DNA from: Betaproteobacteria bacterium
GTDB taxonomy: Bacteria; Pseudomonadota; Gammaproteobacteria; Burkholderiales; Ga0077523
Length of the DNA stretch: 64,000 nt
Direction of reading: 5' to 3'
NCBI GenBank assembly: GCA_016125475.1
Contig: WGLR01000003.1
Location: forward strand, 195,945 to 259,944
The notes beneath the pieces are model-generated. The model worked only from the letters and a program-made list of their open reading frames with translations, made no database searches and was not told the DNA's origin. Shown piece after piece: positions 1 to 64,000 of this stretch; the first letter of the stretch is position 1, and each line of letters starts with the position of its first letter. The position numbers and the translations under genes were made by a program.

Positions 1-821
1 ATGTCCGCACCCGGGTTCCGCGCGAGCACGTCGGCCGCGAACAGCATGAGCTGGCGATCGGGGTAGATGATCCGCCCCTTCTTCGTGACCACCCCGAGCC
101 GGTCACCGTCCCCGTCGAAGGCGAAACCCAGTTCGCCCCCGTCACGCAGCGCGGCGACGAGGTCTTCCAGATTCTCGGGCTGCGAAGGATCGGGATGGTG
201 GTTCGGAAAGGAACCGTCGACGTCGCAGAACAGCTCGCGAACATTGCAGCCCATGGCCCGGTACAGGGCCGGAGCGAATGCTCCCGCCACACCGTTCCCG
301 CAGTCGACCACGAGGTCGATCGGACGGCTCAGTTTCACGTCTCCCACGACCCGGTCGAGATACGCCTGACCCACGTCTGCCGTGGAATAGGCCCCGCTGC
401 CGGACTCGAATCTCCCGTCCTCGATGCGCCGCCGCAGATCCTGGATGGCGTCACCTGCTATGGCCTGGTCCGCCATGACCATCTTCAGACCGTTGTATTC
501 GGGCGGATTGTGGCTGCCGGTCACCATGATGCCCGACCGGGTACCGAGGTGATGGGCGGCAAAGTACAGTATCGGCGTGGTCACGCGACCGACGTCGACG
601 ACGTCGCAGCCGGCTGCGCGAAGTCCGGCGGCCAGCGCTTCCGCGAGCTTCGGGCCGGAGAGCCGCCCGTCGCGTCCGATGGCGACCCGCGGCGTCCCGC
701 GCGCGAGCGCCTCTGATCCGAACGCCCTGCCGACGAGTTCCGCCGCCTCGGTCGTCAGCGTCCGGTCGACGATGCCGCGAATGTCGTAGGCCTTGAAGAT
801 TTCGGGTGCGATGATGGTCAT
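1..821 (-). CDS. algC: Phosphomannomutase/phosphoglucomutase, N-terminal part
   Basis: Interconverts hexose-1-phosphate and hexose-6-phosphate in the cytoplasm, feeding sugar-nucleotide, LPS and exopolysaccharide synthesis. The 273 visible residues are the N-terminal part; the rest lies beyond the left window edge. The start ATG at 821 opens with MTIIAPEIFKAYDIRG, typical of the family. The phosphoserine loop TGSHNPPEYNG is at residues 101-111 (Ser103), and the metal-binding loop DGDGDR is at 236-241. Both are intact. AlgC/ManB-type bifunctional enzymes share these motifs, so substrate preference cannot be read from this fragment. No operon partner is visible: the next leftward gene upstream ends 170 bp away. 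Confidence 0.9.
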   Translation of the reverse strand, partial: MTIIAPEIFKAYDIRGIVDRTLTTEAAELVGRAFGSEALARGTPRVAIGRDGRLSGPKLAEALAAGLRAAGCDVVDVGRVTTPILYFAAHHLGTRSGIMVTGSHNPPEYNGLKMVMADQAIAGDAIQDLRRRIEDGRFESGSGAYSTADVGQAYLDRVVGDVKLSRPIDLVVDCGNGVAGAFAPALYRAMGCNVRELFCDVDGSFPNHHPDPSQPENLEDLVAALRDGGELGFAFDGDGDRLGVVTKKGRIIYPDRQLMLFAADVLARNPGAD

Positions 822-935
822 GTGTCCTGCCTGTAGTCTCTCGGGAAGTTGTGCGTATTATCCCATTCGCCGCGTGACGGGTTCTACCGCGCGCACACCC
901 GGTTTACGCTTCCTGCATGCTTTGACGGTTCGGTG

Positions 936-961
936 TTCCGCGAACTGAAGGGTTCGCGGAA
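936..961. terminator. Perfect 10-bp hairpin downstream of the YheT-like gene
   Basis: The arms ttccgcgaac and gttcgcggaa (936-945 and 952-961) flank a 6-nt loop. It lies 30 bp past the stop of the leftward gene at 991. No clear U-tract follows, so it may be a weak or factor-assisted terminator. The rest of 822-990 shows only the probable promoter area of the mutase gene (tattat near 856). Confidence 0.35.
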
Positions 962-990
962 GGAAAGGAAGGCCCGACGGGCCGTGTGGG

Positions 991-2007
991 TCACCTCGCG
1001 CGCGACCAGCGTGTCGCCGTACCGCCCTCGCCAGGAGAACCGTCGTCGAAGAAGCCGAAGAGACGGTCCGTCAGCCAGTCGAGCGTTCCCGGGAACGTAC
1101 CCGACACGAAACCCACGTGTCCGCCGGTCGCGGGCTGTTCGAGCGTCACGTGCCGGGAGACCTCGGCCGGCACGGGCAGGCAGTCTGCCGGAACGAACGG
1201 ATCGTTGCGGGCGCTCAGGATGAGCGTGGGAACCTCGATCCGGGGCAGGTCTGGCTTGCTGCTCGCCCTGCGCCAGTAGTCGTGCACGTCGGCGAACCCG
1301 TGTGCCGGGGCGGTGTAGGCGTCATCGAACGTCTCGAAGTCCGATGCGCGGGCAACGCGCCTGGCGTCGAACATGCCGGGAAATGTCCGGAGCTTCGCAA
1401 GTGTCTTCGGCTTCAGCGTCCGCAGGAAATGGCGCGAGTAGATCCTGTTGAAGCCGGTGCCGAGGGCCGGGCCCGATCGCGAGAGGTCCAGGGGGGGGCA
1501 CACGGCCGCCACCGAGCGGACGACGTCCGCCGCACGCCCCGATTCGCGCCCGAGCCACTTGAGCAGGGCGTTTCCTCCGAGGGAGACCCCCACTGCACAG
1601 ACCGGACGACCGGCCAGAAACGCGATTCGTCGCAGGATCCAGTCGATCTCGTCGGCATCGCCGGAGTGGTAGGCCCGCGACAGTCGATTGGGTCTGCCGC
1701 CGCAACCGCGGAAGTGTGGCACGACCCCGCACCATCCCCTTGTCAAGGCGGCCCGCATGACGGCCGCCGCGTAAGGACTCCTCGAACTGCCTTCGAGGCC
1801 GTGGAAGAGCACGACGACGGGCCCCGGCCCCGGATCACCGGTCCAGTCCACTTCGATGAAGTCCCCGTCCGGCGTGGACCAGCTCTCCCGCCGGTACGGG
1901 GGCGGGCGCTCCGGGCGCGCGAGCGCGGCATAGATCGTCTGGAGATGGCCTCCCGGGAGCCACCACGGCGCGACGTAGGGGGCGGGAGCAGGTGGTCGCA
2001 GCGGCAC
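991..2007 (-). CDS. YheT-family alpha/beta hydrolase
   Basis: 338-residue cytoplasmic alpha/beta-fold hydrolase of the YheT/COG0429 esterase-like family; the physiological substrate is unknown for the family. The N-terminal signature PWWLPGGHLQT is at about residues 14-24. The nucleophile elbow GVSLGG puts Ser at residue 142. A C-terminal SARNDPF (acid) and GGHVGF (His) complete the triad. The HFRGCGG segment after the oxyanion region is also family-typical. Translation starts at GTG 2007. It is only 14 bp downstream of the NTF2-like gene and probably belongs to the waaF transcription unit. Length is normal for the family. Confidence 0.85.
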   Translation of the reverse strand: MPLRPPAPAPYVAPWWLPGGHLQTIYAALARPERPPPYRRESWSTPDGDFIEVDWTGDPGPGPVVVLFHGLEGSSRSPYAAAVMRAALTRGWCGVVPHFRGCGGRPNRLSRAYHSGDADEIDWILRRIAFLAGRPVCAVGVSLGGNALLKWLGRESGRAADVVRSVAAVCPPLDLSRSGPALGTGFNRIYSRHFLRTLKPKTLAKLRTFPGMFDARRVARASDFETFDDAYTAPAHGFADVHDYWRRASSKPDLPRIEVPTLILSARNDPFVPADCLPVPAEVSRHVTLEQPATGGHVGFVSGTFPGTLDWLTDRLFGFFDDGSPGEGGTATRWSRAR

Positions 2008-2021
2008 CGTCGGTCGGGAGA

Positions 2022-2459
2022 TCAGTGGAGCGTCGGCTTTTCTTCGGGCTCTTCCGCTTCCTCGTCGTCCCCCGAAGTATTGGACGCGTGATGCATCCAG
2101 ATCCGCCAGCCCGCGTCCGTCAGGACATAGATGTTGGTGGTCGCCACGATCGCCCGCACGCCTTCCTGCCCGGAAATCTCGATCTCCTCCTCGACGCTGT
2201 GCACGGCGATGCTTTCATCCGTGAGCGAACGACGTTCCGTGATGCGGAAACGCAGTCGCATCGAGCTCTGGAATATCTGCTGCCAGGATTCCCGGATCTC
2301 GTCGAGTCCGACGAGCCTCTTCCCGCCGGGATGAACGCACGTGATCGTCTCGTCGTCAGCCCACAGCTCCATCATCGCTTCGAGGTTCGCCGCCTCGAAC
2401 GCTTCGTAGAAGGCGGCTTCGACTTCGTCGGGGTCGGCAAAATCGGGCAATCGGGTCAT
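2022..2459 (-). CDS. NTF2/SnoaL-like domain protein
   Basis: 145-residue small protein with the NTF2/SnoaL (DUF4440-like) fold: an N-terminal helical part with FYEAFEAANLEAMMELWADDE, then VHPGGKRLVGLDEIRESWQQIF and beta strands ending with GWRIWMHHAS. Proteins of this kind are found beside LPS genes in many proteobacteria, but no reaction is assigned. The acidic tail (DDEEAEEPEE) is probably disordered. The start at ATG 2459 overlaps the waaF stop by 4 bp, so the two are probably translationally coupled. Confidence 0.75.
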   Translation of the reverse strand: MTRLPDFADPDEVEAAFYEAFEAANLEAMMELWADDETITCVHPGGKRLVGLDEIRESWQQIFQSSMRLRFRITERRSLTDESIAVHSVEEEIEISGQEGVRAIVATTNIYVLTDAGWRIWMHHASNTSGDDEEAEEPEEKPTLH

Positions 2460-3475
2460 CGGTCGTCGTCCAGCATCGTCTGCAGGGTTTCCAGCACGGT
2501 GTCCGGTGCCAGATCCGTGAGGCACCGGAAGTGATCCAGCGGGCATTCTCGCGCGAAGCAGGGACTGCATGGTACCGGGTTGCGGAGCACCTTCGCGCGG
2601 CGGGAGAGGGGCGGCGTGTATTCGGGGGAACTCGAGCCGTAGAGCGCGATGACCGGTCGTTCGAGCGCCGCCGCAACGTGCATGAGCCCGGAATCGTTCG
2701 TGACCACCGCACCGGCGACCGCGAGCAGGTCGACGGCATCCTCGAGCGACGTGCGTCCCGCGAGGTTCTCGATCCCGGGCCCTGCCAGTTCGCAGATCTC
2801 GTCCGTGACCGGCCGGTCCTTCCCTGAACCGAGCAGCCAGACGGGGCGACCGGCTTCGCGCAGGGCGGCTGCAAGGCGCGCGTAATGGCGCGCAGGCCAT
2901 CGCTTCGCCGGGCCGTACTCCGCCCCCGGACACAGGCAGACCGGTGCAGGCGAGCCCGGGAGCCCCAGCCTGCTCATGACCGCCTTCGACCGGGTCGTGG
3001 ACGACACCAGGCGCGGCTCGGGCGCAGTCGGCACCGGGGCGCCGCGATCGAAGGCCAGCATCGCGAACCGGTCGACGAGGCGCGGGACCCACTCGGGATC
3101 GAGGCGCCGCACGTCGTTGAGGAGGCCGAAACGGAATTCGCCCCGGAAGCCCGTCCGTCTCGGAATGCGCGCGAGAAAGGGAACGAGCGCGGACTTTGCC
3201 GAATTGGGCAGGACGATCGCCTGATCGTAGTGCCGCGATGCGAGCGACTTCGCGACCGTGCGCCGGCGGGCCCATGCGAGTTCGCCGTGACGGAACGGGC
3301 TCGCGATGGCGTCCGAGACACCCGGCATCCGGTTCACGAGCGGCAGCGCCCACGCCGGTGCCAGGATGTCGACGCGCACGCCGGTGTGCCGGATCTCGAG
3401 AAGCTGGACGAGGGCCTGTGCCATCACCATGTCCCCCACCCAGCTCGGCCCGACGATCAGGATGTTTCCGTTCAC
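2456..3475 (-). CDS. waaF: ADP-heptose:LPS heptosyltransferase II
   Basis: Transfers the second heptose to the LPS inner core at the cytoplasmic face of the inner membrane. 339 residues, GT-B fold of family GT9. The start NGNILIVGPSWVGDMVMAQ is the standard WaaF N-terminus, and CPGAEYGPAKRWP in the middle and TNDSGLMH toward the C-terminus are the donor-binding motifs. I chose GTG 3475 because the frame upstream is low-complexity Arg/Pro sequence with no family similarity. The stop overlaps the NTF2-like start by 4 bp. Confidence 0.9.
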   Translation of the reverse strand: MNGNILIVGPSWVGDMVMAQALVQLLEIRHTGVRVDILAPAWALPLVNRMPGVSDAIASPFRHGELAWARRRTVAKSLASRHYDQAIVLPNSAKSALVPFLARIPRRTGFRGEFRFGLLNDVRRLDPEWVPRLVDRFAMLAFDRGAPVPTAPEPRLVSSTTRSKAVMSRLGLPGSPAPVCLCPGAEYGPAKRWPARHYARLAAALREAGRPVWLLGSGKDRPVTDEICELAGPGIENLAGRTSLEDAVDLLAVAGAVVTNDSGLMHVAAALERPVIALYGSSSPEYTPPLSRRAKVLRNPVPCSPCFARECPLDHFRCLTDLAPDTVLETLQTMLDDDR

Positions 3476-3590
3476 GTTCGGCCGGGCGCGCGGTGACGCG
3501 GCGTTTCGGGCGGTCGGAATTCCGGCGCGACGGAACCGGGCAGGTCCGGGCGGCAGGGGGCGTGCCCGTCCGCCGGCCCGCGTCCCGCGC

Positions 3591-3797
3591 TCAGTGACCT
3601 GCCCGCGCGGGACCGCCCTTGAGCGTGTAGAGGGTCCCGCAGTAGGGGCAAAGGGCCTCGCCCGTCTTCTCGATGGGGAGGAATACCCTGGGATGAGCAT
3701 TCCAGAGCTGCATGGACGGCGTCGGGCAGTGCAGGGGGAGGTCCACCGCCGTGACCTCGACGTGTCTGGCCTCGTTCCGGGTCTTCGCTTCGCTCAT
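3591..3797 (-). CDS. Zinc-finger domain protein (zf-CHCC, NDUFS6-like)
   Basis: 68-residue protein with the CHCC zinc-finger pattern seen in mitochondrial complex I subunit NDUFS6 and its bacterial relatives. Candidate zinc ligands are the Cys in LHCPTPSMQLWNAHPRV, its His, and the pair in LCPYCGTLY. The bacterial proteins are usually encoded next to ilvE and waaF, as here. Function is not established. ATG 3797 is preferred; an in-frame TTG at 3812 would add five residues. The gap to ilvE is 79 bp and the gap to waaF is 115 bp. Confidence 0.8.
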   Translation of the reverse strand: MSEAKTRNEARHVEVTAVDLPLHCPTPSMQLWNAHPRVFLPIEKTGEALCPYCGTLYTLKGGPARAGH

Positions 3798-3876
3798 GGT
3801 CGGTCCGATCAACCTAAGAATGTGTCGCTGTCCAGGTCGCTTCCCGCGCCCGGCCCTATTGACGTCCGTACGGCAA

Positions 3877-4797
3877 TCAGACGAACGTAAGCCATTCCAT
3901 GCGGCGCGGATTTCGGGCCTTCACGGCCTCGAAGAACCGGGCCTGCAGCTCCGTCGTGACGGGCCCGCGGGTTCCCGAGCCGATCACGCGGCTGTCGAGT
4001 TCGCGGACGGGAGTCACTTCGGCGGCGGTTCCCGTGAAGAATGCTTCGTCCGCCAGATACACGTCGTCGCGAGTCAGCCGCTTGGAGTGCACCTCCAGCC
4101 CCATGTCCGACGCGAGCTGGACGACCGTGTCGCGCGTGATGCCGATCAGCGCCGAGGAAAGTTCCGGCTCGTAGATCCGGCCGTTCTTCACGATGAACAG
4201 GTTCTCCCCGGCACCTTCCGCGACGAAGCCTTCGACGTCCAGCAGCAGGGCCTCGTCGTATCCTTCCTGCGTGGCTTCGAGGTTCGCGAGGATCGAGTTG
4301 GCGTACGTCGCGGCGAGCTTCGCCCGGGCCATCGTCACGTTGACATGATGACGCGCGAAGGACGAGGTCTTCACGCGTATGCCCTTTTCGATCCCGTCCG
4401 CGCCGAGGTACGCACCCCATGGCCAGGCAGCGATCGCGACGTGGACCGTCGCACCCACCGGGGACACGCCCATCTTCTCGGAGCCGTAGAATGCGATCGG
4501 GCGGATGTAGCACGAGTCGAGCTTGTTCGCGCGCACGACTTCCTTGGAAGCTTCGACGAGAGCCTCGCGCTCGTACGGGATCCGCATCATGTAGATGTGG
4601 GCGGAGTTGTACATGCGGTCGATGTGTTCGCGCAGCCGGAACACGGCCGTGCCCTGATCCGTGTGGTAGGCGCGAATGCCCTCGAAGACTGCCAGACCAT
4701 AGTGCAGCGAATGGGTGAGCACGTGGGTGTTGGCCTCCCGCCACGGCACGAGCCTGCCGTCGTACCAGATGAAGCCGTCGCGGTCTGCCATGGACAT
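3877..4797 (-). CDS. ilvE: Branched-chain amino acid aminotransferase
   Basis: PLP-dependent class IV transaminase making Leu, Ile and Val from their 2-oxo acids. 306 residues, full length. MADRDGFIWYDGRLVPWREA is the usual N-terminus. The PLP lysine is Lys160 in TMARAKLAATYANS. EGAGENLFIV and FFTGTAAEVTPV are the class IV signatures. ATG 4797 has GGAGAG 8 nt upstream, which decides this start over the in-frame codon 48 nt earlier. It is divergent from the cyclase gene, with about 240 bp between the two starts. Confidence 0.95.
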   Translation of the reverse strand: MSMADRDGFIWYDGRLVPWREANTHVLTHSLHYGLAVFEGIRAYHTDQGTAVFRLREHIDRMYNSAHIYMMRIPYEREALVEASKEVVRANKLDSCYIRPIAFYGSEKMGVSPVGATVHVAIAAWPWGAYLGADGIEKGIRVKTSSFARHHVNVTMARAKLAATYANSILANLEATQEGYDEALLLDVEGFVAEGAGENLFIVKNGRIYEPELSSALIGITRDTVVQLASDMGLEVHSKRLTRDDVYLADEAFFTGTAAEVTPVRELDSRVIGSGTRGPVTTELQARFFEAVKARNPRRMEWLTFV

Positions 4798-5041
4798 TTC
4801 TCGTACTCTCCAGAGGTAAAGCATCGATTGTATCCGAACAGCCACGGCGGACAGAACGATTGTGACGCGGGTTCGCGCGGGCCCGCAGGCGTGTGCGGAC
4901 TCCCGGTACGCCGCCGTTTCCTGCCTGTACGTCGGCAGAGGCTTGATCTACTCTAGAGGCACTTCCTGGATACGAGGAGGAAGCCGCTCGTCGCGGCCCC
5001 GTCGTGACAGTTCGTCGAACGCCCATCGTGGAGCCACAGTC

Positions 5042-6391
5042 TTGAACGCGTCCCAGCCAGGCTGGCTGCAGCGCCTCGGCCTGTCCGCCTTCGACGCCAG
5101 CGATTCTCCGGACGACCGTCTGCGCAAGAGCCTCCTGCTGCTCACGGCGGCGATGACGAACGTCGCCGCCGGCGTCTGGGTGGCCATCTTCTGGTTCCAG
5201 GGCGTGCGCGTGCCCACGTCGCTGCCGGTCGGCTACCAGGTCGCGTCCGCCGCGCTGCTGCTCTACTACGTGCGGACGCGCAATTTCAGGGTGTACCGTT
5301 TCACGCAGCTCGCGCTGTTCCTCGTCGTGCCCGTCGTGATCCAGTGGACGATGGGCGGTTACGTGAGTTCGTTCGGAATCGTCCTGCTGTCGATGCTGGC
5401 GCCGCTGGGGGCGCTCCTCGCGTACGGGCGGAAGGGCTCCCTGGGGTGGTTCGTGGCCTACCTGGTCCTCGTCATCGTCACGACCGCCTGGCAGATGAGC
5501 GTCGGGGGGGACGACGAGCACCTGGTGCTGACGGCGCGCTCGGTCGCGGCTTTCGGCGTGCTGCACGGCATCGTGCTCTCCTCCATCGCGTTCTTCCTGT
5601 TGCGGCACCTCGTCCTCCAGCGCGAGAAGTTCCAGGCGGAACTCGCGGAACAGCATGTGCTCCTGAAGGCGGAACGGGAGAAGTCCGAAGCCCTGCTCCA
5701 CAGCGTGCTGCCGCCTTACATCGCACACCGTCTCAAGCGTGATTCCGCCCTCATCGCAGACGGCCATGCCGACGTCACGGTGATGTTCGCGGACATCGTG
5801 GACTTCACGAGACTCGCGAGCGTGCTCGAGCCGACCGAGGTGGTCGGGCTCCTGAATCACGTGTTCCGCCGCATGGACCAGCTCTGCGAGCGTCACGGGC
5901 TCGAGAAGATCAAGACGGTCGGAGACGCGTACATGGTCGCGGGTGGGCTCGACTTCCGCACGGACGATTACGTGGACGCGATGGCCGACATGGCCCTGGA
6001 GCTGCACACGCTGTTCGCGAACAACCCGATCGGCAGCAAGTGGCCGATACGGTTCCATGTCGGGATCGCCACCGGCCCGGCGGTGGCGGGCGTGATCGGT
6101 GCGACGCGCTTCGGCTACGACGTCTGGGGCGACACCGTCAACATCGCGGCGAGACTCACGTCCGACACCCCGGCCGACGCCACGTACGTGGACCGGACCA
6201 CCTACGACCGTCTCGCGGGCAGGTACGACTTCGGCGAGCCGCTCGAGATGCACTTCAAGGGCAAGGGATACCTTCAGGTGTTTCCGCTGCTCGGCAGGCG
6301 GTCCGCTCGGGATGCGCCCAGCACGCTGTCCCAGAGTGCCGCGACGGCGGAGCGTTCCCTCGCGAGCGCCTCCGGGGGGACGCGCGCGTAG
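5042..6391 (+). CDS. Membrane-anchored class III adenylate cyclase
   Basis: Converts ATP to cAMP. 449 residues: about five or six hydrophobic segments between residues 30 and 190, a short amphipathic linker (191-225), and a class III catalytic domain (about 240-430). Metal-binding Asp251 (MFADIVDFT) and Asp295 (TVGDAYM) are present. The adenine-selecting pair Lys291 and Asp360 (FGYDVWGDTVN) is present, as are Asn367 and Arg371, so adenylate rather than guanylate cyclase is expected. Start TTG 5042 has TGGAG 8 nt upstream; the frame stays open back to 4862, but that extension looks non-coding. The 3' end overlaps the oppositely oriented glnE by 118 bp. Confidence 0.88.
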   Translation: MNASQPGWLQRLGLSAFDASDSPDDRLRKSLLLLTAAMTNVAAGVWVAIFWFQGVRVPTSLPVGYQVASAALLLYYVRTRNFRVYRFTQLALFLVVPVVIQWTMGGYVSSFGIVLLSMLAPLGALLAYGRKGSLGWFVAYLVLVIVTTAWQMSVGGDDEHLVLTARSVAAFGVLHGIVLSSIAFFLLRHLVLQREKFQAELAEQHVLLKAEREKSEALLHSVLPPYIAHRLKRDSALIADGHADVTVMFADIVDFTRLASVLEPTEVVGLLNHVFRRMDQLCERHGLEKIKTVGDAYMVAGGLDFRTDDYVDAMADMALELHTLFANNPIGSKWPIRFHVGIATGPAVAGVIGATRFGYDVWGDTVNIAARLTSDTPADATYVDRTTYDRLAGRYDFGEPLEMHFKGKGYLQVFPLLGRRSARDAPSTLSQSAATAERSLASASGGTRA

Positions 6392-8979
6392 CGGTCGCCA
6401 CGCAGTCGCAATGCGTGCTGCTGTCGTCTGAAGATCCGGTAGGCGTCCGCGGCGCGTGCCCCGAGCGGTGCCGCCACGAGCTCGAGCGATTGCGCGAGAT
6501 GCAGCAGACCGATGTTGCCGATGTTGCCGGTCAGTGCCGCGTGCCGGGACGCGTGCGCGAGCACGAGGAACTGCACGACGAACTCGACGTCCACGATTCC
6601 GCCCGGGTCGTGCTTGATGTCGAAGAGCTCCGAGGTGTTCGGATGTCCGTCACGCATCCTGCGGCGCATTTCGCGAACTTCCTCGCGCAGCGCGTCGAGC
6701 TCGCGAGGCTTGCGAAGGATCTCGACGCGCAGTGTCTCGAAGGCTGCGCCGAGCGTCGCATCGCCGGCCACGTACCGGGCGCGGGTCAGGGCCTGATGTT
6801 CCCAGGTCCATGCACTGCGCCGCTGGTATTCGGCGAATGCTTCCAGCCGGCGCACGAGGAGCCCGCTGGCGCCGTCGGGACGCAGCCGGAGGTCGGTTTC
6901 GTAGAGGATGCCGGCGCCCGTGTAGCTGTTCAGCATGCCGTTCATCCGCTGTGCGAGCCGGGCGTAGTTCTCGGAGGCGCCCGGGGCCTCGTCGTCGAAC
7001 AGGAAGATGATGTCGAGATCGCTCTCGTAGCCGAGCTCCTTGCCCCCGAGCTTGCCGTAGGCGATCACCGCGAAAAGCGGATCGTCGCGATGGCGCGACG
7101 GCAGGCGCTCCCACGTGAGCCGCAGACAGTGTCGCAGGAGCAGGCAGGCGAGGTCGCTCAGGTGGTCCGAAAGCCGTTCGAGCGTGAGGACACCCGCGAG
7201 ATCGAGCGCGAGCAGGCGGAACGTCTGGATGTGACGGAACTGGCGCAGCAGGTCCATCTGGCCTTCGGCGTTGCCGGCCTCGTGCGCGAGCGCCGTTGCG
7301 AGCTCGGCGTCGAGACGTGGCCAGTCCGGTTCGACGAGCTGCCGCGGATCGATCAGCTCGTCCAGCAGCATCGGATGACGCGCGAGATAGTCACAGGCCC
7401 AGCCCGAGAGGGACACGAGTCGCGCGACGGCGTCGAGCGCCTGGGGGTACTCCACGAGAAGGGCGAGGTACGACTCGCGCCGGCCGATGCTCTCCACGAT
7501 GTCGAGCAGGCGGTCGAGCGTGGACGACGCGGGCGAGTGCCGGGCCGCCGAGCGCACGAGCCTGGGCAGAAGGTCGTCCAGGCGCCCGCGGGCGGAGGCC
7601 GACATCTGCTGGAAGCGGCTGGAGCCGCTCAGGGTGCGCACTTTCGCGAGCACCTCCGGTGGCCTTTCGAAGCCGAGATCCTCCAGGATGTCGAGGCCGG
7701 CCGCGTCGTCGGCACCGGGGCGCAGCGCGTCGGCGAGCGGATCGCGGCTGGCCGGCGCCGGACCGGCGAAGATCGCTTCGAAGTGCCCCGCGACCACGGT
7801 CCTGTGGGTGTCGAGCCGCGTCAGAAGCGCGTCGAAATCCCGGAATCCCAGCGACGCGGCCAGCCGGTCGCGATCGGCCGGATCGACCGGGAGTTCCTGC
7901 GTCTGCGCGTCGTCCAGGTACTGCAGGCGGTGTTCGAGCGTTCGCAGGAACGCGTACGCCTCGCCCAGTTCGGTCTGCGCGCCGGCCGGGAGCAGTCCCC
8001 TTTCCACTACCGCCCGGAGTGCGTCGAGAGTCGGGCGTACCCTCAGACCGGGCTCCCTGCCACCGCGGATGAGCTGAAAGACCTGCACCGTGAATTCGAC
8101 CTCGCGAATGCCGCCGCGGCCGAGCTTGATGTTGTCGGTGATGTCGCGGCGCCGGACCTCCGCGGCGATCTGGTCGTGGAGTTCCCGCATCGACTGGATC
8201 GCGCTGAAGTCGAGGTGTCTGCGGTACACGAACGGCATCGCGAGCGCGTCGAGTTCCGCCGACCGGTCTCCGGTCAGTGCACGGGCCTTCACCCACGCAT
8301 ACCTTTCCCACGCGCGGCCGTGCACCGTGAAGTACTCCTCGAGCATGTCGAGACTCACGACGAGCGGGCCGCTTTCGCCGTAAGGTCTGAGGCGCATGTC
8401 CACGCGGAACACGAAGCCGTCCTCCGTGGGGTCGCTCAACGCGTTGATCAGCCTGCGCCCCACGCGCGTGAAGTATTCGTGGACGGACACGGACCGCTCT
8501 CCCGTGGTCTCGCCGTCCTCCGGATACACGAAGATGAGATCTATGTCCGACGAGACGTTGAGCTCGCCGCCGCCGAGCTTGCCCATCCCGACCACGATCA
8601 GTCGCTGTCGTCGACCGTTCGCGTCGAGGGGTTCGCCGAACTGCCGGGCGGTCCAGCTGTCCACCAGTTCGAGCCCGAACTCGATGGCAACTTCCGCGAG
8701 CGCCGTGACCGTCGACACGACTTCCCCGAGGGGGGCCAGCCCCGCGAGGTCCCTCGCCATGACATGGAGCATCACGCGTGCACGGAGCTGTCTCAGCGCA
8801 CGCTTCAGGGCCGCCTCGTCGGCCGGTGCGGCTGCGCCGAGTTCAGTCTCCATGCGCTCTCGCGCGTACGGCGCGGCGAGACTCCCGGACGGAACCAGGT
8901 CGGGCGCCCGGGCAAGCAGGCGAGCGGCGTAACGTGAGAAGCCCGCGGCAGTGTCGAGCAGGGCGGCGTGTGGGGGCAT
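6274..8979 (-). CDS. glnE: Bifunctional glutamine synthetase adenylyltransferase/deadenylase
   Basis: Adenylylates and deadenylylates glutamine synthetase in response to PII, controlling nitrogen assimilation. 901 residues, near the usual 930-950. Two nucleotidyltransferase domains are visible: GMGKLGGGELNVSSDIDLIF at about residues 131-150 (deadenylase half) and AYGKLGGKELGYESDLDIIF at about 643-662 (adenylylating half), each with intact G-S/E-DxD. The C-terminal PII-responsive region is present. The last 118 bp are antisense to the 3' end of the adenylate cyclase gene. The glnB partner is not in the window. Confidence 0.95.
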   Translation of the reverse strand: MPPHAALLDTAAGFSRYAARLLARAPDLVPSGSLAAPYARERMETELGAAAPADEAALKRALRQLRARVMLHVMARDLAGLAPLGEVVSTVTALAEVAIEFGLELVDSWTARQFGEPLDANGRRQRLIVVGMGKLGGGELNVSSDIDLIFVYPEDGETTGERSVSVHEYFTRVGRRLINALSDPTEDGFVFRVDMRLRPYGESGPLVVSLDMLEEYFTVHGRAWERYAWVKARALTGDRSAELDALAMPFVYRRHLDFSAIQSMRELHDQIAAEVRRRDITDNIKLGRGGIREVEFTVQVFQLIRGGREPGLRVRPTLDALRAVVERGLLPAGAQTELGEAYAFLRTLEHRLQYLDDAQTQELPVDPADRDRLAASLGFRDFDALLTRLDTHRTVVAGHFEAIFAGPAPASRDPLADALRPGADDAAGLDILEDLGFERPPEVLAKVRTLSGSSRFQQMSASARGRLDDLLPRLVRSAARHSPASSTLDRLLDIVESIGRRESYLALLVEYPQALDAVARLVSLSGWACDYLARHPMLLDELIDPRQLVEPDWPRLDAELATALAHEAGNAEGQMDLLRQFRHIQTFRLLALDLAGVLTLERLSDHLSDLACLLLRHCLRLTWERLPSRHRDDPLFAVIAYGKLGGKELGYESDLDIIFLFDDEAPGASENYARLAQRMNGMLNSYTGAGILYETDLRLRPDGASGLLVRRLEAFAEYQRRSAWTWEHQALTRARYVAGDATLGAAFETLRVEILRKPRELDALREEVREMRRRMRDGHPNTSELFDIKHDPGGIVDVEFVVQFLVLAHASRHAALTGNIGNIGLLHLAQSLELVAAPLGARAADAYRIFRRQQHALRLRGDRYARVPPEALARERSAVAALWDSVLGASRADRLPSSGNT

Positions 8980-9064
8980 GGCAGGTTAAACTGTTCGATG
9001 TCGTCGCAGGGTTCCGGGAAACACCGCTCGTGGCTTTCCTGGAGCGTGTCGGGTCGAGGGTCGC

Positions 9065-12000
9065 GTGCCCGATCTCGGCGTCGCAGCCGCTTCGTCGAGC
9101 CTCCAATATAGCGGACCCGCTCCGGTTCCCGAAAAGCTTCGAGATGACTATCGCCGCCACGTGTCGCGTCCATTGACCCCCCGAGCCTTCTGGCGTTCCG
9201 CCGGCGCCGTGATCCGAGGGTTGCGCCTGCTGGTGCTCGTCGGGCTCGTGGCGGCCGTCGTGACGACTGGCGTTTTGCGACTCTTCCTGCTTCCGAACGT
9301 CGACCGCTATCGTGGAGAGATCGCCTCGGCCGCCACCGAGGTGCTGGGGCGGCGCGTCACGCTGGGCCCGATCACGGGCGGATGGACCGGCATGCGGCCC
9401 TGGCTGTCCGTCCGCGATGTCACGGTGTTCGACGACCAGGACCGACGGGCGCTCGTCCTCGAACGCGTGCATCTCGTCATGGGCTGGTCGTCGCTGCTCG
9501 CGCTGGAGTTGCGCACGCGGGCGCTGGCCGTGGATCACCCCGATCTGGTCGTGCGCCGCGACCGGTCGGGTCACCTGTTCGTCGCCGGTATTCCGATGGA
9601 CGTGCAGGGCGAGCGCGGGCGATTCTCGGCGTGGCTGCTCGCGCAGCGCCGGATCGTCGTGTCGGACGCGCGGGTCACCTGGGTGGACGAGCTGCGGGGC
9701 GCGAGACCACTCGATCTGCGGGATGTCTCGTTCGAACTCGGAAACCGGGGCCGGCGACACCGTTTCCGGCTCGAGGCGCGTCCGGGCTTCGACGTGGGGA
9801 CGGCGGTCGATGTCCGGGGAGACTTCCTCACGGGGCGATCGCGTGCGCCGGCGACCTGGCGCGGTCGCCTCTACGTCCGGGCACCCTACCTCAATCTCGG
9901 AGCGGTCCGGGAATGGGCGGATCTGCCGCTCACGTTCGAATCGGGGGCGGGCGAAGTGGAGGGCTGGCTCGACTTCGCGGCCGGTCGTGCGGACCGGCTC
10001 GTGCTCGATCTGCGCGTCGCGGGCACGGTCGCGCGGTTCGATGACGGGCTTCCGCCGCTGGACGTGCCGGAATGCCAGGGCCGGCTCACGTGGTTGCGCA
10101 CCGAAGACGGTTACGAGGCGTCCGCGCGCCGGTTGTCCATCGGCGTCGGCGGGGGAGCATATCTGCCGCCCGCGGACGTCGTCATCCGCCGGCGGCTTGC
10201 GTCAGGTGCGACGCCCGCGCGGCTGCAGATCGAGTCCGATCAGCTGGACCTCGCGCCGATCGCCTACATCGTGAACAGGCTTCCCGTCGACGCTCGCGTC
10301 CGCCGGTTCTTCGACGCGCATCGTCCTGTTGGACACCTTTCGGGGATGTCCTTCTCGCTCGAGACGCCCGTGACCGGCGCCTGGAAATATTCCGGTCACG
10401 CGCGATTCTCCGGTCTGGGTGTGCTTCCCGTCGGCATCGTTCCCGGTGGCAGGAATCTGTCGGGAAGCCTCGCATTCGACCAGTCGGGAGGGCAGATCCA
10501 TCTCGACGGCAGTAACGTGTCCCTGAACTTTCCGAAGATCTTCGTCGCTCCGATCACGCTGGACACGATTGCGGCCCGGGTCGACTGGAAGGTGGATGGC
10601 GGCAATGTCGCGGTGACGCTGCGCAGCGCGACGGGCGCGAACGCCGACGCGTCCGGCTCCGCGCACGGCACGTTCGAGTTCCGCCAGGACGGCGCGCGGA
10701 TCGTCGATCTGTCGGCAGCGTTTCAGCGGGCTTCGGCCGCAGCGGTCTGGAAGTACGTTCCGAAGGTCGTCGGAGACAGGACACGGCAGTGGCTCAGGTC
10801 TGCCCTGCTCGACGGGGTCGCGCGCAACGGACGCGTGAGGCTCAAGGGCGATCTGCGCAAGTTTCCGTTCGACGACGGTTCGGGCGAATTCGAGATCGGG
10901 GCGAACGTTTCGGGCGGCCGCCTGCGGTTCGAGCCCGACTGGCCGGAGATCGAGCAGGTCTCGGCCGACCTTCGCTTCTCGAGGCGGGAGATGCGCATCG
11001 ATGCACAGGGCACGATTCTCGGTGCGCGCGTGGAATCGGCAACGGTGCGCATTCCGGATCTGGGGGCAGCGAATCCCGTGCTCGAAGTGGACGGACGCGC
11101 GCGCGGACCGACTGCCGCCTTCGCCCGCTATCTGGACGCCAGTCCCGTCGGCGAGATGGTCGGGTCGGTCTCGAGGGGAGCCGTGGTGGCCGGGGACGGC
11201 TCCCTGCATCTCGCGCTCGCCATTCCGCTCGACGCGCCGCACCAGACACGCGTGTCGGGGGAGTTCGTGTTCGCGAACGACCGCATCGAGTCGTTCCTGG
11301 GGCTGCCTCCTCTGGAAAACGTCCGGGCGACGCTGCAATTCACCGAGAAGGGCGCGCGCGTGCGCAACGGAGCACTGGACATTTTTGGGACACCCACGCG
11401 ATTCAACGTGTCGACTCGTGGAGGCGATGTCGTGAACGTGGATGCCCGCGGCGTTGCGGACGTCGCGCGCGTACGGGACCGTCTCGGGGTGCGCTTTCTC
11501 GATCCGTGGTCCGGCCGCGCGGCGTGGCGTGCCAGAGCAACGGTGCGCGGCGGGCGTCTGCAGCTCACGGCGGACTCGGACCTCAAGGGTGTCGCGATCG
11601 CGCTGCCGGCTCCGCTCGGAAAGAAGGCGGACGAGGGGGTCCCGACCCGTGTCCAGGTGCAGACCAGGCAGGGAGATCTGTGGGTGGCACTGGTCGCCGC
11701 GGAGCGCGCCAGTGCGGTCGCGATCGTCAGCCGCACGGCGGATCGCTGGCGCGTCGAGCGCGGTGCCGTGGATTTCGGGGGAGCCGCGCGGCTACCCGAA
11801 GAGGATCGCCTGGTCATCCGCGGCGATTTCCCGCGCGTCGACCTGGACCAGTGGATCGCCGCAGCCGGTCTGATTCCTGCCGAGGAGTCCACGGCGCCCG
11901 GCGGGCTCATCCCGATCACGACAGACCTGAGCATCGGTACGCTCGAACTCTACGGGCGCGAGTTTCACGACGTCTCCATCGGTCTGCGACGCAAGGCGGA

Positions 12001-12982
12001 TCTCTGGTCCGCCATCGTGTCCAGCGACGAGGTGGAGGGCGCGTTCGACTGGCTCCCCAGCGGTCGTGGAACCGTCTCGGCCCATCTGTCGCGATTGCGA
12101 CTCCCGGACGCACGCGCGGGCACGGAGAGCGGCGAGGTCGTGGGCGGCGAGGACCTGCCGCGCCTGTCGATCGCGGCCGACGATTTCCGCATCGGGTCGA
12201 TGGACCTCGGCCATCTGACCCTCGACGCCGAACCGGACGGCAGCAACTGGCTCATCAAGAAGCTCGACGTGAACAACCCGGACTTCCACCTGACGGCCCA
12301 GGGAGGCTGGGAGATGAAATCCGGCACGTCGCGGACCCAGCTCGCCGTACGGCTCGATGCGAGCGACATCGGCAAGGCGCTGCAACGGCTCAATCGCCCC
12401 AGGGGCGTGACCGGCGGCACGGCGCGCGTCGCCGGGATGATCGAGTGGGACGGGACGCCCCAGCGCATCGATCTCGCAACGCTCAGCGGACGCCTTTCCG
12501 TCGAAGCGCGCGACGGGCAGTTCGCGCAGCTCGATCCGGGCATAGCGAAACTCTTCGGCATCCTGAGCCTGCAGGCGCTCCCGAAGCGGGTGGCGCTCGA
12601 TTTCCGGGACATCTTCAGTCGCGGTTTCGCATTCGACGAGATAACCGCCAATACCGTGATAAGCAGCGGAATGATGCGGACGGACGACTTCCGGATGACC
12701 GGGGCAAGTGCTCGCGTGACGATGAAAGGCACGATCGACATCCCGCACGAGACGCAGGATCTCGATGTCCGCGTGATTCCGTCGGTCTCCGAAAGTCTGG
12801 CCGTCGGCACGGCGTTCGTGAACCCGCTCGCCGGATTCCTCGCCTACATCCTCGGGAAGGCGTTCGACAATCCGCTGGACAGGGCGGTCTCGTTCGACTA
12901 CCGGATAAGCGGGACCTGGGCCGACCCCGTCGTGAAGCCGAAGCGGGGCGGCGAGGCCGGGCCCGTTCCGCCCAGGCGGTAG
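9065..12982 (+). CDS. yhdP: YhdP family AsmA-like envelope protein
   Basis: 1305-residue inner-membrane-anchored periplasmic protein of the YhdP/DUF3971-AsmA family. In E. coli, YhdP with TamB and YdbH carries phospholipids to the outer membrane. One transmembrane helix is near residues 49-72 (LRLLVLVGLVAAVVTTGVL). A long beta-rich periplasmic body follows, ending in the AsmA-like C-terminus (VSFDYRISGTWADPVVKP). GTG 9065 has GAGG 5 nt upstream, but GTG 9161 or TTG 9173 would put the helix nearer the N-terminus and cannot be excluded. It is divergent from glnE and is followed closely by the nitrilase and tldD, a common beta-proteobacterial order. Confidence 0.88.
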   Translation: MPDLGVAAASSSLQYSGPAPVPEKLRDDYRRHVSRPLTPRAFWRSAGAVIRGLRLLVLVGLVAAVVTTGVLRLFLLPNVDRYRGEIASAATEVLGRRVTLGPITGGWTGMRPWLSVRDVTVFDDQDRRALVLERVHLVMGWSSLLALELRTRALAVDHPDLVVRRDRSGHLFVAGIPMDVQGERGRFSAWLLAQRRIVVSDARVTWVDELRGARPLDLRDVSFELGNRGRRHRFRLEARPGFDVGTAVDVRGDFLTGRSRAPATWRGRLYVRAPYLNLGAVREWADLPLTFESGAGEVEGWLDFAAGRADRLVLDLRVAGTVARFDDGLPPLDVPECQGRLTWLRTEDGYEASARRLSIGVGGGAYLPPADVVIRRRLASGATPARLQIESDQLDLAPIAYIVNRLPVDARVRRFFDAHRPVGHLSGMSFSLETPVTGAWKYSGHARFSGLGVLPVGIVPGGRNLSGSLAFDQSGGQIHLDGSNVSLNFPKIFVAPITLDTIAARVDWKVDGGNVAVTLRSATGANADASGSAHGTFEFRQDGARIVDLSAAFQRASAAAVWKYVPKVVGDRTRQWLRSALLDGVARNGRVRLKGDLRKFPFDDGSGEFEIGANVSGGRLRFEPDWPEIEQVSADLRFSRREMRIDAQGTILGARVESATVRIPDLGAANPVLEVDGRARGPTAAFARYLDASPVGEMVGSVSRGAVVAGDGSLHLALAIPLDAPHQTRVSGEFVFANDRIESFLGLPPLENVRATLQFTEKGARVRNGALDIFGTPTRFNVSTRGGDVVNVDARGVADVARVRDRLGVRFLDPWSGRAAWRARATVRGGRLQLTADSDLKGVAIALPAPLGKKADEGVPTRVQVQTRQGDLWVALVAAERASAVAIVSRTADRWRVERGAVDFGGAARLPEEDRLVIRGDFPRVDLDQWIAAAGLIPAEESTAPGGLIPITTDLSIGTLELYGREFHDVSIGLRRKADLWSAIVSSDEVEGAFDWLPSGRGTVSAHLSRLRLPDARAGTESGEVVGGEDLPRLSIAADDFRIGSMDLGHLTLDAEPDGSNWLIKKLDVNNPDFHLTAQGGWEMKSGTSRTQLAVRLDASDIGKALQRLNRPRGVTGGTARVAGMIEWDGTPQRIDLATLSGRLSVEARDGQFAQLDPGIAKLFGILSLQALPKRVALDFRDIFSRGFAFDEITANTVISSGMMRTDDFRMTGASARVTMKGTIDIPHETQDLDVRVIPSVSESLAVGTAFVNPLAGFLAYILGKAFDNPLDRAVSFDYRISGTWADPVVKPKRGGEAGPVPPRR

Positions 12983-13010
12983 AATCCTTCACGGTGGAGA
13001 GCTTGCTGAC

Positions 13011-13853
13011 ATGGAAGACCTGAAGCGTGGCGAGAACGCGGTGCCCGTGCGCATCGCGGCGGTGCAGACCGTCTCGGGGCCGGTCGTGTCCGGGAACCTC
13101 GAACAGGTGGACCCGCTGATCCGCGCAGCCGCGACGCAGGGGGCGCGTCTGGTGGTGCTGCCCGAGTATTTCGGCATTCTCGGCAACCGCGATACCGACA
13201 AGATCCAGGCCGCGGAGCGCCCCGGTGCCGGACCGATCCAGGAGTACCTCGCGACGACGGCGCGGGCGCTGGGCGTCTGGCTCGTCGGCGGGTCCGTCCC
13301 GCTCGCGACCGCGACGGACGACCGGGTGTACAACGCCTGCCTCGTCTTCGGGCCGGACGGCGTGCTCGCCGCACGATACGACAAGATCCATCTCTTCGGG
13401 CTCGATCTCGGCAGCGAGCGCTTTTCCGAGTCGCGCACGATCCGGCCAGGACACCGGGTCGTCACGGTCGACACGCCGTTCGCACGGATCGGGCTGTCCA
13501 TCTGCTACGACCTGCGGTTTCCGGAACTGTACCGCGCGATGGGTGACGTCGACCTGATCCTCGTGCCGTCGGCCTTCACCGCCACGACCGGTCAGGCACA
13601 CTGGGAACCGCTGCTCCGCGCGAGGGCCATCGAGAACCAGGCGTACGTTCTCGCGGCCGCGCAGGGCGGGCGTCATCCGAATGGCCGCACGACGCACGGT
13701 CACAGCATGATCATCGATCCGTGGGGACGCGTGCTCGCAGTACGCGAGGCCGGCCCCGGGGTAGTGTCCGCCGAATTCGACTCGACCGAGCTCGCGCGGG
13801 TGCGCCGTTCGCTGCCCGCGCTGGAACACCGGACGCTCGTGCGCGTCACATAG
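13011..13853 (+). CDS. Carbon-nitrogen hydrolase (nitrilase superfamily)
   Basis: 280-residue amidase of the Nit1/omega-amidase branch of the nitrilase superfamily. Relatives hydrolyse small amides such as deaminated glutathione or 2-oxoglutaramate; the exact substrate here cannot be read from sequence. The catalytic triad is intact: Glu52 (LPEYFG), Lys125 (YDKIHLF) and Cys165 (ICYDLRFPELYR). It lies 28 bp after yhdP and 36 bp before tldD. Candidate -10 tagaat overlaps the yhdP stop codon, so it may be expressed separately as well as by read-through. Confidence 0.9.
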   Translation: MEDLKRGENAVPVRIAAVQTVSGPVVSGNLEQVDPLIRAAATQGARLVVLPEYFGILGNRDTDKIQAAERPGAGPIQEYLATTARALGVWLVGGSVPLATATDDRVYNACLVFGPDGVLAARYDKIHLFGLDLGSERFSESRTIRPGHRVVTVDTPFARIGLSICYDLRFPELYRAMGDVDLILVPSAFTATTGQAHWEPLLRARAIENQAYVLAAAQGGRHPNGRTTHGHSMIIDPWGRVLAVREAGPGVVSAEFDSTELARVRRSLPALEHRTLVRVT

Positions 13854-13889
13854 ACAGACACTGCCGCTCAGCAACCAAGGACCTCCGAC

Positions 13890-15365
13890 ATGACATCGAT
13901 CCTCACCTCCGACGACCTGCTCAGGCAACAGACCAGCCATCTCGATCTCGCAGTGGGCACGCTGCTCGCACCCTACGATCTCGGCCTGCCGAGCCTGTCC
14001 GGGGTCTTCGGCCAGATCCTCGCCCACAGCGCGGACTATGCGGACCTGTATTTCCAGTACACCCGCAGCGAGGGATGGACGCTGGAAGAGGGGCGTGTGA
14101 AGGCCGGCAGTTTCTCCATCGACCAGGGTGTCGGTGTCCGCGTCGTCTCCGGCGAGAAGACGGCGTTCGCGTATTCGGACGACATCAGTCTCGGTGCGCT
14201 GGAAAGTGCCGCCCGGGCCACGCGCGCGATCGCGAGGCAGGGAGGCGCCGGCATCGCCGCCGTGGCGAAGCACGGACCGGTGCACCCCCTGTACGCGCCC
14301 GTCGATCCGCTGAAGAGCCTCTCCGACAAGCAGAAGGTCGCGATGCTCGAACGGCTCGAAGGATTCGCACGCGGGCTCGATCCGCGCGTGACGCAGGTCA
14401 TCGCGAGTCTCGCCGGCGAGTTCGAGGTCATCCTGATCGCGCGCAGCGACGGCCTCACCACCGCGGACGTCCGGCCCCTGGTCCGCGCGTCCCTGCAGGT
14501 CATCGTGGAGCAGGATGGTCGCCGGGAGCAGGGCAGCGCGGGCGGCGGCGGTCGCTTCGCGTTCGACTACTTCGACGAGACGGTGCTCGAGGACTATGCG
14601 AGGAAGGCCGTGCACCAGGCCGTGACGAATCTCGAGGCACGTCCCGCGCCGGCCGGCACGATGCCGGTCGTGCTCGGGCCCGGATGGCCCGGCATCCTGC
14701 TGCACGAGGCGATCGGCCACGGGCTGGAAGGCGATTTCAATCGCAAGGGGACGTCCGCGTTCAGCGGGCGCGTGGGCGAGCGTGTGGCCGCCCCGGGCGT
14801 GACCGTGGTGGACGACGGGACGATCGTCAGGCGCCGCGGTTCGCTGACCGTCGACGACGAGGGCAATCCGACGCAGCGTACGGTTCTCATCGAGGATGGC
14901 GTGCTGCGCGGTTACCTGCAGGACACCCTCAACGCGCGGCTCATGGGCGTCGCACCGACCGGCAACGGCCGTCGCGAATCCTATGCGCACATTCCCATGC
15001 CCCGGATGACGAACACGTACATGCTCAACGGTGACCGGAATCCGGACGAGATCATCCGGTCGGTGAAGAAGGGTCTCTACGCCGTGAATTTCGGTGGTGG
15101 CCAGGTCGACATCGTGAGCGGCAAGTTCGTGTTCAGCGCGGCCGAGGCCTACCTCATCGAGGACGGACGCATCGGTCAGCCCGTGAAGGGCGCGACGCTC
15201 ATCGGCAACGGGCCCGACGTGCTCACGCGGGTCTCGATGATCGGTGACGACATGCGGCTCGATCCGGGTGTCGGCACCTGCGGCAAGGACGGTCAGAGCG
15301 TGCCCGTGGGGGTGGGGCAGCCCACGCTGCGCGTCGACGGCCTCACGGTGGGGGGGACTGCCTGA
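13890..15365 (+). CDS. tldD: Zinc metalloprotease TldD
   Basis: TldD subunit of the TldD/TldE protease, which in E. coli degrades unfolded peptides and matures microcin B17 and CcdA. 491 residues, full length. The zinc motif [11 protein letters not shown] lies around residues 272-282. The N-terminal nucleotidase-like segment and the C-terminal [24 protein letters not shown] are typical. Start ATG 13890 follows acctccgac. TldE (PmbA) is not in the window. TldD/E pairs process peptide precursors in some RiPP systems; no link to the distant pqqA genes is shown here. Confidence 0.95.
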
Positions 15366-15487
15366 CGTTCGTCGGCGCCACGGTGGCGCGAGGCGCCGAC
15401 CTTGGCCCATAATCCGCGAGGGAGAGGCGGGCCGTCCCGGCCCGCCATCCACGGGGCGCTGCCGCGCCCGGTGCGGTCGGGGGGAGC

Positions 15488-16033
15488 GTGGAGATCGAAC
15501 AGGACGATGTCGCGGAACAGACGACAGGCAACGAAACGCTGAAGGCTCTGGAGTTCCTGGGGCAAGGGACGTCCGCGGCCCAGCGCATCTTCGCGATGAT
15601 CGGGCATTCCCGGTTCTTCTCGGATTTCACGCGGGCCGACATCGAACGCCTGGCGGGGTCCATGCTGATCTATCGTGCGGCACCGGGCCAGACGATCATC
15701 CGCGAGGGTGACGTCGACGACTACATGCTGCTCATCATCGAGGGGCAGGTCGAGATCGTGAAACGCGACCGCCTCGGCGCCAAGCAGCCGATGACGCTCG
15801 TGGGGCCGGGTGCGACGCTCGGCGAGATGTCCATGATCGACGGCGAGCCCCGTTTCGCGACGTGCACAGCCCTCGATCCGACGACGTTCGCGGCGCTCTC
15901 GCGGGACGGAATGGTGAGGATCATCCTGGAGGAGCCGAGCCTCGGCGCGAAGATCCTCATCAAGCTCGTGACGCTCCTGTCCGCGCGCCTGCGCCAGACG
16001 AGCCACAATCTCCTCCACTGGATGGAACCCTGA
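15488..16033 (+). CDS. Cyclic-nucleotide-binding domain protein
   Basis: 181 residues with one cNMP-binding beta-roll (about residues 40-160). The phosphate-binding cassette reads GEMSMIDGEPRFATCTA, with the Glu and Arg that contact cyclic nucleotide in CRP-like folds. There is no helix-turn-helix or catalytic domain, so it is a stand-alone sensor rather than a CRP-type regulator. Start GTG 15488 has a GGGGAG stretch upstream. It lies 122 bp after tldD and converges on the anti-sigma gene 23 bp away. A class III adenylate cyclase 9 kb upstream could supply its ligand, but that is only inference. Confidence 0.8.
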   Translation: MEIEQDDVAEQTTGNETLKALEFLGQGTSAAQRIFAMIGHSRFFSDFTRADIERLAGSMLIYRAAPGQTIIREGDVDDYMLLIIEGQVEIVKRDRLGAKQPMTLVGPGATLGEMSMIDGEPRFATCTALDPTTFAALSRDGMVRIILEEPSLGAKILIKLVTLLSARLRQTSHNLLHWMEP

Positions 16034-16056
16034 CGGCCCGGTAGCCCGGGGACGAC

Positions 16057-16773
16057 TCAGATCTTCACACAGCGTCCGGAGTACAGCACGGGACCGGTGG
16101 GGCTCCCGGTCGGCGAGCCGCCGTGCGGTTCGACGCTCATCGCCATGCCCGCGGCGCGGTTCAGTGCGGGCAGGAGGGACGGCGGAATCTGCACGTACTG
16201 TGTCGCGTGCGTCGTGATGAGTCCCAGCGACTGCGGTTTCTGCCCGGGACCCGGAATCATCCACAGTTCCCACGCCGTGTCGGGGGCCATCGTCTGGTGG
16301 CCCATCACGCGCAGCTTGAGTCTCGGCGTTCCGCGCGAATGAGGCATCCAGGCCACCGTCATCATCGGGGTCTCGCTCTGGTCGGACATCACCACCACCA
16401 TCGCGTCGTTCGGCATGGACGGCGATCTCGGCGGGCCCAGCACGATGTAGCCGAACATGATGGCCGCGAGAGAGGCCGTCACGACCGACGACCAACGCCA
16501 GAACACGAGGCTGCCGAGCCAGGTCCGCCGGGTAGTCCTCCGACCGGGATCGATGCGTGCCTCGATGCCCGCCCAGACGTGATGTCCGGGTTCGACGTCG
16601 GTTTCCGCTTCAGCCAATGGCTCGAGGCGGCTCGCCCACTGCGCGACCTCCGTGCGCAGTGCCGGGTCGGAGCGCAGCCACAGTTCGAAGCGGACGCGCG
16701 CCTTGCCCTTCAGGGTGCCCACCACGTACTCGGCCGCAAGCAGCGAGCGGGTTGCGGGATCGACGGGCTTCAT
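16057..16773 (-). CDS. RskA-family anti-sigma factor
   Basis: 238-residue membrane anti-sigma factor. An N-terminal cytoplasmic helical anti-sigma domain (about 1-60, LLAAEYVVGTL), one transmembrane helix near 95-113, and a C-terminal periplasmic RskA domain (about 125-235) with the usual WELWMIPG segment are visible. It should hold the cognate sigma factor at the membrane until a periplasmic signal triggers release. The start ATG 16773 overlaps the sigma gene stop by 4 bp. The stimulus is unknown and no obvious target operon is adjacent. Confidence 0.85.
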   Translation of the reverse strand: MKPVDPATRSLLAAEYVVGTLKGKARVRFELWLRSDPALRTEVAQWASRLEPLAEAETDVEPGHHVWAGIEARIDPGRRTTRRTWLGSLVFWRWSSVVTASLAAIMFGYIVLGPPRSPSMPNDAMVVVMSDQSETPMMTVAWMPHSRGTPRLKLRVMGHQTMAPDTAWELWMIPGPGQKPQSLGLITTHATQYVQIPPSLLPALNRAAGMAMSVEPHGGSPTGSPTGPVLYSGRCVKI

Positions 16774-17336
16774 CGTGACGTCGCTTCGGATGTCACGGCG
16801 TCGATGCAGCCTCTCAGCTTCTCGAGGCCACGACGGATCCAGGTCTTGATGGTTCCGAGCGGCTGCCCGAGGTGCTCGGCGAGTTCGCTGTGCGACAGGC
16901 CGTGCAGGTACGCGAGCGCGATCGACTGCCGCTGCTGACCGGAGAGCTCGTCGAGACAGCGGGCGAGCGCGATCGAGTCGGACGAGTTCTGCAGGCGCTC
17001 CAGCGGGCCGGGGCCCTCGTCCGTCCAGGATTCCGTGAGGCCTTCGAGATCCTCCCCGGACTGTTCGTGCCGGGGGCGACGTACCCAGTCCAGTGCGCGG
17101 TTGCGCACGATCGTCGTCATCCAGGTCATGGGAGCGCTGCGCACGCGATCGAACCCCGGCGCGTGATGCCAGATACTGACGAAACTCTCCTGAAGGATTT
17201 CCTCGGCCCAGTCACGCCGGCGCACGATCCTGAGTGCGACCGCCAGCAGCCGCCCGGACGTGCGGCGGTACAGTTCGGCGAAAGCGCCCTGGTCGCGCAG
17301 GCCGCAACGGGCCATGAGTTCATCGAGTCCGTCCAT
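16770..17336 (-). CDS. ECF RNA polymerase sigma factor (SigK-like)
   Basis: 188-residue extracytoplasmic-function sigma factor. Region 2 is at about residues 18-85 (FAELYRRTSGRLLAVALRIV, EILQESFVSIW, WMTTIVRNRALDWVRR). Region 4, with its helix-turn-helix, is at about 125-180 (LSGQQRQSIALAYLHGLSHSELAEHL, LGTIKTWIRRGLEKLR). The downstream RskA-type gene overlaps by 4 bp, making a standard sigma/anti-sigma pair. Which promoters it recognises cannot be told from the window. Confidence 0.9.
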   Translation of the reverse strand: MDGLDELMARCGLRDQGAFAELYRRTSGRLLAVALRIVRRRDWAEEILQESFVSIWHHAPGFDRVRSAPMTWMTTIVRNRALDWVRRPRHEQSGEDLEGLTESWTDEGPGPLERLQNSSDSIALARCLDELSGQQRQSIALAYLHGLSHSELAEHLGQPLGTIKTWIRRGLEKLRGCIDAVTSEATSR

Positions 17337-17375
17337 GTCGTCGGGTCTATCCCTCGGGAAATACGGTTCGGGCCG

Positions 17376-17933
17376 TCATTCGGATGCAGTGCCCGAGCGT
17401 GCCTTGTCCCAGTGGACGTCCGCCACCCCGGCCTGCCTGTTGAGGACGCGGCACAGGACGAACAGCAGGTCCGACAGACGGTTGAGGTACTGCCTCGGAA
17501 GCTTCACGCTGCCGTCGTCGACCGACACGAGGCGGCGCTCCGCGCGGCGGCAGACCGTACGGGAGACGTGGCAGAGCGCGGCGGCCCGCGAGCCTCCCGG
17601 CAGGATGAACTCCTTGAGCGGCGCGAGCGTTTCGTTGTAGCGGTCGAGAGCCTGCTCGAGCGCCGTGACGTGTCGTGTCCCGATGGCCTGATAGCCCGGG
17701 ATGCTCAGTTCACCCCCGAGGTCGAACAGATCGTGCTGGATGCCCGTCAGCAGATGCCGGACGTCCTCGTCGAGAGGCTCGGTGAGCAGTACCCCGATCG
17801 TGCTGTTGAGTTCGTCGACGGCGCCGATGGACTCGATCCGGGTGCTGTCCTTCGACGTGCGCGATCCGTCACCGAGTCCTGTCGTGCCGTCGTCGCCCGT
17901 GCGTGTGTAGATCTTGGAAAGCCGGTTTCCCAC
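17376..17933 (-). CDS. Cob(I)alamin adenosyltransferase, PduO type
   Basis: 185-residue ATP:co(I)rrinoid adenosyltransferase that makes adenosylcobalamin. The N-terminal ATP site KIYTRTGDDGTTGLGDGSR and ESIGAVDELNS are intact, as is the trimer helix with SRTVCRRAERR. GTG 17933 with ACAGG upstream is preferred over the in-frame codon 51 nt earlier, because family members begin with NRLSKIYT. It stands alone between the sigma factor and the hydrolase gene. No cobalamin riboswitch was seen upstream. Confidence 0.92.
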   Translation of the reverse strand: MGNRLSKIYTRTGDDGTTGLGDGSRTSKDSTRIESIGAVDELNSTIGVLLTEPLDEDVRHLLTGIQHDLFDLGGELSIPGYQAIGTRHVTALEQALDRYNETLAPLKEFILPGGSRAAALCHVSRTVCRRAERRLVSVDDGSVKLPRQYLNRLSDLLFVLCRVLNRQAGVADVHWDKARSGTASE

Positions 17934-17985
17934 GATTGCCTGTCCGGAGTGCGTTCGGGATCCGATTATAGGCGTCAAGCCCACA

Positions 17986-18930
17986 TCACTGGCCGAGCTC
18001 CTCGACTTCCAGTTCGAGGTAGCGCTGCTGCACGTTCTTCCGGTTGATGCTCTCGTAGTCGTCCCAGTCCGCGAACTGCGGCAGGTCGGCGCGGTCCAGT
18101 GTCTCCATGAGGCTTGCCATGTTCGCGTAGAACTTCCGGACCAGTCGGTCGAGTGCGACGAGGTAGTCGCGGGTCATGTTGCGGTCCGCGGGGGGCATGG
18201 GGGGGCCGTAGCCCGGCACGATCAGCGCGATGTCGAGCGCGCCGATGGCGTCGATCGCGCGTACCCACGCGTCGAGCTTTCCGTCCCGGAGGAGCGGGAT
18301 GCGATGGTTCACGAGCAGGCCGCCCGCAAACAGGACCCGGGACTTCCGGTCGATCACGAGCAGGTTGCCGGGAGAACTCGCCCACCCCGGATAGACGAGT
18401 TCGAGCGTGCGCCCGCCCGCGGTGATCATCGTCGTCGCGCTGACGGTTTCCCCGGGGATGATCAGTCGCGTCCCGGCCATCTCCTCGTCACCGAGGATCC
18501 TGTGCAGGTTCTCGAGGCAGTGTTCGCAGCGCTGGCGCATGAGGTCCGCCGCTCTTTCGTGGCAGAGGAATCGTGTCCCGAGGCGCGCGAACGCCGTGTT
18601 GCCGTAGAGAAACTCCTGATCGGCGTGCGTGATGATCACGAGCGCCACGGGTTTGCTCGTGACGCGCCGGATCGCGGCGAGCCGCTCGCGGCCCTCGGCG
18701 TCGGAAACGCCCGTGTCGATCACGACGACGCCGGTCGGACCCACGACGAACCCGCCGTTGGCCACACGGCCCCGGTTCTCTGACCCGAGGGGCCCGCCGG
18801 CACCCACGAATGCATAGACGCCGTCTGCCAGTCTGAGCGGAATCGCCGCGTGCGCGGTCGGCGGGAGGAACGTGAGAGTCAGCCATGCGATGGCACTGAC
18901 GAGCGGAGCGAGCCTTGCCTGACGCGACAT
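17986..18930 (-). CDS. Metallo-beta-lactamase-fold protein with lost metal ligands (quinoprotein relay paralogue)
   Basis: 314 residues with a signal peptide (MSRQARLAPLVSAIAWLTL, cleaved near AHA-AI). The fold is that of the exported hydrolases linked to quinoprotein and Sox systems, and it aligns along its length with the divergent neighbour at 19012. The expected HxHxDH is THADQEF here (101-107). The later His, Asp and His of the site are replaced in YPGWASS (180-186), FAGGLLVNH (201-209) and VPGYGP (238-243). Four metal-binding positions are therefore gone. Cys123, Cys135 and Cys138 (RCEHC) are an unusual addition. It is probably a non-catalytic partner or carries a different site. Confidence 0.75.
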   Translation of the reverse strand: MSRQARLAPLVSAIAWLTLTFLPPTAHAAIPLRLADGVYAFVGAGGPLGSENRGRVANGGFVVGPTGVVVIDTGVSDAEGRERLAAIRRVTSKPVALVIITHADQEFLYGNTAFARLGTRFLCHERAADLMRQRCEHCLENLHRILGDEEMAGTRLIIPGETVSATTMITAGGRTLELVYPGWASSPGNLLVIDRKSRVLFAGGLLVNHRIPLLRDGKLDAWVRAIDAIGALDIALIVPGYGPPMPPADRNMTRDYLVALDRLVRKFYANMASLMETLDRADLPQFADWDDYESINRKNVQQRYLELEVEELGQ

Positions 18931-19011
18931 GTCGAAACGGGTCCTCGAGCGTGGTCCGAGAAAGTCGATCCCCGTATTATCGGGGGCTCGTCAACCTGCT
19001 GGGGAGTTCGC

Positions 19012-19953
19012 GTGCTCGGAACCTTCGGATATCTCGTCTCGCTCGCACTGGCGGCCTTCGTCTGGGTCGCGCCCGCCGGAGCGACGCCTCCCGACCTCGA
19101 CGCCCTGAAGGTGGAGGAGATCGCTCCGGGCAACTACGTCCACTTCGGCCGGATCGAACCCCTGTCGCACGCCAATCTCGGCGACCAGGCGAACATCGGC
19201 TTCATCGTGGGGGACCGCTGTGTCGCCGTGATCGACACCGGGGGCTCGTATGCCGTGGGCGCGGCGCTGCGCAAGGCCATACGGCAGGTCACGGACAAGC
19301 CCGTGTGCTACGTGATCATCACGCATTTTCATCCCGACCACTTCTTCGGCGCGGCCGCCCTGGTCGGGCCCGGCGTCCGGATCATCACGCACACGGACTA
19401 TCGTCGCTGGATCGCGGAGCGGGGGCGTTTCTATCTCAAGGCGCTGCACCGCGACCTCGGGGATCTCGCAGAGGGCAGCGAGGTGGTCGAGCCCACGGAG
19501 GTGGTCTCCGACAGGAAGACGATCGACATCGGAGGGCGCACGCTCACGCTCCAGGCGTGGCCGGCCGCCCATACGACGAACGATCTCACCGTCCTGGACG
19601 AGCGTACCGGCACGTTGTGGCTCGGCGACCTCCTGTTCGTGGATCACACGCCCGTCATCGACGGATCGGTGCTCGGATTCCTCGATGTCCTCGGTCGTCT
19701 GGGTGAAATGCGGGTCGCCCACTATGTCCCGGGTCACGGAAGGTCCGAACTGCCGTGGCCGAAGGTGCTCGAGCCCGAAAGGGACTATCTCGACGTGATC
19801 GTGCGCGAGACCCGTGCCGCGCTGAAGAACCGCAAGACGCTCGAGCAGGCGGTCGATTCCGTAGGCCTTTCACAGAGGGCGAACTGGGTCAACTTCGACG
19901 AGTTCCATCGCAGGAACGTGACGGAGGCCTATACGGAACTCGAGTGGGAGTAG
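19012..19953 (+). CDS. Quinoprotein relay system zinc metallohydrolase
   Basis: 313 residues, exported (signal peptide about 1-24 ending PAGA-TPP). A SoxH-like metallo-beta-lactamase fold of the kind annotated beside PQQ dehydrogenases. Intact ligands are THFHPDH (104-110), AAH187, GDLLF with Asp206, and VPGHG with His242. The exact reaction is unknown for the family. Start GTG 19012 follows GGGGAG at 5-6 nt. The inverted repeat CCCCG-TATTAT-CGGGG (18970-18985) just upstream may hold the -10 element. The SoxYZ-like carrier follows 92 bp later. Opposite it lies its degenerate paralogue. Confidence 0.82.
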   Translation: MLGTFGYLVSLALAAFVWVAPAGATPPDLDALKVEEIAPGNYVHFGRIEPLSHANLGDQANIGFIVGDRCVAVIDTGGSYAVGAALRKAIRQVTDKPVCYVIITHFHPDHFFGAAALVGPGVRIITHTDYRRWIAERGRFYLKALHRDLGDLAEGSEVVEPTEVVSDRKTIDIGGRTLTLQAWPAAHTTNDLTVLDERTGTLWLGDLLFVDHTPVIDGSVLGFLDVLGRLGEMRVAHYVPGHGRSELPWPKVLEPERDYLDVIVRETRAALKNRKTLEQAVDSVGLSQRANWVNFDEFHRRNVTEAYTELEWE

Positions 19954-20045
19954 CGTCGGGACTTCCGCGGGTATCTGTGTCTATACTCGGGCCCGGATGG
20001 CCGGCGTCGCCGGCCGTGGAGAGAATCCTCAAGGAGAACTGCAGC

Positions 20046-20885
20046 ATGTTGTGGAAGTCGACCGGCGCGCGCCTGCTCATGGCCGCATTCCTCGTTCTCG
20101 TGACCGGCGTTTCGCTCGCGAACGAAATGGCCGAACCGGATCCTGCCAAGAGTCAGTACTGGCCGACGATTCGTCAGATGATGTTCGGGGATCGCGAAAT
20201 TCTCGACGGCAAGGACGTCATCCACGTCTACCTGAGCACGCGTGCGGCCGATGCCGCGTCGGTGCCGGTCTCGATCAAGGGACAGATCGACCAGACGCCG
20301 GATCATTACATCAAGAACATCTATCTCATCGTCGAGCGCAACCCTTCGCCGGCCGCGGGCATCTTCCACTTCACGCCGGAGAGCGGGCGGGCCCAGCTCG
20401 AGACACGCCTGCGTTTCGAGGACTACAGTTTCGTGCGTGCGATCGCCGAGATGAACGACGGCACGCTCTACATGGCGAGCCGGTGGGTGAAGGCGGCGGG
20501 GGGGTGCTCCGCGCCGGGCGGCCGCTTTCGCATACCCGAGAACCTGATCGGTCAGATGAAGTTCAAGTTCATGGACGCCATGCTGGAGTACGGCAAGCCG
20601 ATCCTCGTCCAGCTCATGATCCGGCATCCGAACGAGTCCGCGCTGGCCATGGATTTCGACGGGGACAAGGTCCCCCGATTCGTGCGCAGCGTGAAGGTCA
20701 CGTACGACGGCAAGCTCGTGATGTCGGGCGAGGTGGACTTCTCGATATCCGACAACCCGAGTTTCCGTTTCTTCTTCCGGCCTGAGAAGGAGGGCGTGCT
20801 CGATGCCGTCGTGGAAGACACGTACGATCGTGTCTACCATCACCGTCTGACGGTCTCCGAGGGCGTGCCGCTCCCGGGCGGCTGA
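20046..20885 (+). CDS. Fused SoxYZ-like carrier of the quinoprotein relay system
   Basis: 279 residues: signal peptide (about 1-26), a SoxY-like domain (about 35-160) and a SoxZ-like domain (about 165-275). In Sox systems SoxY carries intermediates on a C-terminal Cys; here a single Cys154 sits in KAAGGCSAPGG at the domain junction, so the carrier arm is internal. Such fusions are known as quinoprotein-dehydrogenase-associated SoxYZ-like carriers. ATG 20046 has a strong AAGGAG upstream. It lies between the metallohydrolase and two cytochromes c, suggesting a periplasmic electron or adduct relay. Confidence 0.82.
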   Translation: MLWKSTGARLLMAAFLVLVTGVSLANEMAEPDPAKSQYWPTIRQMMFGDREILDGKDVIHVYLSTRAADAASVPVSIKGQIDQTPDHYIKNIYLIVERNPSPAAGIFHFTPESGRAQLETRLRFEDYSFVRAIAEMNDGTLYMASRWVKAAGGCSAPGGRFRIPENLIGQMKFKFMDAMLEYGKPILVQLMIRHPNESALAMDFDGDKVPRFVRSVKVTYDGKLVMSGEVDFSISDNPSFRFFFRPEKEGVLDAVVEDTYDRVYHHRLTVSEGVPLPGG

Positions 20886-20990
20886 TCGCCACGCGCTCAG
20901 GGCGCCCCTCGCGGGAGCAAGAGATTGACCATGCGAGGGGACTTCCGCACAATTGCAGGGTTTATTACCTGCGAACTACACAAACGACCA

Positions 20991-21323
20991 ATGAATGCGA
21001 AGCGCTTGGCGGCCGCAATGGCCATTGCGGTCCTCGGGGCCGTGGGAATGCAGGCTTGGGCAGCGGAGGGGAATGCAGCCGCTGGGGAAACCAAAACCGA
21101 GATGTGTGCGGGTTGCCACGGGATAGAGGGATATCGCACAGCATATCCGGACGTCTACAGCGTCCCGAAGCTCGGCGGACAGAACGCGCCCTACATCGTG
21201 AGCGCGCTGAAGGCCTACAAGTCGGGCGACAGGACCCATCCGACGATGCGGGGAATCGCGGCGACCCTGTCCGATCAGGACATGGCCGACATTGCCGCCT
21301 TCTATTCCTCCACGGGTAACTAA
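20991..21323 (+). CDS. Periplasmic cytochrome c (c553-like)
   Basis: 110-residue monohaem class I cytochrome c. Signal peptide about 1-26 (ends QAWA-AEG). Haem motif CAGCH is near residues 41-45, and the distal Met is probably in PTMRG. The C-terminal helix is DMADIAAFYSS. The in-frame codon at 20925 would place the export signal after a 22-residue lead, so ATG 20991 is preferred. It is closely similar to the next gene (shared AYKSG, LSDQ and ADIAAFYSS-type segments), a tandem duplication. Probable electron acceptor or donor in the relay. Confidence 0.9.
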   Translation: MNAKRLAAAMAIAVLGAVGMQAWAAEGNAAAGETKTEMCAGCHGIEGYRTAYPDVYSVPKLGGQNAPYIVSALKAYKSGDRTHPTMRGIAATLSDQDMADIAAFYSSTGN

Positions 21324-21354
21324 GGCCCCGGGCCGCATAAACGGAAGGATCCCG

Positions 21355-21696
21355 ATGAAAACGAGACTGTTGATCGTGACCCTGGCGCTGTCGTTCGCAG
21401 CTGCGCAGGCGTGGGCGGGCGGCGACGCGGCTGCCGGAGAAAAGAAGGCGAAGGAGGTGTGTGCGGCATGCCACGGGGAAGGTGGCGCAAAGCCCACGAC
21501 CCCGGACTACCCCGTCCTCGCGAGCCAGAGGGAGGATTATCTGGAGCATTCGTTGCACGCCTACAAGAGCGGGAAACGCAAGAACCCGATCATGGGAGCG
21601 ATGGCGGCGAATCTCAGCGATCAGGAGATCGCCGATCTCGCCGCGTACTTCTCGAGCCAGGACCCGGGCCGGCTGACCTACAAGTACTACCACTGA
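21355..21696 (+). CDS. Periplasmic cytochrome c (c553-like), tandem paralogue
   Basis: 113-residue monohaem cytochrome c with signal peptide (ends QAWA-GGD), haem motif CAACH near residue 36, and probable axial Met in NPIMGAM. Start ATG 21355 follows AAGGA at 6 nt. It is 31 bp downstream of the first cytochrome and similar to it over most of the length, with a short C-terminal extension (DPGRLTYKYYH). It is the last gene of the rightward group. The 238 bp that follow contain only GC-rich partial dyads and no clear terminator. Confidence 0.9.
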   Translation: MKTRLLIVTLALSFAAAQAWAGGDAAAGEKKAKEVCAACHGEGGAKPTTPDYPVLASQREDYLEHSLHAYKSGKRKNPIMGAMAANLSDQEIADLAAYFSSQDPGRLTYKYYH

Positions 21697-21934
21697 GATC
21701 GGGCCGCGGGGAGGGCGTGTCGCTTTCGCGACCGGTCTCTCCCGGGCAGGCTCCGGCCCGCATGGCACGTCCGTCCGGAAATCCCGGAACCGGAAGTCGG
21801 GCGGAGCCACGACGCCGGGCGTGAACGCCCTGGTTTGCGTCCTCGTCCCCTATCCTGACATTTTCGAAGGCCACCTGCCTTTCTCGGGTGCATCGTCCCG
21901 GTAGCGCAAACCGCGCCCGAGTGTAAGTGACGGG

Positions 21935-22384
21935 TCAGGAACCGCCACGCGCGTGTCGTGGGGTGCGACCGCGTATGCACGCCAGATAGCGCTCACCGTC
22001 GGGGGCCGTCCCGAGGCGCTGGGCCTCCCAGAGCATCTCTCCGAGACATTCGAGGATCGCATGCCGGGCATCGTGCGCCGACAGGCCCTGGGCCAGCATC
22101 CGGTCCAGTTCCGCGCGGATGCCTGGCGGCTGATCGATCGATAGCTGCTCCTCGATCGCGAGGTGCAGGGAAAGGTGCAGGAACGGGTTCGATTCCCCGG
22201 TTTCCGGCGTCCAGTCACGGTCGGCGAATCTCGCGGGATCCTCCAGCATCGGCCGGTACTCGGGGTGGTCGAGGAGGATCGAGATCGCCACCTGCTCGAG
22301 TCCCTCCAGGGGCCGACCGGAAACGTACTTCGTCCAGGTGTCGAAGAAGAATCGCCGGACCTCGTCGCGACTGGGGGTGAACAT
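21935..22384 (-). CDS. DUF1841 family protein
   Basis: 149-residue cytoplasmic protein matching the DUF1841 family of beta- and gamma-proteobacteria (N-terminal FTPSRDEVRRFFFDTWTKY, central NPFLHLSLHLAIEEQL, and HDARHAILECLGEMLWEAQR). No function is established for the family. The HLSLHL and HDxRH histidines are the most conserved feature. It sits 12 bp downstream of nth and is probably the last gene of that operon. Confidence 0.85.
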   Translation of the reverse strand: MFTPSRDEVRRFFFDTWTKYVSGRPLEGLEQVAISILLDHPEYRPMLEDPARFADRDWTPETGESNPFLHLSLHLAIEEQLSIDQPPGIRAELDRMLAQGLSAHDARHAILECLGEMLWEAQRLGTAPDGERYLACIRGRTPRHARGGS

Positions 22385-22396
22385 TCGGCGGACCTC

Positions 22397-23077
22397 TCAG
22401 AGTGCGCGGCGCCGCGTCGACGGGCGCTCGGGCTTCGCGGGCGCGTCCCCGGTCTTTTCCCTGTATTCGCAGAGGTCGCGCAGCACGCACGTCGAACATG
22501 CCGGGCGGCGCGCCTGACAGACATACCGGCCGTGCAGGATGAGCCAGTGATGGGCGTCCTTCAGGAACTCGGCGGGAACGGCCCGGAGCAGCTTCTGTTC
22601 GACCTCGATCACGTTCCGGCCGGGTGCGAGGCCCGTGCGGTTCGCGACACGAAAGATGTGCGTGTCGACCGCGATCGTGGGCTCACCGAAGGCCGTGTTC
22701 AGGACGACATTTGCGGTCTTGCGCCCGACGCCGGGCAGGGCTTCCAGCGCTTCACGATCGTGGGGAACCTCTCCGTCGTGCCTTTCGATGAGCTGATGAC
22801 ACAGCGCGATCACGTTCCTTGCCTTCGTGCGGTAGAGCCCGATCGTGCGGATGTAATGCTCGAGTCCCTCCACGCCGAGGGCGGCGATGCCCTGCGGCGT
22901 GCTGGCGACCTCGAAAAGTCTTTCCGTCGCGAGATTCACGCTCCTGTCCGTTGCCTGCGCCGAGAGCACCACGGCGACGAGCAGTTCGAACGGGGACGCG
23001 TACCGGAGTTCCGTCGTCGGGTGCGGGTTGGCCGCCTGCAGTCGTCTGAACAGTTCCGTGCGTCTGGCGAGGTTCAC
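22397..23077 (-). CDS. nth: Endonuclease III
   Basis: DNA glycosylase/AP lyase removing oxidised pyrimidines. 226 residues. The helix-hairpin-helix [12 protein letters not shown] holds catalytic Lys120, and Asp138 is in AVDTHI. The 4Fe-4S cluster Cys187, Cys194, Cys197 and Cys203 are spaced C-x6-C-x2-C-x5-C. The start overlaps the rnfB-like stop by 4 bp. In E. coli nth follows the complete rnf/rsx operon; here only the rnfB-like gene remains beside it. Confidence 0.96.
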
Positions 23078-23766
23078 GTGCCGACCCCCGAACGGCGTCG
23101 CGCCCGCGCCCGCTCCAGTGCTGCCTCGATGACGGCGCGCTTGCGTTCGGCATCGGGGGTGTCCGCGGGCAGGGTCCTAAGCTTTTCCGCGGCCTTGGCC
23201 GCAAGGCGTGCCTCGCGCTGGACCTTTTCCTTCTCGATGCGCACGGCACGACGCTCGAACCGGCCGCGCGCGTGCGCGGCGCGCATCCGCCATTGATCGT
23301 CCGGCCGGCTCGCGATGCAATGGCCGGAGGCCTGAAGTTCTTCCACGGTCATCAGCTCGATGCAGTCCACGGGGCATGCAGGCAGGCACAGTTCGCAGCC
23401 CGTGCACTCGTCGAGCAGCACGGTGTGCATGCGCTTGGCAGCCCCGACGATCGCGTCGACCGGGCACGCCTGGATGCAGAGCGTGCATCCGATGCACGCA
23501 CGCTCGTCGATCACCACCGCGCTTTCCGGGCCCTCCACCCCGCAGGTCGGATCGAGCGGCGGCGCCTCGCGGCCCAGCATGGCGGCGAGCCTGTCGATGC
23601 CGGCCCGGCCGCCGGGCGGGCAGCGGTTGATGTCGGCCGCCCCGGAAGCGATTGCCTCGGCATACGGGCGACATCCTCCGAAGCCGCACTTGCCACATTG
23701 CGTCTGCGGCAGCATCGCGTCGATCGCATCGACGCTCGCAGCAGGCGGGCAGAAAGCGCCGCTCAC
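23074..23766 (-). CDS. rnfB: RnfB-like iron-sulfur protein
   Basis: 230 residues. Cys24, Cys27, Cys32 and Cys49 form the N-terminal 4Fe-4S motif of RnfB. Two ferredoxin motifs, [12 protein letters not shown] and [12 protein letters not shown], follow between about 90 and 131, and an Arg/Lys/Ala-rich coiled tail ends the protein. The usual N-terminal membrane helix of RnfB is absent, so it is probably soluble. Start GTG 23766 overlaps the stop of the upstream oxidoreductase by 4 bp, and its stop overlaps nth. Other rnf genes are missing, suggesting it serves as the ferredoxin of the fused flavoprotein. Confidence 0.82.
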
Positions 23767-26700
23767 GCGCGAGGGTCCCTGCGTCCGGACCGGACGAGGC
23801 AGCGGTCGATCCATCGGGCGGTCAGCTTTTCGAGCACGCTGTTCTGCCCCAGACGATCGTTGAGTGCATGCCAGTCGACGCAATCGAGGCTCTGATCCTG
23901 GTTGAAGCACGAGAAGACGATCGTGCGTTCACCGGTGGCCGGATCGACGTGGGGCTGCAGGCACTGCGCGCAGATCTCCTTCATCATGCACTGCATCGGC
24001 GAGTTGATGGATCCGATCGCGACATGACGGGTCTTCAGGTACGGGGCGAGTTCGTCGTGCCGGGCCCTGGCGACGGCCGCCATCATGCGGTCCGATCCGA
24101 TCACGATCATCCTGCTTGCCTCGGGCAGCCCGATGACGGGAGTCCCGAGCCTGCCCGATCCATAAGCGCGCATGGCCTCGACGATGTTGCCCACGAAAGC
24201 GCGATCGTCGGGCCTGGACGGCCGGAACCCCGGCGCTTCGTCACAGCACCAGATCACGACATCCGAAGCGGCCTCGATCTCGTCGACCTTGTAGCGGTCG
24301 TCGCGTTTCTTGTAGCCGGCGAAATACAGCACGCGTGAACCGCACCGGCGCAGGGCCTGGCCGATGGAGAACAGCACCGCATTGCCGAGGCCGCCGCCCA
24401 CGAGCAAGACGGTTTCGCCCGCCGGAATCTCGGTGGGCGCTCCCGTGGGCCCCATGAGGACCACGGGCTCGCCGGGCTCGAGCTGCGCGCAGAGATCCGA
24501 CGAGCCACCCATCTCGAGCACGATCGTGGACACGAGGCCGCGTTCTGCGTCGACCCACGCACCCGTGAGCGCCAGGCCTTCCATCGCGAGCCGGGTCCCT
24601 TCGACCGAAGGCGCATGCACCTCGTAGTTCTGCAACCGGTAGAACTGACCCGGCCGGAACCGGCGTGCCGCCAGGGGCGCATGCACGATCACTTCCACGA
24701 TGTTCGGCGTGAGCCGGACGACTTCGCGGATCACCGGCCTCAGCTCGCGATCCAGCTGCTTCAGGAATGCGTCGTCGCCTCGTCCGAAGCTCGGGTCGAC
24801 GCGCGCGAGCGCGCGGCTCACGACGGGATAGCCACGGCGCGCACTCGCCATCGCCTTCACGACATTGCCGAAGAACGACGGGTGCAGGTCGCCGAAGAAG
24901 CTCATCGCCCGTCCGTCCGGCAGCCGGGCCAGCAGCACGTGCGTGTCGCCCGGCTTCGCGGAGCTCTCGGGTCTGACGGGGTGACCCTTCTCGTCGATCG
25001 CCTGGAAATACCGGCCGTCGAGATGAAAGTGCAGGGGATCCTCGCGTGCCGCGACGGTGTTCGGCTGCGTGCCTGCCGCGACGAAGATCGTCCGGGCGGA
25101 CAGCGTGGTCTCGTGTACTGCCTGATCGTGTTCGTCGACGTGCGGGCGCATTTCGACGCGCAGCCCGCTCGCGTGACCGAATTCGTCCACCTCGACGGCG
25201 AGCGGCGTGAGGTTTTCGGCGAACGCGATCCCTTCCTCCAGAGCCTTCTCGACCTCCTCGTGGTTGAGCGTGTAGGCGGGGCTGTCCACGAGTCGGCGAC
25301 GATACGCGATCGTGACGCCTCCCCACGAGCGGAGCAGTTCCGCAAGCCGGGGACTCCGACCCTCTGCGCGAGCGCGTTCCCGTTCCTCCCGCAGCGCGTA
25401 CGCGTGTCCGAGAAATTCGTCGGCGATGCCCGCTTCTTCCGGGTTCCACCCGGACCGGACCGCGTCGGCGCCCCGCTCGGCGACGAGCACCTCGTACCGT
25501 CGCAGGAACTTCTCGACCTGGACCGGGTAGTACGCGGCCGCTTCGGTTGCCGTGTCGATGGCCGTGAGGCCGCCCCCGATCACGACGGCGGGGAGCCGCA
25601 CCTGCATGTTGGCGATGGAGTCCGCCTTGGCGGCGCCGGTGAGCTGGAGCGCCATGAGAAAGTCGGACGCCGTCCGGACACCGCGCGCAAGACCGTTGGG
25701 GAGATCGAGAACCGTGGGCCGACCTGCCCCTGCGCAGAGCGCGATGTGATCGAAGCCCATCGCGAACGCGTCGTCGACGGTGAGCGTGCCACCGAAACGC
25801 ACACCCCCGTGGAGAGCGAACGATGCGCGCCGCTCCAGCAGGAGGCGGACGATCTTCAGGAAGTTCTTGTCCCACCGGACGGTGATGCCGTACTCGGCGA
25901 CCCCACCGAATCCGGCCATGACCCGTTCGTCGAGGGCCTCTCTCAGGCTGTCGATCTCGCGCACGGGCTCGAACGGCACGCGCGTTCCGTCCGGGCCCAC
26001 TCCGGAAACCGACGCGGGCAGCGGTTCGATCTTGAGGCCGTCGATGCCGACGACGAGGTGGCCGTCGTTGAGCAGATGGTGGGCGAGGGTGAAACCTGCC
26101 GGCCCGGTTCCGACGACGAGGACCTTTCTGCCCGAGCGCTCGAGCGGGACGGGACGCCGGAGGTTCAGGGGATTCCAGCGGGTGAGCAGCGAATAGATCT
26201 CGAACCCCCAGGGCAGTTCCAGCACGTCCTTCAGCGTTCGCGTCTCCGCCTGCGGAATGTTCACCGGGTCCTGCTTCTGATAGATGCAGGATTTCATGCA
26301 GTCGTTGCAGATCCGGTGACCGGTCGCCGCCACCATGGGGTTGTCGACACAGATCATGGCGAGTGCCGCGAGCCCGAAGCCCTCGCTCTTCAGCTTCTGG
26401 AACTCGGAGATCCTCTCCTCGAGCGGGCACCCGGCCAGGGAAACGCCGAACACGCTCTTCCTGAAGCCGGACGCCGGCGGCTTCTCGACGAGTCCGCGGG
26501 AACACGAATCCTTGCCCTGCTCGTGGCACCAGATGCAGTAGTGGGTCTGGTCGAGTGCACCCGCGAGATCCGTTCCGGCATCGGTGAGCGCAAACCCCTC
26601 GCGGTGCCGGACGTGCACGGCCCGGTGCACCCTGATGCCGTCGCACTCGTCCGACTGCAGCGGAACGAGGTTCATGAAGTCGAGCTTCTTCGGCACCCTG

Positions 26701-27266
26701 AACACGATGCCCGAGGCGTGCGCCGTCTGACCTTCCGGCGCGTGCACGGCCCACGCCGAATATCGCATCGCGGTGTCGAGCGCCTCGGCGTGGGCGCTTT
26801 CGTCGCGCTGCCAGTCGAGGACGGCCCGGGCGAACGCCAGTTCCGTGAACGGCTGACCGAGGAACGCCTCGAGCTTCGCGCGCAGCGCCGGGCCGTCGAA
26901 TCCGCAGGCTTCGGCGGCCTTGTGTCGGTTCGCGGCCTTGCGCTGCACGAACAGGCGCTTCACGGAGAACAGCGGCGCGAGTTCGGCGTGGCGTTCGGCG
27001 AGTGTCCGGACGGCATCCGAGACATCGAAGAGTCGGGCGAGAAAATGCTCGACGTGCGGAGCGATCTCGATGAGGAGTTCCGACTCGGCCTTGCGGTCGA
27101 GCGACTCCGGGTCGACACGCGCCTCGGCGAGCCGGAAGGCGAGAGCCGGGTCGTCCGTCGCGAGATCCTGCACGAAGGCCTGGTCCACCTTCAGGAGTCC
27201 GTCGCGGTCGTGGAGGTCGCGGAACGAAATCTCGAATCCGAGCCTCGGGGAAGGGGTCAGGGGCAT
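23763..27266 (-). CDS. Large fused FAD/Fe-S oxidoreductase (GltD/NfnB plus PyrK/NfnA-like)
   Basis: 1167 residues, cytoplasmic. A helical N-terminal domain (about 1-190) is followed by a cysteine-rich region with [13 protein letters not shown] (about 243) and ICNDCMKSC (about 320). Next is a GltD-type flavin module with an FAD site VVGTGPAGF near 380 and an NAD(P)-type site [11 protein letters not shown] near 557. The C-terminal ferredoxin-NADP-reductase/PyrK-like module starts near 842, with VGGGLGNAV near 953 and a 2Fe-2S Cys group [10 protein letters not shown] near 1092. Together these resemble both NfnAB subunits fused in one chain. It is coupled to the rnfB-like gene by a 4-bp overlap, which suggests electron bifurcation or ferredoxin:NAD(P) transfer; the real partners are unknown. 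Confidence 0.8.
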
Positions 27267-27337
27267 GAACGTTACGGAGATTGCTGATTCGAAAAGACCC
27301 GCCGACGAACGGCCGGGCGGGAAGACGGCAACCCGAA

Positions 27338-27343
27338 ATTATA
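27338..27343 (-). promoter_or_regulatory. Candidate -10 element for the oxidoreductase-rnfB-nth operon
   Basis: Reading leftward the sequence is TATAAT, 71 bp before the start codon of the large oxidoreductase, in the 97-bp gap after pyrD. No convincing -35 hexamer lies 16-18 bp upstream. Confidence 0.4.
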
Positions 27344-27363
27344 GTCGTCGGGGCGGCCTGCGA

Positions 27364-28374
27364 TCACAGCGTCGCCGCGACGATCTCCCGGACGAGGCCG
27401 GGGCCGCGGTACACGAGGCCCGAGTAGACCTGCACGAGCGTCGCACCCGCATCGAGCTTTCGCTTCGCGTCGTCCGCACACATGATGCCGCCTGCGGCAA
27501 TGATCGGAACCCTGCCGTCGAGCAGTCTCGACAGGGCACGTACGACGCCGGTCGAGCGTTCGAACAGTGGTGCGCCGCTCAGGCCGCCCTGCTCGTCGGC
27601 GTGAGGCTGGCCGGCGACGCCGTCGCGTGCCAGTGTCGTGTTCGTCGCGATCAGCCCGTCGACGTGGTGGCGCTGCACGGCGTCGGCAATGGCCTCCAGC
27701 TGGTCCGGATCGAGATCGGGTGCGATCTTCAGCGCGAGCGGAACGTGCCGGCCGTGTCGCGCTGCGAGCGCAGCCCGTTCCGACCCGAGGCGCCCGAGGA
27801 GCCGGTCGAGTGCGTCGGCCTCCTGCAGCGCTCGGAGATTCTTCGTGTTGGGCGACGAGATGTTCACCGTCACGTAGTGCGCGTGAGGGTAGGTCGCGCG
27901 CAGGCCGATCACGTAGTCCTCGTCCGCGCGGTCGATCGGCGTGTCGAAGTTCTTGCCGATGTTGATGCCGAGTACGCCCCGATAGCGTGTCCGCGACACG
28001 TTCGCGAGAAAGGTATCCAGGCCGTCGTTGTTGAAGCCCATGCGGTTGATGATCGCGCGGGAAGCCGCCAGCCTGAACAGGCGAGGGCGAGGATTGCCAG
28101 GCTGGGGGCGCGGTGTCACGGTCCCGACCTCGATGAATCCGAATCCGAAGCTCGCGAGCGCGTCCACGTGCCGGGCGTTCTTGTCCAGGCCGGCCGCGAG
28201 GCCGACCGGATTGGGGAACGTGATCCCCATGCATTCCACGGTGCGTCCCGCGAACGGCTCGGGGCGGCGCAGCAGGCCCAGGCGCTTCGCGCGGTCCAGC
28301 GCGCGCAGGCCGATGTCGTGGGCCGTTTCGCCGTCGAGTCGGAACAGCGCTGGGCGCAGCAGGGTGTAGAGCAT
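27364..28374 (-). CDS. pyrD: Dihydroorotate dehydrogenase (quinone), class 2
   Basis: Membrane-associated flavoenzyme oxidising dihydroorotate to orotate with quinone as acceptor, the fourth step of pyrimidine synthesis. 336 residues. The N-terminal amphipathic helix ([22 protein letters not shown]) typical of class 2 is present. The FMN-site segment [10 protein letters not shown], the catalytic serine in [13 protein letters not shown] and the C-terminal [15 protein letters not shown] are intact. Class 2 does not need PyrK, so the PyrK-like domain next door is not its subunit. The crotonase gene lies 17 bp upstream. Confidence 0.96.
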
Positions 28375-28391
28375 CGCGGACGGATCGGCGG

Positions 28392-29195
28392 TCAGTGGCC
28401 CGAGAATCGGCCGGGGCGGCGTTCCCGGAAGGCGGCAAGGCCCTCCCGCGCGTCGTCGGTCGCGAGCAGCGCGAGCAGGTCGGGCAGCAGACGTTCCCGG
28501 GCGATGGCTTCTCCGTGCTGTCTCGCGAGCCGCGCTGCCACCAGGCTGCGACGCACCGCGAGCGGTGCCTGGGCCGCGATCACCCCGGCCAGGCGGATCG
28601 CGTGTTCGAGCTGTGTTCCGGCGGGCACCACTTCCTGGACGAGCCCCATTCGCAGCGCCTCGGCCGCGTCGAATTCGTCACCCGTCAGGAGCCACCGCAT
28701 CGCGTTCCCCCATCCGGTTTCCTGCGCGAACCGCAGGGTGGCCCCTCCGATGGGGTAGATGCCGCGCCTCACCTCGATCTGGGCGAACCGGGCATCGTCG
28801 GCGGCGATGCGGATGTCGGCGGCGAGCATCAGTTCGATGCCGATCGTGAGGCAGATACCCTGCACCGCGACGACGACCGGCTTCGTGACGGTACGCGTGG
28901 GATCCAGTGCGAGCGGATCGAGGCCGCCGTCCGGAAGGGGGGGCGTGATTCCCCGTTCGAAGAAGGGCACCCACTGCGGCAGATCGATGCCGCCCGTGAA
29001 ATGCTGACCGTTCGCGTGCAGGACGGCGCACCTCAGGTCGTCGTCCCGCTCGAGTTCGCCGAGCGCGAGCGAGAGTTGCTCGAACATCGAAATGTCGAAC
29101 GCGTTGCGTTTCGGGACCCGGTCGAGGCCGACCAGCAGGAGGTGACCGTCCCGGACGGTCGTCACGCGCCCGAGCACGGCGGGGCCCGTCAGCAC
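28392..29195 (-). CDS. Enoyl-CoA hydratase/isomerase family (crotonase) protein
   Basis: 267-residue crotonase-fold protein. The oxyanion-hole region reads [13 protein letters not shown] (about 60-72) and [21 protein letters not shown] (about 111-131). The catalytic glutamates of true hydratases are not clearly placed ([18 protein letters not shown]), so it may be a CoA isomerase or another crotonase activity. Start GTG 29195 overlaps the bpt stop by 7 bp, placing it in an aat-bpt-crotonase-pyrD unit. The substrate cannot be inferred. Confidence 0.82.
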
Positions 29196-29941
29196 GTGCC
29201 CACGGCGCCGGGAGAGGTGTCGGGCAGTTCCTGCCAGCGCCCGTCGATCAGGCCTTCGATCGGGCGGAAGTTCACCTTGTAGGCCATCTTCCGGCTCTCG
29301 GCGATCCAGTATCCGAGATAGAGGTGCGGCAGGCCCAGGCGGTCGCACAGCTGCAGTTGCCAGAGTACGTTGTACGTCCCGAGGCTCGCGCCCGCGAGAT
29401 CGGGTTCGAAGAACGTGTAGACGGAGGACAGGCCGTCCTCGAGCCGGTCGATGATGCTGACCATGCGAAGCTGTCCCTGCTCGCGAAACTCGACGAGGTT
29501 GGAGCGCACGTTGCTCTGGAGCAGGAAGTGCCGGTACTGCTCCCGGGAGTCGTGATCCATGCCCCCGCCGAAGTGGCGGGCCGACTGGTACCGGAGATAG
29601 AGCGCGTAGTGTTCCGGGCTGTAGCGCAGGTCGAGCATGCGCGCCTCGAGGTGCTCGTGACGTGACCACGCCCGCCGCTGCGAGCGATTCGGACGGAACT
29701 GGTCGACCAGGATCCGGACGGGAACGCACGCGCGGCAGCGGTCGCAGTAGGGACGATACGTGAATGCTCCGCTGCGCCGGAATCCGGCCCGGACCAGTTC
29801 GCTGTAGACGTGCGTGTCGATCGCGTGGCTCGGCGTCGCGACCTGCGACCGCGCGAGGCGGTCCGCCAGGTAGCTGCACGGATAGGGAGCAGTCGCATAG
29901 AACTGCAGCACCGAGAATGGCAGATCGTTCAGTTGGGTCAT
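29189..29941 (-). CDS. bpt: Bpt aminoacyl-tRNA-protein transferase
   Basis: 250 residues, related to eukaryotic ATE1. Transfers leucine from Leu-tRNA to proteins with N-terminal Asp or Glu, making them N-degron substrates for ClpS/ClpAP. The N-terminal cysteine pattern YPCSYL ... [12 protein letters not shown] is intact, as are [11 protein letters not shown] and the GNAT-like core [24 protein letters not shown]. It overlaps aat by 4 bp, the normal arrangement in beta-proteobacteria. Confidence 0.94.
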
Positions 29942-30645
29942 GCAGCGCCCTCGTTACGCACGCGGTACTGCCAGGGGCCCGGCAGCGCGTCCGGGGAGTG
30001 TACCAATTCCCGCACGCGTGCCAAGAAGAGCTCGCGCGGGATCTCCCGGGCGCCCAGGCTCGCGAGGTGCGGGGTCGTCATCTGGCAGTCGATCATGCCG
30101 TACGCCTGCTCGCGCAGCCTGCCCGCGAGATGGACCAGTGCGATCTTCGACGCATTGCTCACCCGCGCGAACATCGACTCGCCGAAGAACATGCGCCCGA
30201 GCGACACGCCGTACAGGCCACCCGCGAGACGGCCGTCCATCCAGGTTTCCATGCTGTGCGCGAATCCGGCCGCGTGGAGTTCGCAATAGGCCTCGATCAT
30301 CTCCTCGGTGATCCACGTTCCGGCCTGGCCTTCGCGCGGTGCCGCGCAGGCCCGCATCACCGCTTCGAAGGCGCTGTCCGCACGCACTTCGTAGCAGGTA
30401 TTGCGCAGTGTCTTCCGCAGGGATCGCGAGATCGTCAGTTCCGAAGGAACCAGGACCATCCGCGGGTCCGGACTCCACCAGAGAATCGGTTCCTGGTCGC
30501 TGTACCACGGAAAGATGCCCCGCGAATACGCGCTCAGCAGTCTCTGCACGGACAGGTCGCCGCCCGCTGCGAGCAGTCCGTTCGGATGCTGGAGCGCTCG
30601 GGAGACGGGGGGGAACGGATCCTTCGGACCGAGCCAGGGGATCAA
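29938..30645 (-). CDS. aat: Leucyl/phenylalanyl-tRNA-protein transferase
   Basis: Adds Leu or Phe to N-terminal Arg or Lys of proteins, creating N-degrons. 235 residues. Family signatures include [39 protein letters not shown], and [18 protein letters not shown]. Start ATG 30645 lies 21 bp downstream of the superoxide dismutase gene, so the four or five leftward genes from about 31.2 kb may be one unit. Length is normal. Confidence 0.96.
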
Positions 30646-30666
30646 GGGAGCGGGTCGGGAGGGGGC

Positions 30667-31197
30667 TCAGGGATCGCGACTGATGAGGCCGCACGCCAGA
30701 CGGTCTCCGGACCCGCCGGAAGGTTGCGTAGCCAGATCGTCGGGGTGCGCGTGCACGATCACCGAGCGTCCGACGATGCTGTCCTTGTCCGTGCCCAGCG
30801 AGAGCCCCCTGACTTCGAGCGTGAATTCGGCCACGCCCTCGGTGTTGGCGATGATGTTGCCGAGATCGCCGGCGTGATGGTTCTCGCTGTAGGGCCCGGC
30901 ATGCTGCGCGCCGGAAGGGTTGAAGTGCCCCCCGGCACTCGATGCGTCCGGCGACGCGCAGTTGCCCTTCTCGTGAATGTGGAAGCCGTGTGCGCCGGGC
31001 GTGAGGCCCGTTATGCGCCCCGTCACGAGCACGACATCCTCGTGCGGCTGGAATCTGACGCTGCCGTGGACGTCGTTGCCCTGCGTGGGCAGGATCGTCG
31101 CCGTTGCTCCCGGCACCTTGGTCACTATCTTTTGCACGCGGGCACATCCCGACACGCTCATGGCGGCCAGGGCCAGGGCGAAAAAGAGCGATTTCAT
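30667..31197 (-). CDS. sodC: Cu/Zn superoxide dismutase lipoprotein
   Basis: 176-residue SodC-type protein. Lipobox VSGC puts the acylated Cys at residue 18, so it is membrane-anchored in the periplasm. Copper ligands His73 and His75 (GFHIHEKGNC), His91 (GGHFNP) and a later His in VIVHAHPDD are present. The zinc loop with HAGPYSENHHAGDLGN and the active-site Arg in SGDRLACG are also intact, so it should be catalytic. ATG 31197 is chosen because GAGGA lies 5-6 nt upstream; upstream in-frame codons would bury the lipoprotein signal. Confidence 0.9.
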   Translation of the reverse strand: MKSLFFALALAAMSVSGCARVQKIVTKVPGATATILPTQGNDVHGSVRFQPHEDVVLVTGRITGLTPGAHGFHIHEKGNCASPDASSAGGHFNPSGAQHAGPYSENHHAGDLGNIIANTEGVAEFTLEVRGLSLGTDKDSIVGRSVIVHAHPDDLATQPSGGSGDRLACGLISRDP

Positions 31198-31493
31198 GAA
31201 CATCCTCGTAAGGCCGTCGCGCCGCTGGTTCGCGCCGCGGCCGACGTGATGCTCCGGTTTTTGTATCACCGGGGCAGATGGGTGTCAAACGATGACAGGA
31301 CCCGCATTTCCCGCATCCGCCGGTATCGCGCATAATCGGGATGCTGGCGTCGTGGCCGCAGGACGACTCGGGCGCCGCCTCGCGCGTGTGCGCCGCGAGT
31401 CCGGCGGATCCGCGTGCGGGGCGTCCCGTTCACCGCAGTGCGTATCTTGCCACGGCGACCACCTGCTTCATCCAAGAGACGCTTCCAGACATC

Positions 31494-32714
31494 GTGACAT
31501 CCGGCGGATCCCCGATCGATCCCAAGCAGCTCGAAGCCGCATTCTCCCTGTTCAACGAGGCTTCGAGCCAGCTCGCGACGGCCTATGCCGAGCTGCAGGG
31601 ACGGGTGGACCGGCTCGCGGCCGAACTCGCGGTGGCGAACGGCGAGCTCAAGCGACAGTACCTCGAGAAGGAGGCCCTTTCCGAAAGGCTGAGGCTTCTC
31701 CTCGACGCGCTGCCGGGCGGCGTGGTCGTGATCGATGCCGACGACATCGTGGTCGACGCCAATCCCGCGGCCCGCGAGTGGCTCGGAAACCTGCTTCCCG
31801 GTGCGAAGTGGTCGGACGCCGCTCGTCACCTCGCCCCAACGCCGGACGGCCGCGAGTGGATCGTCGAGACCCCGGCGGGCAAGCGCCGGCTCGCCGTCTC
31901 CGAGAGCCGTCTGGACGTGGCCGGCGGACGGATACTGCTTCTCAACGACGTGACCGAGGCGGCCCGACTGCAACAGCAGCTCGAGCATCACAAGCGGCTC
32001 TCGGCCATGGGCGAGATGGCTGCCGGGCTCGCGCACCAGCTCCGCACGCCGCTCGCCACGGCGCTGCTCTACACCGCGAACCTCGCGAGAACCGACCTGC
32101 CCGACGCCGAACGGGTCCGTTTCAGCGAGCGGGTCCGCGAGCGGCTGAGACACCTCGAGCGAATGATCCAGGACATGCTCCTGTTCGTGCGTGGTCAGCC
32201 CGCCACGCAGGAGTCCGTCGACATCGGCGGGGTTCTCGCCGACGTCGCGCAGACCATGGAGCCGCAGATGCGTGCGCGTCAGGTCGCTTTCGTGCGCGAG
32301 TGCGCGCTCGACCGTGTGTGGGTCGAGGGCGATCGCAAGGCGCTCACCGGGGCACTCCTCAGTCTGCTCGAGAACGCATTGCAGGTGTCGGACAGCGGGG
32401 GGCGCGTGGCACTCGCCGCGGAGGTCGCGGGCGACGAGGTATGCGTCCGCGTGACGGACGACGGGCCGGGCATGGCGCCAGACGTGATGTCACGGGTTTT
32501 CGAACCGTTCTTCACGACGCGGCAGGAAGGCACCGGACTCGGCCTCGCGATCGTGCGACGCGTCGCCGAAGTGCACGGCGGCGAGGTCGAGGTGCGGTCC
32601 GAGCCGGGCCGCGGGAGCGTGTTCACGCTTCGGCTTCCGGCCGGCTCGCAGGCTGACGCACCGGTGCGCGCGGACGCCGACGCCGGGGGCACGAACACAG
32701 GGAGCACAGGATGA
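31494..32714 (+). CDS. flrB: Flagellar two-component sensor kinase FlrB/FleS
   Basis: 406 residues, no transmembrane helix. A coiled-coil start (LEAAFSLFNEASSQLATAYAEL) is followed by a PAS-like domain (about 65-155), a HisKA domain with phospho-acceptor His181 in GLAHQLRTPLAT, and an ATPase domain (NALQ, DDGPGM, GTGLGLAIV). It should phosphorylate FlrC and so time the middle flagellar genes. Start GTG 31494 is preferred because earlier in-frame sequence is Arg/Ala-rich and unlike the family; no strong ribosome site supports it. It overlaps flrC by 4 bp. Confidence 0.85.
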   Translation: MTSGGSPIDPKQLEAAFSLFNEASSQLATAYAELQGRVDRLAAELAVANGELKRQYLEKEALSERLRLLLDALPGGVVVIDADDIVVDANPAAREWLGNLLPGAKWSDAARHLAPTPDGREWIVETPAGKRRLAVSESRLDVAGGRILLLNDVTEAARLQQQLEHHKRLSAMGEMAAGLAHQLRTPLATALLYTANLARTDLPDAERVRFSERVRERLRHLERMIQDMLLFVRGQPATQESVDIGGVLADVAQTMEPQMRARQVAFVRECALDRVWVEGDRKALTGALLSLLENALQVSDSGGRVALAAEVAGDEVCVRVTDDGPGMAPDVMSRVFEPFFTTRQEGTGLGLAIVRRVAEVHGGEVEVRSEPGRGSVFTLRLPAGSQADAPVRADADAGGTNTGSTG

Positions 32715-34105
32715 CCGATACGACTCGCGTGCCGGCTGCGGCGCGCCCCCTGCCGATCCTCATCGTCGAGGACGACGGCGCACTGCGGGAAGCGCTGTCC
32801 GACACCCTGAAGCTTGCCGGCTACGACGTCGTCGAGGCCGTCGACGGACAGAGCGCGCTCGCCGTACTCGAGCGGGCCCGGGTCGGCATCGTCGTGAGCG
32901 ATGTGCAGATGAAGCCCATGGACGGTCACGCCCTGCTGCTCGAGGTGAAGAAGCGCCACCCCCATGTCCCCGTGCTCCTCATGACCGCCTACGGCGTCAT
33001 CGACCGCGCGGTCGCGGCGATGCGCGAAGGCGCATGCGACTACATCACGAAGCCGTTCGAGCCCGACGCACTGCTCGCGCGGGTCGTGCGGCACATGCTT
33101 CCTGCCGCCTACGGCGAGGACGAGGACGTGATCGCCGAGGATCCCGCCACGCGGGAGATACTCGACCTCGCGAGACGTGTCGCGGCTACGGACGCCACCG
33201 TGCTGATCACGGGCGAGAGCGGGACCGGCAAGGAGGTGCTGGCGCGCACGATCCACCGTCTGTCCGCGCGTGCGAAGGGGCCGTTCGTCGCGATCAACTG
33301 TGCGGCGATTCCCGACAATCTGCTCGAGGCGACGCTGTTCGGATACGAAAAGGGGGCGTTCACGGGCGCCGCGACGTCGGCGCCGGGCAAGTTCGAACTG
33401 GCGCACGGGGGGACTCTCCTCCTCGACGAAATATCGGAGATGCCGCTGGGTCTTCAGGCGAAGCTGCTGCGCGTGCTGCAGGAACGCGAAGTGGAGCGGG
33501 TCGGGGGGCGCAGGCCCCAGTCGCTGGACATGCGTGTCCTCGCGACCTCCAATCGCGACATGGCGGCCGAAGTGCGGGCAGGCCGCTTTCGCGAGGACCT
33601 CTACTATCGACTGAACGTTTTCCCGCTGCACAACGTGCCGCTGCGTGAACGGCCGGCAGACATCCTGCCGATGGCGAGGCGAATCCTGAGTCGAGGCATC
33701 CAGCCCGGGGCCGGCAGCGCGTACGTGCTCTCTCCGGAGGCGGAGCGCGCGTTGACCGCCTATGGGTGGCCCGGTAACATCCGGGAACTGGAGAATGTCA
33801 TGCAGCGCGCGATGATCCTCGCGCGATCGCTGACGATCGATCCGTCCGATCTGGCGCTTCCCCGACAGGAGTCGGCGGCCCAGCGGGAAGTTCCCGCGGC
33901 GCGTGCGAATCCCCCGGCCGAAGACATCCGGACGCTGGAACGGCGACACATTCTGGACATGCTCGCGTCCGTAGGGGGCGTGAGGCGGGTCGCGGCGGAG
34001 AGACTGGGAATGGCGGAGCGCACGCTTCGCTACAAGCTCCGGCAGTACCGGCAGGAAGGGTTCAGTATCCCTGCCGGTGGCGCCCAGGATGACGGGCAGG
34101 ACTGA
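32711..34105 (+). CDS. flrC: Sigma-54-dependent flagellar regulator FlrC/FleR
   Basis: 464 residues: receiver domain with phospho-acceptor Asp64 (VVSDVQMKPMDG), AAA+ domain with Walker A GESGTGKE at 168-175 and the sigma-54 contact loop GAFTGA at 215-220, and a Fis-type helix-turn-helix near the C-terminus (VRRVAAERLGMAERTLRYKL). Activates sigma-54 promoters of flagellar operons; a matching promoter lies immediately downstream, before fliE. Confidence 0.93.
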   Translation: MTDTTRVPAAARPLPILIVEDDGALREALSDTLKLAGYDVVEAVDGQSALAVLERARVGIVVSDVQMKPMDGHALLLEVKKRHPHVPVLLMTAYGVIDRAVAAMREGACDYITKPFEPDALLARVVRHMLPAAYGEDEDVIAEDPATREILDLARRVAATDATVLITGESGTGKEVLARTIHRLSARAKGPFVAINCAAIPDNLLEATLFGYEKGAFTGAATSAPGKFELAHGGTLLLDEISEMPLGLQAKLLRVLQEREVERVGGRRPQSLDMRVLATSNRDMAAEVRAGRFREDLYYRLNVFPLHNVPLRERPADILPMARRILSRGIQPGAGSAYVLSPEAERALTAYGWPGNIRELENVMQRAMILARSLTIDPSDLALPRQESAAQREVPAARANPPAEDIRTLERRHILDMLASVGGVRRVAAERLGMAERTLRYKLRQYRQEGFSIPAGGAQDDGQD

Positions 34106-34107
34106 GG

Positions 34108-34122
34108 CGGCATGACGTTTGC
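34108..34122 (+). promoter_or_regulatory. Sigma-54 promoter for the fliE operon
   Basis: The sequence cGGCATGacgtTTGC has the invariant GG (34109-34110) and GC (34121-34122) separated by exactly 10 nt, with most of the TGGCACG-N4-TTGC consensus. Transcription would start near 34133, about 50 nt before fliE. It lies just after the stop of the sigma-54 activator gene flrC. Confidence 0.72.
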
Positions 34123-34184
34123 CTGTAGGGTCTTGTGAGGGAGTTGGTGTCACGCGCACGCTCGAAGCCGGCACCCAGAGGGCT

Positions 34185-34502
34185 ATGAATACACAGGGAA
34201 TCGATCAACTTCTCGGCGAACTCCGCCAGGCGGCCTCGCAGGCGGCAAACCAGGAACCGGCAAGCGCTGCCGCCGGGTCGGCAGATTTTGCCGGTCTGCT
34301 GAAGTCGTCCCTCGATCAGGTCAATGCCGCCCAGCACGAGGCCGACAAGCTGCAGCAGGCTTTCGACGCCGGGGATCCCAACGTGAATCTGCAGGATGTG
34401 ATGGTGCAACTGCAGAAGGCCAGCCTGTCCTTCCAGACCATGGTCCAGGTCCGCAATCGTCTCGTCTCCGCGTATCAGGAAATCATGAGCATGCAGGCCT
34501 GA
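34185..34502 (+). CDS. fliE: Flagellar hook-basal body protein FliE
   Basis: 105 residues. FliE joins the MS ring to the proximal rod and is the first substrate of the flagellar export gate. The C-terminal signature VMVQLQKASLSFQTMVQVRNRLVSAYQEIM is complete. Start ATG 34185 has AGAGGG 4-5 nt upstream; longer in-frame starts are not family-like. It is the first gene of the sigma-54-controlled run. Confidence 0.95.
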   Translation: MNTQGIDQLLGELRQAASQAANQEPASAAAGSADFAGLLKSSLDQVNAAQHEADKLQQAFDAGDPNVNLQDVMVQLQKASLSFQTMVQVRNRLVSAYQEIMSMQA

Positions 34503-34523
34503 GCCTGAGGGCAGGGTGCGCTG

Positions 34524-36179
34524 ATGGCACAGCCTCCCCGGGAAGTCCTGGCCGCGATCTGGCGCGCGTTCAACCAGCTCAGCAACGCCCGGAAGATCGG
34601 TCTGCTCGCCGGTCTCGCCGGCGTGATCGCGATCTCCAGCTATCTCTTCGAACTCTCGACGACGCCCCAGTATCGCGTCCTGTTCGCGAACATCTCGGAG
34701 GCGGACGGCGGCGCGATCATCGCGCAGCTCTCCCAGATGAACGTGCCCTACAAGGTCGCGGAGGGGGGCGGCGCGATTCTCGTGCCGTCCGACGTGGTCT
34801 ACCAGACGCGTCTCCAGCTCGCCTCGCAGGGACTGCCGAAGGGCGGTGGAGTCGGCTTCGAGCTCATGGAGAATCAGAAGTTCGGGGCGAGCCAGTTCCT
34901 CGAACAGGTCAACTACCAGCGTGCGCTCGAAGGCGAGCTGAGCCGTACGATCCGCTCGCTCCAGGAAGTGCGCGACGCGCGGGTGCACCTCGCGATCCCG
35001 CGGCCGAGCGTGTTCCTGCGGGAGGATCAGAAGCCCAGCGCTTCGGTGCTCGTGACCGTCTACCCGGGCCGGTCGCTCGATCCGGCTCAGGTCACCGGGA
35101 TCGTGAACCTGATCGCTTCGAGCGTGCCCGAGCTGTCCCCGCGCAGCGTGACCGTCGTGGACCAGACAGGGTCGCTGCTCTCCGGGCCCGGCGAGGACAT
35201 GAGCGCGAGCGGGCTCGACAGTGCGCAGCTCAAGTTCCGGCACCGGGTCGAGGAGAACATCGCACGCAAGATCGAGACGATCCTCCGGCCTATCGCGGGC
35301 CCGGACAACGTCCGCGCGCAGGTCGCGGCGATGCTCGATTTCTCGGAGGTCGAGCAGACGTCGGAGACGTATCGACCGAACAGCGACACCAAGGATCAGG
35401 TGATCCGGAGCCAGCAGGTTTCCGAGTCGAACAGCCAGACGCCGCAGGCCGCCCAGGGTGTTCCGGGTGCCCTGTCGAACACCCCTCCCGGTGCGGCCAC
35501 CGCGCCGCTCGTGGCGCCGCCGCCCGGCACGAACGCGAACGGGCAGCCCGCGATGGCGACGACGTCCCAGCGGGACACGAAGACGAATTTCGAGGTCGAC
35601 AAGACGATCCGTCACACCAAGGGCGAGGTCGGCACGGTCAAGCGCCTGTCGGTTGCCGTGCTCGTGAACTACAAGCGCGTGGTCGAGGGAGACAAGTCCC
35701 GGCTGGTGCCCTACGACGACAAGGAGATCGCGCAGATCCAGAATCTCGTGCGCGAGGCGATGGGGTTCGATCAGACCCGGGGCGACACGCTGAACATCGT
35801 GAACGCCGCGTTCCAGGCGCCGACGGCGGAGCCGGAGCTGCCGTTCTACAGGCGTCCGGAGAACATAGAATGGGCGATCAAGGCCGGGGTGGTCGGCATC
35901 TTCGGTCTCGTCGCACTCGCGCTCGTCCTCTCCGCGATGCGCGAACTCGTTCGGCTGTCCCGGCCGCCGGAGCCGGTGCCCGTGGGAGCGGGGGCGGACG
36001 GGGGCGCGGCGACGATGGAGCCGGGCGAAGAGGCTGCGGCCGAAGGAGGGGCCGAATCCGCCAGGACCGAGGAGGAATCGGAGTACGAGCGCAATCTCAG
36101 ACTCGCGCGCGACGTTGCACGCGACAATCCGCGTCTCGTGGCACAGATCATCAAGGGCTGGATGACGGGCGATGAGTGA
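34524..36179 (+). CDS. fliF: Flagellar MS-ring protein FliF
   Basis: 551 residues, inner membrane. Transmembrane segments near 23-43 and about 450-470 flank the periplasmic ring-building motifs (RBM1-3: QYRVLFANISEADGG; GVGFELMENQKFGASQFLEQVNYQRALEGEL; and others). A Pro/Gly-rich insert lies at about 300-350. The C-terminal cytoplasmic tail binds FliG. It overlaps fliG by 8 bp. Confidence 0.96.
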   Translation: MAQPPREVLAAIWRAFNQLSNARKIGLLAGLAGVIAISSYLFELSTTPQYRVLFANISEADGGAIIAQLSQMNVPYKVAEGGGAILVPSDVVYQTRLQLASQGLPKGGGVGFELMENQKFGASQFLEQVNYQRALEGELSRTIRSLQEVRDARVHLAIPRPSVFLREDQKPSASVLVTVYPGRSLDPAQVTGIVNLIASSVPELSPRSVTVVDQTGSLLSGPGEDMSASGLDSAQLKFRHRVEENIARKIETILRPIAGPDNVRAQVAAMLDFSEVEQTSETYRPNSDTKDQVIRSQQVSESNSQTPQAAQGVPGALSNTPPGAATAPLVAPPPGTNANGQPAMATTSQRDTKTNFEVDKTIRHTKGEVGTVKRLSVAVLVNYKRVVEGDKSRLVPYDDKEIAQIQNLVREAMGFDQTRGDTLNIVNAAFQAPTAEPELPFYRRPENIEWAIKAGVVGIFGLVALALVLSAMRELVRLSRPPEPVPVGAGADGGAATMEPGEEAAAEGGAESARTEEESEYERNLRLARDVARDNPRLVAQIIKGWMTGDE

Positions 36180-37173
36180 AGACGGGGTCAATCGATCGGC
36201 GGTTCTGCTGATGAGTCTCGGCGAGGAGGCCGCGGTCGAGGTGTTCAAGTTCCTCGGGCCGAAGGAAGTGCAGAAGCTCGGCCTCGAGATGGCGAAGATC
36301 AGTTCCATTCCGCGCGAACGCGTCGAGAACGTGGTCGCGGACTTCCACACGGAAGCGCAGCGCCAGGACGGCATCAACACCGACACGGACGAGTACCTCC
36401 GGTCCGTGCTCACGAAGGCGCTCGGACAGGAAAAGGCCGGTGCGCTCATAGACCGGATCCTGAGCAACAACGACAATGCCGGCATCGAGAGTCTCAAGTG
36501 GATGGATGCCGCGTCCGTCGCCGAACTCATCAAGAACGAGCATCCGCAGATCATCGCGACGATCCTCGTCCACCTCGACGCGGACCAGGCGAGCGACATC
36601 CTCAAGGCGTTCACGGAACGCCAGCGCAACGACGTGATGATGCGCATCGCGACCCTGGAGGGCGTGCAGCCGTCGGCGCTGCGCGATCTGAACGAAGTGC
36701 TGTCGCAGCTGCTTTCCGGCAGCGATCGTGTCAAGAAGAGCGCGATGGGCGGGGTGGATGTCGCTGCGGAGATCCTGAATTTCATGAGCGGTCAGTACGA
36801 GACCGCGGTCACGGAGTTCATCCGGGAGACCGATCCCGACCTCGCGCAGAAGATCCAGGACAAGATGTTCGTGTTCGAGAACCTGCTCGAACTCGACGAC
36901 CGCAGCATCCAGCTGCTGTTGCGCGAGGTGCAATCGGAGACGCTCGTGGTCGCACTCAAGGGCACTTCGGAGCCGCTGAAGGAGAAGATCTTCAAGAACA
37001 TGTCTTCGCGTGCGTCGGAAATGCTGCGGGAAGACCTCGAAGCGAAGGGGCCGGTCCGCCTCTCCGAGGTCGAGTCCGAGCAGAAGGAGATCCTGAAGAT
37101 CGTGCGTCGCCTGGCCGACGAGGGGCAGATCGTTCTCGGAAGCAAGGGCGGGGACGAAGGCCTTGTCGAGTAG
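36172..37173 (+). CDS. fliG: Flagellar motor switch protein FliG
   Basis: 333 residues. N-terminal FliF-binding domain, middle domain with the EHPQ motif (KNEHPQIIATILVHLD), and C-terminal torque domain whose charged helix DDRSIQLLLREVQSETLVVALKG carries the residues that face the stator. The start is inside the end of fliF, and the stop lies 11 bp past the fliH start. Confidence 0.96.
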   Translation: MSEDGVNRSAVLLMSLGEEAAVEVFKFLGPKEVQKLGLEMAKISSIPRERVENVVADFHTEAQRQDGINTDTDEYLRSVLTKALGQEKAGALIDRILSNNDNAGIESLKWMDAASVAELIKNEHPQIIATILVHLDADQASDILKAFTERQRNDVMMRIATLEGVQPSALRDLNEVLSQLLSGSDRVKKSAMGGVDVAAEILNFMSGQYETAVTEFIRETDPDLAQKIQDKMFVFENLLELDDRSIQLLLREVQSETLVVALKGTSEPLKEKIFKNMSSRASEMLREDLEAKGPVRLSEVESEQKEILKIVRRLADEGQIVLGSKGGDEGLVE

Positions 37174-37915
37174 TCGCATCATTCGTCACGGCGACTCGAC
37201 GCCGATCCGTCCCTGGCGCCCGGGAGAACTCGTGTCCGGTGCGCCCGCGACGGAACGCCCACCCCGGACGCCATCGGTCGCGTCCGCCCCGCCGGAGCGA
37301 AGCGCCGTCGCCGCAGTTCCCCCCACCGTCGAGGCTGTCCGACCCGATCCACCCGTGAACGCGGTCGATCCCGCGCCACCTGCGGAGGAACTCGAACGCG
37401 AGAAGGTCGAACGTGCCCGCGCCCAAGCGCGCGAAGCCGGGCGGGTCGAAGGTTATGCCGAGGGCATGCGCCAGGCGGATGCGGACGTGCGCAGGTTTCG
37501 CGAGGTGCTCGGTCACCTCACGACACTCGCCGAGGATCTAGAGCAGGGCATCGCGAACGACGTCCTCTCGCTGTCGCTCGAACTCGCGAAGCAGATCGTG
37601 CGACAGTCCCTGCGCGCGAAGCCTGAAATCGTGCTGAGTCTCATACGCGAGGCGACGCGCAGCTTTCCCGAGCTCGGCGAGAGCCGGCGGCTCATCCTCC
37701 ATCCCGATGATGCGTCGATCGTGCGCGCGCTGGCCGCGTCGGATCCCGCCGACGAACTGGGTCCCTGGACCATCATCGAGGACCCTCAGGTCGAGCGCGG
37801 GGGCTGCAAGTTCCAGAATGCCTCGACCGAGATCGACGCCACCCTCGAGACGCGGTGGCGGCGCGTGGTCGCGAGTCTCGGCCGTGACGATGCCTGGCTG
37901 GATCTCAACCTCTAG
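37163..37915 (+). CDS. fliH: Flagellar export ATPase regulator FliH
   Basis: 250 residues. A Pro-rich N-terminus is followed by a coiled region (EELEREKVERARAQAREAGRVEGYAEGMRQA) and the HrpE/FliH C-terminal domain (VLSLSLELAKQIVRQSL; HPDD; WTIIEDPQVERGGCKF). Dimeric FliH holds FliI at the C-ring. The TTG start at 37163 overlaps fliG by 11 bp. The 129 bp to fliI hold no other gene. Confidence 0.9.
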   Translation: MSSSRIIRHGDSTPIRPWRPGELVSGAPATERPPRTPSVASAPPERSAVAAVPPTVEAVRPDPPVNAVDPAPPAEELEREKVERARAQAREAGRVEGYAEGMRQADADVRRFREVLGHLTTLAEDLEQGIANDVLSLSLELAKQIVRQSLRAKPEIVLSLIREATRSFPELGESRRLILHPDDASIVRALAASDPADELGPWTIIEDPQVERGGCKFQNASTEIDATLETRWRRVVASLGRDDAWLDLNL

Positions 37916-38044
37916 TCTCGGTGCCTTCGGCTCCGGTCCGGGTCTGGCGACCCGGCGAGTGACACGCAGGCGCGACACCGCGCCGGTGGGTCGCGTGCAG
38001 CTTCCTGCGTGCCGGTGCGCCGTTCCGGTGCTGCGGGAGATGCC

Positions 38045-39457
38045 ATGAGCCGGCTGCGCCGCTGGCAGAAGTACTTCGCCGACTGCCACAACGCATCCTC
38101 GCAGGTCGCGCCGTGGACCGTGAGCGGGCGCCTGACCCGTGTCGCAGGGCTCGTGATGGAAGCCGTCGGTCTGAAACTTCCGGTCGGCAACACCTGCTTC
38201 GTCATCGCCCCGACGGGCCAGAGAGTGGAGGCCGAGGTCGTCGGATTCTCGGGCGAGCATCTCTACCTGATGCCGTCGACGGATGTGTACGGCCTCGAGC
38301 CGGGTGCGCTCGTGGTCCCCGTCGAATCCGGTGCCGTCCGGACGCCACGACTCGGTGTCGACTACATTCCGCGGCGTCGTGCGGAAGATCGTGCCCGGCA
38401 GGTCGGCGTGGGCTGGGGCCTGCTCGGACGCGTGCTGGACGGCACCGGTCGTGCGCTCGACGACCGCGGACCCGTCGTCTTCGACAGACAGGTCCCGCTC
38501 TACAGCCGGCCTATCAATCCGCTCGAGCGTGTCCCGATCCACGATGTGCTGGACGTGGGCGTTCGTGCGATCAATGGACTGCTGACGGTCGGCCGTGGTC
38601 AGCGACTCGGCCTCTTCGCGGGCAGCGGGGTCGGCAAGAGCATTCTCCTCGGCATGATGGCGCGCTACACGGAGGCGGACGTGGTCGTCGTCGGACTCAT
38701 CGGCGAACGTGGCCGCGAGGTGAAGGAATTCATCGAGAACATCCTCGGGCCCGAGGGCCGGGCGCGCTCCGTCGTCGTGGCGGCACCCGCCGACACGCCC
38801 CCGCTCCTGCGCCTGCACGGGGCAGCCTACGCGACGGCCGTCGCAGAGCACTTCCGGGCGGAAGGCAGACACGTGCTGCTCATCATGGACTCGCTCACCC
38901 GATACGCGATGGCCCAGCGCGAGATCTCGCTCGCGATCGGAGAACCTCCCGCCACCAAGGGCTACACCCCGTCGGTCTTCGCGAAGCTTCCGCAACTCGT
39001 GGAGCGCGCCGGCAACGGCGACGAGGGGCAGGGCTCGATCACCGCGTTCTACACGGTGCTCGCGGAAGGCGACGACCAGCAGGATCCGATCGCGGACAGC
39101 GCGCGCGCGATTCTCGACGGACACGTCGTGCTCTCGCGGGATCTGGCGGACCAGGGCCACTATCCGGCGATCGACATCGAGGCGTCGATCAGTCGCGCGA
39201 TGACCGAAATCGTGGGAGCGGAAGACCTCACGCGCATCCGGCGATTCAGACAGCTCTATTCCGCCTACCGGCGCAGTCGGGACCTGATCAATGTCGGTGC
39301 CTACGTGCGGGGCGCGGATCCCGATGTCGACGAAGCGCTCAGACTGCGCGACCGACTCTTCGCGTACCTGCGTCAGGACATTCGCGAGCGCGCGACGCAC
39401 GAGGCGAGTCGCCGCGCGCTCGAGGCCGTGTTCGCCGACGCGGTGGCGACCGAGTAG
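38045..39457 (+). CDS. fliI: Flagellum-specific export ATPase FliI
   Basis: 470 residues. Hexameric ATPase of type III export. Walker [12 protein letters not shown] lies near 191-201; [19 protein letters not shown] and [22 protein letters not shown] are family signatures. Start ATG 38045 has GGGAG at 6 nt and is preferred over the codon 36 nt upstream. Confidence 0.97.
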
Positions 39458-39467
39458 GAGGGCGCCC

Positions 39468-39917
39468 GTGGCCGAATTTCCCCTGCAGCCTGTCCGGGAA
39501 GTGTTGCATCGGCGCGCGGAAGACGCCGCGAACGAGTTGCGCTCGCACGGCGAGCGCCTCGATCGCGCACGCCGGAAGCTTGCGGAACTGGAGCAGTATC
39601 GGTCCGAGTATCTGACGCAGCGGGATGCGGCGCGCGTGAGGGGCACGACGGCCTCGGCTCTGCGGGATTTCGAGGTGTTCCTGGCTCGCCTGGACGAAGC
39701 CCTGGCCGCCCAGGCGGGCGAGTTGAGGCGGCTGGAGGCGATCTGGGAGGCTTCGCGCGAGAACTGGATGGAGCACGCGCGTCGCGAGCATGCGTTCGAC
39801 GTTCTTGCCGAGCGGCACGAAGCGCGCGAGAACCAGGCAGCCATCCGCCAGGAGCAGAAATTCCAGGACGAGTTCGCGTCCCGGCGGGCACGGGCCACGA
39901 GGCGGCCCGACAGGTGA
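39468..39917 (+). CDS. fliJ: Flagellar export chaperone FliJ
   Basis: 149-residue all-helical coiled-coil protein, rich in Glu, Arg and Ala. FliJ sits in the centre of the FliI ring and escorts chaperones to FlhA. GTG 39468 has AGGAGGG 6 nt upstream, deciding the start. It lies between fliI and fliK, as in most flagellar operons. Sequence conservation is low, so the assignment leans on position and coiled-coil character. Confidence 0.85.
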   Translation: MAEFPLQPVREVLHRRAEDAANELRSHGERLDRARRKLAELEQYRSEYLTQRDAARVRGTTASALRDFEVFLARLDEALAAQAGELRRLEAIWEASRENWMEHARREHAFDVLAERHEARENQAAIRQEQKFQDEFASRRARATRRPDR

Positions 39918-40033
39918 CGAGGCGGCGCGCGGACCGGCGTGGCAGGACAGGCATTCATGGGGCGGGCGACCGTAGTTCACTGGCACGGCGATTGCCATGT
40001 ATCGCGCAAGTTGCTCAGAAACGGGAGTTTGCG

Positions 40034-41182
40034 ATGCCGGAAGGTACAGTCTTGCCGACGATCACTGCCGGGGCGGCCAATGTTGCCGCGCAGGCCACCC
40101 ACGATGCCTCCGACTCGCGGCCGCTCGCCGGGGCGGACGACGCCGGCGGGCAGAGCTTCAAGAGTGCGCTCAAGGCCGAGATGGACAAGCCGGGTCCGAC
40201 CAGGGGAGCCGGGACAGCCCGGGGTGCCCGCAAGCCGTCGGATGACTCGCGGCAGGATGCCGCGGCGTCCGATGGTCCGGGTCCCGCGCGTCCGGACTCG
40301 ATCCTCGGTCTGGGCCTGGGCAGCGATGCCTCGATCGTGGCGGCAGTGAGGGCTGCCCAGGTCTCCTCGACGGATGCGGGCCGGAGTGTCGCGCGCGACG
40401 TCGCCGGTGGCTTGCGCGACGCGCTCGAGAAGTCCGGGCGTGCGACGGCCGTCCGCGGCAAGGCGGCCGACGCGATCGTCGACGATTCCGGGGGCACGTC
40501 GCGTCGCGACGTCCGTGTCGAGGAGGCAGGAAAGCAGTTCGCGGCCGTGCTCGGAAAGGTCGACGGCGAGCACGGAAGTGGGGGGGGCGACCGGGAAGCG
40601 CGTACGTCGCTCCCGGCCGCACTCGCCGGGTCCGCGAGCGTGGCCGGACAGCACCTCCAGGACCCGCGGACACCGGACGCCGGCAGTCCGCAGATCCAGC
40701 CCGTGGGCCACGTCGCGCAGCGCAGCGACGTGCCGGAGACGCGTCCTGGCGTGACCGTACCGCTGTCGTCGCCGGACTGGCACGACGCGTTCGCCGACAG
40801 GGTGAGTGTCGTGGTGCAGACTCGCCAGCCCAGTGCGGAACTCCAGATCAATCCCCCGAACCTCGGTCCGGTCGAGGTGAGGGTCAGCATGACGGGCGAC
40901 CAGGCAGTCGTTCAGTTCTTCTCCCCGCATGCGCCCGTGCGCGAGGCAATCCAGGCAGCCATTCCGCGTCTCGGCGAAGCGCTTGCCGCCTCGGGACTCA
41001 GCCTTGGCGGCGCGTCCGTCGGCGCCGAGTCGCGTTCCGGCAGCGGTGCGGACTCGGGCCGCTCCGGACGGACACAGGCGTTCCCGTCGGAGGCGCGGGT
41101 CGGCGCGGTCTCGTCGAGCGGGGGCGAGCTTCGCTGGCGCGGTCCGATTTCCGGGTTGCGCGCGGTCGACCTTTTCGCCTGA
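40034..41182 (+). CDS. fliK: Flagellar hook-length control protein FliK
   Basis: 382 residues. A variable, disordered, Ala/Asp/Gly-rich N-terminal ruler segment (about 1-250) precedes a Flg_hook C-terminal domain (about 265-350) with LQINPPNLGPVEVRVSMTGD and VREAIQAAIPRLGEAL. It measures hook length and switches export to filament substrates. ATG 40034 has GGGAG 6-7 nt upstream. It is the last gene before a 429-bp gap. Confidence 0.9.
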   Translation: MPEGTVLPTITAGAANVAAQATHDASDSRPLAGADDAGGQSFKSALKAEMDKPGPTRGAGTARGARKPSDDSRQDAAASDGPGPARPDSILGLGLGSDASIVAAVRAAQVSSTDAGRSVARDVAGGLRDALEKSGRATAVRGKAADAIVDDSGGTSRRDVRVEEAGKQFAAVLGKVDGEHGSGGGDREARTSLPAALAGSASVAGQHLQDPRTPDAGSPQIQPVGHVAQRSDVPETRPGVTVPLSSPDWHDAFADRVSVVVQTRQPSAELQINPPNLGPVEVRVSMTGDQAVVQFFSPHAPVREAIQAAIPRLGEALAASGLSLGGASVGAESRSGSGADSGRSGRTQAFPSEARVGAVSSSGGELRWRGPISGLRAVDLFA

Positions 41183-41301
41183 CGTCTCCGGCCCTGTCCT
41201 CGCGGCCGACTCCCTGAGGTGTCGGCCGTTCCCCGCACGCTTCCGCCTCACGGGCGCCCCGACGTCGTCTCGGGGGTGTAGCAGTCCGTCCGTCATCTCC
41301 C

Positions 41302-41324
41302 GAACGGCCCGACGGGCCGTTCGC
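41302..41324. terminator. Perfect 11-bp dyad after fliK
   Basis: cgaacggcccg and cgggccgttcg flank a single base, and the dyad lies 120 bp after the fliK stop. It may end the fliE-K transcript, but only a pyrimidine run rich in C follows (about 41355-41375), not a clean U-tract. Confidence 0.4.
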
Positions 41325-41427
41325 ACGTGCCCTGCATCCGGGGCATGCACGCCACCCTTTCTCCCCCCCCTCCCTCGCGCCCGGCTCGCCCGTCGACGCG
41401 TGCCCGTCGAGAAGAATTGATTTTCCT

Positions 41428-41442
41428 TGACATTGTTCTTGC
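41428..41442 (+). promoter_or_regulatory. Candidate promoter for the fliLMNOPQR operon
   Basis: The segment TGACATTGTTCTTGC resembles a sigma-54 site with GA instead of GG (spacing to GC is still 10 nt). The same bases contain TTGACA, a sigma-70-type -35 box, but no good -10 follows. It lies in an unusually AT-rich stretch (about 41405-41520) in the 429-bp gap between fliK and fliL. The rest of the gap holds a 6-bp dyad (ccctta/taaggg) and no gene. Confidence 0.35.
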
Positions 41443-41611
41443 CGACAGCTCAAAAAGCACCTAAAGTATCCCTTAGACTCAATTGTTTTTTAAGGGTTAT
41501 TGAACTTTCCGGCCATGACCCTAGAAGGAAATGTCGATTTGACGCTCCAGTCCCTGTCGCTTGGTGCCGATGACATGACGGTTGTAACTCCTTATGTGAT
41601 CGAGGGAAATC

Positions 41612-42226
41612 ATGTCAGCAAAAGCAGCAGCAGCAGCAGCGACGATCGTCGACGGTCTACCGGCGCAGGGAGGTGGCAAGAAGAGCAAGAAGCTCCTGAT
41701 CATCATCCTCGCCGTGGTCCTCGTACTCGCGGCGGCGGGCGGTGGTGCCGCCTACTTCCTGCTCGGAGGCAAGAAGAAACACAAGGGCCACGGTGGCGAG
41801 CACGTGACGGCCACTGCCGACGAGGGTGGCTATGCCGACGAGGGAGACGAGGAGGATGACGGTGGTCATTCCGGCAAGCCTCCGGTCTACGAGAGTCTCG
41901 AGCCGTTCGTCGTCAATCTCGCGACGGAAGCGGCGGATCGGTATCTGCAGGTGGGAATAGACGTGAAAGTCTCGAGTCCCGAGATTGCGGAGAAGATCAA
42001 GCAGCACCTGCCGGAGATCAGGAACGAGATTCTTCTGATCCTCAGCAGCAAGAAGGTGGACGAGTTGACCACCTTGGAGGGCAAGAACCGTCTTCGCGTG
42101 GAGATACGCGACGCGGTCAACAAGCCCATTGGCTACTACAGGCGCCCGCCCGAAGGCCAGGAAATGCGTTATCGGCCGCGCAAGGGGGCGCTGGACGTGT
42201 TGCTCACGTCCTTTGTCATTCAATAG
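41612..42226 (+). CDS. fliL: Flagellar basal body protein FliL
   Basis: 204 residues. A Lys-rich start and one transmembrane helix (about 28-50, LLIIILAVVLVLAAAGGGAAYFLL) precede a His/Asp/Glu-rich linker and a periplasmic FliL domain (YESLEPFVVNLATEAADRYLQVGIDV). It associates with stators and supports torque. ATG 41612 follows GAGGGAAATC. First gene of the second flagellar run. Confidence 0.94.
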   Translation: MSAKAAAAAATIVDGLPAQGGGKKSKKLLIIILAVVLVLAAAGGGAAYFLLGGKKKHKGHGGEHVTATADEGGYADEGDEEDDGGHSGKPPVYESLEPFVVNLATEAADRYLQVGIDVKVSSPEIAEKIKQHLPEIRNEILLILSSKKVDELTTLEGKNRLRVEIRDAVNKPIGYYRRPPEGQEMRYRPRKGALDVLLTSFVIQ

Positions 42227-42232
42227 GCGGGG

Positions 42233-43228
42233 ATGGCCGACGATATCCTTTCCCAGGAAGAGGTCGATGCGCTTCTGCGAGGCGTCACCGGGGAGCCCGA
42301 AGAGGCGCCCGTCGAAGAGAGTACGGGCGGAATCCGCCCGTACGACATCGGCCGCCAGGAAAGGATCGTGCGTGGGCGCATGCCCACGCTCGAACTCATC
42401 CACGAGCGGTTCGCGAGACTGTTCCGGATCGGACTGTTCAATTTCATGCGCCGAACCGCCGAGATCTCGATCAATCCGATCAAGGTCCAGAAATACAGCG
42501 ACTTCGTGCGCAATCTCGTGGTTCCCACGAATCTCAACGTCGTGCACGCGTTACCGCTGCGCGGGACGGGGCTCATCATCATCGAGCCGACGCTCGTGTT
42601 CCAGGTGGTCGACCATCTGTTCGGTGGCAGCGGGCAGTTCCACACTAGGATCGAAGGACGGGATTTCACGGCGACCGAGCAGAGGGTGATCGGTCGTCTT
42701 CTCGACGTCGTGTTCGAGGAGTTCAGGAAGGCGTGGGAGCCCGTCTATCCCCTCCGGTTCGAGTTTGTCCGCTCCGAGATGAACACGCAGTTCGCTAACA
42801 TCTGCACGCCCACCGAGGTGGTCGTCGCCGCGAGCTTCACGGTGGACCTCGGATCGGGAAGCGGTGACCTGTTCGTCTGTCTTCCGTATTCGATGCTCGA
42901 ACCCATTCGCGACGTCATCTACAGCAGTTTCCAGGCGGACCGTGCGGAGGCCGACCTGCGCTGGGTGAAGCTCATGACCCGTCAGGTCCAGGGGGCCGAG
43001 GTGGATCTCGTGGCGGACCTCGCGACGGCGAAGCTCACGCTCCGGGAACTCACCGAACTGGAGATCGGCGACGTGATCTCTCTCAGTGTGCCGGAACTCG
43101 TGACCGCGACCGTCGACGGAATTCCGGTGGCCGAATGCAAGTACGGCATCGCCAACGGAAACTACGCCCTGAAAGTCCAGCGAGTCCTGGCGGGCGGTGC
43201 AGACGAACAGGGGGATGGCCATGGTTGA
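42233..43228 (+). CDS. fliM: Flagellar motor switch protein FliM
   Basis: 331 residues. The N-terminal CheY-binding peptide DILSQEEVDALL is present, followed by the CheC-like middle domain and a SPOA C-terminal domain (LTLRELTELEIGDVISLSVPE). It forms the C-ring wall between FliG and FliN. It overlaps fliN by 8 bp. Confidence 0.97.
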   Translation: MADDILSQEEVDALLRGVTGEPEEAPVEESTGGIRPYDIGRQERIVRGRMPTLELIHERFARLFRIGLFNFMRRTAEISINPIKVQKYSDFVRNLVVPTNLNVVHALPLRGTGLIIIEPTLVFQVVDHLFGGSGQFHTRIEGRDFTATEQRVIGRLLDVVFEEFRKAWEPVYPLRFEFVRSEMNTQFANICTPTEVVVAASFTVDLGSGSGDLFVCLPYSMLEPIRDVIYSSFQADRAEADLRWVKLMTRQVQGAEVDLVADLATAKLTLRELTELEIGDVISLSVPELVTATVDGIPVAECKYGIANGNYALKVQRVLAGGADEQGDGHG

Positions 43229-43652
43229 CGAGGAGCAGGACGACATTTCCGCTGACGACTGGGCGGCTGCACTCGCGGAACAGCAGTCCGCCGCCAGTGA
43301 CGCCGTGCCTCCTGCGGAGGAAGCGGCAGCCGGCAGGGCGGGGGGGGTATTCCAGGAGCTCAAGCCCGAGACGCTGTCCGGGGCGGTGCCGAACAAGATA
43401 GAGATGATCCTCGACATCCCGGTGACCCTCACGGTGGAACTGGGGAGGACACGCATCGCCATCCGCAACCTGCTCCAGCTCGCCCAGGGCTCGGTAGTGG
43501 AGCTCGACGCGCTGGCGGGCGAGCCGATGGACGTTCTCGTGAACGGCTGTCTGATCGCTCAGGGGGAGGTGGTGGTCGTGAACGACAAGTTCGGCATTCG
43601 ACTCACGGACATCATCACGCCCGAAGAAAGGGTCCGTGGCCTGAGCAAATGA
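43221..43652 (+). CDS. fliN: Flagellar motor switch protein FliN
   Basis: 143 residues. A Glu/Ala-rich N-terminal extension is followed by a SPOA domain (ILDIPVTLTVELGRTRIAIRNLLQLAQGSVVELDALAGEP; VNDKFGIRLTDIITPEERV). ATG 43221 has AGGGGG 7 nt upstream. It completes the C-ring, and its stop overlaps fliO by 4 bp. Confidence 0.96.
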   Translation: MVDEEQDDISADDWAAALAEQQSAASDAVPPAEEAAAGRAGGVFQELKPETLSGAVPNKIEMILDIPVTLTVELGRTRIAIRNLLQLAQGSVVELDALAGEPMDVLVNGCLIAQGEVVVVNDKFGIRLTDIITPEERVRGLSK

Positions 43653-44068
43653 AGCGGCCGACCGGTCTCTGCGCGATCGCGCTGACGGTCCCGGCGCTCG
43701 CTCGTGCGGACGAGGCGCCCGTCGCGGGCGGGACGATGTCCGTTCTCCTGCAGGTGTTCCTGGGGCTCGCGCTCGTGATGGGCGCGATCGCGCTCGCGGC
43801 GTGGCTCGCGCGTCGCTACCTCCCGGGCACGCGGCACGGAACCGGCCCGGTCCGGGTCGTCGGGGGCGTCATGGTGGGGCCGAAGGAACGCGTGGTGGTC
43901 GTGGAAGTCCAGGACGACTGGATCGTCGTCGGTGTGACGCCGAGCAGCGTGAACGCCCTGCACACCATCCCCAGGCCGGTCGGCGTCGACGTGCCGACGA
44001 GTCCGGATCATTCGGCGGAAGGGCTGGTCGGGAAGTGGCTCGGCGCCCGACGCGGCGGCTCTGCGTGA
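43649..44068 (+). CDS. fliO: Flagellar biosynthetic protein FliO
   Basis: 139 residues. A short exported N-terminus and one transmembrane helix (about 30-53, SVLLQVFLGLALVMGAIALAAWLA) precede a cytoplasmic domain with VRVVGGVMVGPKERVVVVEV, the FliO signature. It helps assemble the FliP-containing export gate. A TATAAT hexamer (44092-44097) sits just before fliP but only 8 bp from its start, so its role is unclear. Confidence 0.88.
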   Translation: MKRPTGLCAIALTVPALARADEAPVAGGTMSVLLQVFLGLALVMGAIALAAWLARRYLPGTRHGTGPVRVVGGVMVGPKERVVVVEVQDDWIVVGVTPSSVNALHTIPRPVGVDVPTSPDHSAEGLVGKWLGARRGGSA

Positions 44069-44105
44069 GCTGAAGTAGCGGACAACGTCCGTATAATCCG
44101 CCGGC

Positions 44106-44852
44106 ATGAAAACCGCGGTGAAAATCGTCGTTCTGCTGCTGCTCCTCACCGCGGGCGCCGGCGCCCTTGCGCAGACGGGCCTCCCGGCGGTCACGAGCAC
44201 GCCCGGGCCGGGCGGGACGCAGACGTACACGCTCTCCCTGCAGGCGCTGCTCTTCCTGACGGCGCTCACGTTCCTGCCGGCCGTGTTGCTGATGATGACG
44301 AGCTTCACGCGCATCATCATCGTCCTGTCGCTGCTTCGCCAGGCGCTCGGAACCATCCAGACTCCTCCGAACCAGGTGCTCGTGGGCCTGTCGCTGTTTC
44401 TCACGCTGTTCGTCATGGCACCGGTGTTCGACAAGATCTACACGGACGCGTACAAGCCGTTCTCGGACGAGAAGATCAGTTTCGATCAGGCCATCGAAAC
44501 CGCCTCCGTGCCGCTCAAGGCCTTCATGATGCGCCAGACGCGCGAGGCGGACCTCGCCCTGTTCGTCAAGCTGTCCCAGTCGCCGCAACCCAGGGGGCCG
44601 GACGACGTGTCGATGAAGGTGCTCGTACCCGCCTACGTGATCTCGGAACTCAAGACGGCGTTCCAGATCGGCTTCGTCGTCTTCATCCCGTTCCTCATCA
44701 TCGATCTCGTCGTCTCGAGCGTCCTGATGTCCATGGGCATGATGATGCTCTCGCCGGTCATCATCTCGTTGCCGTTCAAGCTCATGCTGTTCGTTCTCGT
44801 GGATGGCTGGAATCTGCTCGTGGGTTCGCTCGTGCGGAGTTTCTATGTCTGA
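44106..44852 (+). CDS. fliP: Flagellar export gate protein FliP
   Basis: 248 residues. Signal peptide (ends about 24), then four membrane helices. Signatures [28 protein letters not shown] and [25 protein letters not shown] are complete. FliP, FliQ and FliR form the helical export gate inside the MS ring. Confidence 0.97.
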
Positions 44853-44894
44853 CCGCAGCCGTGCCGGGTGCGGTATTCCCTCCGGAGGTCTTCC

Positions 44895-45164
44895 GTGAAC
44901 GCGCAGTCCGTGATCACGCTCATCCAGCAGGCGCTCGAAGTGCTCGTGCTCGTGGCGGGGCCGCTGCTGCTCACGGCGCTCGTCGTGGGGCTCGTGATCA
45001 GCATCTTCCAGGCGGCGACGCAGATCAACGAGATGACACTGTCGTTCATCCCGAAGCTGCTCGCGATGTTCGTCGTGATCCTGCTGGCAGGGCCCTGGAT
45101 GCTCACGATCCTCGTCGACTTCACGAGGCAGCTCATTTCCTCCATTCCGCAATGGATCGGGTGA
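44895..45164 (+). CDS. fliQ: Flagellar export gate protein FliQ
   Basis: 89 residues, two transmembrane helices. The family pattern VLVLVAGPLLLTALVVGLVISIFQAATQINEMTL is intact. GTG 44895 has GGAGG 6 nt upstream, deciding the start over an in-frame ATG 27 nt earlier. Confidence 0.96.
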   Translation: MNAQSVITLIQQALEVLVLVAGPLLLTALVVGLVISIFQAATQINEMTLSFIPKLLAMFVVILLAGPWMLTILVDFTRQLISSIPQWIG

Positions 45165-45234
45165 CGGCTGCCGTCGGACCGGGCGTGCGATCCTCGGCAG
45201 GTCCGGACGCGCCTCCCAGCGGGCTTCCGCCCGC

Positions 45235-46026
45235 ATGATCAGCATCACCCTCGCGCAGTTCCAGTCCCTCCTCGTGCTGGTGGGCTGGCCCTTCGTGCGA
45301 ATCGTGTCGTTCGTCGCCACCGAACCGGTGCTCGGGAACCGGGCGGTGCCGGTGCGCGTGAAAGTCGGCCTGTCGTTCCTGCTCGCCCTGCTCGTCGCCC
45401 CCACACTCCCGCCCGCACCGGACGTGGAGGCCGTCTCCGGTCCGGGCATCCTCATTCTCGTCGAGCAGGTCGTGATCGGCGTCGCGCTCGGATTCGTCGC
45501 GCGCATCGCCGTGGCGGCGGCCGAGATGGCCGGGCAACTGGCAGGCCTGCAGGTCGGTCTGGGCTTCGCCGTGTTCTTCGACCCTCAGGGTTCTGGCCAG
45601 ACGCCCGTCGTCGCTCAGTTCTATGGCCTGATCGCGATCCTCACGATCCTCGCGACGAACGGGCACTACCTGATCCTCTCGGCGCTCGCGGAGAGTTTCC
45701 GGACGCTGCCTCTTTCTCCATCGCCGGTATCCGCCGTGGGCTTCAAGACGCTCGTCGCGTGGGCATCCGAGATCTTCCGGCTCGGGCTGACGATGTCCCT
45801 GCCGGTCGTGGGTGCCCTGCTCGCGGCCAACATCGCGATCGGCATCCTGACCCGCGCGGCGCCGCAGCTCAACATCTTCGCGGTGGGGTTCCCGGTCACA
45901 CTCGCACTGGGGTTCCTGATGCTCTATCTTTCGCTTCCTCTCGTCGTGCCCATGATCGATGCACTCGAACATGCGAGCGTTGCCGCGATGATGAGGGTGC
46001 TCGAACAGATGCGACCGACACCATGA
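45235..46026 (+). CDS. fliR: Flagellar export gate protein FliR
   Basis: 263 residues, about six hydrophobic segments. GNRAVPVRVKVGLSFLLA, AGQLAGLQVGLGFAVFFDPQ and GILTRAAPQLNIFAVGFPV are FliR signatures. It is the last flagellar gene here; flhB and flhA are not in the window. Its stop overlaps the methyltransferase start by 4 bp. Confidence 0.96.
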   Translation: MISITLAQFQSLLVLVGWPFVRIVSFVATEPVLGNRAVPVRVKVGLSFLLALLVAPTLPPAPDVEAVSGPGILILVEQVVIGVALGFVARIAVAAAEMAGQLAGLQVGLGFAVFFDPQGSGQTPVVAQFYGLIAILTILATNGHYLILSALAESFRTLPLSPSPVSAVGFKTLVAWASEIFRLGLTMSLPVVGALLAANIAIGILTRAAPQLNIFAVGFPVTLALGFLMLYLSLPLVVPMIDALEHASVAAMMRVLEQMRPTP

Positions 46027-46586
46027 CGGAAGACGCAGGATCGACCACGCTGCACGGAGCCGGTGACCGGCCGTCGGCGTGGGTGTGCCGATGGGGGGGC
46101 GGACTGCCGCCCGATGCCGATGTGATCGACGTGGCATGCGGCGGAGGACGACACGCACGCTGGTTCGCCGCGCGCGGTTGCCGTGTGCTCGCCGTCGACA
46201 GGGATTCCCGCATCCGCTCGACGCTGGGCGGCGTACCGGGCATCACCTGTGAGGTTGCGGACCTGGAGACAGGGACCTGGCCGTTCGCATCGCGCACCTT
46301 CGACTGCGTGGTCGTGACGAACTATCTCCACCGCCCCCTTCTGCCGTCGCTCGTGGGCGCGGTTGCGGATGGCGGGCTGTTCGTCTACGAGACGTTCGCG
46401 GTCGGCAACGAGCGTTTCGGCAAGCCGTCGAACCCGGACTTCCTGCTGCGCCCCGGGGAACTGCTCGCTGCCGTAGCCGGGCAACTGCGGGTGCTCGGTT
46501 ACGAGGACGTCATGGTGGACGAGCCCCGACCGGCGATGATCCAGCGGATCGCGGCACGGCGCGAGCCGGGGAGGGGGCCGGCGTGA
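46023..46586 (+). CDS. Class I SAM-dependent methyltransferase (TehB-like)
   Basis: 187 residues. SAM-binding motif I DVACGGGRHARWFAARG (about 38-54) is followed by VLAVDRDSR and the C-terminal methyltransferase core FDCVVVTNYLHRPLLPSLV. The substrate is not known. It is translationally coupled to fliR (ATGA overlap) but is a housekeeping-type gene and probably not part of the flagellum. dapA follows after 93 bp with its own candidate -10 (tagaat, 46646-46651). Confidence 0.83.
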   Translation: MTEDAGSTTLHGAGDRPSAWVCRWGGGLPPDADVIDVACGGGRHARWFAARGCRVLAVDRDSRIRSTLGGVPGITCEVADLETGTWPFASRTFDCVVVTNYLHRPLLPSLVGAVADGGLFVYETFAVGNERFGKPSNPDFLLRPGELLAAVAGQLRVLGYEDVMVDEPRPAMIQRIAARREPGRGPA

Positions 46587-46679
46587 GAGCGGAAGCGTTC
46601 GGCCGGACATCCGCGGTTCGGCGGCGGCGCGCGGACAATGCAGGTTAGAATTCCGCTTTTGCAGGAGGGAAGACACACA

Positions 46680-47573
46680 ATGCTCACTGGCAGTCTGGTT
46701 GCGATCGCGACCCCGATGGGGGAGGACGGCAGCATCGATTTCGACGACTTCCGGAAACTCGTCGATTTTCACGTCGAGGAAGGGACGAACGGCATCGTGG
46801 TCGTCGGAACGACCGGCGAGTCGCCGACCGTCGACTTCGACGAGCACTGCGCACTGATCCGGATCACCGTCGAGCATGTCGCGGGTCGCGTACCGGTGAT
46901 CGCCGGCACGGGTGCGAACAGCACGACCGAAGCCATCGAACTGCAGGCTTTCGCGAAATCCGTCGGTGCGGACATGGCCCTGTCGGTCGTTCCTTACTAC
47001 AACAAGCCGTCGCAGGAAGGCCTGTACCGGCACTTCCGCAAGATCGCCGAGGCCGTGGATCTGCCGATGATCGTCTACAACGTCCCGGGACGGACGGTCG
47101 CCGACCTGCACAACGACACGACCGTGCGGCTTGCGGAGGTGCCCAATGTCGTGGGCATCAAGGACGCCACGGCCAACATGGAACGCGGGGCAGACCTCCT
47201 TCGCCGCATTCCGGATGGGTTCGCGGTGTACAGCGGTGACGACGCGACCGGGCTCGCGCTGATGCTGCTCGGCGGGCACGGCGTGATCTCCGTCACGGCG
47301 AACGTCGCGCCCCGACTCATGCGGCAGATGTGCGATGCGGCCATGTCCGGGAACCTTCGGCAGGCTCGCGAACTCAACGACAGGCTGATGGGACTTCACA
47401 AGCACCTTTTCGTGGAAGCGAATCCGATACCGGTCAAGTGGGTCCTCTCCGAAATGGGACTGGCGGGCCCCGGCATCCGTCTTCCCCTCACTCCCCTTTC
47501 TTCGCAGTACCACGCGATGTTGCGCGAGGCGATGAAGCAGGCCGGCATTTCGACCGCACGCGCGCACTCCTGA
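46680..47573 (+). CDS. dapA: 4-Hydroxy-tetrahydrodipicolinate synthase
   Basis: Condenses pyruvate with aspartate semialdehyde, the first committed step to diaminopimelate and lysine. 297 residues. Schiff-base Lys161 ([10 protein letters not shown]), Tyr133, Thr44 and Thr45 (VGTTGES), and the Tyr in [11 protein letters not shown] are all present. ATG 46680 is preceded by GGAGGGA. bamC follows 8 bp later, an arrangement common in proteobacteria. Confidence 0.97.
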
Positions 47574-47581
47574 GTTCCTAG

Positions 47582-48730
47582 ATGCCACATTCCTTCGTTC
47601 TTCGTTCACGCGTTTCCAGACTACTGGCCGTATCCGCATGCTGTTTCCTGACCGCTCTCGGCGGCTGTTCGGGTCTTTTCGAAGGCAAGAAGATCGACTA
47701 CAAGTCGGCGAACAAGCTGCCGCCGCTGGAGGTGCCGCCGGATCTCGCGGCGCCCGGAGGCGACTCGCGGTACAAGGTGCCTGACGCGGTTCCGAAGGAC
47801 GAGACCACCTATTCCGAGTACAGCCAGCGGCACAATGCGCCTGCGGCCGAACCGGCTCGCGACGACGTTCTGCCGGCGAGCGACAAGGTGCGCATGGAGC
47901 GCGCAGGGCTGCAGCGCTGGCTGGTGGTCAAGGCACCGCCCGATCAGGTGTGGTTTCTGGTGAAGGACTTCTGGCAGGAAAACGGGTTCATCATCAAGAA
48001 GGAGGACCCGGAGGCAGGCTACATGGAGACCGACTGGTCCGAGAACCGCGCGCGGATTCCGGTCGGAGGCCTCACCGGGTTTCTGAACAAGGCACTCGAT
48101 TCGGTCAGCTCGCTTCCCGAGCGGGACATGTTCCGGACCCGGCTCGAGCGCGGGACGGAGCCCGGTACCACGGAGGTCTACATCAGCCACCGTGGCATGG
48201 CCGAGGTGTACGTCAAGGAACGCGACAACAACACCAAGTGGCAGGTCCGGCCGTCCGATCCCGAACTCGAGGCCAAGATGCTCACCCGGCTCGCGCAGCG
48301 CCTGGGCGTGCCGGCTCCGGAGGCCAAGACCCTCGTGAAGGAGGCCGACACGGCGCCGGTGCGCGCCAGCCTCGTCAAGTCGGACAAGGGCAGCGTCGTC
48401 GAGATGAAGGACAGTTTCGACCGTGCGTGGCGGCGGGTCGGCCTCGCACTCGACCGCATCGGCTTCATGGTGGAGGACCGCAACCGAGCGGACGGCGTGT
48501 ATTTCGTCCAGTACCAGGACCCGGAGGCGGAGCCCCCGAAACGGACCGGACTCGCGAGGCTGGCGTTCTGGCGCAGCGACGAGAAGAAGGGGCCGGAGCA
48601 CTACCGCATCAAGGTCTCCGGCGAGGACGGCAGCGGGTCGCGGGTGAGTGTGCTCGACCACACCGGCAAGCCCGACGACGGCGACACGTCCAGGCGCATC
48701 CTCGCAATGCTCGTGGAGCAGCTCAGGTAG
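47582..48730 (+). CDS. bamC: Outer membrane assembly lipoprotein BamC
   Basis: 382 residues. Lipobox LGGC near residue 29 anchors it in the outer membrane. The unstructured BamD-binding stretch (IDYKSANKLPPLEVPPDLA) and two helix-grip domains (about 105-225 and 260-380) are present. It stabilises the BAM complex, which inserts beta-barrel proteins. Its 8-bp distance from dapA reproduces the E. coli dapA-bamC pair. Confidence 0.93.
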   Translation: MPHSFVLRSRVSRLLAVSACCFLTALGGCSGLFEGKKIDYKSANKLPPLEVPPDLAAPGGDSRYKVPDAVPKDETTYSEYSQRHNAPAAEPARDDVLPASDKVRMERAGLQRWLVVKAPPDQVWFLVKDFWQENGFIIKKEDPEAGYMETDWSENRARIPVGGLTGFLNKALDSVSSLPERDMFRTRLERGTEPGTTEVYISHRGMAEVYVKERDNNTKWQVRPSDPELEAKMLTRLAQRLGVPAPEAKTLVKEADTAPVRASLVKSDKGSVVEMKDSFDRAWRRVGLALDRIGFMVEDRNRADGVYFVQYQDPEAEPPKRTGLARLAFWRSDEKKGPEHYRIKVSGEDGSGSRVSVLDHTGKPDDGDTSRRILAMLVEQLR

Positions 48731-48773
48731 CCGTCCGCGACGCGGATTCGTCCTCGCGCCGCTCCTCCTGCAG

Positions 48774-49541
48774 ATGCGCTTCGCGTACCTCGGCAGCGGC
48801 AGCCAGGGAAACGGCCTCGTCGTCGAGTCGGGGTCCACGCGCGTGCTTCTGGACTGCGGATTCACGCTGCGGGACACGGTATTCCGGCTTGGCCGACTCG
48901 GCCTGAGCCCCGAGGACCTCTCCGCGATCGTCGTCACGCACGAGCACGACGATCACGTGAGTGGTGTCGGGCGCCTTGCGCGGCAGTACCGGCACGGGGT
49001 CTGGGTGACGCACGGTACCGTGAGGGGGACACCTCGGCAGGTGTTCCGGGACGTCGACGTGCACCTCGTCGAAGGGTATCGGTCGTTCACGGTCGGCGAT
49101 CTCCACATCCGGCCGTTTCCGGTGCCGCACGATGCCGGCGAGCCCGCGCAGTACGTGTTCTCCGACGGTGCCGCACGTCTCGGTGTGCTCACCGATGCGG
49201 GTGAGGCAACGCGCCACATCGAAGCGATGCTGTCGGGCTGCCAGGCGATCGCGATCGAATGCAATCACGATCGGTCGATGCTCGCCGATGGCCCCTATCC
49301 TCCGAGCCTGAAGTCCCGTGTCTCCGGACGTCTCGGTCATCTCGACAACGCGTCGGCAGCGGGACTCGTCGGCGCGATCGACACGTCGCGCCTCTCGCAC
49401 GTCGTTGCCGTGCATCTGTCCCAGTCCAACAACACGCCCGAACTTGCCCGCTCGGCGCTGGCTGACGCGCTCGGATGCTCCACGGACTGGATCGCCGTTG
49501 CAGATCAGACCGAGGGCCTCGGCTGGCGGGAAGTCCGTTGA
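48774..49541 (+). CDS. MBL-fold metallohydrolase (YycJ/WalJ-like)
   Basis: 255-residue cytoplasmic metallo-beta-lactamase-fold protein. N-terminus MRFAYLGSGSQGNGLVVE, metal motif THEHDDH, and C-terminal VVAVHLSQSNNTPELAR are signatures of the YycJ/YycI-linked exonuclease-like group. Probable 5'-exonuclease or phosphodiesterase; not tested in this lineage. ATG 48774 is preferred over upstream in-frame codons that overlap bamC. Confidence 0.88.
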   Translation: MRFAYLGSGSQGNGLVVESGSTRVLLDCGFTLRDTVFRLGRLGLSPEDLSAIVVTHEHDDHVSGVGRLARQYRHGVWVTHGTVRGTPRQVFRDVDVHLVEGYRSFTVGDLHIRPFPVPHDAGEPAQYVFSDGAARLGVLTDAGEATRHIEAMLSGCQAIAIECNHDRSMLADGPYPPSLKSRVSGRLGHLDNASAAGLVGAIDTSRLSHVVAVHLSQSNNTPELARSALADALGCSTDWIAVADQTEGLGWREVR

Positions 49542-49579
49542 GCCGGACTGCCCGGATTTCGCGACTTCGACGGGCATGA

Positions 49580-49608
49580 AAAAGCCGGCCTGGAGCCAGG
49601 CCGGCTTT
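49580..49608. terminator. Bidirectional terminator after the YycJ-like gene
   Basis: aaagccggcctgg and ccaggccggcttt (49581-49593 and 49596-49607) form a near-perfect 13-bp stem, A-rich on the left and ending in a short T-run on the right. It lies between the converging hydrolase and lipoprotein genes. Confidence 0.75.
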
Positions 49609-49644
49609 CGCGGACATCTCTCCGCCGGAGAGATTTTCCGGGTG

Positions 49645-49899
49645 TTACTTCTTCTCTTCTTCCTTCGGCTGTTCGGCCGGAGCGGCGGCAGGGGCGCTGC
49701 TCGAGTCGGCCGGAGCGGCGCTCGAATCCGAGGCAGGGGCTGCGGTGCTGCCCGCGTCGGACGCAGGCGCAGCAGGCTCGGCGGCGGGCGCGGGAGCCGG
49801 AGCCGCAGCGGGCGCCGCGGCCGGGGTGGATTCTTCCTTCTGGCCGCAGGCGGAAAGAGCCACGGCGAGCAACGCAGCGATCAAGAGAGAGCGGGTCAT
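49645..49899 (-). CDS. Small Ala/Pro/Ser-rich lipoprotein
   Basis: 84 residues. Signal peptide with lipobox LSAC (Cys18) followed by a low-complexity Ala/Pro/Ser/Asp tail ending EEEKK. No domain is recognised; the role is unknown. It ends near the bidirectional terminator and is monocistronic. A leftward TACAAT hexamer (49992-49997) about 90 bp upstream, in an AT-rich stretch, is a plausible -10. Confidence 0.72.
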   Translation of the reverse strand: MTRSLLIAALLAVALSACGQKEESTPAAAPAAAPAPAPAAEPAAPASDAGSTAAPASDSSAAPADSSSAPAAAPAEQPKEEEKK

Positions 49900-50041
49900 G
49901 AGCGTAAGAGTCCTTGGATTCGAATTGAGTCAGACGGGAATGTCTATGCGGTTCAACGGCCTGAAGACACGTCGACCCTAAGACGCTGCGGATTGTAACA
50001 GCATCTTACAAAATATTGCCAGCAGTAAATGAGCGTGACTG

Positions 50042-50518
50042 TCACAGGCCCAGCGGTGACCCCGGACTGACCGGATCCGACGCTTCCCAGAGTTCGCTGA
50101 AGCGTTCCCGCAGAGCCTGTGTGTGAACCGGATCGTCGATGCCGACCGACGCGCGCGGTGAATCGACGTGAAACCGGTGGAAATAGTGTCGATCGTCGAC
50201 GATCACGACGGGGTCGGCAGCATGATGGGCTTCGGGACGGGTTTCGCGCACGGCGATGACGTGGGCGAATCGTCCGAGCAGGGCTACAAGGCGCGGACAC
50301 GTCCGGGGGAGTCGCCCGGCGTCGTGGAGCACCAGTTGCAGTTCGGCGCGCTGTGCGCGGAGACAGAATGCGCGCAGGGCCTCGATGCGCGCGGGCCGGT
50401 CCCACGTGGTCTCGAGGTAGCGGTCGAAGATCCGGATCGAGCGCACCCCGAGCGGGATGAGGTCCGAGATCGCAGCCTCGCACTCGGCGTAAGTCGAAAG
50501 TGAGCGGGTGAGTTTCAT
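50042..50518 (-). CDS. DUF7931-type hypothetical protein
   Basis: 158 residues, cytoplasmic. Segments such as SIRIFDRYLETTWDRPARIEALRAFCLR and VIVDDRHYFHRFHVDSPRA resemble a conserved beta-proteobacterial family without assigned function. It lies 30 bp downstream of the RoxA-like cupin gene and is probably cotranscribed. The C-terminal domain ends with QALRERFSELWE, suggesting a phosphotransfer-like or ligand-sensing fold, but this is not supported further. Confidence 0.7.
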   Translation of the reverse strand: MKLTRSLSTYAECEAAISDLIPLGVRSIRIFDRYLETTWDRPARIEALRAFCLRAQRAELQLVLHDAGRLPRTCPRLVALLGRFAHVIAVRETRPEAHHAADPVVIVDDRHYFHRFHVDSPRASVGIDDPVHTQALRERFSELWEASDPVSPGSPLGL

Positions 50519-50548
50519 CGGGATGGGGAGGCGTCGAAGGAATCCGGG

Positions 50549-51694
50549 TCAGGCCGCGAGGAACTCGATGTATCCGCAGCGGTGCCATTCGCGCAGAAGC
50601 TCCACGACGGCACGCGCGGGTTCTGCGGGGGGGAGGGTGCCGGTGTCGGCCAGCGTGCGCAGCCATTCGGGGGTTCCGCGCGGAAAGCGATAACACTCTC
50701 CGTTCAGGAACACGCTCCGGTCACTATAGAGCATGATGGACTTGCGGTGCAGTGTGAGCGGCCGGGACGCCAGGCGCCTCGCGAACAGTGCGGGGGAGAC
50801 CGGGCGCTCCGCCGGCGAAAAGAATACGTGTGGCTTGGGCTCGGACAGATAGCGCCCGAGGAATTCCTCGATGTCCGTCCGGGACCACCGAAGCGCCTGC
50901 AACGTTTCCGCGAGCGACCGGGTCATGGCTTTCGGGACGCGTCCCGGGTGCCTGGTCGGGGCGAGGTCCGGGTCCGAATAGCGCCCCGGAACCGTGACCG
51001 TTTCGCCGAAGCGCATGAGAAACTCGGCAACGAGTTCCCCGAAGGCCGGCGCCCGGAAGCCGATCGAGTAGGTCTGGCACTCGTCCAGTGCAACGCCGTC
51101 GTGCGCGTAGCGCGGGGGCAGGTACAGCATGTCTCCCGGCTCGAGAATCCACTCCGCCTCGGCCCGGAAGCGGCGCAGGATCTTGAGCGGCACATCCTGC
51201 CTGAGCGTCAGATCCGTCTGGGTCGACACGCGCCACCGGCGCCGTCCACGGCCCTGCAACAGGAATACGTCATAGGAATCGAAGTGTGGGCCAACCCCTC
51301 CGCCCGGGGCAGCGTGACTCACCATGAGGTCGTCCAGACGCGCGCGGGGCACGAAGTCGAATCGACGCAACAGTCGCGCACCCTCGTCGCTGTGAAGGTC
51401 GAGGCCCTGCACGAGGAGTGTCCAGCGGGTGGGCGGCAGCCCGGCCAGATCGCGGCGCCGGAAGGGGCCGTGTTCGAGCGACCAGTGTCGTCCCTCGTGA
51501 ACGATCAGCCGCGATTCGACGTCGTCACGGGTGGCGAGCGCGAACAGCGCCGTGCGGTCGAGCAGACCCTGGAAGGCTGGAACGGCCTGGCGGATGACGT
51601 GCGCGTGCTTCCCCCAGTACATGCGCAGGAACGTGCGGGAAGTCAGGTCGCCCAGTGGTGGCGGGATTCTGGTGCTGGTCGTCGAAGTGGGCAT
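50549..51694 (-). CDS. Cupin/JmjC-type ribosomal oxygenase (RoxA/YcfD-like)
   Basis: 381 residues. 2-Oxoglutarate- and iron-dependent oxygenase fold. The iron facial triad is His137, Asp139 (GPHFDSYD) and His198 (RYAHDG). GDMLYLPPRYAHDG is the double-stranded beta-helix signature, and the C-terminal winged-helix-like region is present. In E. coli RoxA hydroxylates an arginine of ribosomal protein uL16; the same role here is inferred from family only. It is divergent from bcp. Confidence 0.85.
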   Translation of the reverse strand: MPTSTTSTRIPPPLGDLTSRTFLRMYWGKHAHVIRQAVPAFQGLLDRTALFALATRDDVESRLIVHEGRHWSLEHGPFRRRDLAGLPPTRWTLLVQGLDLHSDEGARLLRRFDFVPRARLDDLMVSHAAPGGGVGPHFDSYDVFLLQGRGRRRWRVSTQTDLTLRQDVPLKILRRFRAEAEWILEPGDMLYLPPRYAHDGVALDECQTYSIGFRAPAFGELVAEFLMRFGETVTVPGRYSDPDLAPTRHPGRVPKAMTRSLAETLQALRWSRTDIEEFLGRYLSEPKPHVFFSPAERPVSPALFARRLASRPLTLHRKSIMLYSDRSVFLNGECYRFPRGTPEWLRTLADTGTLPPAEPARAVVELLREWHRCGYIEFLAA

Positions 51695-51786
51695 CGTGAT
51701 GAGCCGGGTGCGCGGCTGGTGCAGGGTATTTCAGTTAGAATCGATCGAGATCTCGAGATGGTATCGTGGACGTGGAGTCGCCCGAC

Positions 51787-52254
51787 ATGCTGAAGGAAGG
51801 AGATCTCGCACCTCGTTTCGAGTTGCCTGACGCCGAGATGGAAATGGTGAGTCTGGACTCGTTCCTCGGCAAGCATGCGGTCGTCGTGTTCTTCTACGTG
51901 AAGGACGACACGCCCGGATGTACCATCGAGGCCATCGACTTCAGTGAACTCGAAGACGCCTTCCGCCGGCACGACACGATCGTTCTCGGCATCAGCCGCG
52001 ACGATTGCCTCTCGCACGGCGCATTCCGGGACAAGCACGGCCTCGACCTGGAACTGCTATCGGACGTCGACGGTCAGGCCTGTTCCGACTATGGCGTTCT
52101 GGTCGAAAGGGACTTCGACGGCATGCGCAAACAGTGCGTGCGGCGATCCACTTTCGTACTCGATCGCGAGGGCCGTGTTCATCGTGCCATGTACGGCGTC
52201 AGCCCGCGCGGGCATGCACTGGAGATCTTGAACGTCGTAAAGGGGATGAAATGA
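51787..52254 (+). CDS. bcp: Thiol peroxidase of the Bcp type
   Basis: 155-residue peroxiredoxin. Peroxidatic Cys45 in DDTPGCTIEAIDF, with the Thr and Arg (CVRRSTFVLD) of the active site. Reduces H2O2 and organic hydroperoxides via thioredoxin. The frame also opens at GTG 51766; ATG 51787 with GTGGAG 9 nt upstream is preferred. Candidate -10 TAGAAT is at 51736-51741. Stop overlaps slyD by 4 bp. Confidence 0.92.
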   Translation: MLKEGDLAPRFELPDAEMEMVSLDSFLGKHAVVVFFYVKDDTPGCTIEAIDFSELEDAFRRHDTIVLGISRDDCLSHGAFRDKHGLDLELLSDVDGQACSDYGVLVERDFDGMRKQCVRRSTFVLDREGRVHRAMYGVSPRGHALEILNVVKGMK

Positions 52255-52739
52255 GCGTTGCCATCAACAAGGACACAGTCGTATCGCTGAGCTACGAGCT
52301 TCGCGATGCGCAGGGAGTCGTGCTCGAGAAGGCGGATCGTCCGCTCACCTATCTGCACGGTGGGTATCACGGAATCTTTCCTCGGGTGGAAGAAGAACTC
52401 GAGGGTAAGGAGGTCGGCCACGAGTGCAATCTGCATCTCGCACCCGAGGATGCGTTCGGCGAGTACGACGAGGCGCTGATCAGGGTCGAGGCGAAAAGCA
52501 TGTTCCCCGACAACGTGGCGATCGGCATGCAGTTCCAGGGAACGTCACAGGATTCGGGACAGACACTCGTCTATACCGTCACCGACGTCGCAGAGGATCG
52601 CGTGGTCGTGGACGCGAATCATCCTCTGGCCGGCAAGACGGTGCAGTTCGCGTGCACCGTCACGGAGGTACGCAAGGCGACGCCCGAAGAAGTGTCGCAC
52701 GGCCACGCGCACGGTCCCGAGGGACACCACCACCACTGA
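52251..52739 (+). CDS. slyD: FKBP-type peptidyl-prolyl isomerase SlyD
   Basis: 162 residues. FKBP domain with an IF chaperone insertion (YLHGGYHGIFPRVEEELEGKEVGHECNLHLAPEDAFGEYDEALI). The His-rich C-terminus (HGHAHGPEGHHHH) is short compared with E. coli SlyD but may still bind nickel. It assists protein folding and, in some bacteria, hydrogenase nickel insertion. Converges with pqqE 72 bp away. Confidence 0.92.
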   Translation: MSVAINKDTVVSLSYELRDAQGVVLEKADRPLTYLHGGYHGIFPRVEEELEGKEVGHECNLHLAPEDAFGEYDEALIRVEAKSMFPDNVAIGMQFQGTSQDSGQTLVYTVTDVAEDRVVVDANHPLAGKTVQFACTVTEVRKATPEEVSHGHAHGPEGHHHH

Positions 52740-52760
52740 GAACGAGGCAGGGTGACCGGC

Positions 52761-52790
52761 GCGACACCGTGGCGCCTGCCACGCTGTCGC
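52761..52790. terminator. Strong hairpin between slyD and pqqE
   Basis: gcgaca-cc-gtggc ... gccac-gc-tgtcgc forms an 11-bp stem with a 2x2 mismatch and a 4-nt loop, nested in an outer gaccggc/gccggtc pair. It lies in the 71-bp gap between two converging genes. No U-tract is visible. Confidence 0.45.
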
Positions 52791-52810
52791 CCGCGGTCTG
52801 CCTGCCGGTC

Positions 52811-53980
52811 TCAGGACACCGTCGTGGCGTCGTCCGGGGCGGTCTCTGCCGAAAGGCGGCGGGAATTCTTGTCGTCCCGGAAGACGATCGGTTGCACCCC
52901 TGCGGGCAGGTCGGGTCGCTGTGCACGGGCCACGGCGTCCGTGATCAGATGGTGGTTCGGTGAAAGATCACAGACGGGATCCGCGTTGGCCGCATCACCG
53001 GTGAGCAGGTACGCCTGACAGCGACAGCCTCCGAAGTCCTTGTGCTTCTCCGGGCAGGTACGACATGGCTCCTTCATCCATTCGTCGCCCCGATAGGTGT
53101 TGAAGGCCGGTGAGTCGTTCCAGATCCAGCGCAGGTCGTGATTGCGCACGTTCGGGAAGGTCAGGCCCGGCAGCATGCGCGCTTCGTGGCAGGGCAGGGC
53201 CACGCCATCCGCTGCCACGTTCAGAAAGACGGATCCCCACCCGTTCATGCAGGCCTTCGGCCTGGTTTCGTAGTAGTCGGGGTTCACGAAGTAGATCTTC
53301 ATCCTGTCGCCGACCCGTTCGCGAAACGCGTTCGTGACGGCCTCTGCGCGCTCGAGTTGCTCACGACTGGGCATCAGCTGGTCGCGGTTCACGAGGGCCC
53401 AGGCGTAGAACTGCGTGTTCGCAAGTTCGACGTACTCCGCGCCCAGTGCCTCCGCCATCTCGAGTATTTCCCGCGTGTGGTCGAGGTTGTGTCGATGCAT
53501 CACGCAGTTGAACACCATCGGGTAGTCGTACTTCTGGATCAGATCGGCCGCACGGCGTTTAAGCTCGAACGTCTTGGTGCTGGAAATCCAGTCGTTCATC
53601 TCGCGGGTCGAGTCCTGGAACGACAGCTGGATGTGGTTGAGCCCGCCCTCCTTGAAGGCGGCGATGCGCTTTTCCGTGAGCCCGATGCCCGACGTGATCA
53701 GGTTCGTGTAGTAACCCAGACGACCCGCCTCGGCGATGATGATCTCGAGGTCGTCGCGCATGAGAGGCTCGCCCCCCGACAGGCCGAGCTGCACGAGGCC
53801 GAGCTCGCGTCCTTCGCGCAGCACCTTGAGCCATTCATCGGTCGAGAGTTCCGGGCCGAAACGTGCGTAATCCACCGGGTTGTAGCAGAACACGCAATGC
53901 AGCGGGCACTTGTAGGTGAGTTCCGCGTTGAGCCAGTGCGGCTTACTCGGGAGATTTCGTGCGGATCCAGCCGTTGCCAT
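52811..53980 (-). CDS. pqqE: PQQ biosynthesis radical SAM enzyme PqqE
   Basis: 389 residues. Radical SAM enzyme that links the Glu and Tyr side chains of PqqA, the first step of PQQ synthesis. The radical SAM motif is Cys25, Cys29, Cys32 (CPLHCVFC). The SPASM region with the auxiliary Fe-S cysteines (KACMNGWG, LPCHEAR, CRTCPEKHKDFGGCRC) is intact. It overlaps pqqD by 38 bp. Full length. Confidence 0.97.
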   Translation of the reverse strand: MATAGSARNLPSKPHWLNAELTYKCPLHCVFCYNPVDYARFGPELSTDEWLKVLREGRELGLVQLGLSGGEPLMRDDLEIIIAEAGRLGYYTNLITSGIGLTEKRIAAFKEGGLNHIQLSFQDSTREMNDWISSTKTFELKRRAADLIQKYDYPMVFNCVMHRHNLDHTREILEMAEALGAEYVELANTQFYAWALVNRDQLMPSREQLERAEAVTNAFRERVGDRMKIYFVNPDYYETRPKACMNGWGSVFLNVAADGVALPCHEARMLPGLTFPNVRNHDLRWIWNDSPAFNTYRGDEWMKEPCRTCPEKHKDFGGCRCQAYLLTGDAANADPVCDLSPNHHLITDAVARAQRPDLPAGVQPIVFRDDKNSRRLSAETAPDDATTVS

Positions 53981-54245
53981 GTGCCACCTCCAGAAAATCC
54001 GTGACGTCGGCGCGCAGGTCGGGCGCTCCGGGGAACGCCCGTTCGAGCTCGGCGACGATCTTGTTCAGACTGCGCGTGCCGTCGACGCGCTTCATGATCT
54101 CGCCTGCACTGCCGGGCAGCTTGACCATGCCCTCCGGATACAGGAGAACATGGAGTTCCTGCGCGGGTTCCCACTGGAACCGGTAGTACTTGGCGAGTTC
54201 GATGGGGGTATCCTGATCGAACGGGATCCGTTTCGGCTGTGCCAT
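53943..54245 (-). CDS. pqqD: PqqA-binding chaperone PqqD
   Basis: 100 residues. RiPP recognition element-type protein that binds PqqA and presents it to PqqE. Signature EPAQELHVLLYPEGMVKLPGSAGEIMKRVDG is complete. It overlaps pqqE by 38 bp and ends 1 bp after pqqC, typical of tight pqq operons. Confidence 0.95.
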   Translation of the reverse strand: MAQPKRIPFDQDTPIELAKYYRFQWEPAQELHVLLYPEGMVKLPGSAGEIMKRVDGTRSLNKIVAELERAFPGAPDLRADVTDFLEVAHGNGWIRTKSPE

Positions 54246-54246
54246 G

Positions 54247-54972
54247 TCAGTTCCCGGACGTCTCGCCGATACCGTAGTTCACCATCATCGCGTCGCACAT
54301 CGTCCAGAGCACATCGAGCTTGAACTGGACGATGTCGAGCGCGCGCTGCTGCAGCTCGCGGGTGTTGAAATACTCGAGCGTGACGCGCAGGCCGTGCTCG
54401 ACGTCGCGTCTGGCTTCCGACAGGCGCTTTCGGAAGTAGGCGTAGCCCGACTGATCGATCCAGGGGTAGTGCTGGGGCCAGTTCGCCAGGCGTTCCTTGT
54501 GGATCTCCGGCGCGAAGAGCTCGGTAAGAGAGGAGCAGACGGCCTCCTGCCACGGACGCGAACGCGCGAAGTTGATGTAGGCGTCCACCGCGAACCGGAC
54601 GCCCGGCAATACCCGCGTGAGAGACGTGACTTCCTCACGCTCGAGCCCGACGGCCTTCCCGAGCGTGAGCCATGCCTCGATGCCGCCTTCGTCGCCCTGC
54701 GTTCCGTCGTGATCGATGATGCGCTGGATCCAGAGCCTGCGATGGTCACGGTCGGGCATGTTCGCCATGATCGCGGCGTCCTTGATGGGGATCGCGATCT
54801 GGTAATAGAAGCGGTTGCAGACCCATCCCTGGATCTGTTCACGCGTGAGCTTCCCCGCGTTCATCGCGACGTGGTACGGGTGATAGATGTGGTACCTGCT
54901 GCCTTTCGCCCGAATCTGCTGTTCGAACTCCTCGCGGTTCCACGGAAGGCTCTCGGCTGCGCCCATGTTCAC
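54247..54972 (-). CDS. pqqC: Pyrroloquinoline-quinone synthase PqqC
   Basis: 241 residues. Cofactor-free oxidase carrying out the final ring closure and eight-electron oxidation to PQQ. Signature residues [39 protein letters not shown] and the Arg/His/Tyr-rich core are intact. Starts at ATG 54972; pqqB ends 16 bp upstream. Confidence 0.97.
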
Positions 54973-54988
54973 GTACTCCCCAGTTTGT

Positions 54989-55903
54989 TCAGACTTCGAT
55001 GTCCATGCCGTCGAACGAGACCTCGATTCCCGCCTTCGCGAGCTCGGCGCGTTCCGGGGAGTCCTCGTTCAGGATCGGATTGGTGTTATTGATATGGATG
55101 AGGATCTTCCGGCGCGCCTTCAAGGGCGTGAGCACCTCGATCATGCCACCCGTGCCGGACTGTGGCAGATGGCCGATGTCGCGGGCGCGCTTGCGGGAAA
55201 TGCCGAGCCGGACCATTTCGTCGTCGGTCCAGAACGTGCCGTCCACCATCACGCAGTCCGCATCGTTCAGAAACGGGACGAGATGCGGTTCGATCTCGCC
55301 GAGACCGGGCGCGTAGAAGACGTTCGTGCCGCTTCGCGTGTCGCGGATGCGCATGCCGATGTTGTCGCCGTCGTGCGGATTGTCACGATGCGGCGAGTAG
55401 GGTGGTGCCTTGCTCTTGAGGGCGACCGCTGTGAACTCGAGCCCCTCGCCGCCGGCGACACCGAAGGCTTCGCGCCCGTCCGTCGGGATGCGGTGCCAGT
55501 TGACGCCGCAGTAGTGGCCGAGAATGTTGAACAGCGGATTGCCGGTCGTCATGTCCTCGCGGACCATGTCCGTGCAGTAGAGTTCGAGCGGCTTGCCTTC
55601 GCGCAGCATGAGCAGACCCGTCGTGTGATCGATCTGCCCGTCCATGAGCACGACCGAACGGATGCCCGTGTCGCGGATGCCGCGCGCGGGCTGCAGTGCC
55701 GGGAAGGACCTGATCTGGGCCAGGATGTCGGGCGACGCGTTGAAAAGCACCCAGTCGATGCCGTTGCCGCTGACCGCGATGGAGGATTGCGTGCGGGCCT
55801 GCGCGCGCAGGGTGCCCTTGCGCAGACCGTCACAGTTCGGGCAGTTGCAGTTCCATTGAGGAAACCCGCCTCCGGCGGCTGCCCCGAGTACATGAATTCT
55901 CAT
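54989..55903 (-). CDS. pqqB: PqqB (PQQ biosynthesis hydroxylase)
   Basis: 304 residues. Metallo-beta-lactamase fold with the CNCPNC zinc motif at 19-24. Thought to hydroxylate the crosslinked Glu-Tyr intermediate. ATG 55903 begins [18 protein letters not shown], the standard start; the in-frame codon 54 nt earlier is not family-like. The terminator-like hairpin at 55973-56000 lies between it and pqqA. Confidence 0.96.
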
Positions 55904-55972
55904 CTTCGTATGCTCTTCCGTTCCGCGGCGCGCCCGGCGCATGCCGTTCGCCGCCACGCGGTGCTCCGATGG

Positions 55973-56000
55973 ACAAAAGCCCCGCGAACGGGGCTTTTGT
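55973..56000 (-). terminator. Attenuator-type terminator between pqqA and pqqB
   Basis: acaaaagcccc and ggggcttttgt form an 11-bp perfect stem with a 6-nt loop, followed by U-rich sequence in the leftward transcript. It lies 18 bp after the pqqA stop and about 70 bp before pqqB. It should let most transcripts end after pqqA, keeping the peptide in excess over the enzymes. Confidence 0.8.
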
Positions 56001-56017
56001 CAGGCCATTCGCCGGTA

Positions 56018-56089
56018 TCAGCGATTGGCGATGTACATCGTCACTTCGAAACCAAAACGCATTTCGGTGTACTCAGGCTTGCTCCACAT
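56018..56089 (-). CDS. pqqA: PQQ precursor peptide PqqA (copy 1)
   Basis: 23 residues, beginning [12 protein letters not shown] and ending TMYIANR. The crosslinked pair Glu15 and Tyr19 is in FEVTMY. A strong GGAGG lies 7 nt upstream of ATG 56089. It is the first gene of the leftward pqqABCDE operon and is separated from pqqB by an attenuator. Two further near-identical copies lie on the opposite strand at 61901 and 62016. Confidence 0.95.
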   Translation of the reverse strand: MWSKPEYTEMRFGFEVTMYIANR

Positions 56090-56277
56090 ATCAACCTCCA
56101 AATGTTAGAGTTCAGGGACTTCGGCGACGAGCGCCGATCATTACCGATACTGTCCATCCCGATCGATCCACCGTCCGAGTCATCCCTGCCGGTATCACGA
56201 GTCGGGGCGTGCAGTATCTGGTTCCAGAGTCTCAGGCATGTCCCCCCCGTTTCCTTCGAAAAAATCAGCAATGTCGT

Positions 56278-56294
56278 CTCATGATTATCATGAG
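56278..56294. promoter_or_regulatory. 17-bp palindrome shared by the two pqqA regions (site 1)
   Basis: CTCATGATTATCATGAG is an 8-bp perfect inverted repeat around one base. It lies 189 bp upstream of the leftward pqqA and 51 bp upstream of the rightward tonB. It matches site 2 (61776-61792) at 15 of 17 positions. It probably binds a homodimeric regulator; the nearby NarL/LuxR-type protein or Fur are candidates. Confidence 0.65.
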
Positions 56295-56344
56295 TTTGGT
56301 GCGGACGTTCGGAGCGGTGGCCTGATGACGCCGCGGGCGGTGAC

Positions 56345-58366
56345 GTGGCAGCGAGCAGTGCGCTGAGGTTGCCGTCGGGCGGGTCGGACGGGTCCTGGTA
56401 CCAGGAGCCCGCATTCCTGTATGCGCTGGTCCTTTCCCTCGCGCTTCACGTGGCGTTTCTCGTGTTCGGACCGGACGCGAGCGGTCCGAAGCCGCCCGAG
56501 AAGAAGGTGCTCGAGATCCGGCTGATCCAGACGCCGCCCAAGCCTCGTGTCGAGGAAAAGCCGAAACCGGAACCCGAGCGGGAGACCGCGCACGAAGCGC
56601 GGCGTTCCCGGGCCCACGTGGCGCCGAAGCTCGCTTCCCGTACCGACCTGGCGCCGGTGGAGGTGCCCCGGAGTCGCCACGACACGCATCGTCCGCGCGC
56701 GGCGCCCAAGGCGCCGGCAGTACCGGCTCCGGTTCGACCCGGCGTCCGCACCGCGCTTCCGGAATCGAGCACTCTCGGCGTCCCGATACCGGAATCGCAG
56801 GGCGCCCCCGCGCTGTCCGGGCGGACCGACGAGCCACCCCGGAGCCCCAGGATGTCCGCCGATGCCACCCGGGTCGAGCGGCCGCGGGCCGAGATTCAGG
56901 TTCCGAGGATCTCGCCGACGATCACCGCCATTCCGGAGACGGCCGAGGTCCTGGCGCTGAACGCTGCCCCGGTCCCCCGACGGGACGTCGCGCCGACGCC
57001 GCAGGCGCACGCGGACACGCAGCGGCCGACCATCGACACGCCCTCCGGGCCGGTGGCGTCCGAGGCGATTCCTGCCGCGCCGGCGGCGGTGCCGCGGAGC
57101 CTCGTGCCCGCACCTGCCCGGGCGAGGCCGAATGCGCCGATCGCGCGCGCCGAAGTCCCCCGTCCCGAGGCGGCAACGACCATTCCGGTGGCGCCGACGC
57201 AGGCATCCGCGGTGCCGGACTTGCCGGCCGACACTGCGGAGCCCGAGGCGCCGACGGCGCCATCACCGAAACGTCCGACCGCGAAGGCGCAGCCTGCAAG
57301 GCACGCGGCGCCTCGTCCGCACGTGGCCGCCGCACCGGTCGCGACGGGGCAGCGCCCGATCACCCTCGAGCCCGCGCCCGATGTCTCGGTGACACCCGTC
57401 CCCGCAAGGCGCGCCGCGCTGCCACCCTCGGCGCGGCCCGGGCCTTCCGCGGCCGCGCAGCCCAGGGTTGCGTCGGCGCCCGACCTGGACGCGGCCGAAC
57501 CCGTGGTACCGGAAACCGCGACTCCCGGCGCTGCCGGGCCGCGCCCGACGAAGGTGCCCGTGCGCAAGGCACCGCGGCCAGGGGTGCCTGCCGACCAGAA
57601 GCCGACGATCGCCGCGGCGGAGCCTTCCGTGTCATCGCCCGAACTGAAGGGTGTCCCGGTTCCGCCGGTTCCTGCGGCGTCCGCGTCGCCGGAGCGCCCT
57701 CGCGCCGCGCCGAAGCCGACGCTCCCCGAAGAAACGCGTCCCGAAGTGTCGGCGCGATCGCTGCCGACGCCCGCCGCACGGCCGCTGCCCCTCGAGACCG
57801 CGGCGGTTCCGGAACTGGACGAGCGGCCGCGCGTGCGCCCTGAGCCGAAGGCACCCGGTCTGCCGAAGACCCGGGTCGTGAGTCGTCCCGATGTCATCGT
57901 GGAAGTGGTGCCCGCGTCGCTGCCTGCGGGAGTGTCCGTTCCTTCGCCGACCGGGGTGCCCGGCCTCGGTCGTTCGCACGGCGACAAGCCCGGCGTATCG
58001 GGGCCGGCCGCCACGGCAGCGCCTGTTGCGCGGCCGAGCATCGCGCCCGTGCCCGGTGAGCCGACGGTCGATCGGGGCGCCCTCAAGCGGTTCGGCTTCG
58101 CGCTCACGAAGTTGCTGGGCAAGGACCAAAAGTACCCGGAGAAGGCCCGACGCCTCCAGCAACAGGGGGAGGTCCGCGTCAAGGTGCTACTCACGCGCCA
58201 TTCGAAGATCAAGTCGGCCGAGGTCGTGAAGTCCAGCGGCTATCCGCTGCTCGACCAGGAAGCGATCGAAAAGGTACTGCGGCTGCGGTCGTTGCCGGCG
58301 CTTCCGAAAGGCACCGCGAACGGCGAGATCTCGGTGACAATACCGATCGAATTCCGGCTCGAGTGA
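56345..58366 (+). CDS. tonB: TonB energy transducer with very long Pro/Ala-rich linker
   Basis: 673 residues, against about 240 for E. coli TonB. N-terminal membrane helix near 23-41 carries the SxxxH motif (Ser31, His35) that senses ExbB/ExbD. The linker, about 500 residues, is rich in Pro, Ala, Val, Thr and Arg. The TonB C-terminal domain (about 590-673) includes YPEKARRLQQQGEVRVKVLL and SGYPLLDQEAIEKV. It energises TonB-dependent receptors and is the only tonB here; a PqqU-like receptor lies 4 kb downstream. exbB and exbD are not in the window. Confidence 0.88.
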   Translation: MAASSALRLPSGGSDGSWYQEPAFLYALVLSLALHVAFLVFGPDASGPKPPEKKVLEIRLIQTPPKPRVEEKPKPEPERETAHEARRSRAHVAPKLASRTDLAPVEVPRSRHDTHRPRAAPKAPAVPAPVRPGVRTALPESSTLGVPIPESQGAPALSGRTDEPPRSPRMSADATRVERPRAEIQVPRISPTITAIPETAEVLALNAAPVPRRDVAPTPQAHADTQRPTIDTPSGPVASEAIPAAPAAVPRSLVPAPARARPNAPIARAEVPRPEAATTIPVAPTQASAVPDLPADTAEPEAPTAPSPKRPTAKAQPARHAAPRPHVAAAPVATGQRPITLEPAPDVSVTPVPARRAALPPSARPGPSAAAQPRVASAPDLDAAEPVVPETATPGAAGPRPTKVPVRKAPRPGVPADQKPTIAAAEPSVSSPELKGVPVPPVPAASASPERPRAAPKPTLPEETRPEVSARSLPTPAARPLPLETAAVPELDERPRVRPEPKAPGLPKTRVVSRPDVIVEVVPASLPAGVSVPSPTGVPGLGRSHGDKPGVSGPAATAAPVARPSIAPVPGEPTVDRGALKRFGFALTKLLGKDQKYPEKARRLQQQGEVRVKVLLTRHSKIKSAEVVKSSGYPLLDQEAIEKVLRLRSLPALPKGTANGEISVTIPIEFRLE

Positions 58367-58370
58367 CACC

Positions 58371-59357
58371 GTGAACGACCACGATCTCCCGAGACAGAGT
58401 GCGCTGTATCCGCCGCTGGAGCCCTTCGATTCGGGTCTCCTCGACGTCGGGCACGGTCACCGCGTCCATTTCGAGCAGTGCGGCCGCCCGGACGGGCGTC
58501 CCGTCCTGTTCCTGCACGGAGGCCCCGGCAGTGCGTGCAAGCCGGATCACCGCCGCTACTTCGACCCGGCTTACTACCGCGTCGTGCTGTTCGACCAGCG
58601 TGGCTGCGGGCGCAGCCGGCCCTTCGGCGCCACGGTCCACAACACCACACCGGACCTCATCGCGGACATCGAGCGGCTGCGCGACAGGCTGGGCATCCAG
58701 CGCTGGGTGCTGTTCGGAGGCTCCTGGGGCAGCACGCTCGCACTCGCCTATGCCCAGGCCCACCCCGGGCGCGTCGAGCGGCTCGTCCTGCGGGGAATCT
58801 TTCTCGCATCGCAGGCCGAACTCGACTGGTACTTCACCGGCCTGCGGCATTTCATTCCGGAGGCCCGGGAGCGGCTTTTCGAGGGCACTGCCCGGGACGA
58901 CTGGCACGCGCTGCTCACCCGGTACGACGCGCTGCTAAACGATCCGGATCCGGCGGTCGCGACGGCGGCCGCCCACCGCTGGAATGCCTACGAGAGCGCC
59001 ATCATGTCGATCGGCGAACCTGCACCCACGTCCCCCGCGGCCGACACCGACAGCGGAAGCCTCGGGCGTGCACGCGTGCAGGTGCACTACCTCGCGCACG
59101 GGTGTTTTCTCGAAGACGGTCAGCTCGCCGCGAATCTCCCGCGCATCGCGCACCTCCCGGCCGTCCTTCTGCACGGGAGGCAGGACTTCGTGTGCCCGCC
59201 GGTCACGGCGTACGAGCTCGCCCGGAACTGGCCGGCGGCGAAGCTCGCGTTCATCGAGACGGCGAAGCACGCCTCCTCCCACCCCGATCTCGAACGAGCG
59301 CTGGTCGCCGCAGTCGATGCCATTAGGGATGCCGCCGGCAGTCCGGCACCACCATGA
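58371..59357 (+). CDS. pip: Proline iminopeptidase (S33 family)
   Basis: 328-residue serine peptidase releasing N-terminal Pro from short peptides. Nucleophile motif GGSWGS (about 119), LFLHGGPGSACKPDHRRYFDP oxyanion region, and later Asp and His (HGRQDFVCPP; AKHASSHP) are present. Start GTG 58371 follows the tonB stop by 4 bp; its stop overlaps the sensor-kinase start by 4 bp. PQQ loci often need an accessory protease (PqqF/G) to trim PqqA; this gene is the only peptidase near these pqqA genes, but that role is inference. Confidence 0.9.
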   Translation: MNDHDLPRQSALYPPLEPFDSGLLDVGHGHRVHFEQCGRPDGRPVLFLHGGPGSACKPDHRRYFDPAYYRVVLFDQRGCGRSRPFGATVHNTTPDLIADIERLRDRLGIQRWVLFGGSWGSTLALAYAQAHPGRVERLVLRGIFLASQAELDWYFTGLRHFIPEARERLFEGTARDDWHALLTRYDALLNDPDPAVATAAAHRWNAYESAIMSIGEPAPTSPAADTDSGSLGRARVQVHYLAHGCFLEDGQLAANLPRIAHLPAVLLHGRQDFVCPPVTAYELARNWPAAKLAFIETAKHASSHPDLERALVAAVDAIRDAAGSPAPP

Positions 59358-61111
59358 GTCTGCGCGTCCGGATCAACCTGTTGCTGACCGTGCTCACGGC
59401 GCTGTTCACGGTGGCGATGCTGAAGATCGTCGTCGACGATACCCGCCGTTCGATCCGTGAGGAGATGGAGGGCGCCAATCGCGTGACCCTGCAGCTGCTC
59501 TCGACCGTGATCCGCGACGCGCAGCTCGTTTCCACTTCGGATGCCTCGGAGTCGGTGTTGCTCAACTTCCTGCGCGAGCTCGGACGCGTCCGGGCGCACG
59601 AGATCAAGCTGTTCGACGTGGAGGACGACCTCGTCTACGTCTCGCCGCCGTCGGTCTACAAGGCGGGTCGTTTCGCGCCCGAGTGGTTCGCTCGACTCGT
59701 CAAGCCCGACCTTCCCGTCATCAACCTGCCGGTCCATGGCGGCAACATCACCGTGCGTGTCGACAGCTCGCGATCGGTGCTCGACGCCTGGGACGACCTC
59801 AAGAACCTTCTCGCGCTGATCCTCGCGTTTCTGGTCGCCGTCAACGTGCTCGTCTTCTTTCTCGTCGGTCGCTCGCTGCGACCCGTGCAGACGGTGCTGA
59901 CGGGGCTGCGCCGCATGGAGCGCGGGGAACTCCACGTGCGCCTGCCGGAACTGCCGACGCCCGAATTCGCCGCGATCAGCCACACCTTCAACGGCATGGC
60001 CGACGCGCTCGAGCAGAGCCAGGCCGAGAACAGCCGGCTCGCGATGATCGTGCGCCAGTCCGGCGACGCCATCATGATCCTCGATCTCGACGGCCGGATC
60101 TCGTTCTGGAACCCCGCCGCGGAACGCCTGTTCGGCTTTTCGGCGGAGGAGATCGTCGGGCACCCCGGCCGCCTGCTGGTGCCTCACTCTCTGGTCGGAG
60201 AACTCGCGGAGCACTCCGCGATCCTGCGCGCACGCGGCACGATCGATCACGTGGAAACGCGGCGCAGGACCAAGGACGGCCGGCCGGTCGACGTGGCGCT
60301 CGCGGCCGCGCCGCTCGTGGATCCCGTGACGAAGAGCGTGATCGGGGAGATCTACACCGTGCGCGACATCACCGAACTCAAGCGTGCGCGCGAGGCGGAG
60401 ATCGAGCTCGCCCAGAACCGCCAGCTCACGCAGCTCATCCAGTCCAGCCTCGAGGAGGAGCGGCGCACGATCGCCCGGGAGCTGCACGACGAACTCGGCC
60501 AGTGCATCACGGCGATCCGGACCGTAGGCACGGTCGTCGCGCAGAAGACGGAGTCCACACGTCCCGACATCCATCAGAGCGCGAAGATGATCGTGGACGT
60601 CGCAGCGCGAATGTACGACAGCGTCCATGGCATCATTCGACAGCTTCGCCCCAGTGCTCTCGACCACCTCGGGCTCCAGGACACCTTGGAGGACGCCGTC
60701 GACCAGTGGCGCAGGCTGCACCCCGAAATCGAGTTCGTGCTCGACGTCTCGGGCGATCTTCACGACCTCGGGGAAACGGTGAACATCACGGCGTATCGCA
60801 TCGTTCAGGAGTGCCTCACGAACGTGGTCAAGCACGCGCGCGCGCGCCGTGCGCACGTTTCGGTGAGCCGTGACGGCCCCGCCGGTTCCGAGAGGCTGAA
60901 GGTCGTCGTGCGCGACGACGGTCGCGGGCTCACCGAGCCGGAAGCCGCGCGGGCGACGCGTTTCGGGCAGTTGGGCATGCGGGAGCGCGCCGAGGCACTC
61001 GGGGGGACGTTCGAACTGCACTCCGTCGAGGGGCAGGGGCTCACCGTGACCGTCCTGCTGCCGCTGGGGGCACGGGCGGGGCATCCCGGAGAGGCGCGGG
61101 TGGCATCGTGA
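59354..61111 (+). CDS. NarL-family sensor histidine kinase of the PQQ locus
   Basis: 585 residues. Transmembrane helices near 7-25 and 152-172 enclose a 125-residue periplasmic sensor. A HAMP domain (about 173-225), PAS domain (about 230-340), HisKA_3 dimerisation domain with His378 (ARELHDELGQ) and a HATPase domain (DDGRGL) follow. It pairs with the LuxR-type regulator whose start overlaps its stop by 4 bp. The signal is unknown; its position makes PQQ demand, alcohol or lanthanide availability plausible candidates. Confidence 0.9.
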   Translation: MSLRVRINLLLTVLTALFTVAMLKIVVDDTRRSIREEMEGANRVTLQLLSTVIRDAQLVSTSDASESVLLNFLRELGRVRAHEIKLFDVEDDLVYVSPPSVYKAGRFAPEWFARLVKPDLPVINLPVHGGNITVRVDSSRSVLDAWDDLKNLLALILAFLVAVNVLVFFLVGRSLRPVQTVLTGLRRMERGELHVRLPELPTPEFAAISHTFNGMADALEQSQAENSRLAMIVRQSGDAIMILDLDGRISFWNPAAERLFGFSAEEIVGHPGRLLVPHSLVGELAEHSAILRARGTIDHVETRRRTKDGRPVDVALAAAPLVDPVTKSVIGEIYTVRDITELKRAREAEIELAQNRQLTQLIQSSLEEERRTIARELHDELGQCITAIRTVGTVVAQKTESTRPDIHQSAKMIVDVAARMYDSVHGIIRQLRPSALDHLGLQDTLEDAVDQWRRLHPEIEFVLDVSGDLHDLGETVNITAYRIVQECLTNVVKHARARRAHVSVSRDGPAGSERLKVVVRDDGRGLTEPEAARATRFGQLGMRERAEALGGTFELHSVEGQGLTVTVLLPLGARAGHPGEARVAS

Positions 61112-61752
61112 CCGGCGTGACGATCAGCGTGATGCTCGCGGACGACCACGCCGTCGTCCGGATGGGGTTCAGGGTCCTCCTCGATGCCTCGACCGACATC
61201 CGGGTGGTGGCGGAAGCAGAGTCCGGCGAGGAGGCGGTAAAGCGCTTCGGCGAGGTCCGTCCCGATGTGCTCGTGCTGGACCTCTCGATGCCCGGCATCG
61301 GCGGTCTCGAAGCGATTTCGAGGATCCTTGCCCGGGACCCGGGCGCCAGGATCCTCGTGCTGACGGCCCACGAGGACGCCATGCACGCGAAGCGTGTGCT
61401 GAAGGCTGGGGCACTCGGCTACCTCTCGAAGCGCAGTGCAGCCGAGGCACTGATCCAGGCGATCCGTGTCGTGCACAAGGGTCGCACATTCCTGGAGCCC
61501 GCAATTGCCCAGGAGATGGCGGTCCAGCAGCTCACGGGCGACAAGAATCCGGTGGACATGCTGTCGGAAAAGGAATTCAAGGTGTTTCTGGCGCTCGCGC
61601 GCGGGCAGAGCGTCGCCGAGATCGCTCAGGTCATGTCGCTCAGTCCGCGAACCGTCGGTACCCACCTCTACAACATCAAGCAGAAGCTCGGCGCCGCCAA
61701 CTCCGCGGAACTCGCGATTGTTGCAATGCGGCATGGCTTGCTCGAACCCTGA
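61108..61752 (+). CDS. LuxR/NarL-type response regulator of the PQQ locus
   Basis: 214 residues. Receiver domain with phospho-acceptor Asp58 (VLVLDLSMPGIGG) and C-terminal LuxR-type helix-turn-helix (SEKEFKVFLALARGQSVAEIAQVMSLSPRTVGTHLYNIKQKL). Start GTG 61108 is coupled to the kinase. It is immediately upstream of the palindrome at 61776 and the tandem pqqA genes, so it is the best candidate for their activator. Confidence 0.92.
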   Translation: MTGVTISVMLADDHAVVRMGFRVLLDASTDIRVVAEAESGEEAVKRFGEVRPDVLVLDLSMPGIGGLEAISRILARDPGARILVLTAHEDAMHAKRVLKAGALGYLSKRSAAEALIQAIRVVHKGRTFLEPAIAQEMAVQQLTGDKNPVDMLSEKEFKVFLALARGQSVAEIAQVMSLSPRTVGTHLYNIKQKLGAANSAELAIVAMRHGLLEP

Positions 61753-61775
61753 GACCCGCCGTTGCGGCGTGCGGT

Positions 61776-61792
61776 CTCATGAAAATCATGAG
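61776..61792. promoter_or_regulatory. 17-bp palindrome shared by the two pqqA regions (site 2)
   Basis: CTCATGAAAATCATGAG, almost identical to site 1. It lies 24 bp after the regulator stop and 109 bp before the first of the tandem pqqA genes. The intervening 108 bp show no clear sigma-70 boxes, as expected if an activator is needed. Confidence 0.65.
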
Positions 61793-61900
61793 GTCCGAAT
61801 CAGCGTTTTGCGATGGTGACGGACGGGTCGGATGCGGAGAATGCACTCATCCGAGTTCGCTCGGTGTTGTCTCGCAACTCACCATTGAGAGGACTGAATC

Positions 61901-61972
61901 ATGTGGAACAAGCCTGAGTACACCGACCTGCGTTTTGGCTTCGAAGTCACGATGTACATCGCCAACCGCTGA
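61901..61972 (+). CDS. pqqA: PQQ precursor peptide PqqA (copy 2)
   Basis: 23 residues beginning [12 protein letters not shown], with Glu15 and Tyr19 conserved. Differs from copy 1 at residues 3, 9 and 10 (Asn, Asp, Leu). GAGAGG lies 8 nt upstream of ATG 61901. It is 65 of 72 bases identical to copy 3, 43 bp downstream. No pqqB-E follow it; it must use the enzymes of the leftward operon. Confidence 0.93.
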   Translation: MWNKPEYTDLRFGFEVTMYIANR

Positions 61973-62015
61973 TCGCGGTTGCGCAAGCATCTGATTTTCA
62001 GAAAGGAACAGAGCC

Positions 62016-62087
62016 ATGTGGAACAAGCCTGAATACACCGAGATGCGTTTCGGCTTCGAGGTGACGATGTACATCGCCAATCGCTGA
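62016..62087 (+). CDS. pqqA: PQQ precursor peptide PqqA (copy 3)
   Basis: 23 residues beginning [12 protein letters not shown], differing from copy 1 only at residue 3 (Asn for Ser). Glu15 and Tyr19 are conserved. AAAGGA lies about 7 nt upstream of ATG 62016. The synonymous differences from copies 1 and 2 suggest the copies are maintained under selection rather than recent duplicates. A strong terminator follows. Confidence 0.93.
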
Positions 62088-62110
62088 TCCAGAGCGACGG
62101 GATGCCAGGA

Positions 62111-62139
62111 GGGGCCGCCGAGTGCGGCCCCTCTTTTTT
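62111..62139 (+). terminator. Intrinsic terminator after the tandem pqqA genes
   Basis: ggggccgc-cgagt-gcggcccc (62111-62131) forms an 8-bp GC-rich stem followed by tctttttt (62132-62139). It separates the pqqA pair from the receptor gene, which has its own candidate -10 (TAGAAT, 62164-62169). Confidence 0.92.
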
Positions 62140-62247
62140 CGTGGCGGCAGGATCAAAGATCGCTAGAATTCCGCGCCTTCCTTGTGCGACCGGGCCGAAG
62201 AGTCTGTCGCAACAACGAAATCCCTCAATAAACAGCTGGAGACGAGG

Positions 62248-64000
62248 ATGATCAAGTCTGACGCGGACGCCACGTTCCGCTTCCCCCTGCGGCTTTGCGT
62301 TGCGGCCGTCGCGAGTGTTCTGACAGGACAGGCGCTGGCCGTCGATACGGTCCGGACAGCCCCTGTCGTGGTCACGGCCACGCGTGTCGAGGAGTCGAGT
62401 TTCGATCTGCCGACGGCGATCGACTCCATCGCGAACAAGATTCTCACGGAGGCCACGCTGCAGGCCAACGTGTCCGAATCGCTGCCGCGCGTGCCCGGCA
62501 CCTATGTGCAGAGTCGCGAAGCCTACTCGCAGGAACAGCAGATCTCGATTCGCGGTTTCGGGGCGCGTTCGAGTTTCGGGACGCGCGGCGTCAGGCTCTA
62601 CATCGACGGCGTGCCGGCGAGCACGCCGGACGGGCAGGGCGGGACGGGGAACTTCGACTTCTCGTCCGCCAAGAGCATCGAAGTCCTCAGAGGCGCGTTC
62701 TCGGCCCTCTACGGCAACCATTCGGGCGGCGTCGTCCAGATCTTCACGGAAGACGGACCCAAGGATCCGACCCTCACGGGCACACTCGCGATCGGCAGCT
62801 ACAACACACAGCGCTACGGGCTGAAGTTCGGCGGCACCTATGGCGCCGCGAACGCGATCGGCAGTTTCAGCTACCTCACGACGGACGGCTATCGGGACCA
62901 CAGTTCGGCTTCCCGCTACCTGTTCAATGGCAAGTTCGGTTCGAAGCTCGGCGACTCCGCGAGTCTCACCGTGGTCGCGAACTATCTCGACGAGCCCGAG
63001 GATCAGGATCCCCTCACGCTGGATGCGCAGCAGGTCGCGGCCAATCCCCGGCAGGCTCGTCCGGAAGCCTACCAGTACAACACGCGGCGAAGCCTCGAGA
63101 ACAAGCAGGTGGGCGTCGTGTACGAGAACCAGTGGAACGCCGTGGACACCATCAGGGTCATGACCTATGGCGGGCAGCGCAACAACACCGGCTATCTCGC
63201 ATTCTCCGGAAGCTTCGGACTGAGTTCCGGCGGGGTGACCCAGCTTGCCCGTGACTATGGAGGACTCGGTCTCCGGTGGACGCGGAAGACCACCCTTTTC
63301 GGCGATCAGCCGTTCACGATCACGAGCGGGGCGGACTACGATCTCGCGATGGAGGCACGCAAGGGCTACATAAACAACAACGGCACGATCGGGGCCCTGA
63401 GGCGCAACGAGGACAACCGCACGCACTCGTGGGGTCTGTACAGTCAGGTCGAGTGGGAGCCGATCAGCACGCTGTCCGCGTTCGCCGGCCTTCGGTACAC
63501 CCAGGTCGCGTTCAAGTCGCAGGACTACTTCATCACCGGAACCAATCCGAACGACAGCGGCAGCCTTCGTTTCGACGCGTGGACGCCCGTCATCGGGGCG
63601 CTCGTCCACGTGACGCCGGTACTGAACGTCTATGCGAACGCGGGGCGCAGCTTCGAGACGCCGACATTCATCGAACTCGCGTATCGGGACTCGAGCCTCG
63701 GCAGCGGACCGAACTTCGCGCTGAAGCCCGCCACCAGCAACCAGTACGAACTCGGTGCGAAGGCATTCGTCTCGGACAATACGCGCCTCAACCTCGCCTT
63801 CTTCCAGATCTACACGAACAACGAGATCGTCGTGGCCTCGAGTTCGGGCGGCCGCACGGTCTACACGAATGCGCCGGGCTCGCAGCGGACAGGTCTCGAG
63901 GCTTCGGTGGACAGTGATCTCGGTGGTGGTCTGAACGTCTACGGCGCCTACACGTTCCTGCGCGCGGTCTTCGACGGTTCGTTTCCGAAGAGTGGCGGCG
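62248..64000 (+). CDS. pqqU: PqqU/YncD-like TonB-dependent receptor, C-terminus beyond window
   Basis: At least 584 residues are visible; the C-terminal barrel end is cut by the window. Signal peptide (cleaved near residue 31), a possible TonB box around 38-45 (APVVVTAT), then a plug domain with QQISIRGFGARSSFGTRGVR, LYIDGVPASTPDGQG and EVLRGAFSALYGNHSGGVV. Barrel segments SFETPTFIELAYR and NEIVVASSSGGRTVYTNA also match E. coli PqqU (YncD) as I recall it. PqqU imports PQQ across the outer membrane. Start ATG 62248 has GAGG just upstream (weak spacing). Confidence 0.87.
   Translation, partial: MIKSDADATFRFPLRLCVAAVASVLTGQALAVDTVRTAPVVVTATRVEESSFDLPTAIDSIANKILTEATLQANVSESLPRVPGTYVQSREAYSQEQQISIRGFGARSSFGTRGVRLYIDGVPASTPDGQGGTGNFDFSSAKSIEVLRGAFSALYGNHSGGVVQIFTEDGPKDPTLTGTLAIGSYNTQRYGLKFGGTYGAANAIGSFSYLTTDGYRDHSSASRYLFNGKFGSKLGDSASLTVVANYLDEPEDQDPLTLDAQQVAANPRQARPEAYQYNTRRSLENKQVGVVYENQWNAVDTIRVMTYGGQRNNTGYLAFSGSFGLSSGGVTQLARDYGGLGLRWTRKTTLFGDQPFTITSGADYDLAMEARKGYINNNGTIGALRRNEDNRTHSWGLYSQVEWEPISTLSAFAGLRYTQVAFKSQDYFITGTNPNDSGSLRFDAWTPVIGALVHVTPVLNVYANAGRSFETPTFIELAYRDSSLGSGPNFALKPATSNQYELGAKAFVSDNTRLNLAFFQIYTNNEIVVASSSGGRTVYTNAPGSQRTGLEASVDSDLGGGLNVYGAYTFLRAVFDGSFPKSGG

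Follow-up and report, generated by a model that had tools for sequence, protein, structure and literature searches.

A candidate two-component switch and a shared palindrome at genes for PQQ synthesis, precursor supply and import in a betaproteobacterium

Introduction

The MoxYX/FlhSR systems of methylotrophs, whose HisKA_3 kinases have a periplasmic part of LapD_MoxY_N type, act on methanol-oxidation genes. PqqA is consumed at one per PQQ, and how PQQ supply is matched to quinoprotein dehydrogenases is, to our knowledge, poorly known outside Pseudomonas and Methylobacterium. In Pseudomonas, the LuxR-type regulator AgmR/ErbR (PedR1) acts on pqq; the available text on it describes dehydrogenase genes as targets and names hybrid kinases as its partners (PMC12997753). 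Methylophilaceae carry 3 to 12 copies of pqqA and mostly a single pqqBCDE set, and the available text of that study mentions no operator or regulator common to the copies (PMC4109929). Import is described for E. coli, which makes no PQQ (PMC12124388), through the TonB-dependent importer PqqU (YncD). According to the available text of Munder et al. 2025, biosynthesis genes occur in 23% of PqqU-encoding genomes and pqqU is syntenic with pqq in four Burkholderiales, while the words 'two-component', 'palindrom' and 'promoter' are absent from the main text (PMC12124388).

Here we describe a locus that has multiple pqqA copies, as in Methylophilaceae, and in which importer and synthesis genes are linked, as in the published Burkholderiales synteny. 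Unlike those descriptions, it includes a two-component system whose regulator, like AgmR/ErbR, is of LuxR type and a candidate for acting on pqq, and a candidate operator common to the pqqA copies. In contrast to E. coli, pqqU here follows pqqA copies behind the candidate operator of the synthesis operon.

Results

The window, a stretch of 64,000 nucleotides from contig WGLR01000003.1 of a Betaproteobacteria bacterium, contains the following features.

52811..53980, minus strand: pqqE (TIGR02109, 511 bits, cut-off 381)
53943..54245, minus strand: pqqD (TIGR03859 and NF002535, above cut-off)
54247..54972, minus strand: pqqC (TIGR02111, 365 bits, cut-off 240)
54989..55903, minus strand: pqqB (TIGR02108, 434 bits, cut-off 245)
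55972..56001, minus strand: hairpin between pqqA1 and pqqB, a possible attenuator (-33.1 kcal/mol for a 68-nt stretch, z -2.67)
56018..56089, minus strand: pqqA1, 23 residues (TIGR02107, 48.7 bits, cut-off 20)
56278..56294, no strand: candidate operator 1, a perfect 7-3-7 palindrome between pqqA1 and tonB
56345..58366, plus strand: tonB-like gene with a TonB C-terminal domain (TIGR01352, 62.7 bits, cut-off 27.1)
58371..59357, plus strand: pip, prolyl aminopeptidase family (TIGR01249, 311 bits, cut-off 260)
59354..61111, plus strand: sensor histidine kinase (HAMP, PAS, HisKA_3 and HATPase_c matches)
61108..61752, plus strand: response regulator, NarL/GacA type (Response_reg and GerE matches)
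61776..61792, no strand: candidate operator 2, a perfect palindrome between the regulator and pqqA2-pqqA3-pqqU
61901..61972, plus strand: pqqA2, 23 residues (PF08042, 41.9 bits, cut-off 21.1)
62016..62087, plus strand: pqqA3, 23 residues (PF08042, above cut-off)
62107..62135, plus strand: hairpin resembling a terminator, located between pqqA3 and pqqU (stem of 12 pairs plus a T run)
62248..64000 (window end), plus strand: pqqU-type TonB-dependent receptor (best match E. coli PqqU; receptor tree)

This confirms the layout proposed by a sequence-only reading of the window, with pqqABCDE leftward, tonB-pip-kinase-regulator-pqqA-pqqA-pqqU rightward and a palindrome in the common intergenic region. 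PqqA1, PqqB, PqqC, PqqD and PqqE all score above curated NCBIfam cut-offs; the pqqB start was set at 55903, the methionine immediately before the first residue of the family match. The receptor frame runs beyond the window, and its full span in the genome (L005) is 62248-64359, or 703 aa. The genome, listed as 96.7% complete, has three PqqA matches, every one at this locus, and its best match to a PqqF-type protease, which is not universal, scores 57 bits against a cut-off of 320.

The palindrome CTCATGANNNTCATGAG has exactly two perfect copies in the 4.88-Mb genome, both at this locus, where about 0.02 per genome would be expected by chance (14 fixed bases, uniform composition). Operator 1 precedes pqqA1 by 188 bp and the tonB frame by 50 bp. 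Operator 2, which the earlier reading did not include, lies 108 bp upstream of pqqA2. With up to two mismatches the pattern is found 35 times in the genome versus 7 for the control, and the four near-miss sites that we looked at were all inside reading frames. Across 399 genomes of the order, the exact pattern CTCATGAWWWTCATGAG, with its AT-rich centre, gave 55 sites in 37 genomes, and the reversed-pattern control gave none among the matches listed. By our own classification, 50 of the 55 fall at pqqA, pqqB or pqqU; five are beside or within unrelated genes. On the strength of the two perfect genome copies and the order-wide sites against a zero control, we rejected chance or a repeat as the origin of the palindrome.

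Scoring a site as upstream when at least 11/14 bases matched and at most 5% of shuffles were as good, we found it ahead of 107 of 113 pqqA genes; these come from 76 loci that were selected without reference to the palindrome, many of them for pqqA, PqqU or kinase, and the counts are not independent because the rows are related. Regions L071-L130 were hand-picked from PqqU and PqqA matches, some for two nearby pqqA, and L160-L239 were retrieved by kinase match (among the matches listed); L240-L259, chosen for open site or pqqA questions and mostly by palindrome, were excluded from this count. None of 43 distinct control pqqA frames had the site upstream (best, 10/14 bases). The site, located between divergent genes or behind the regulator, precedes pqqA by a median of 120 bp. 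Three of the six pqqA without a site (L108, L122 and L125) have no such kinase alongside. In L126 the kinase is present and the upstream match is just 10/14; L164 has the kinase and the weak Methylophaga form of the site; in L095 the site is 632 bp off, beside tonB. Among the matches listed, Methylophilaceae-like genomes have the kinase away from pqq, yet their single scattered pqqA have the site. The system was absent at the class control loci, as judged on the locus stretches rather than whole genomes. Upstream of pqqU the site was found in 19 of 41 examined, these in regulon genomes, and in 0 of 18 from families f11, f13 and f46. It is also absent where pqqU follows pqqE (L109, L111, L177 and L179), which an operon would explain.

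The regulator has a receiver and a GerE domain and adjoins a HisKA_3 kinase, as in NarL/LuxR-type two-component systems; its recognition helix is PRTVGTHLYNIKQKL. All 54 regulators with a CTCATGA-type site fall inside one 70-row clade (SH-aLRT 99, quick tree), and in all 54 this site pairs with the helix HLY. The helix HHT pairs with a CTCAGGA site in 4/4 labelled rows, Methylophaga relatives changing helix and site together, which counts as a single event on the regulator tree. A plasmid search with the regulator gave matches solely below 60% identity. The kinase has transmembrane segments at about 9-28 and 151-169 that flank a periplasmic part, followed by HAMP, PAS, HisKA_3 and HATPase_c. 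In the periplasmic part, Y95, Y102, K103, W111, R140 and W146 are invariant in 13/13 aligned kinases. Seven of the 13 resemble LapD_MoxY_N weakly (E up to 0.01); the match of the window kinase, at 19.8 bits, is below the Pfam cut-off of 25, and its likeness to MoxYX/FlhSR is weak. The sensor-regulator pair probably works the palindromic switch.

Alignment of 108 promoters, with 13 from L240-L259 among its candidates, revealed a block of conserved sequence and an element like a -10 box, both at fixed spacing after the site (conserved bases at +23 to +34, +41 and +63 to +67); a scan for the sigma-70 consensus found no promoter. Terminator-like hairpins follow 76 of 112 pqqA genes, versus 4.0 expected. 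The stretch with the pqqA3-pqqU hairpin folds at -33.6 kcal/mol (z -2.42), and pqqU therefore need not be transcribed at the pqqA2-pqqA3 level. Both strong hairpins at this locus were absent from the sequence-only reading.

The receptor groups with PqqU and not with BtuB, FepA or CirA, as the earlier reading had assumed: 43 PqqU rows lie on one side of the tree with support 92/99, the other rows being long-branched (L044 was excluded for length). E. coli PqqU is its best match by far, at 481 bits versus 48 for the next unrelated chain. The signature Y/F99, R304 and R365, with Y, F or W allowed at 99 in the available text of Munder et al. 2025 (PMC12124388), is present as F110, R311 and R371. 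R536 is kept, and K274, Q308, Q310 and N477 of E. coli are replaced by R, G, L and I. Best match, residues and tree led us to reject a siderophore or cobalamin receptor. NF041535, the NCBIfam model of PqqU, matches over nearly its whole profile with 576 bits (next family, 161) against a cut-off of 1200, and we therefore use the name PqqU-type receptor and do not class the protein as an NCBI equivalog.

The rightward block is kept beside pqq genes in many families. The recurring core is kinase, regulator, operator and extra pqqA. The importer, on which the sequence-only reading laid its stress, is the variable part: among the matches listed, pqqU is in the retrieved stretch of 25 of 64 kinase-pqqA loci, and we rejected it as a defining part of the unit. 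The best reading is that synthesis and extra pqqA form the core, with the importer as an exchangeable add-on. Among the matches listed for the order sample, a PqqU-like receptor accompanies PqqA in 47 of 79 PqqA-positive genomes. The claim that the unit was undescribed does not stand as worded: producers with an importer, in some cases with linked genes, had been published by Munder et al. 2025, whereas the candidate regulation by a shared site and a two-component system was not found in print. Our literature search for a palindrome or two-component system at pqq, which gave no match, mostly covered papers outside subscription.

Discussion

We consider it likely that the genes for PQQ supply form the regulon of a dedicated two-component system, which acts through the 17-bp palindrome by joint and probably activating control. 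The regulator would bind CTCATGAAAATCATGAG ahead of pqqABCDE/tonB and ahead of pqqA2-pqqA3-pqqU and set both groups together, most likely as an activator; activation rather than repression is what we infer. With three pqqA copies controlled by the switch and a hairpin behind both pqqA1 and pqqA3, precursor would be made in excess over the enzymes. In this genome, with the TonB protein and PqqU on the same switch, lost PQQ could be recaptured at high demand; in relatives the importer slot is empty or filled by another PqqU lineage.

The system might instead be an alcohol or methanol sensor like AgmR/ErbR or MoxYX, controlling dehydrogenases with pqq as one target among many. AgmR activates both pqq and ped genes in Pseudomonas, in the available text of PMC12997753. 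The weak LapD_MoxY_N resemblance in seven of 13 kinases, about ten PQQ-dehydrogenase-like frames in the genome, and a Methylophaga kinase-regulator-pqqA group near dehydrogenase genes point the same way. Against this stand the order-wide sites, confined to pqq and pqqU apart from the five at unrelated genes, and the source genome, where no site with up to two mismatches lies within about 6.9 kb of the dehydrogenase-like frames. This sets the system apart from AgmR/ErbR as described in print. We regard such a sensor as possible though unlikely, and on present evidence reject dehydrogenase control as the main role. The signal could be alcohol even with targets limited to pqq and pqqU. That the periplasmic domain senses PQQ or its shortage, in a homeostatic circuit setting synthesis, precursor dose and re-uptake, is a tentative idea that we think rather doubtful; we propose it because the readable regulon consists of PQQ-supply genes only and the invariant periplasmic residues are aromatic or basic.

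Other readings concern single parts. As RNA the palindrome forms a perfect stem of -7 kcal/mol, and in G165 one of the 55 sites resembles a terminator, having A and T runs on its flanks, but a hairpin, terminator or repeat element is very unlikely given the median position upstream of pqqA, between divergent genes or behind the regulator, the conserved bases at fixed spacing downstream and the variation of the site with the recognition helix. The receptor could take up another substrate or a PQQ derivative, as its NF041535 score and the four replaced residues would allow; the E. coli PqqU match, the signature with R536, and the linkage to pqqA make this improbable. Although pqqA2 and pqqA3 are apart from pqqBCDE, their C-terminal half, including the joined Glu and Tyr, is identical to that of pqqA1, and no second maturase cluster occurs in the stretch read, so that precursors of a non-PQQ product are extremely improbable.

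Under the dedicated PQQ-supply switch that we favour, the site would be a readable address by which the regulon can be located in Betaproteobacteria and some Gammaproteobacteria, and the common operator would tie synthesis to import. Extra pqqA copies may persist because they place precursor dose under one switch. The kinase is singled out as a candidate sensor with a testable ligand, PQQ being among the candidates.

Organization of the PQQ locus

The gene positions given by the sequence-only reading for the leftward pqqABCDE operon and the rightward tonB-pip-kinase-regulator-pqqA2-pqqA3-pqqU group were borne out, with concordant family models, and the 17-bp palindrome (7-3-7) that it placed in the pqqA1-tonB intergenic region was confirmed. 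A second, likewise perfect copy sits 3' of the regulator gene and 5' of pqqA2-pqqA3-pqqU. The 4.88-Mb genome holds two perfect copies and, at up to two mismatches, 35 sites versus 7 for the reversed control pattern; the four near-miss sites checked all fall within reading frames. Profile searches of this genome detected three PqqA matches, all within the locus, and no PqqF over the cut-off.

The putative operator marks pqqA promoters

The exact form CTCATGAWWWTCATGAG occurs at 55 sites in 37 of the 399 order genomes, and the reversed pattern gave 0 in each row printed for these genomes. Fifty of the 55 sites are at pqqA, pqqB or pqqU; the other five (genomes G042, G029:C25, G284:C102, G165 and G372) lie within or adjoin unrelated genes, one of them being terminator-like. 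Four of 320 order genomes without PqqA carry the exact site, which in one of the four (G170) precedes pqqU.

We also assembled 113 pqqA genes from 76 loci picked without use of the palindrome, calling a site at ≥11 of 14 bases with ≤5% of shuffles equally good. A site was found upstream of 107, comprising 83 of the 88 from order loci and 24 of the 25 from loci that the kinase named, with the consensus CTCATGAAAATCATGAG oriented towards pqqA and a median distance to the ATG of 120 bp. The six pqqA without a site are at loci L108, L122, L125, L126, L164 and L095. Forty-three distinct pqqA frames, sampled across the class or from order genomes lacking this sensor kinase, served as controls, and their best score was 10 of 14. 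In order genomes G003, G360, G049, G119, G285 and G314, none of six pqqA is preceded by a site; for these genomes the kinase profile matched nothing or, among the matches listed, nothing with the sensor part (G314 has a single weak match, outside those listed). At locus L123 (7-832), three tandem pqqA are each preceded at ~155 bp by their own 13 of 14 site.

Site and regulator change together

A quick tree built from 113 regulators (SH-aLRT, no bootstrap) puts all 54 regulators with a CTCATGA-type site inside one 70-row clade (SH-aLRT 99). Its 16 remaining rows are 14 loci without pqqA in the stretch, L126 with a weak site, and L193, which has a 13 of 14 site though unlabelled under the labelling rule. 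The recognition helix reads T-V/I-G-T/S-H-L-Y in 54 of 54, and T-V-G-T-H-H-T in the four labelled Methylophaga-type rows, where the site form is CTCAGGA-NNN-TCCTGAG; this joint change is a single event on the tree. Three Methylophilaceae-like loci (L160, L161, L163) have kinase and regulator with no pqq in the stretch, and in Methylophilaceae-like genomes the scattered single pqqA that we examined (L251-L258) are mostly preceded by the site. That Methylophilaceae carry 3 to 12 pqqA copies is already known (PMC4109929, in excerpt).

In Burkholderia-type clusters (L206, L209, L219, L225, L229, L233) a different kinase-regulator pair, with recognition helix KTVANHQSV, adjoins pqqE and is a candidate for another pqq regulator.

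Conservation of the locus

PqqA was detected in 79 of the 399 order-sample genomes, a PqqU-like receptor (E ≤1e-60) in 132, and both in 47. A kinase-profile match of some kind is present in 73 of the 79 PqqA-positive genomes; among the matches listed, many are full-length orthologs or of a PAS-less type and others cover the kinase core only. We tallied 64 loci with the kinase ≤3.2 kb from a pqqA, the counts being lower bounds because stretch lengths vary: pqqB, C or E at at least 49, pip adjoining the kinase at at least 40, two or more pqqA at at least 33, pqqU within the stretch at at least 25 and a recognisable tonB at at least 20. The rightward block, proposed to form one unit with the synthesis genes, is thus conserved beside pqq genes. 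Among the matches listed, Variovorax, Sphaerotilus, Derxia, Azohydromonas, Ferrovum, Panacagrimonas, Steroidobacter and a Lysobacteraceae bacterium are examples in which a site lies in the interval separating divergently oriented pqqA and kinase genes.

The kinase gene is divergent from pqqA at L109, L111, L112, L177 and L179, and at all of these except L112 pqqA is followed by pqqBCDE-pqqU. The kinase-profile match of G016, G166 and G141 (L109, L111, L112) is in two parts, the gap falling at the PAS domain position. The product of pip (58371-59357, prolyl aminopeptidase family) could be a PqqA-processing peptidase.

The importer is PqqU-type and exchangeable

The receptor gene is interrupted at the window end and encodes 703 amino acids once the next contig stretch (L005) is added. 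Against solved structures its top chains are E. coli YncD/PqqU (481 and 478 bits), followed by a pseudopaline receptor (48 bits). The signature residues of Munder et al. F110, R311 and R371 are present, R536 is also retained, and R stands at K274. In a tree of 47 receptors with long-branched non-PqqU rows, 43 PqqU rows separate from BtuB, FepA, CirA and the adjacent receptor from this genome (92/99), placing the receptor, as first read, on the PqqU side rather than with siderophore or cobalamin receptors. We label it PqqU-type because it misses the NCBIfam PqqU cut-off (576 of 1200 bits). In its own genus the slot 3' of pqqA2 holds two PqqU lineages in the tree (window, L042, L043 versus L060, L086-L089) and no PqqU in G193 (L091); the importer is therefore an exchangeable part.

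Convergent with pqqU lies a second TonB-dependent receptor gene (L005 2396-5005, minus strand; 64451-67060 in window numbering). Its relatives (45-71% identity) adjoin pqq clusters or related kinases at many loci, including Paraburkholderia and Caballeronia. A lanthanide carrier is our guess for its substrate.

The unit had been taken as undescribed. An importer in a PQQ producer and pqqU-pqq linkage in four Burkholderiales are already published (PMC12124388, in excerpt), and what stands is the regulation: our searches of open-licence papers turned up no description of the two-component system, operator or shared regulon.

Promoter anatomy and proposed regulation

Alignment of 108 promoters anchored on the site showed conserved bases at +23 to +34 (TTT and TTTT tracts) and +41, weak conservation at +63 to +67 (AxAAT) and little in between. 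A -10-like element at +63 to +67 would place the site at about -65, a position often used by activators. Terminator-like hairpins lie ≤160 nt 3' of 76 of 112 pqqA versus 4.0 expected; in the window they follow pqqA3 and, by folding, pqqA1. Separate, abundant pqqA transcripts are known in Methylobacterium.

Most likely, the regulator would jointly activate pqqABCDE, the extra pqqA and pqqU. The kinase's periplasmic part has aromatic and basic residues that are invariant among the aligned kinases, and a sub-threshold likeness to LapD_MoxY_N; our boldest candidate for the ligand is PQQ. Since PqqA is consumed as a substrate, gene copies and attenuators favouring it would make sense. In Pseudomonas, AgmR/ErbR activates pqq as well as ped genes (PMC12997753, in excerpt), whereas the predicted sites in this genome avoid dehydrogenase-like frames (nearest site with ≤2 mismatches ~6.9 kb off), which argues that the two-component system is a supply regulator, distinct from AgmR/ErbR.
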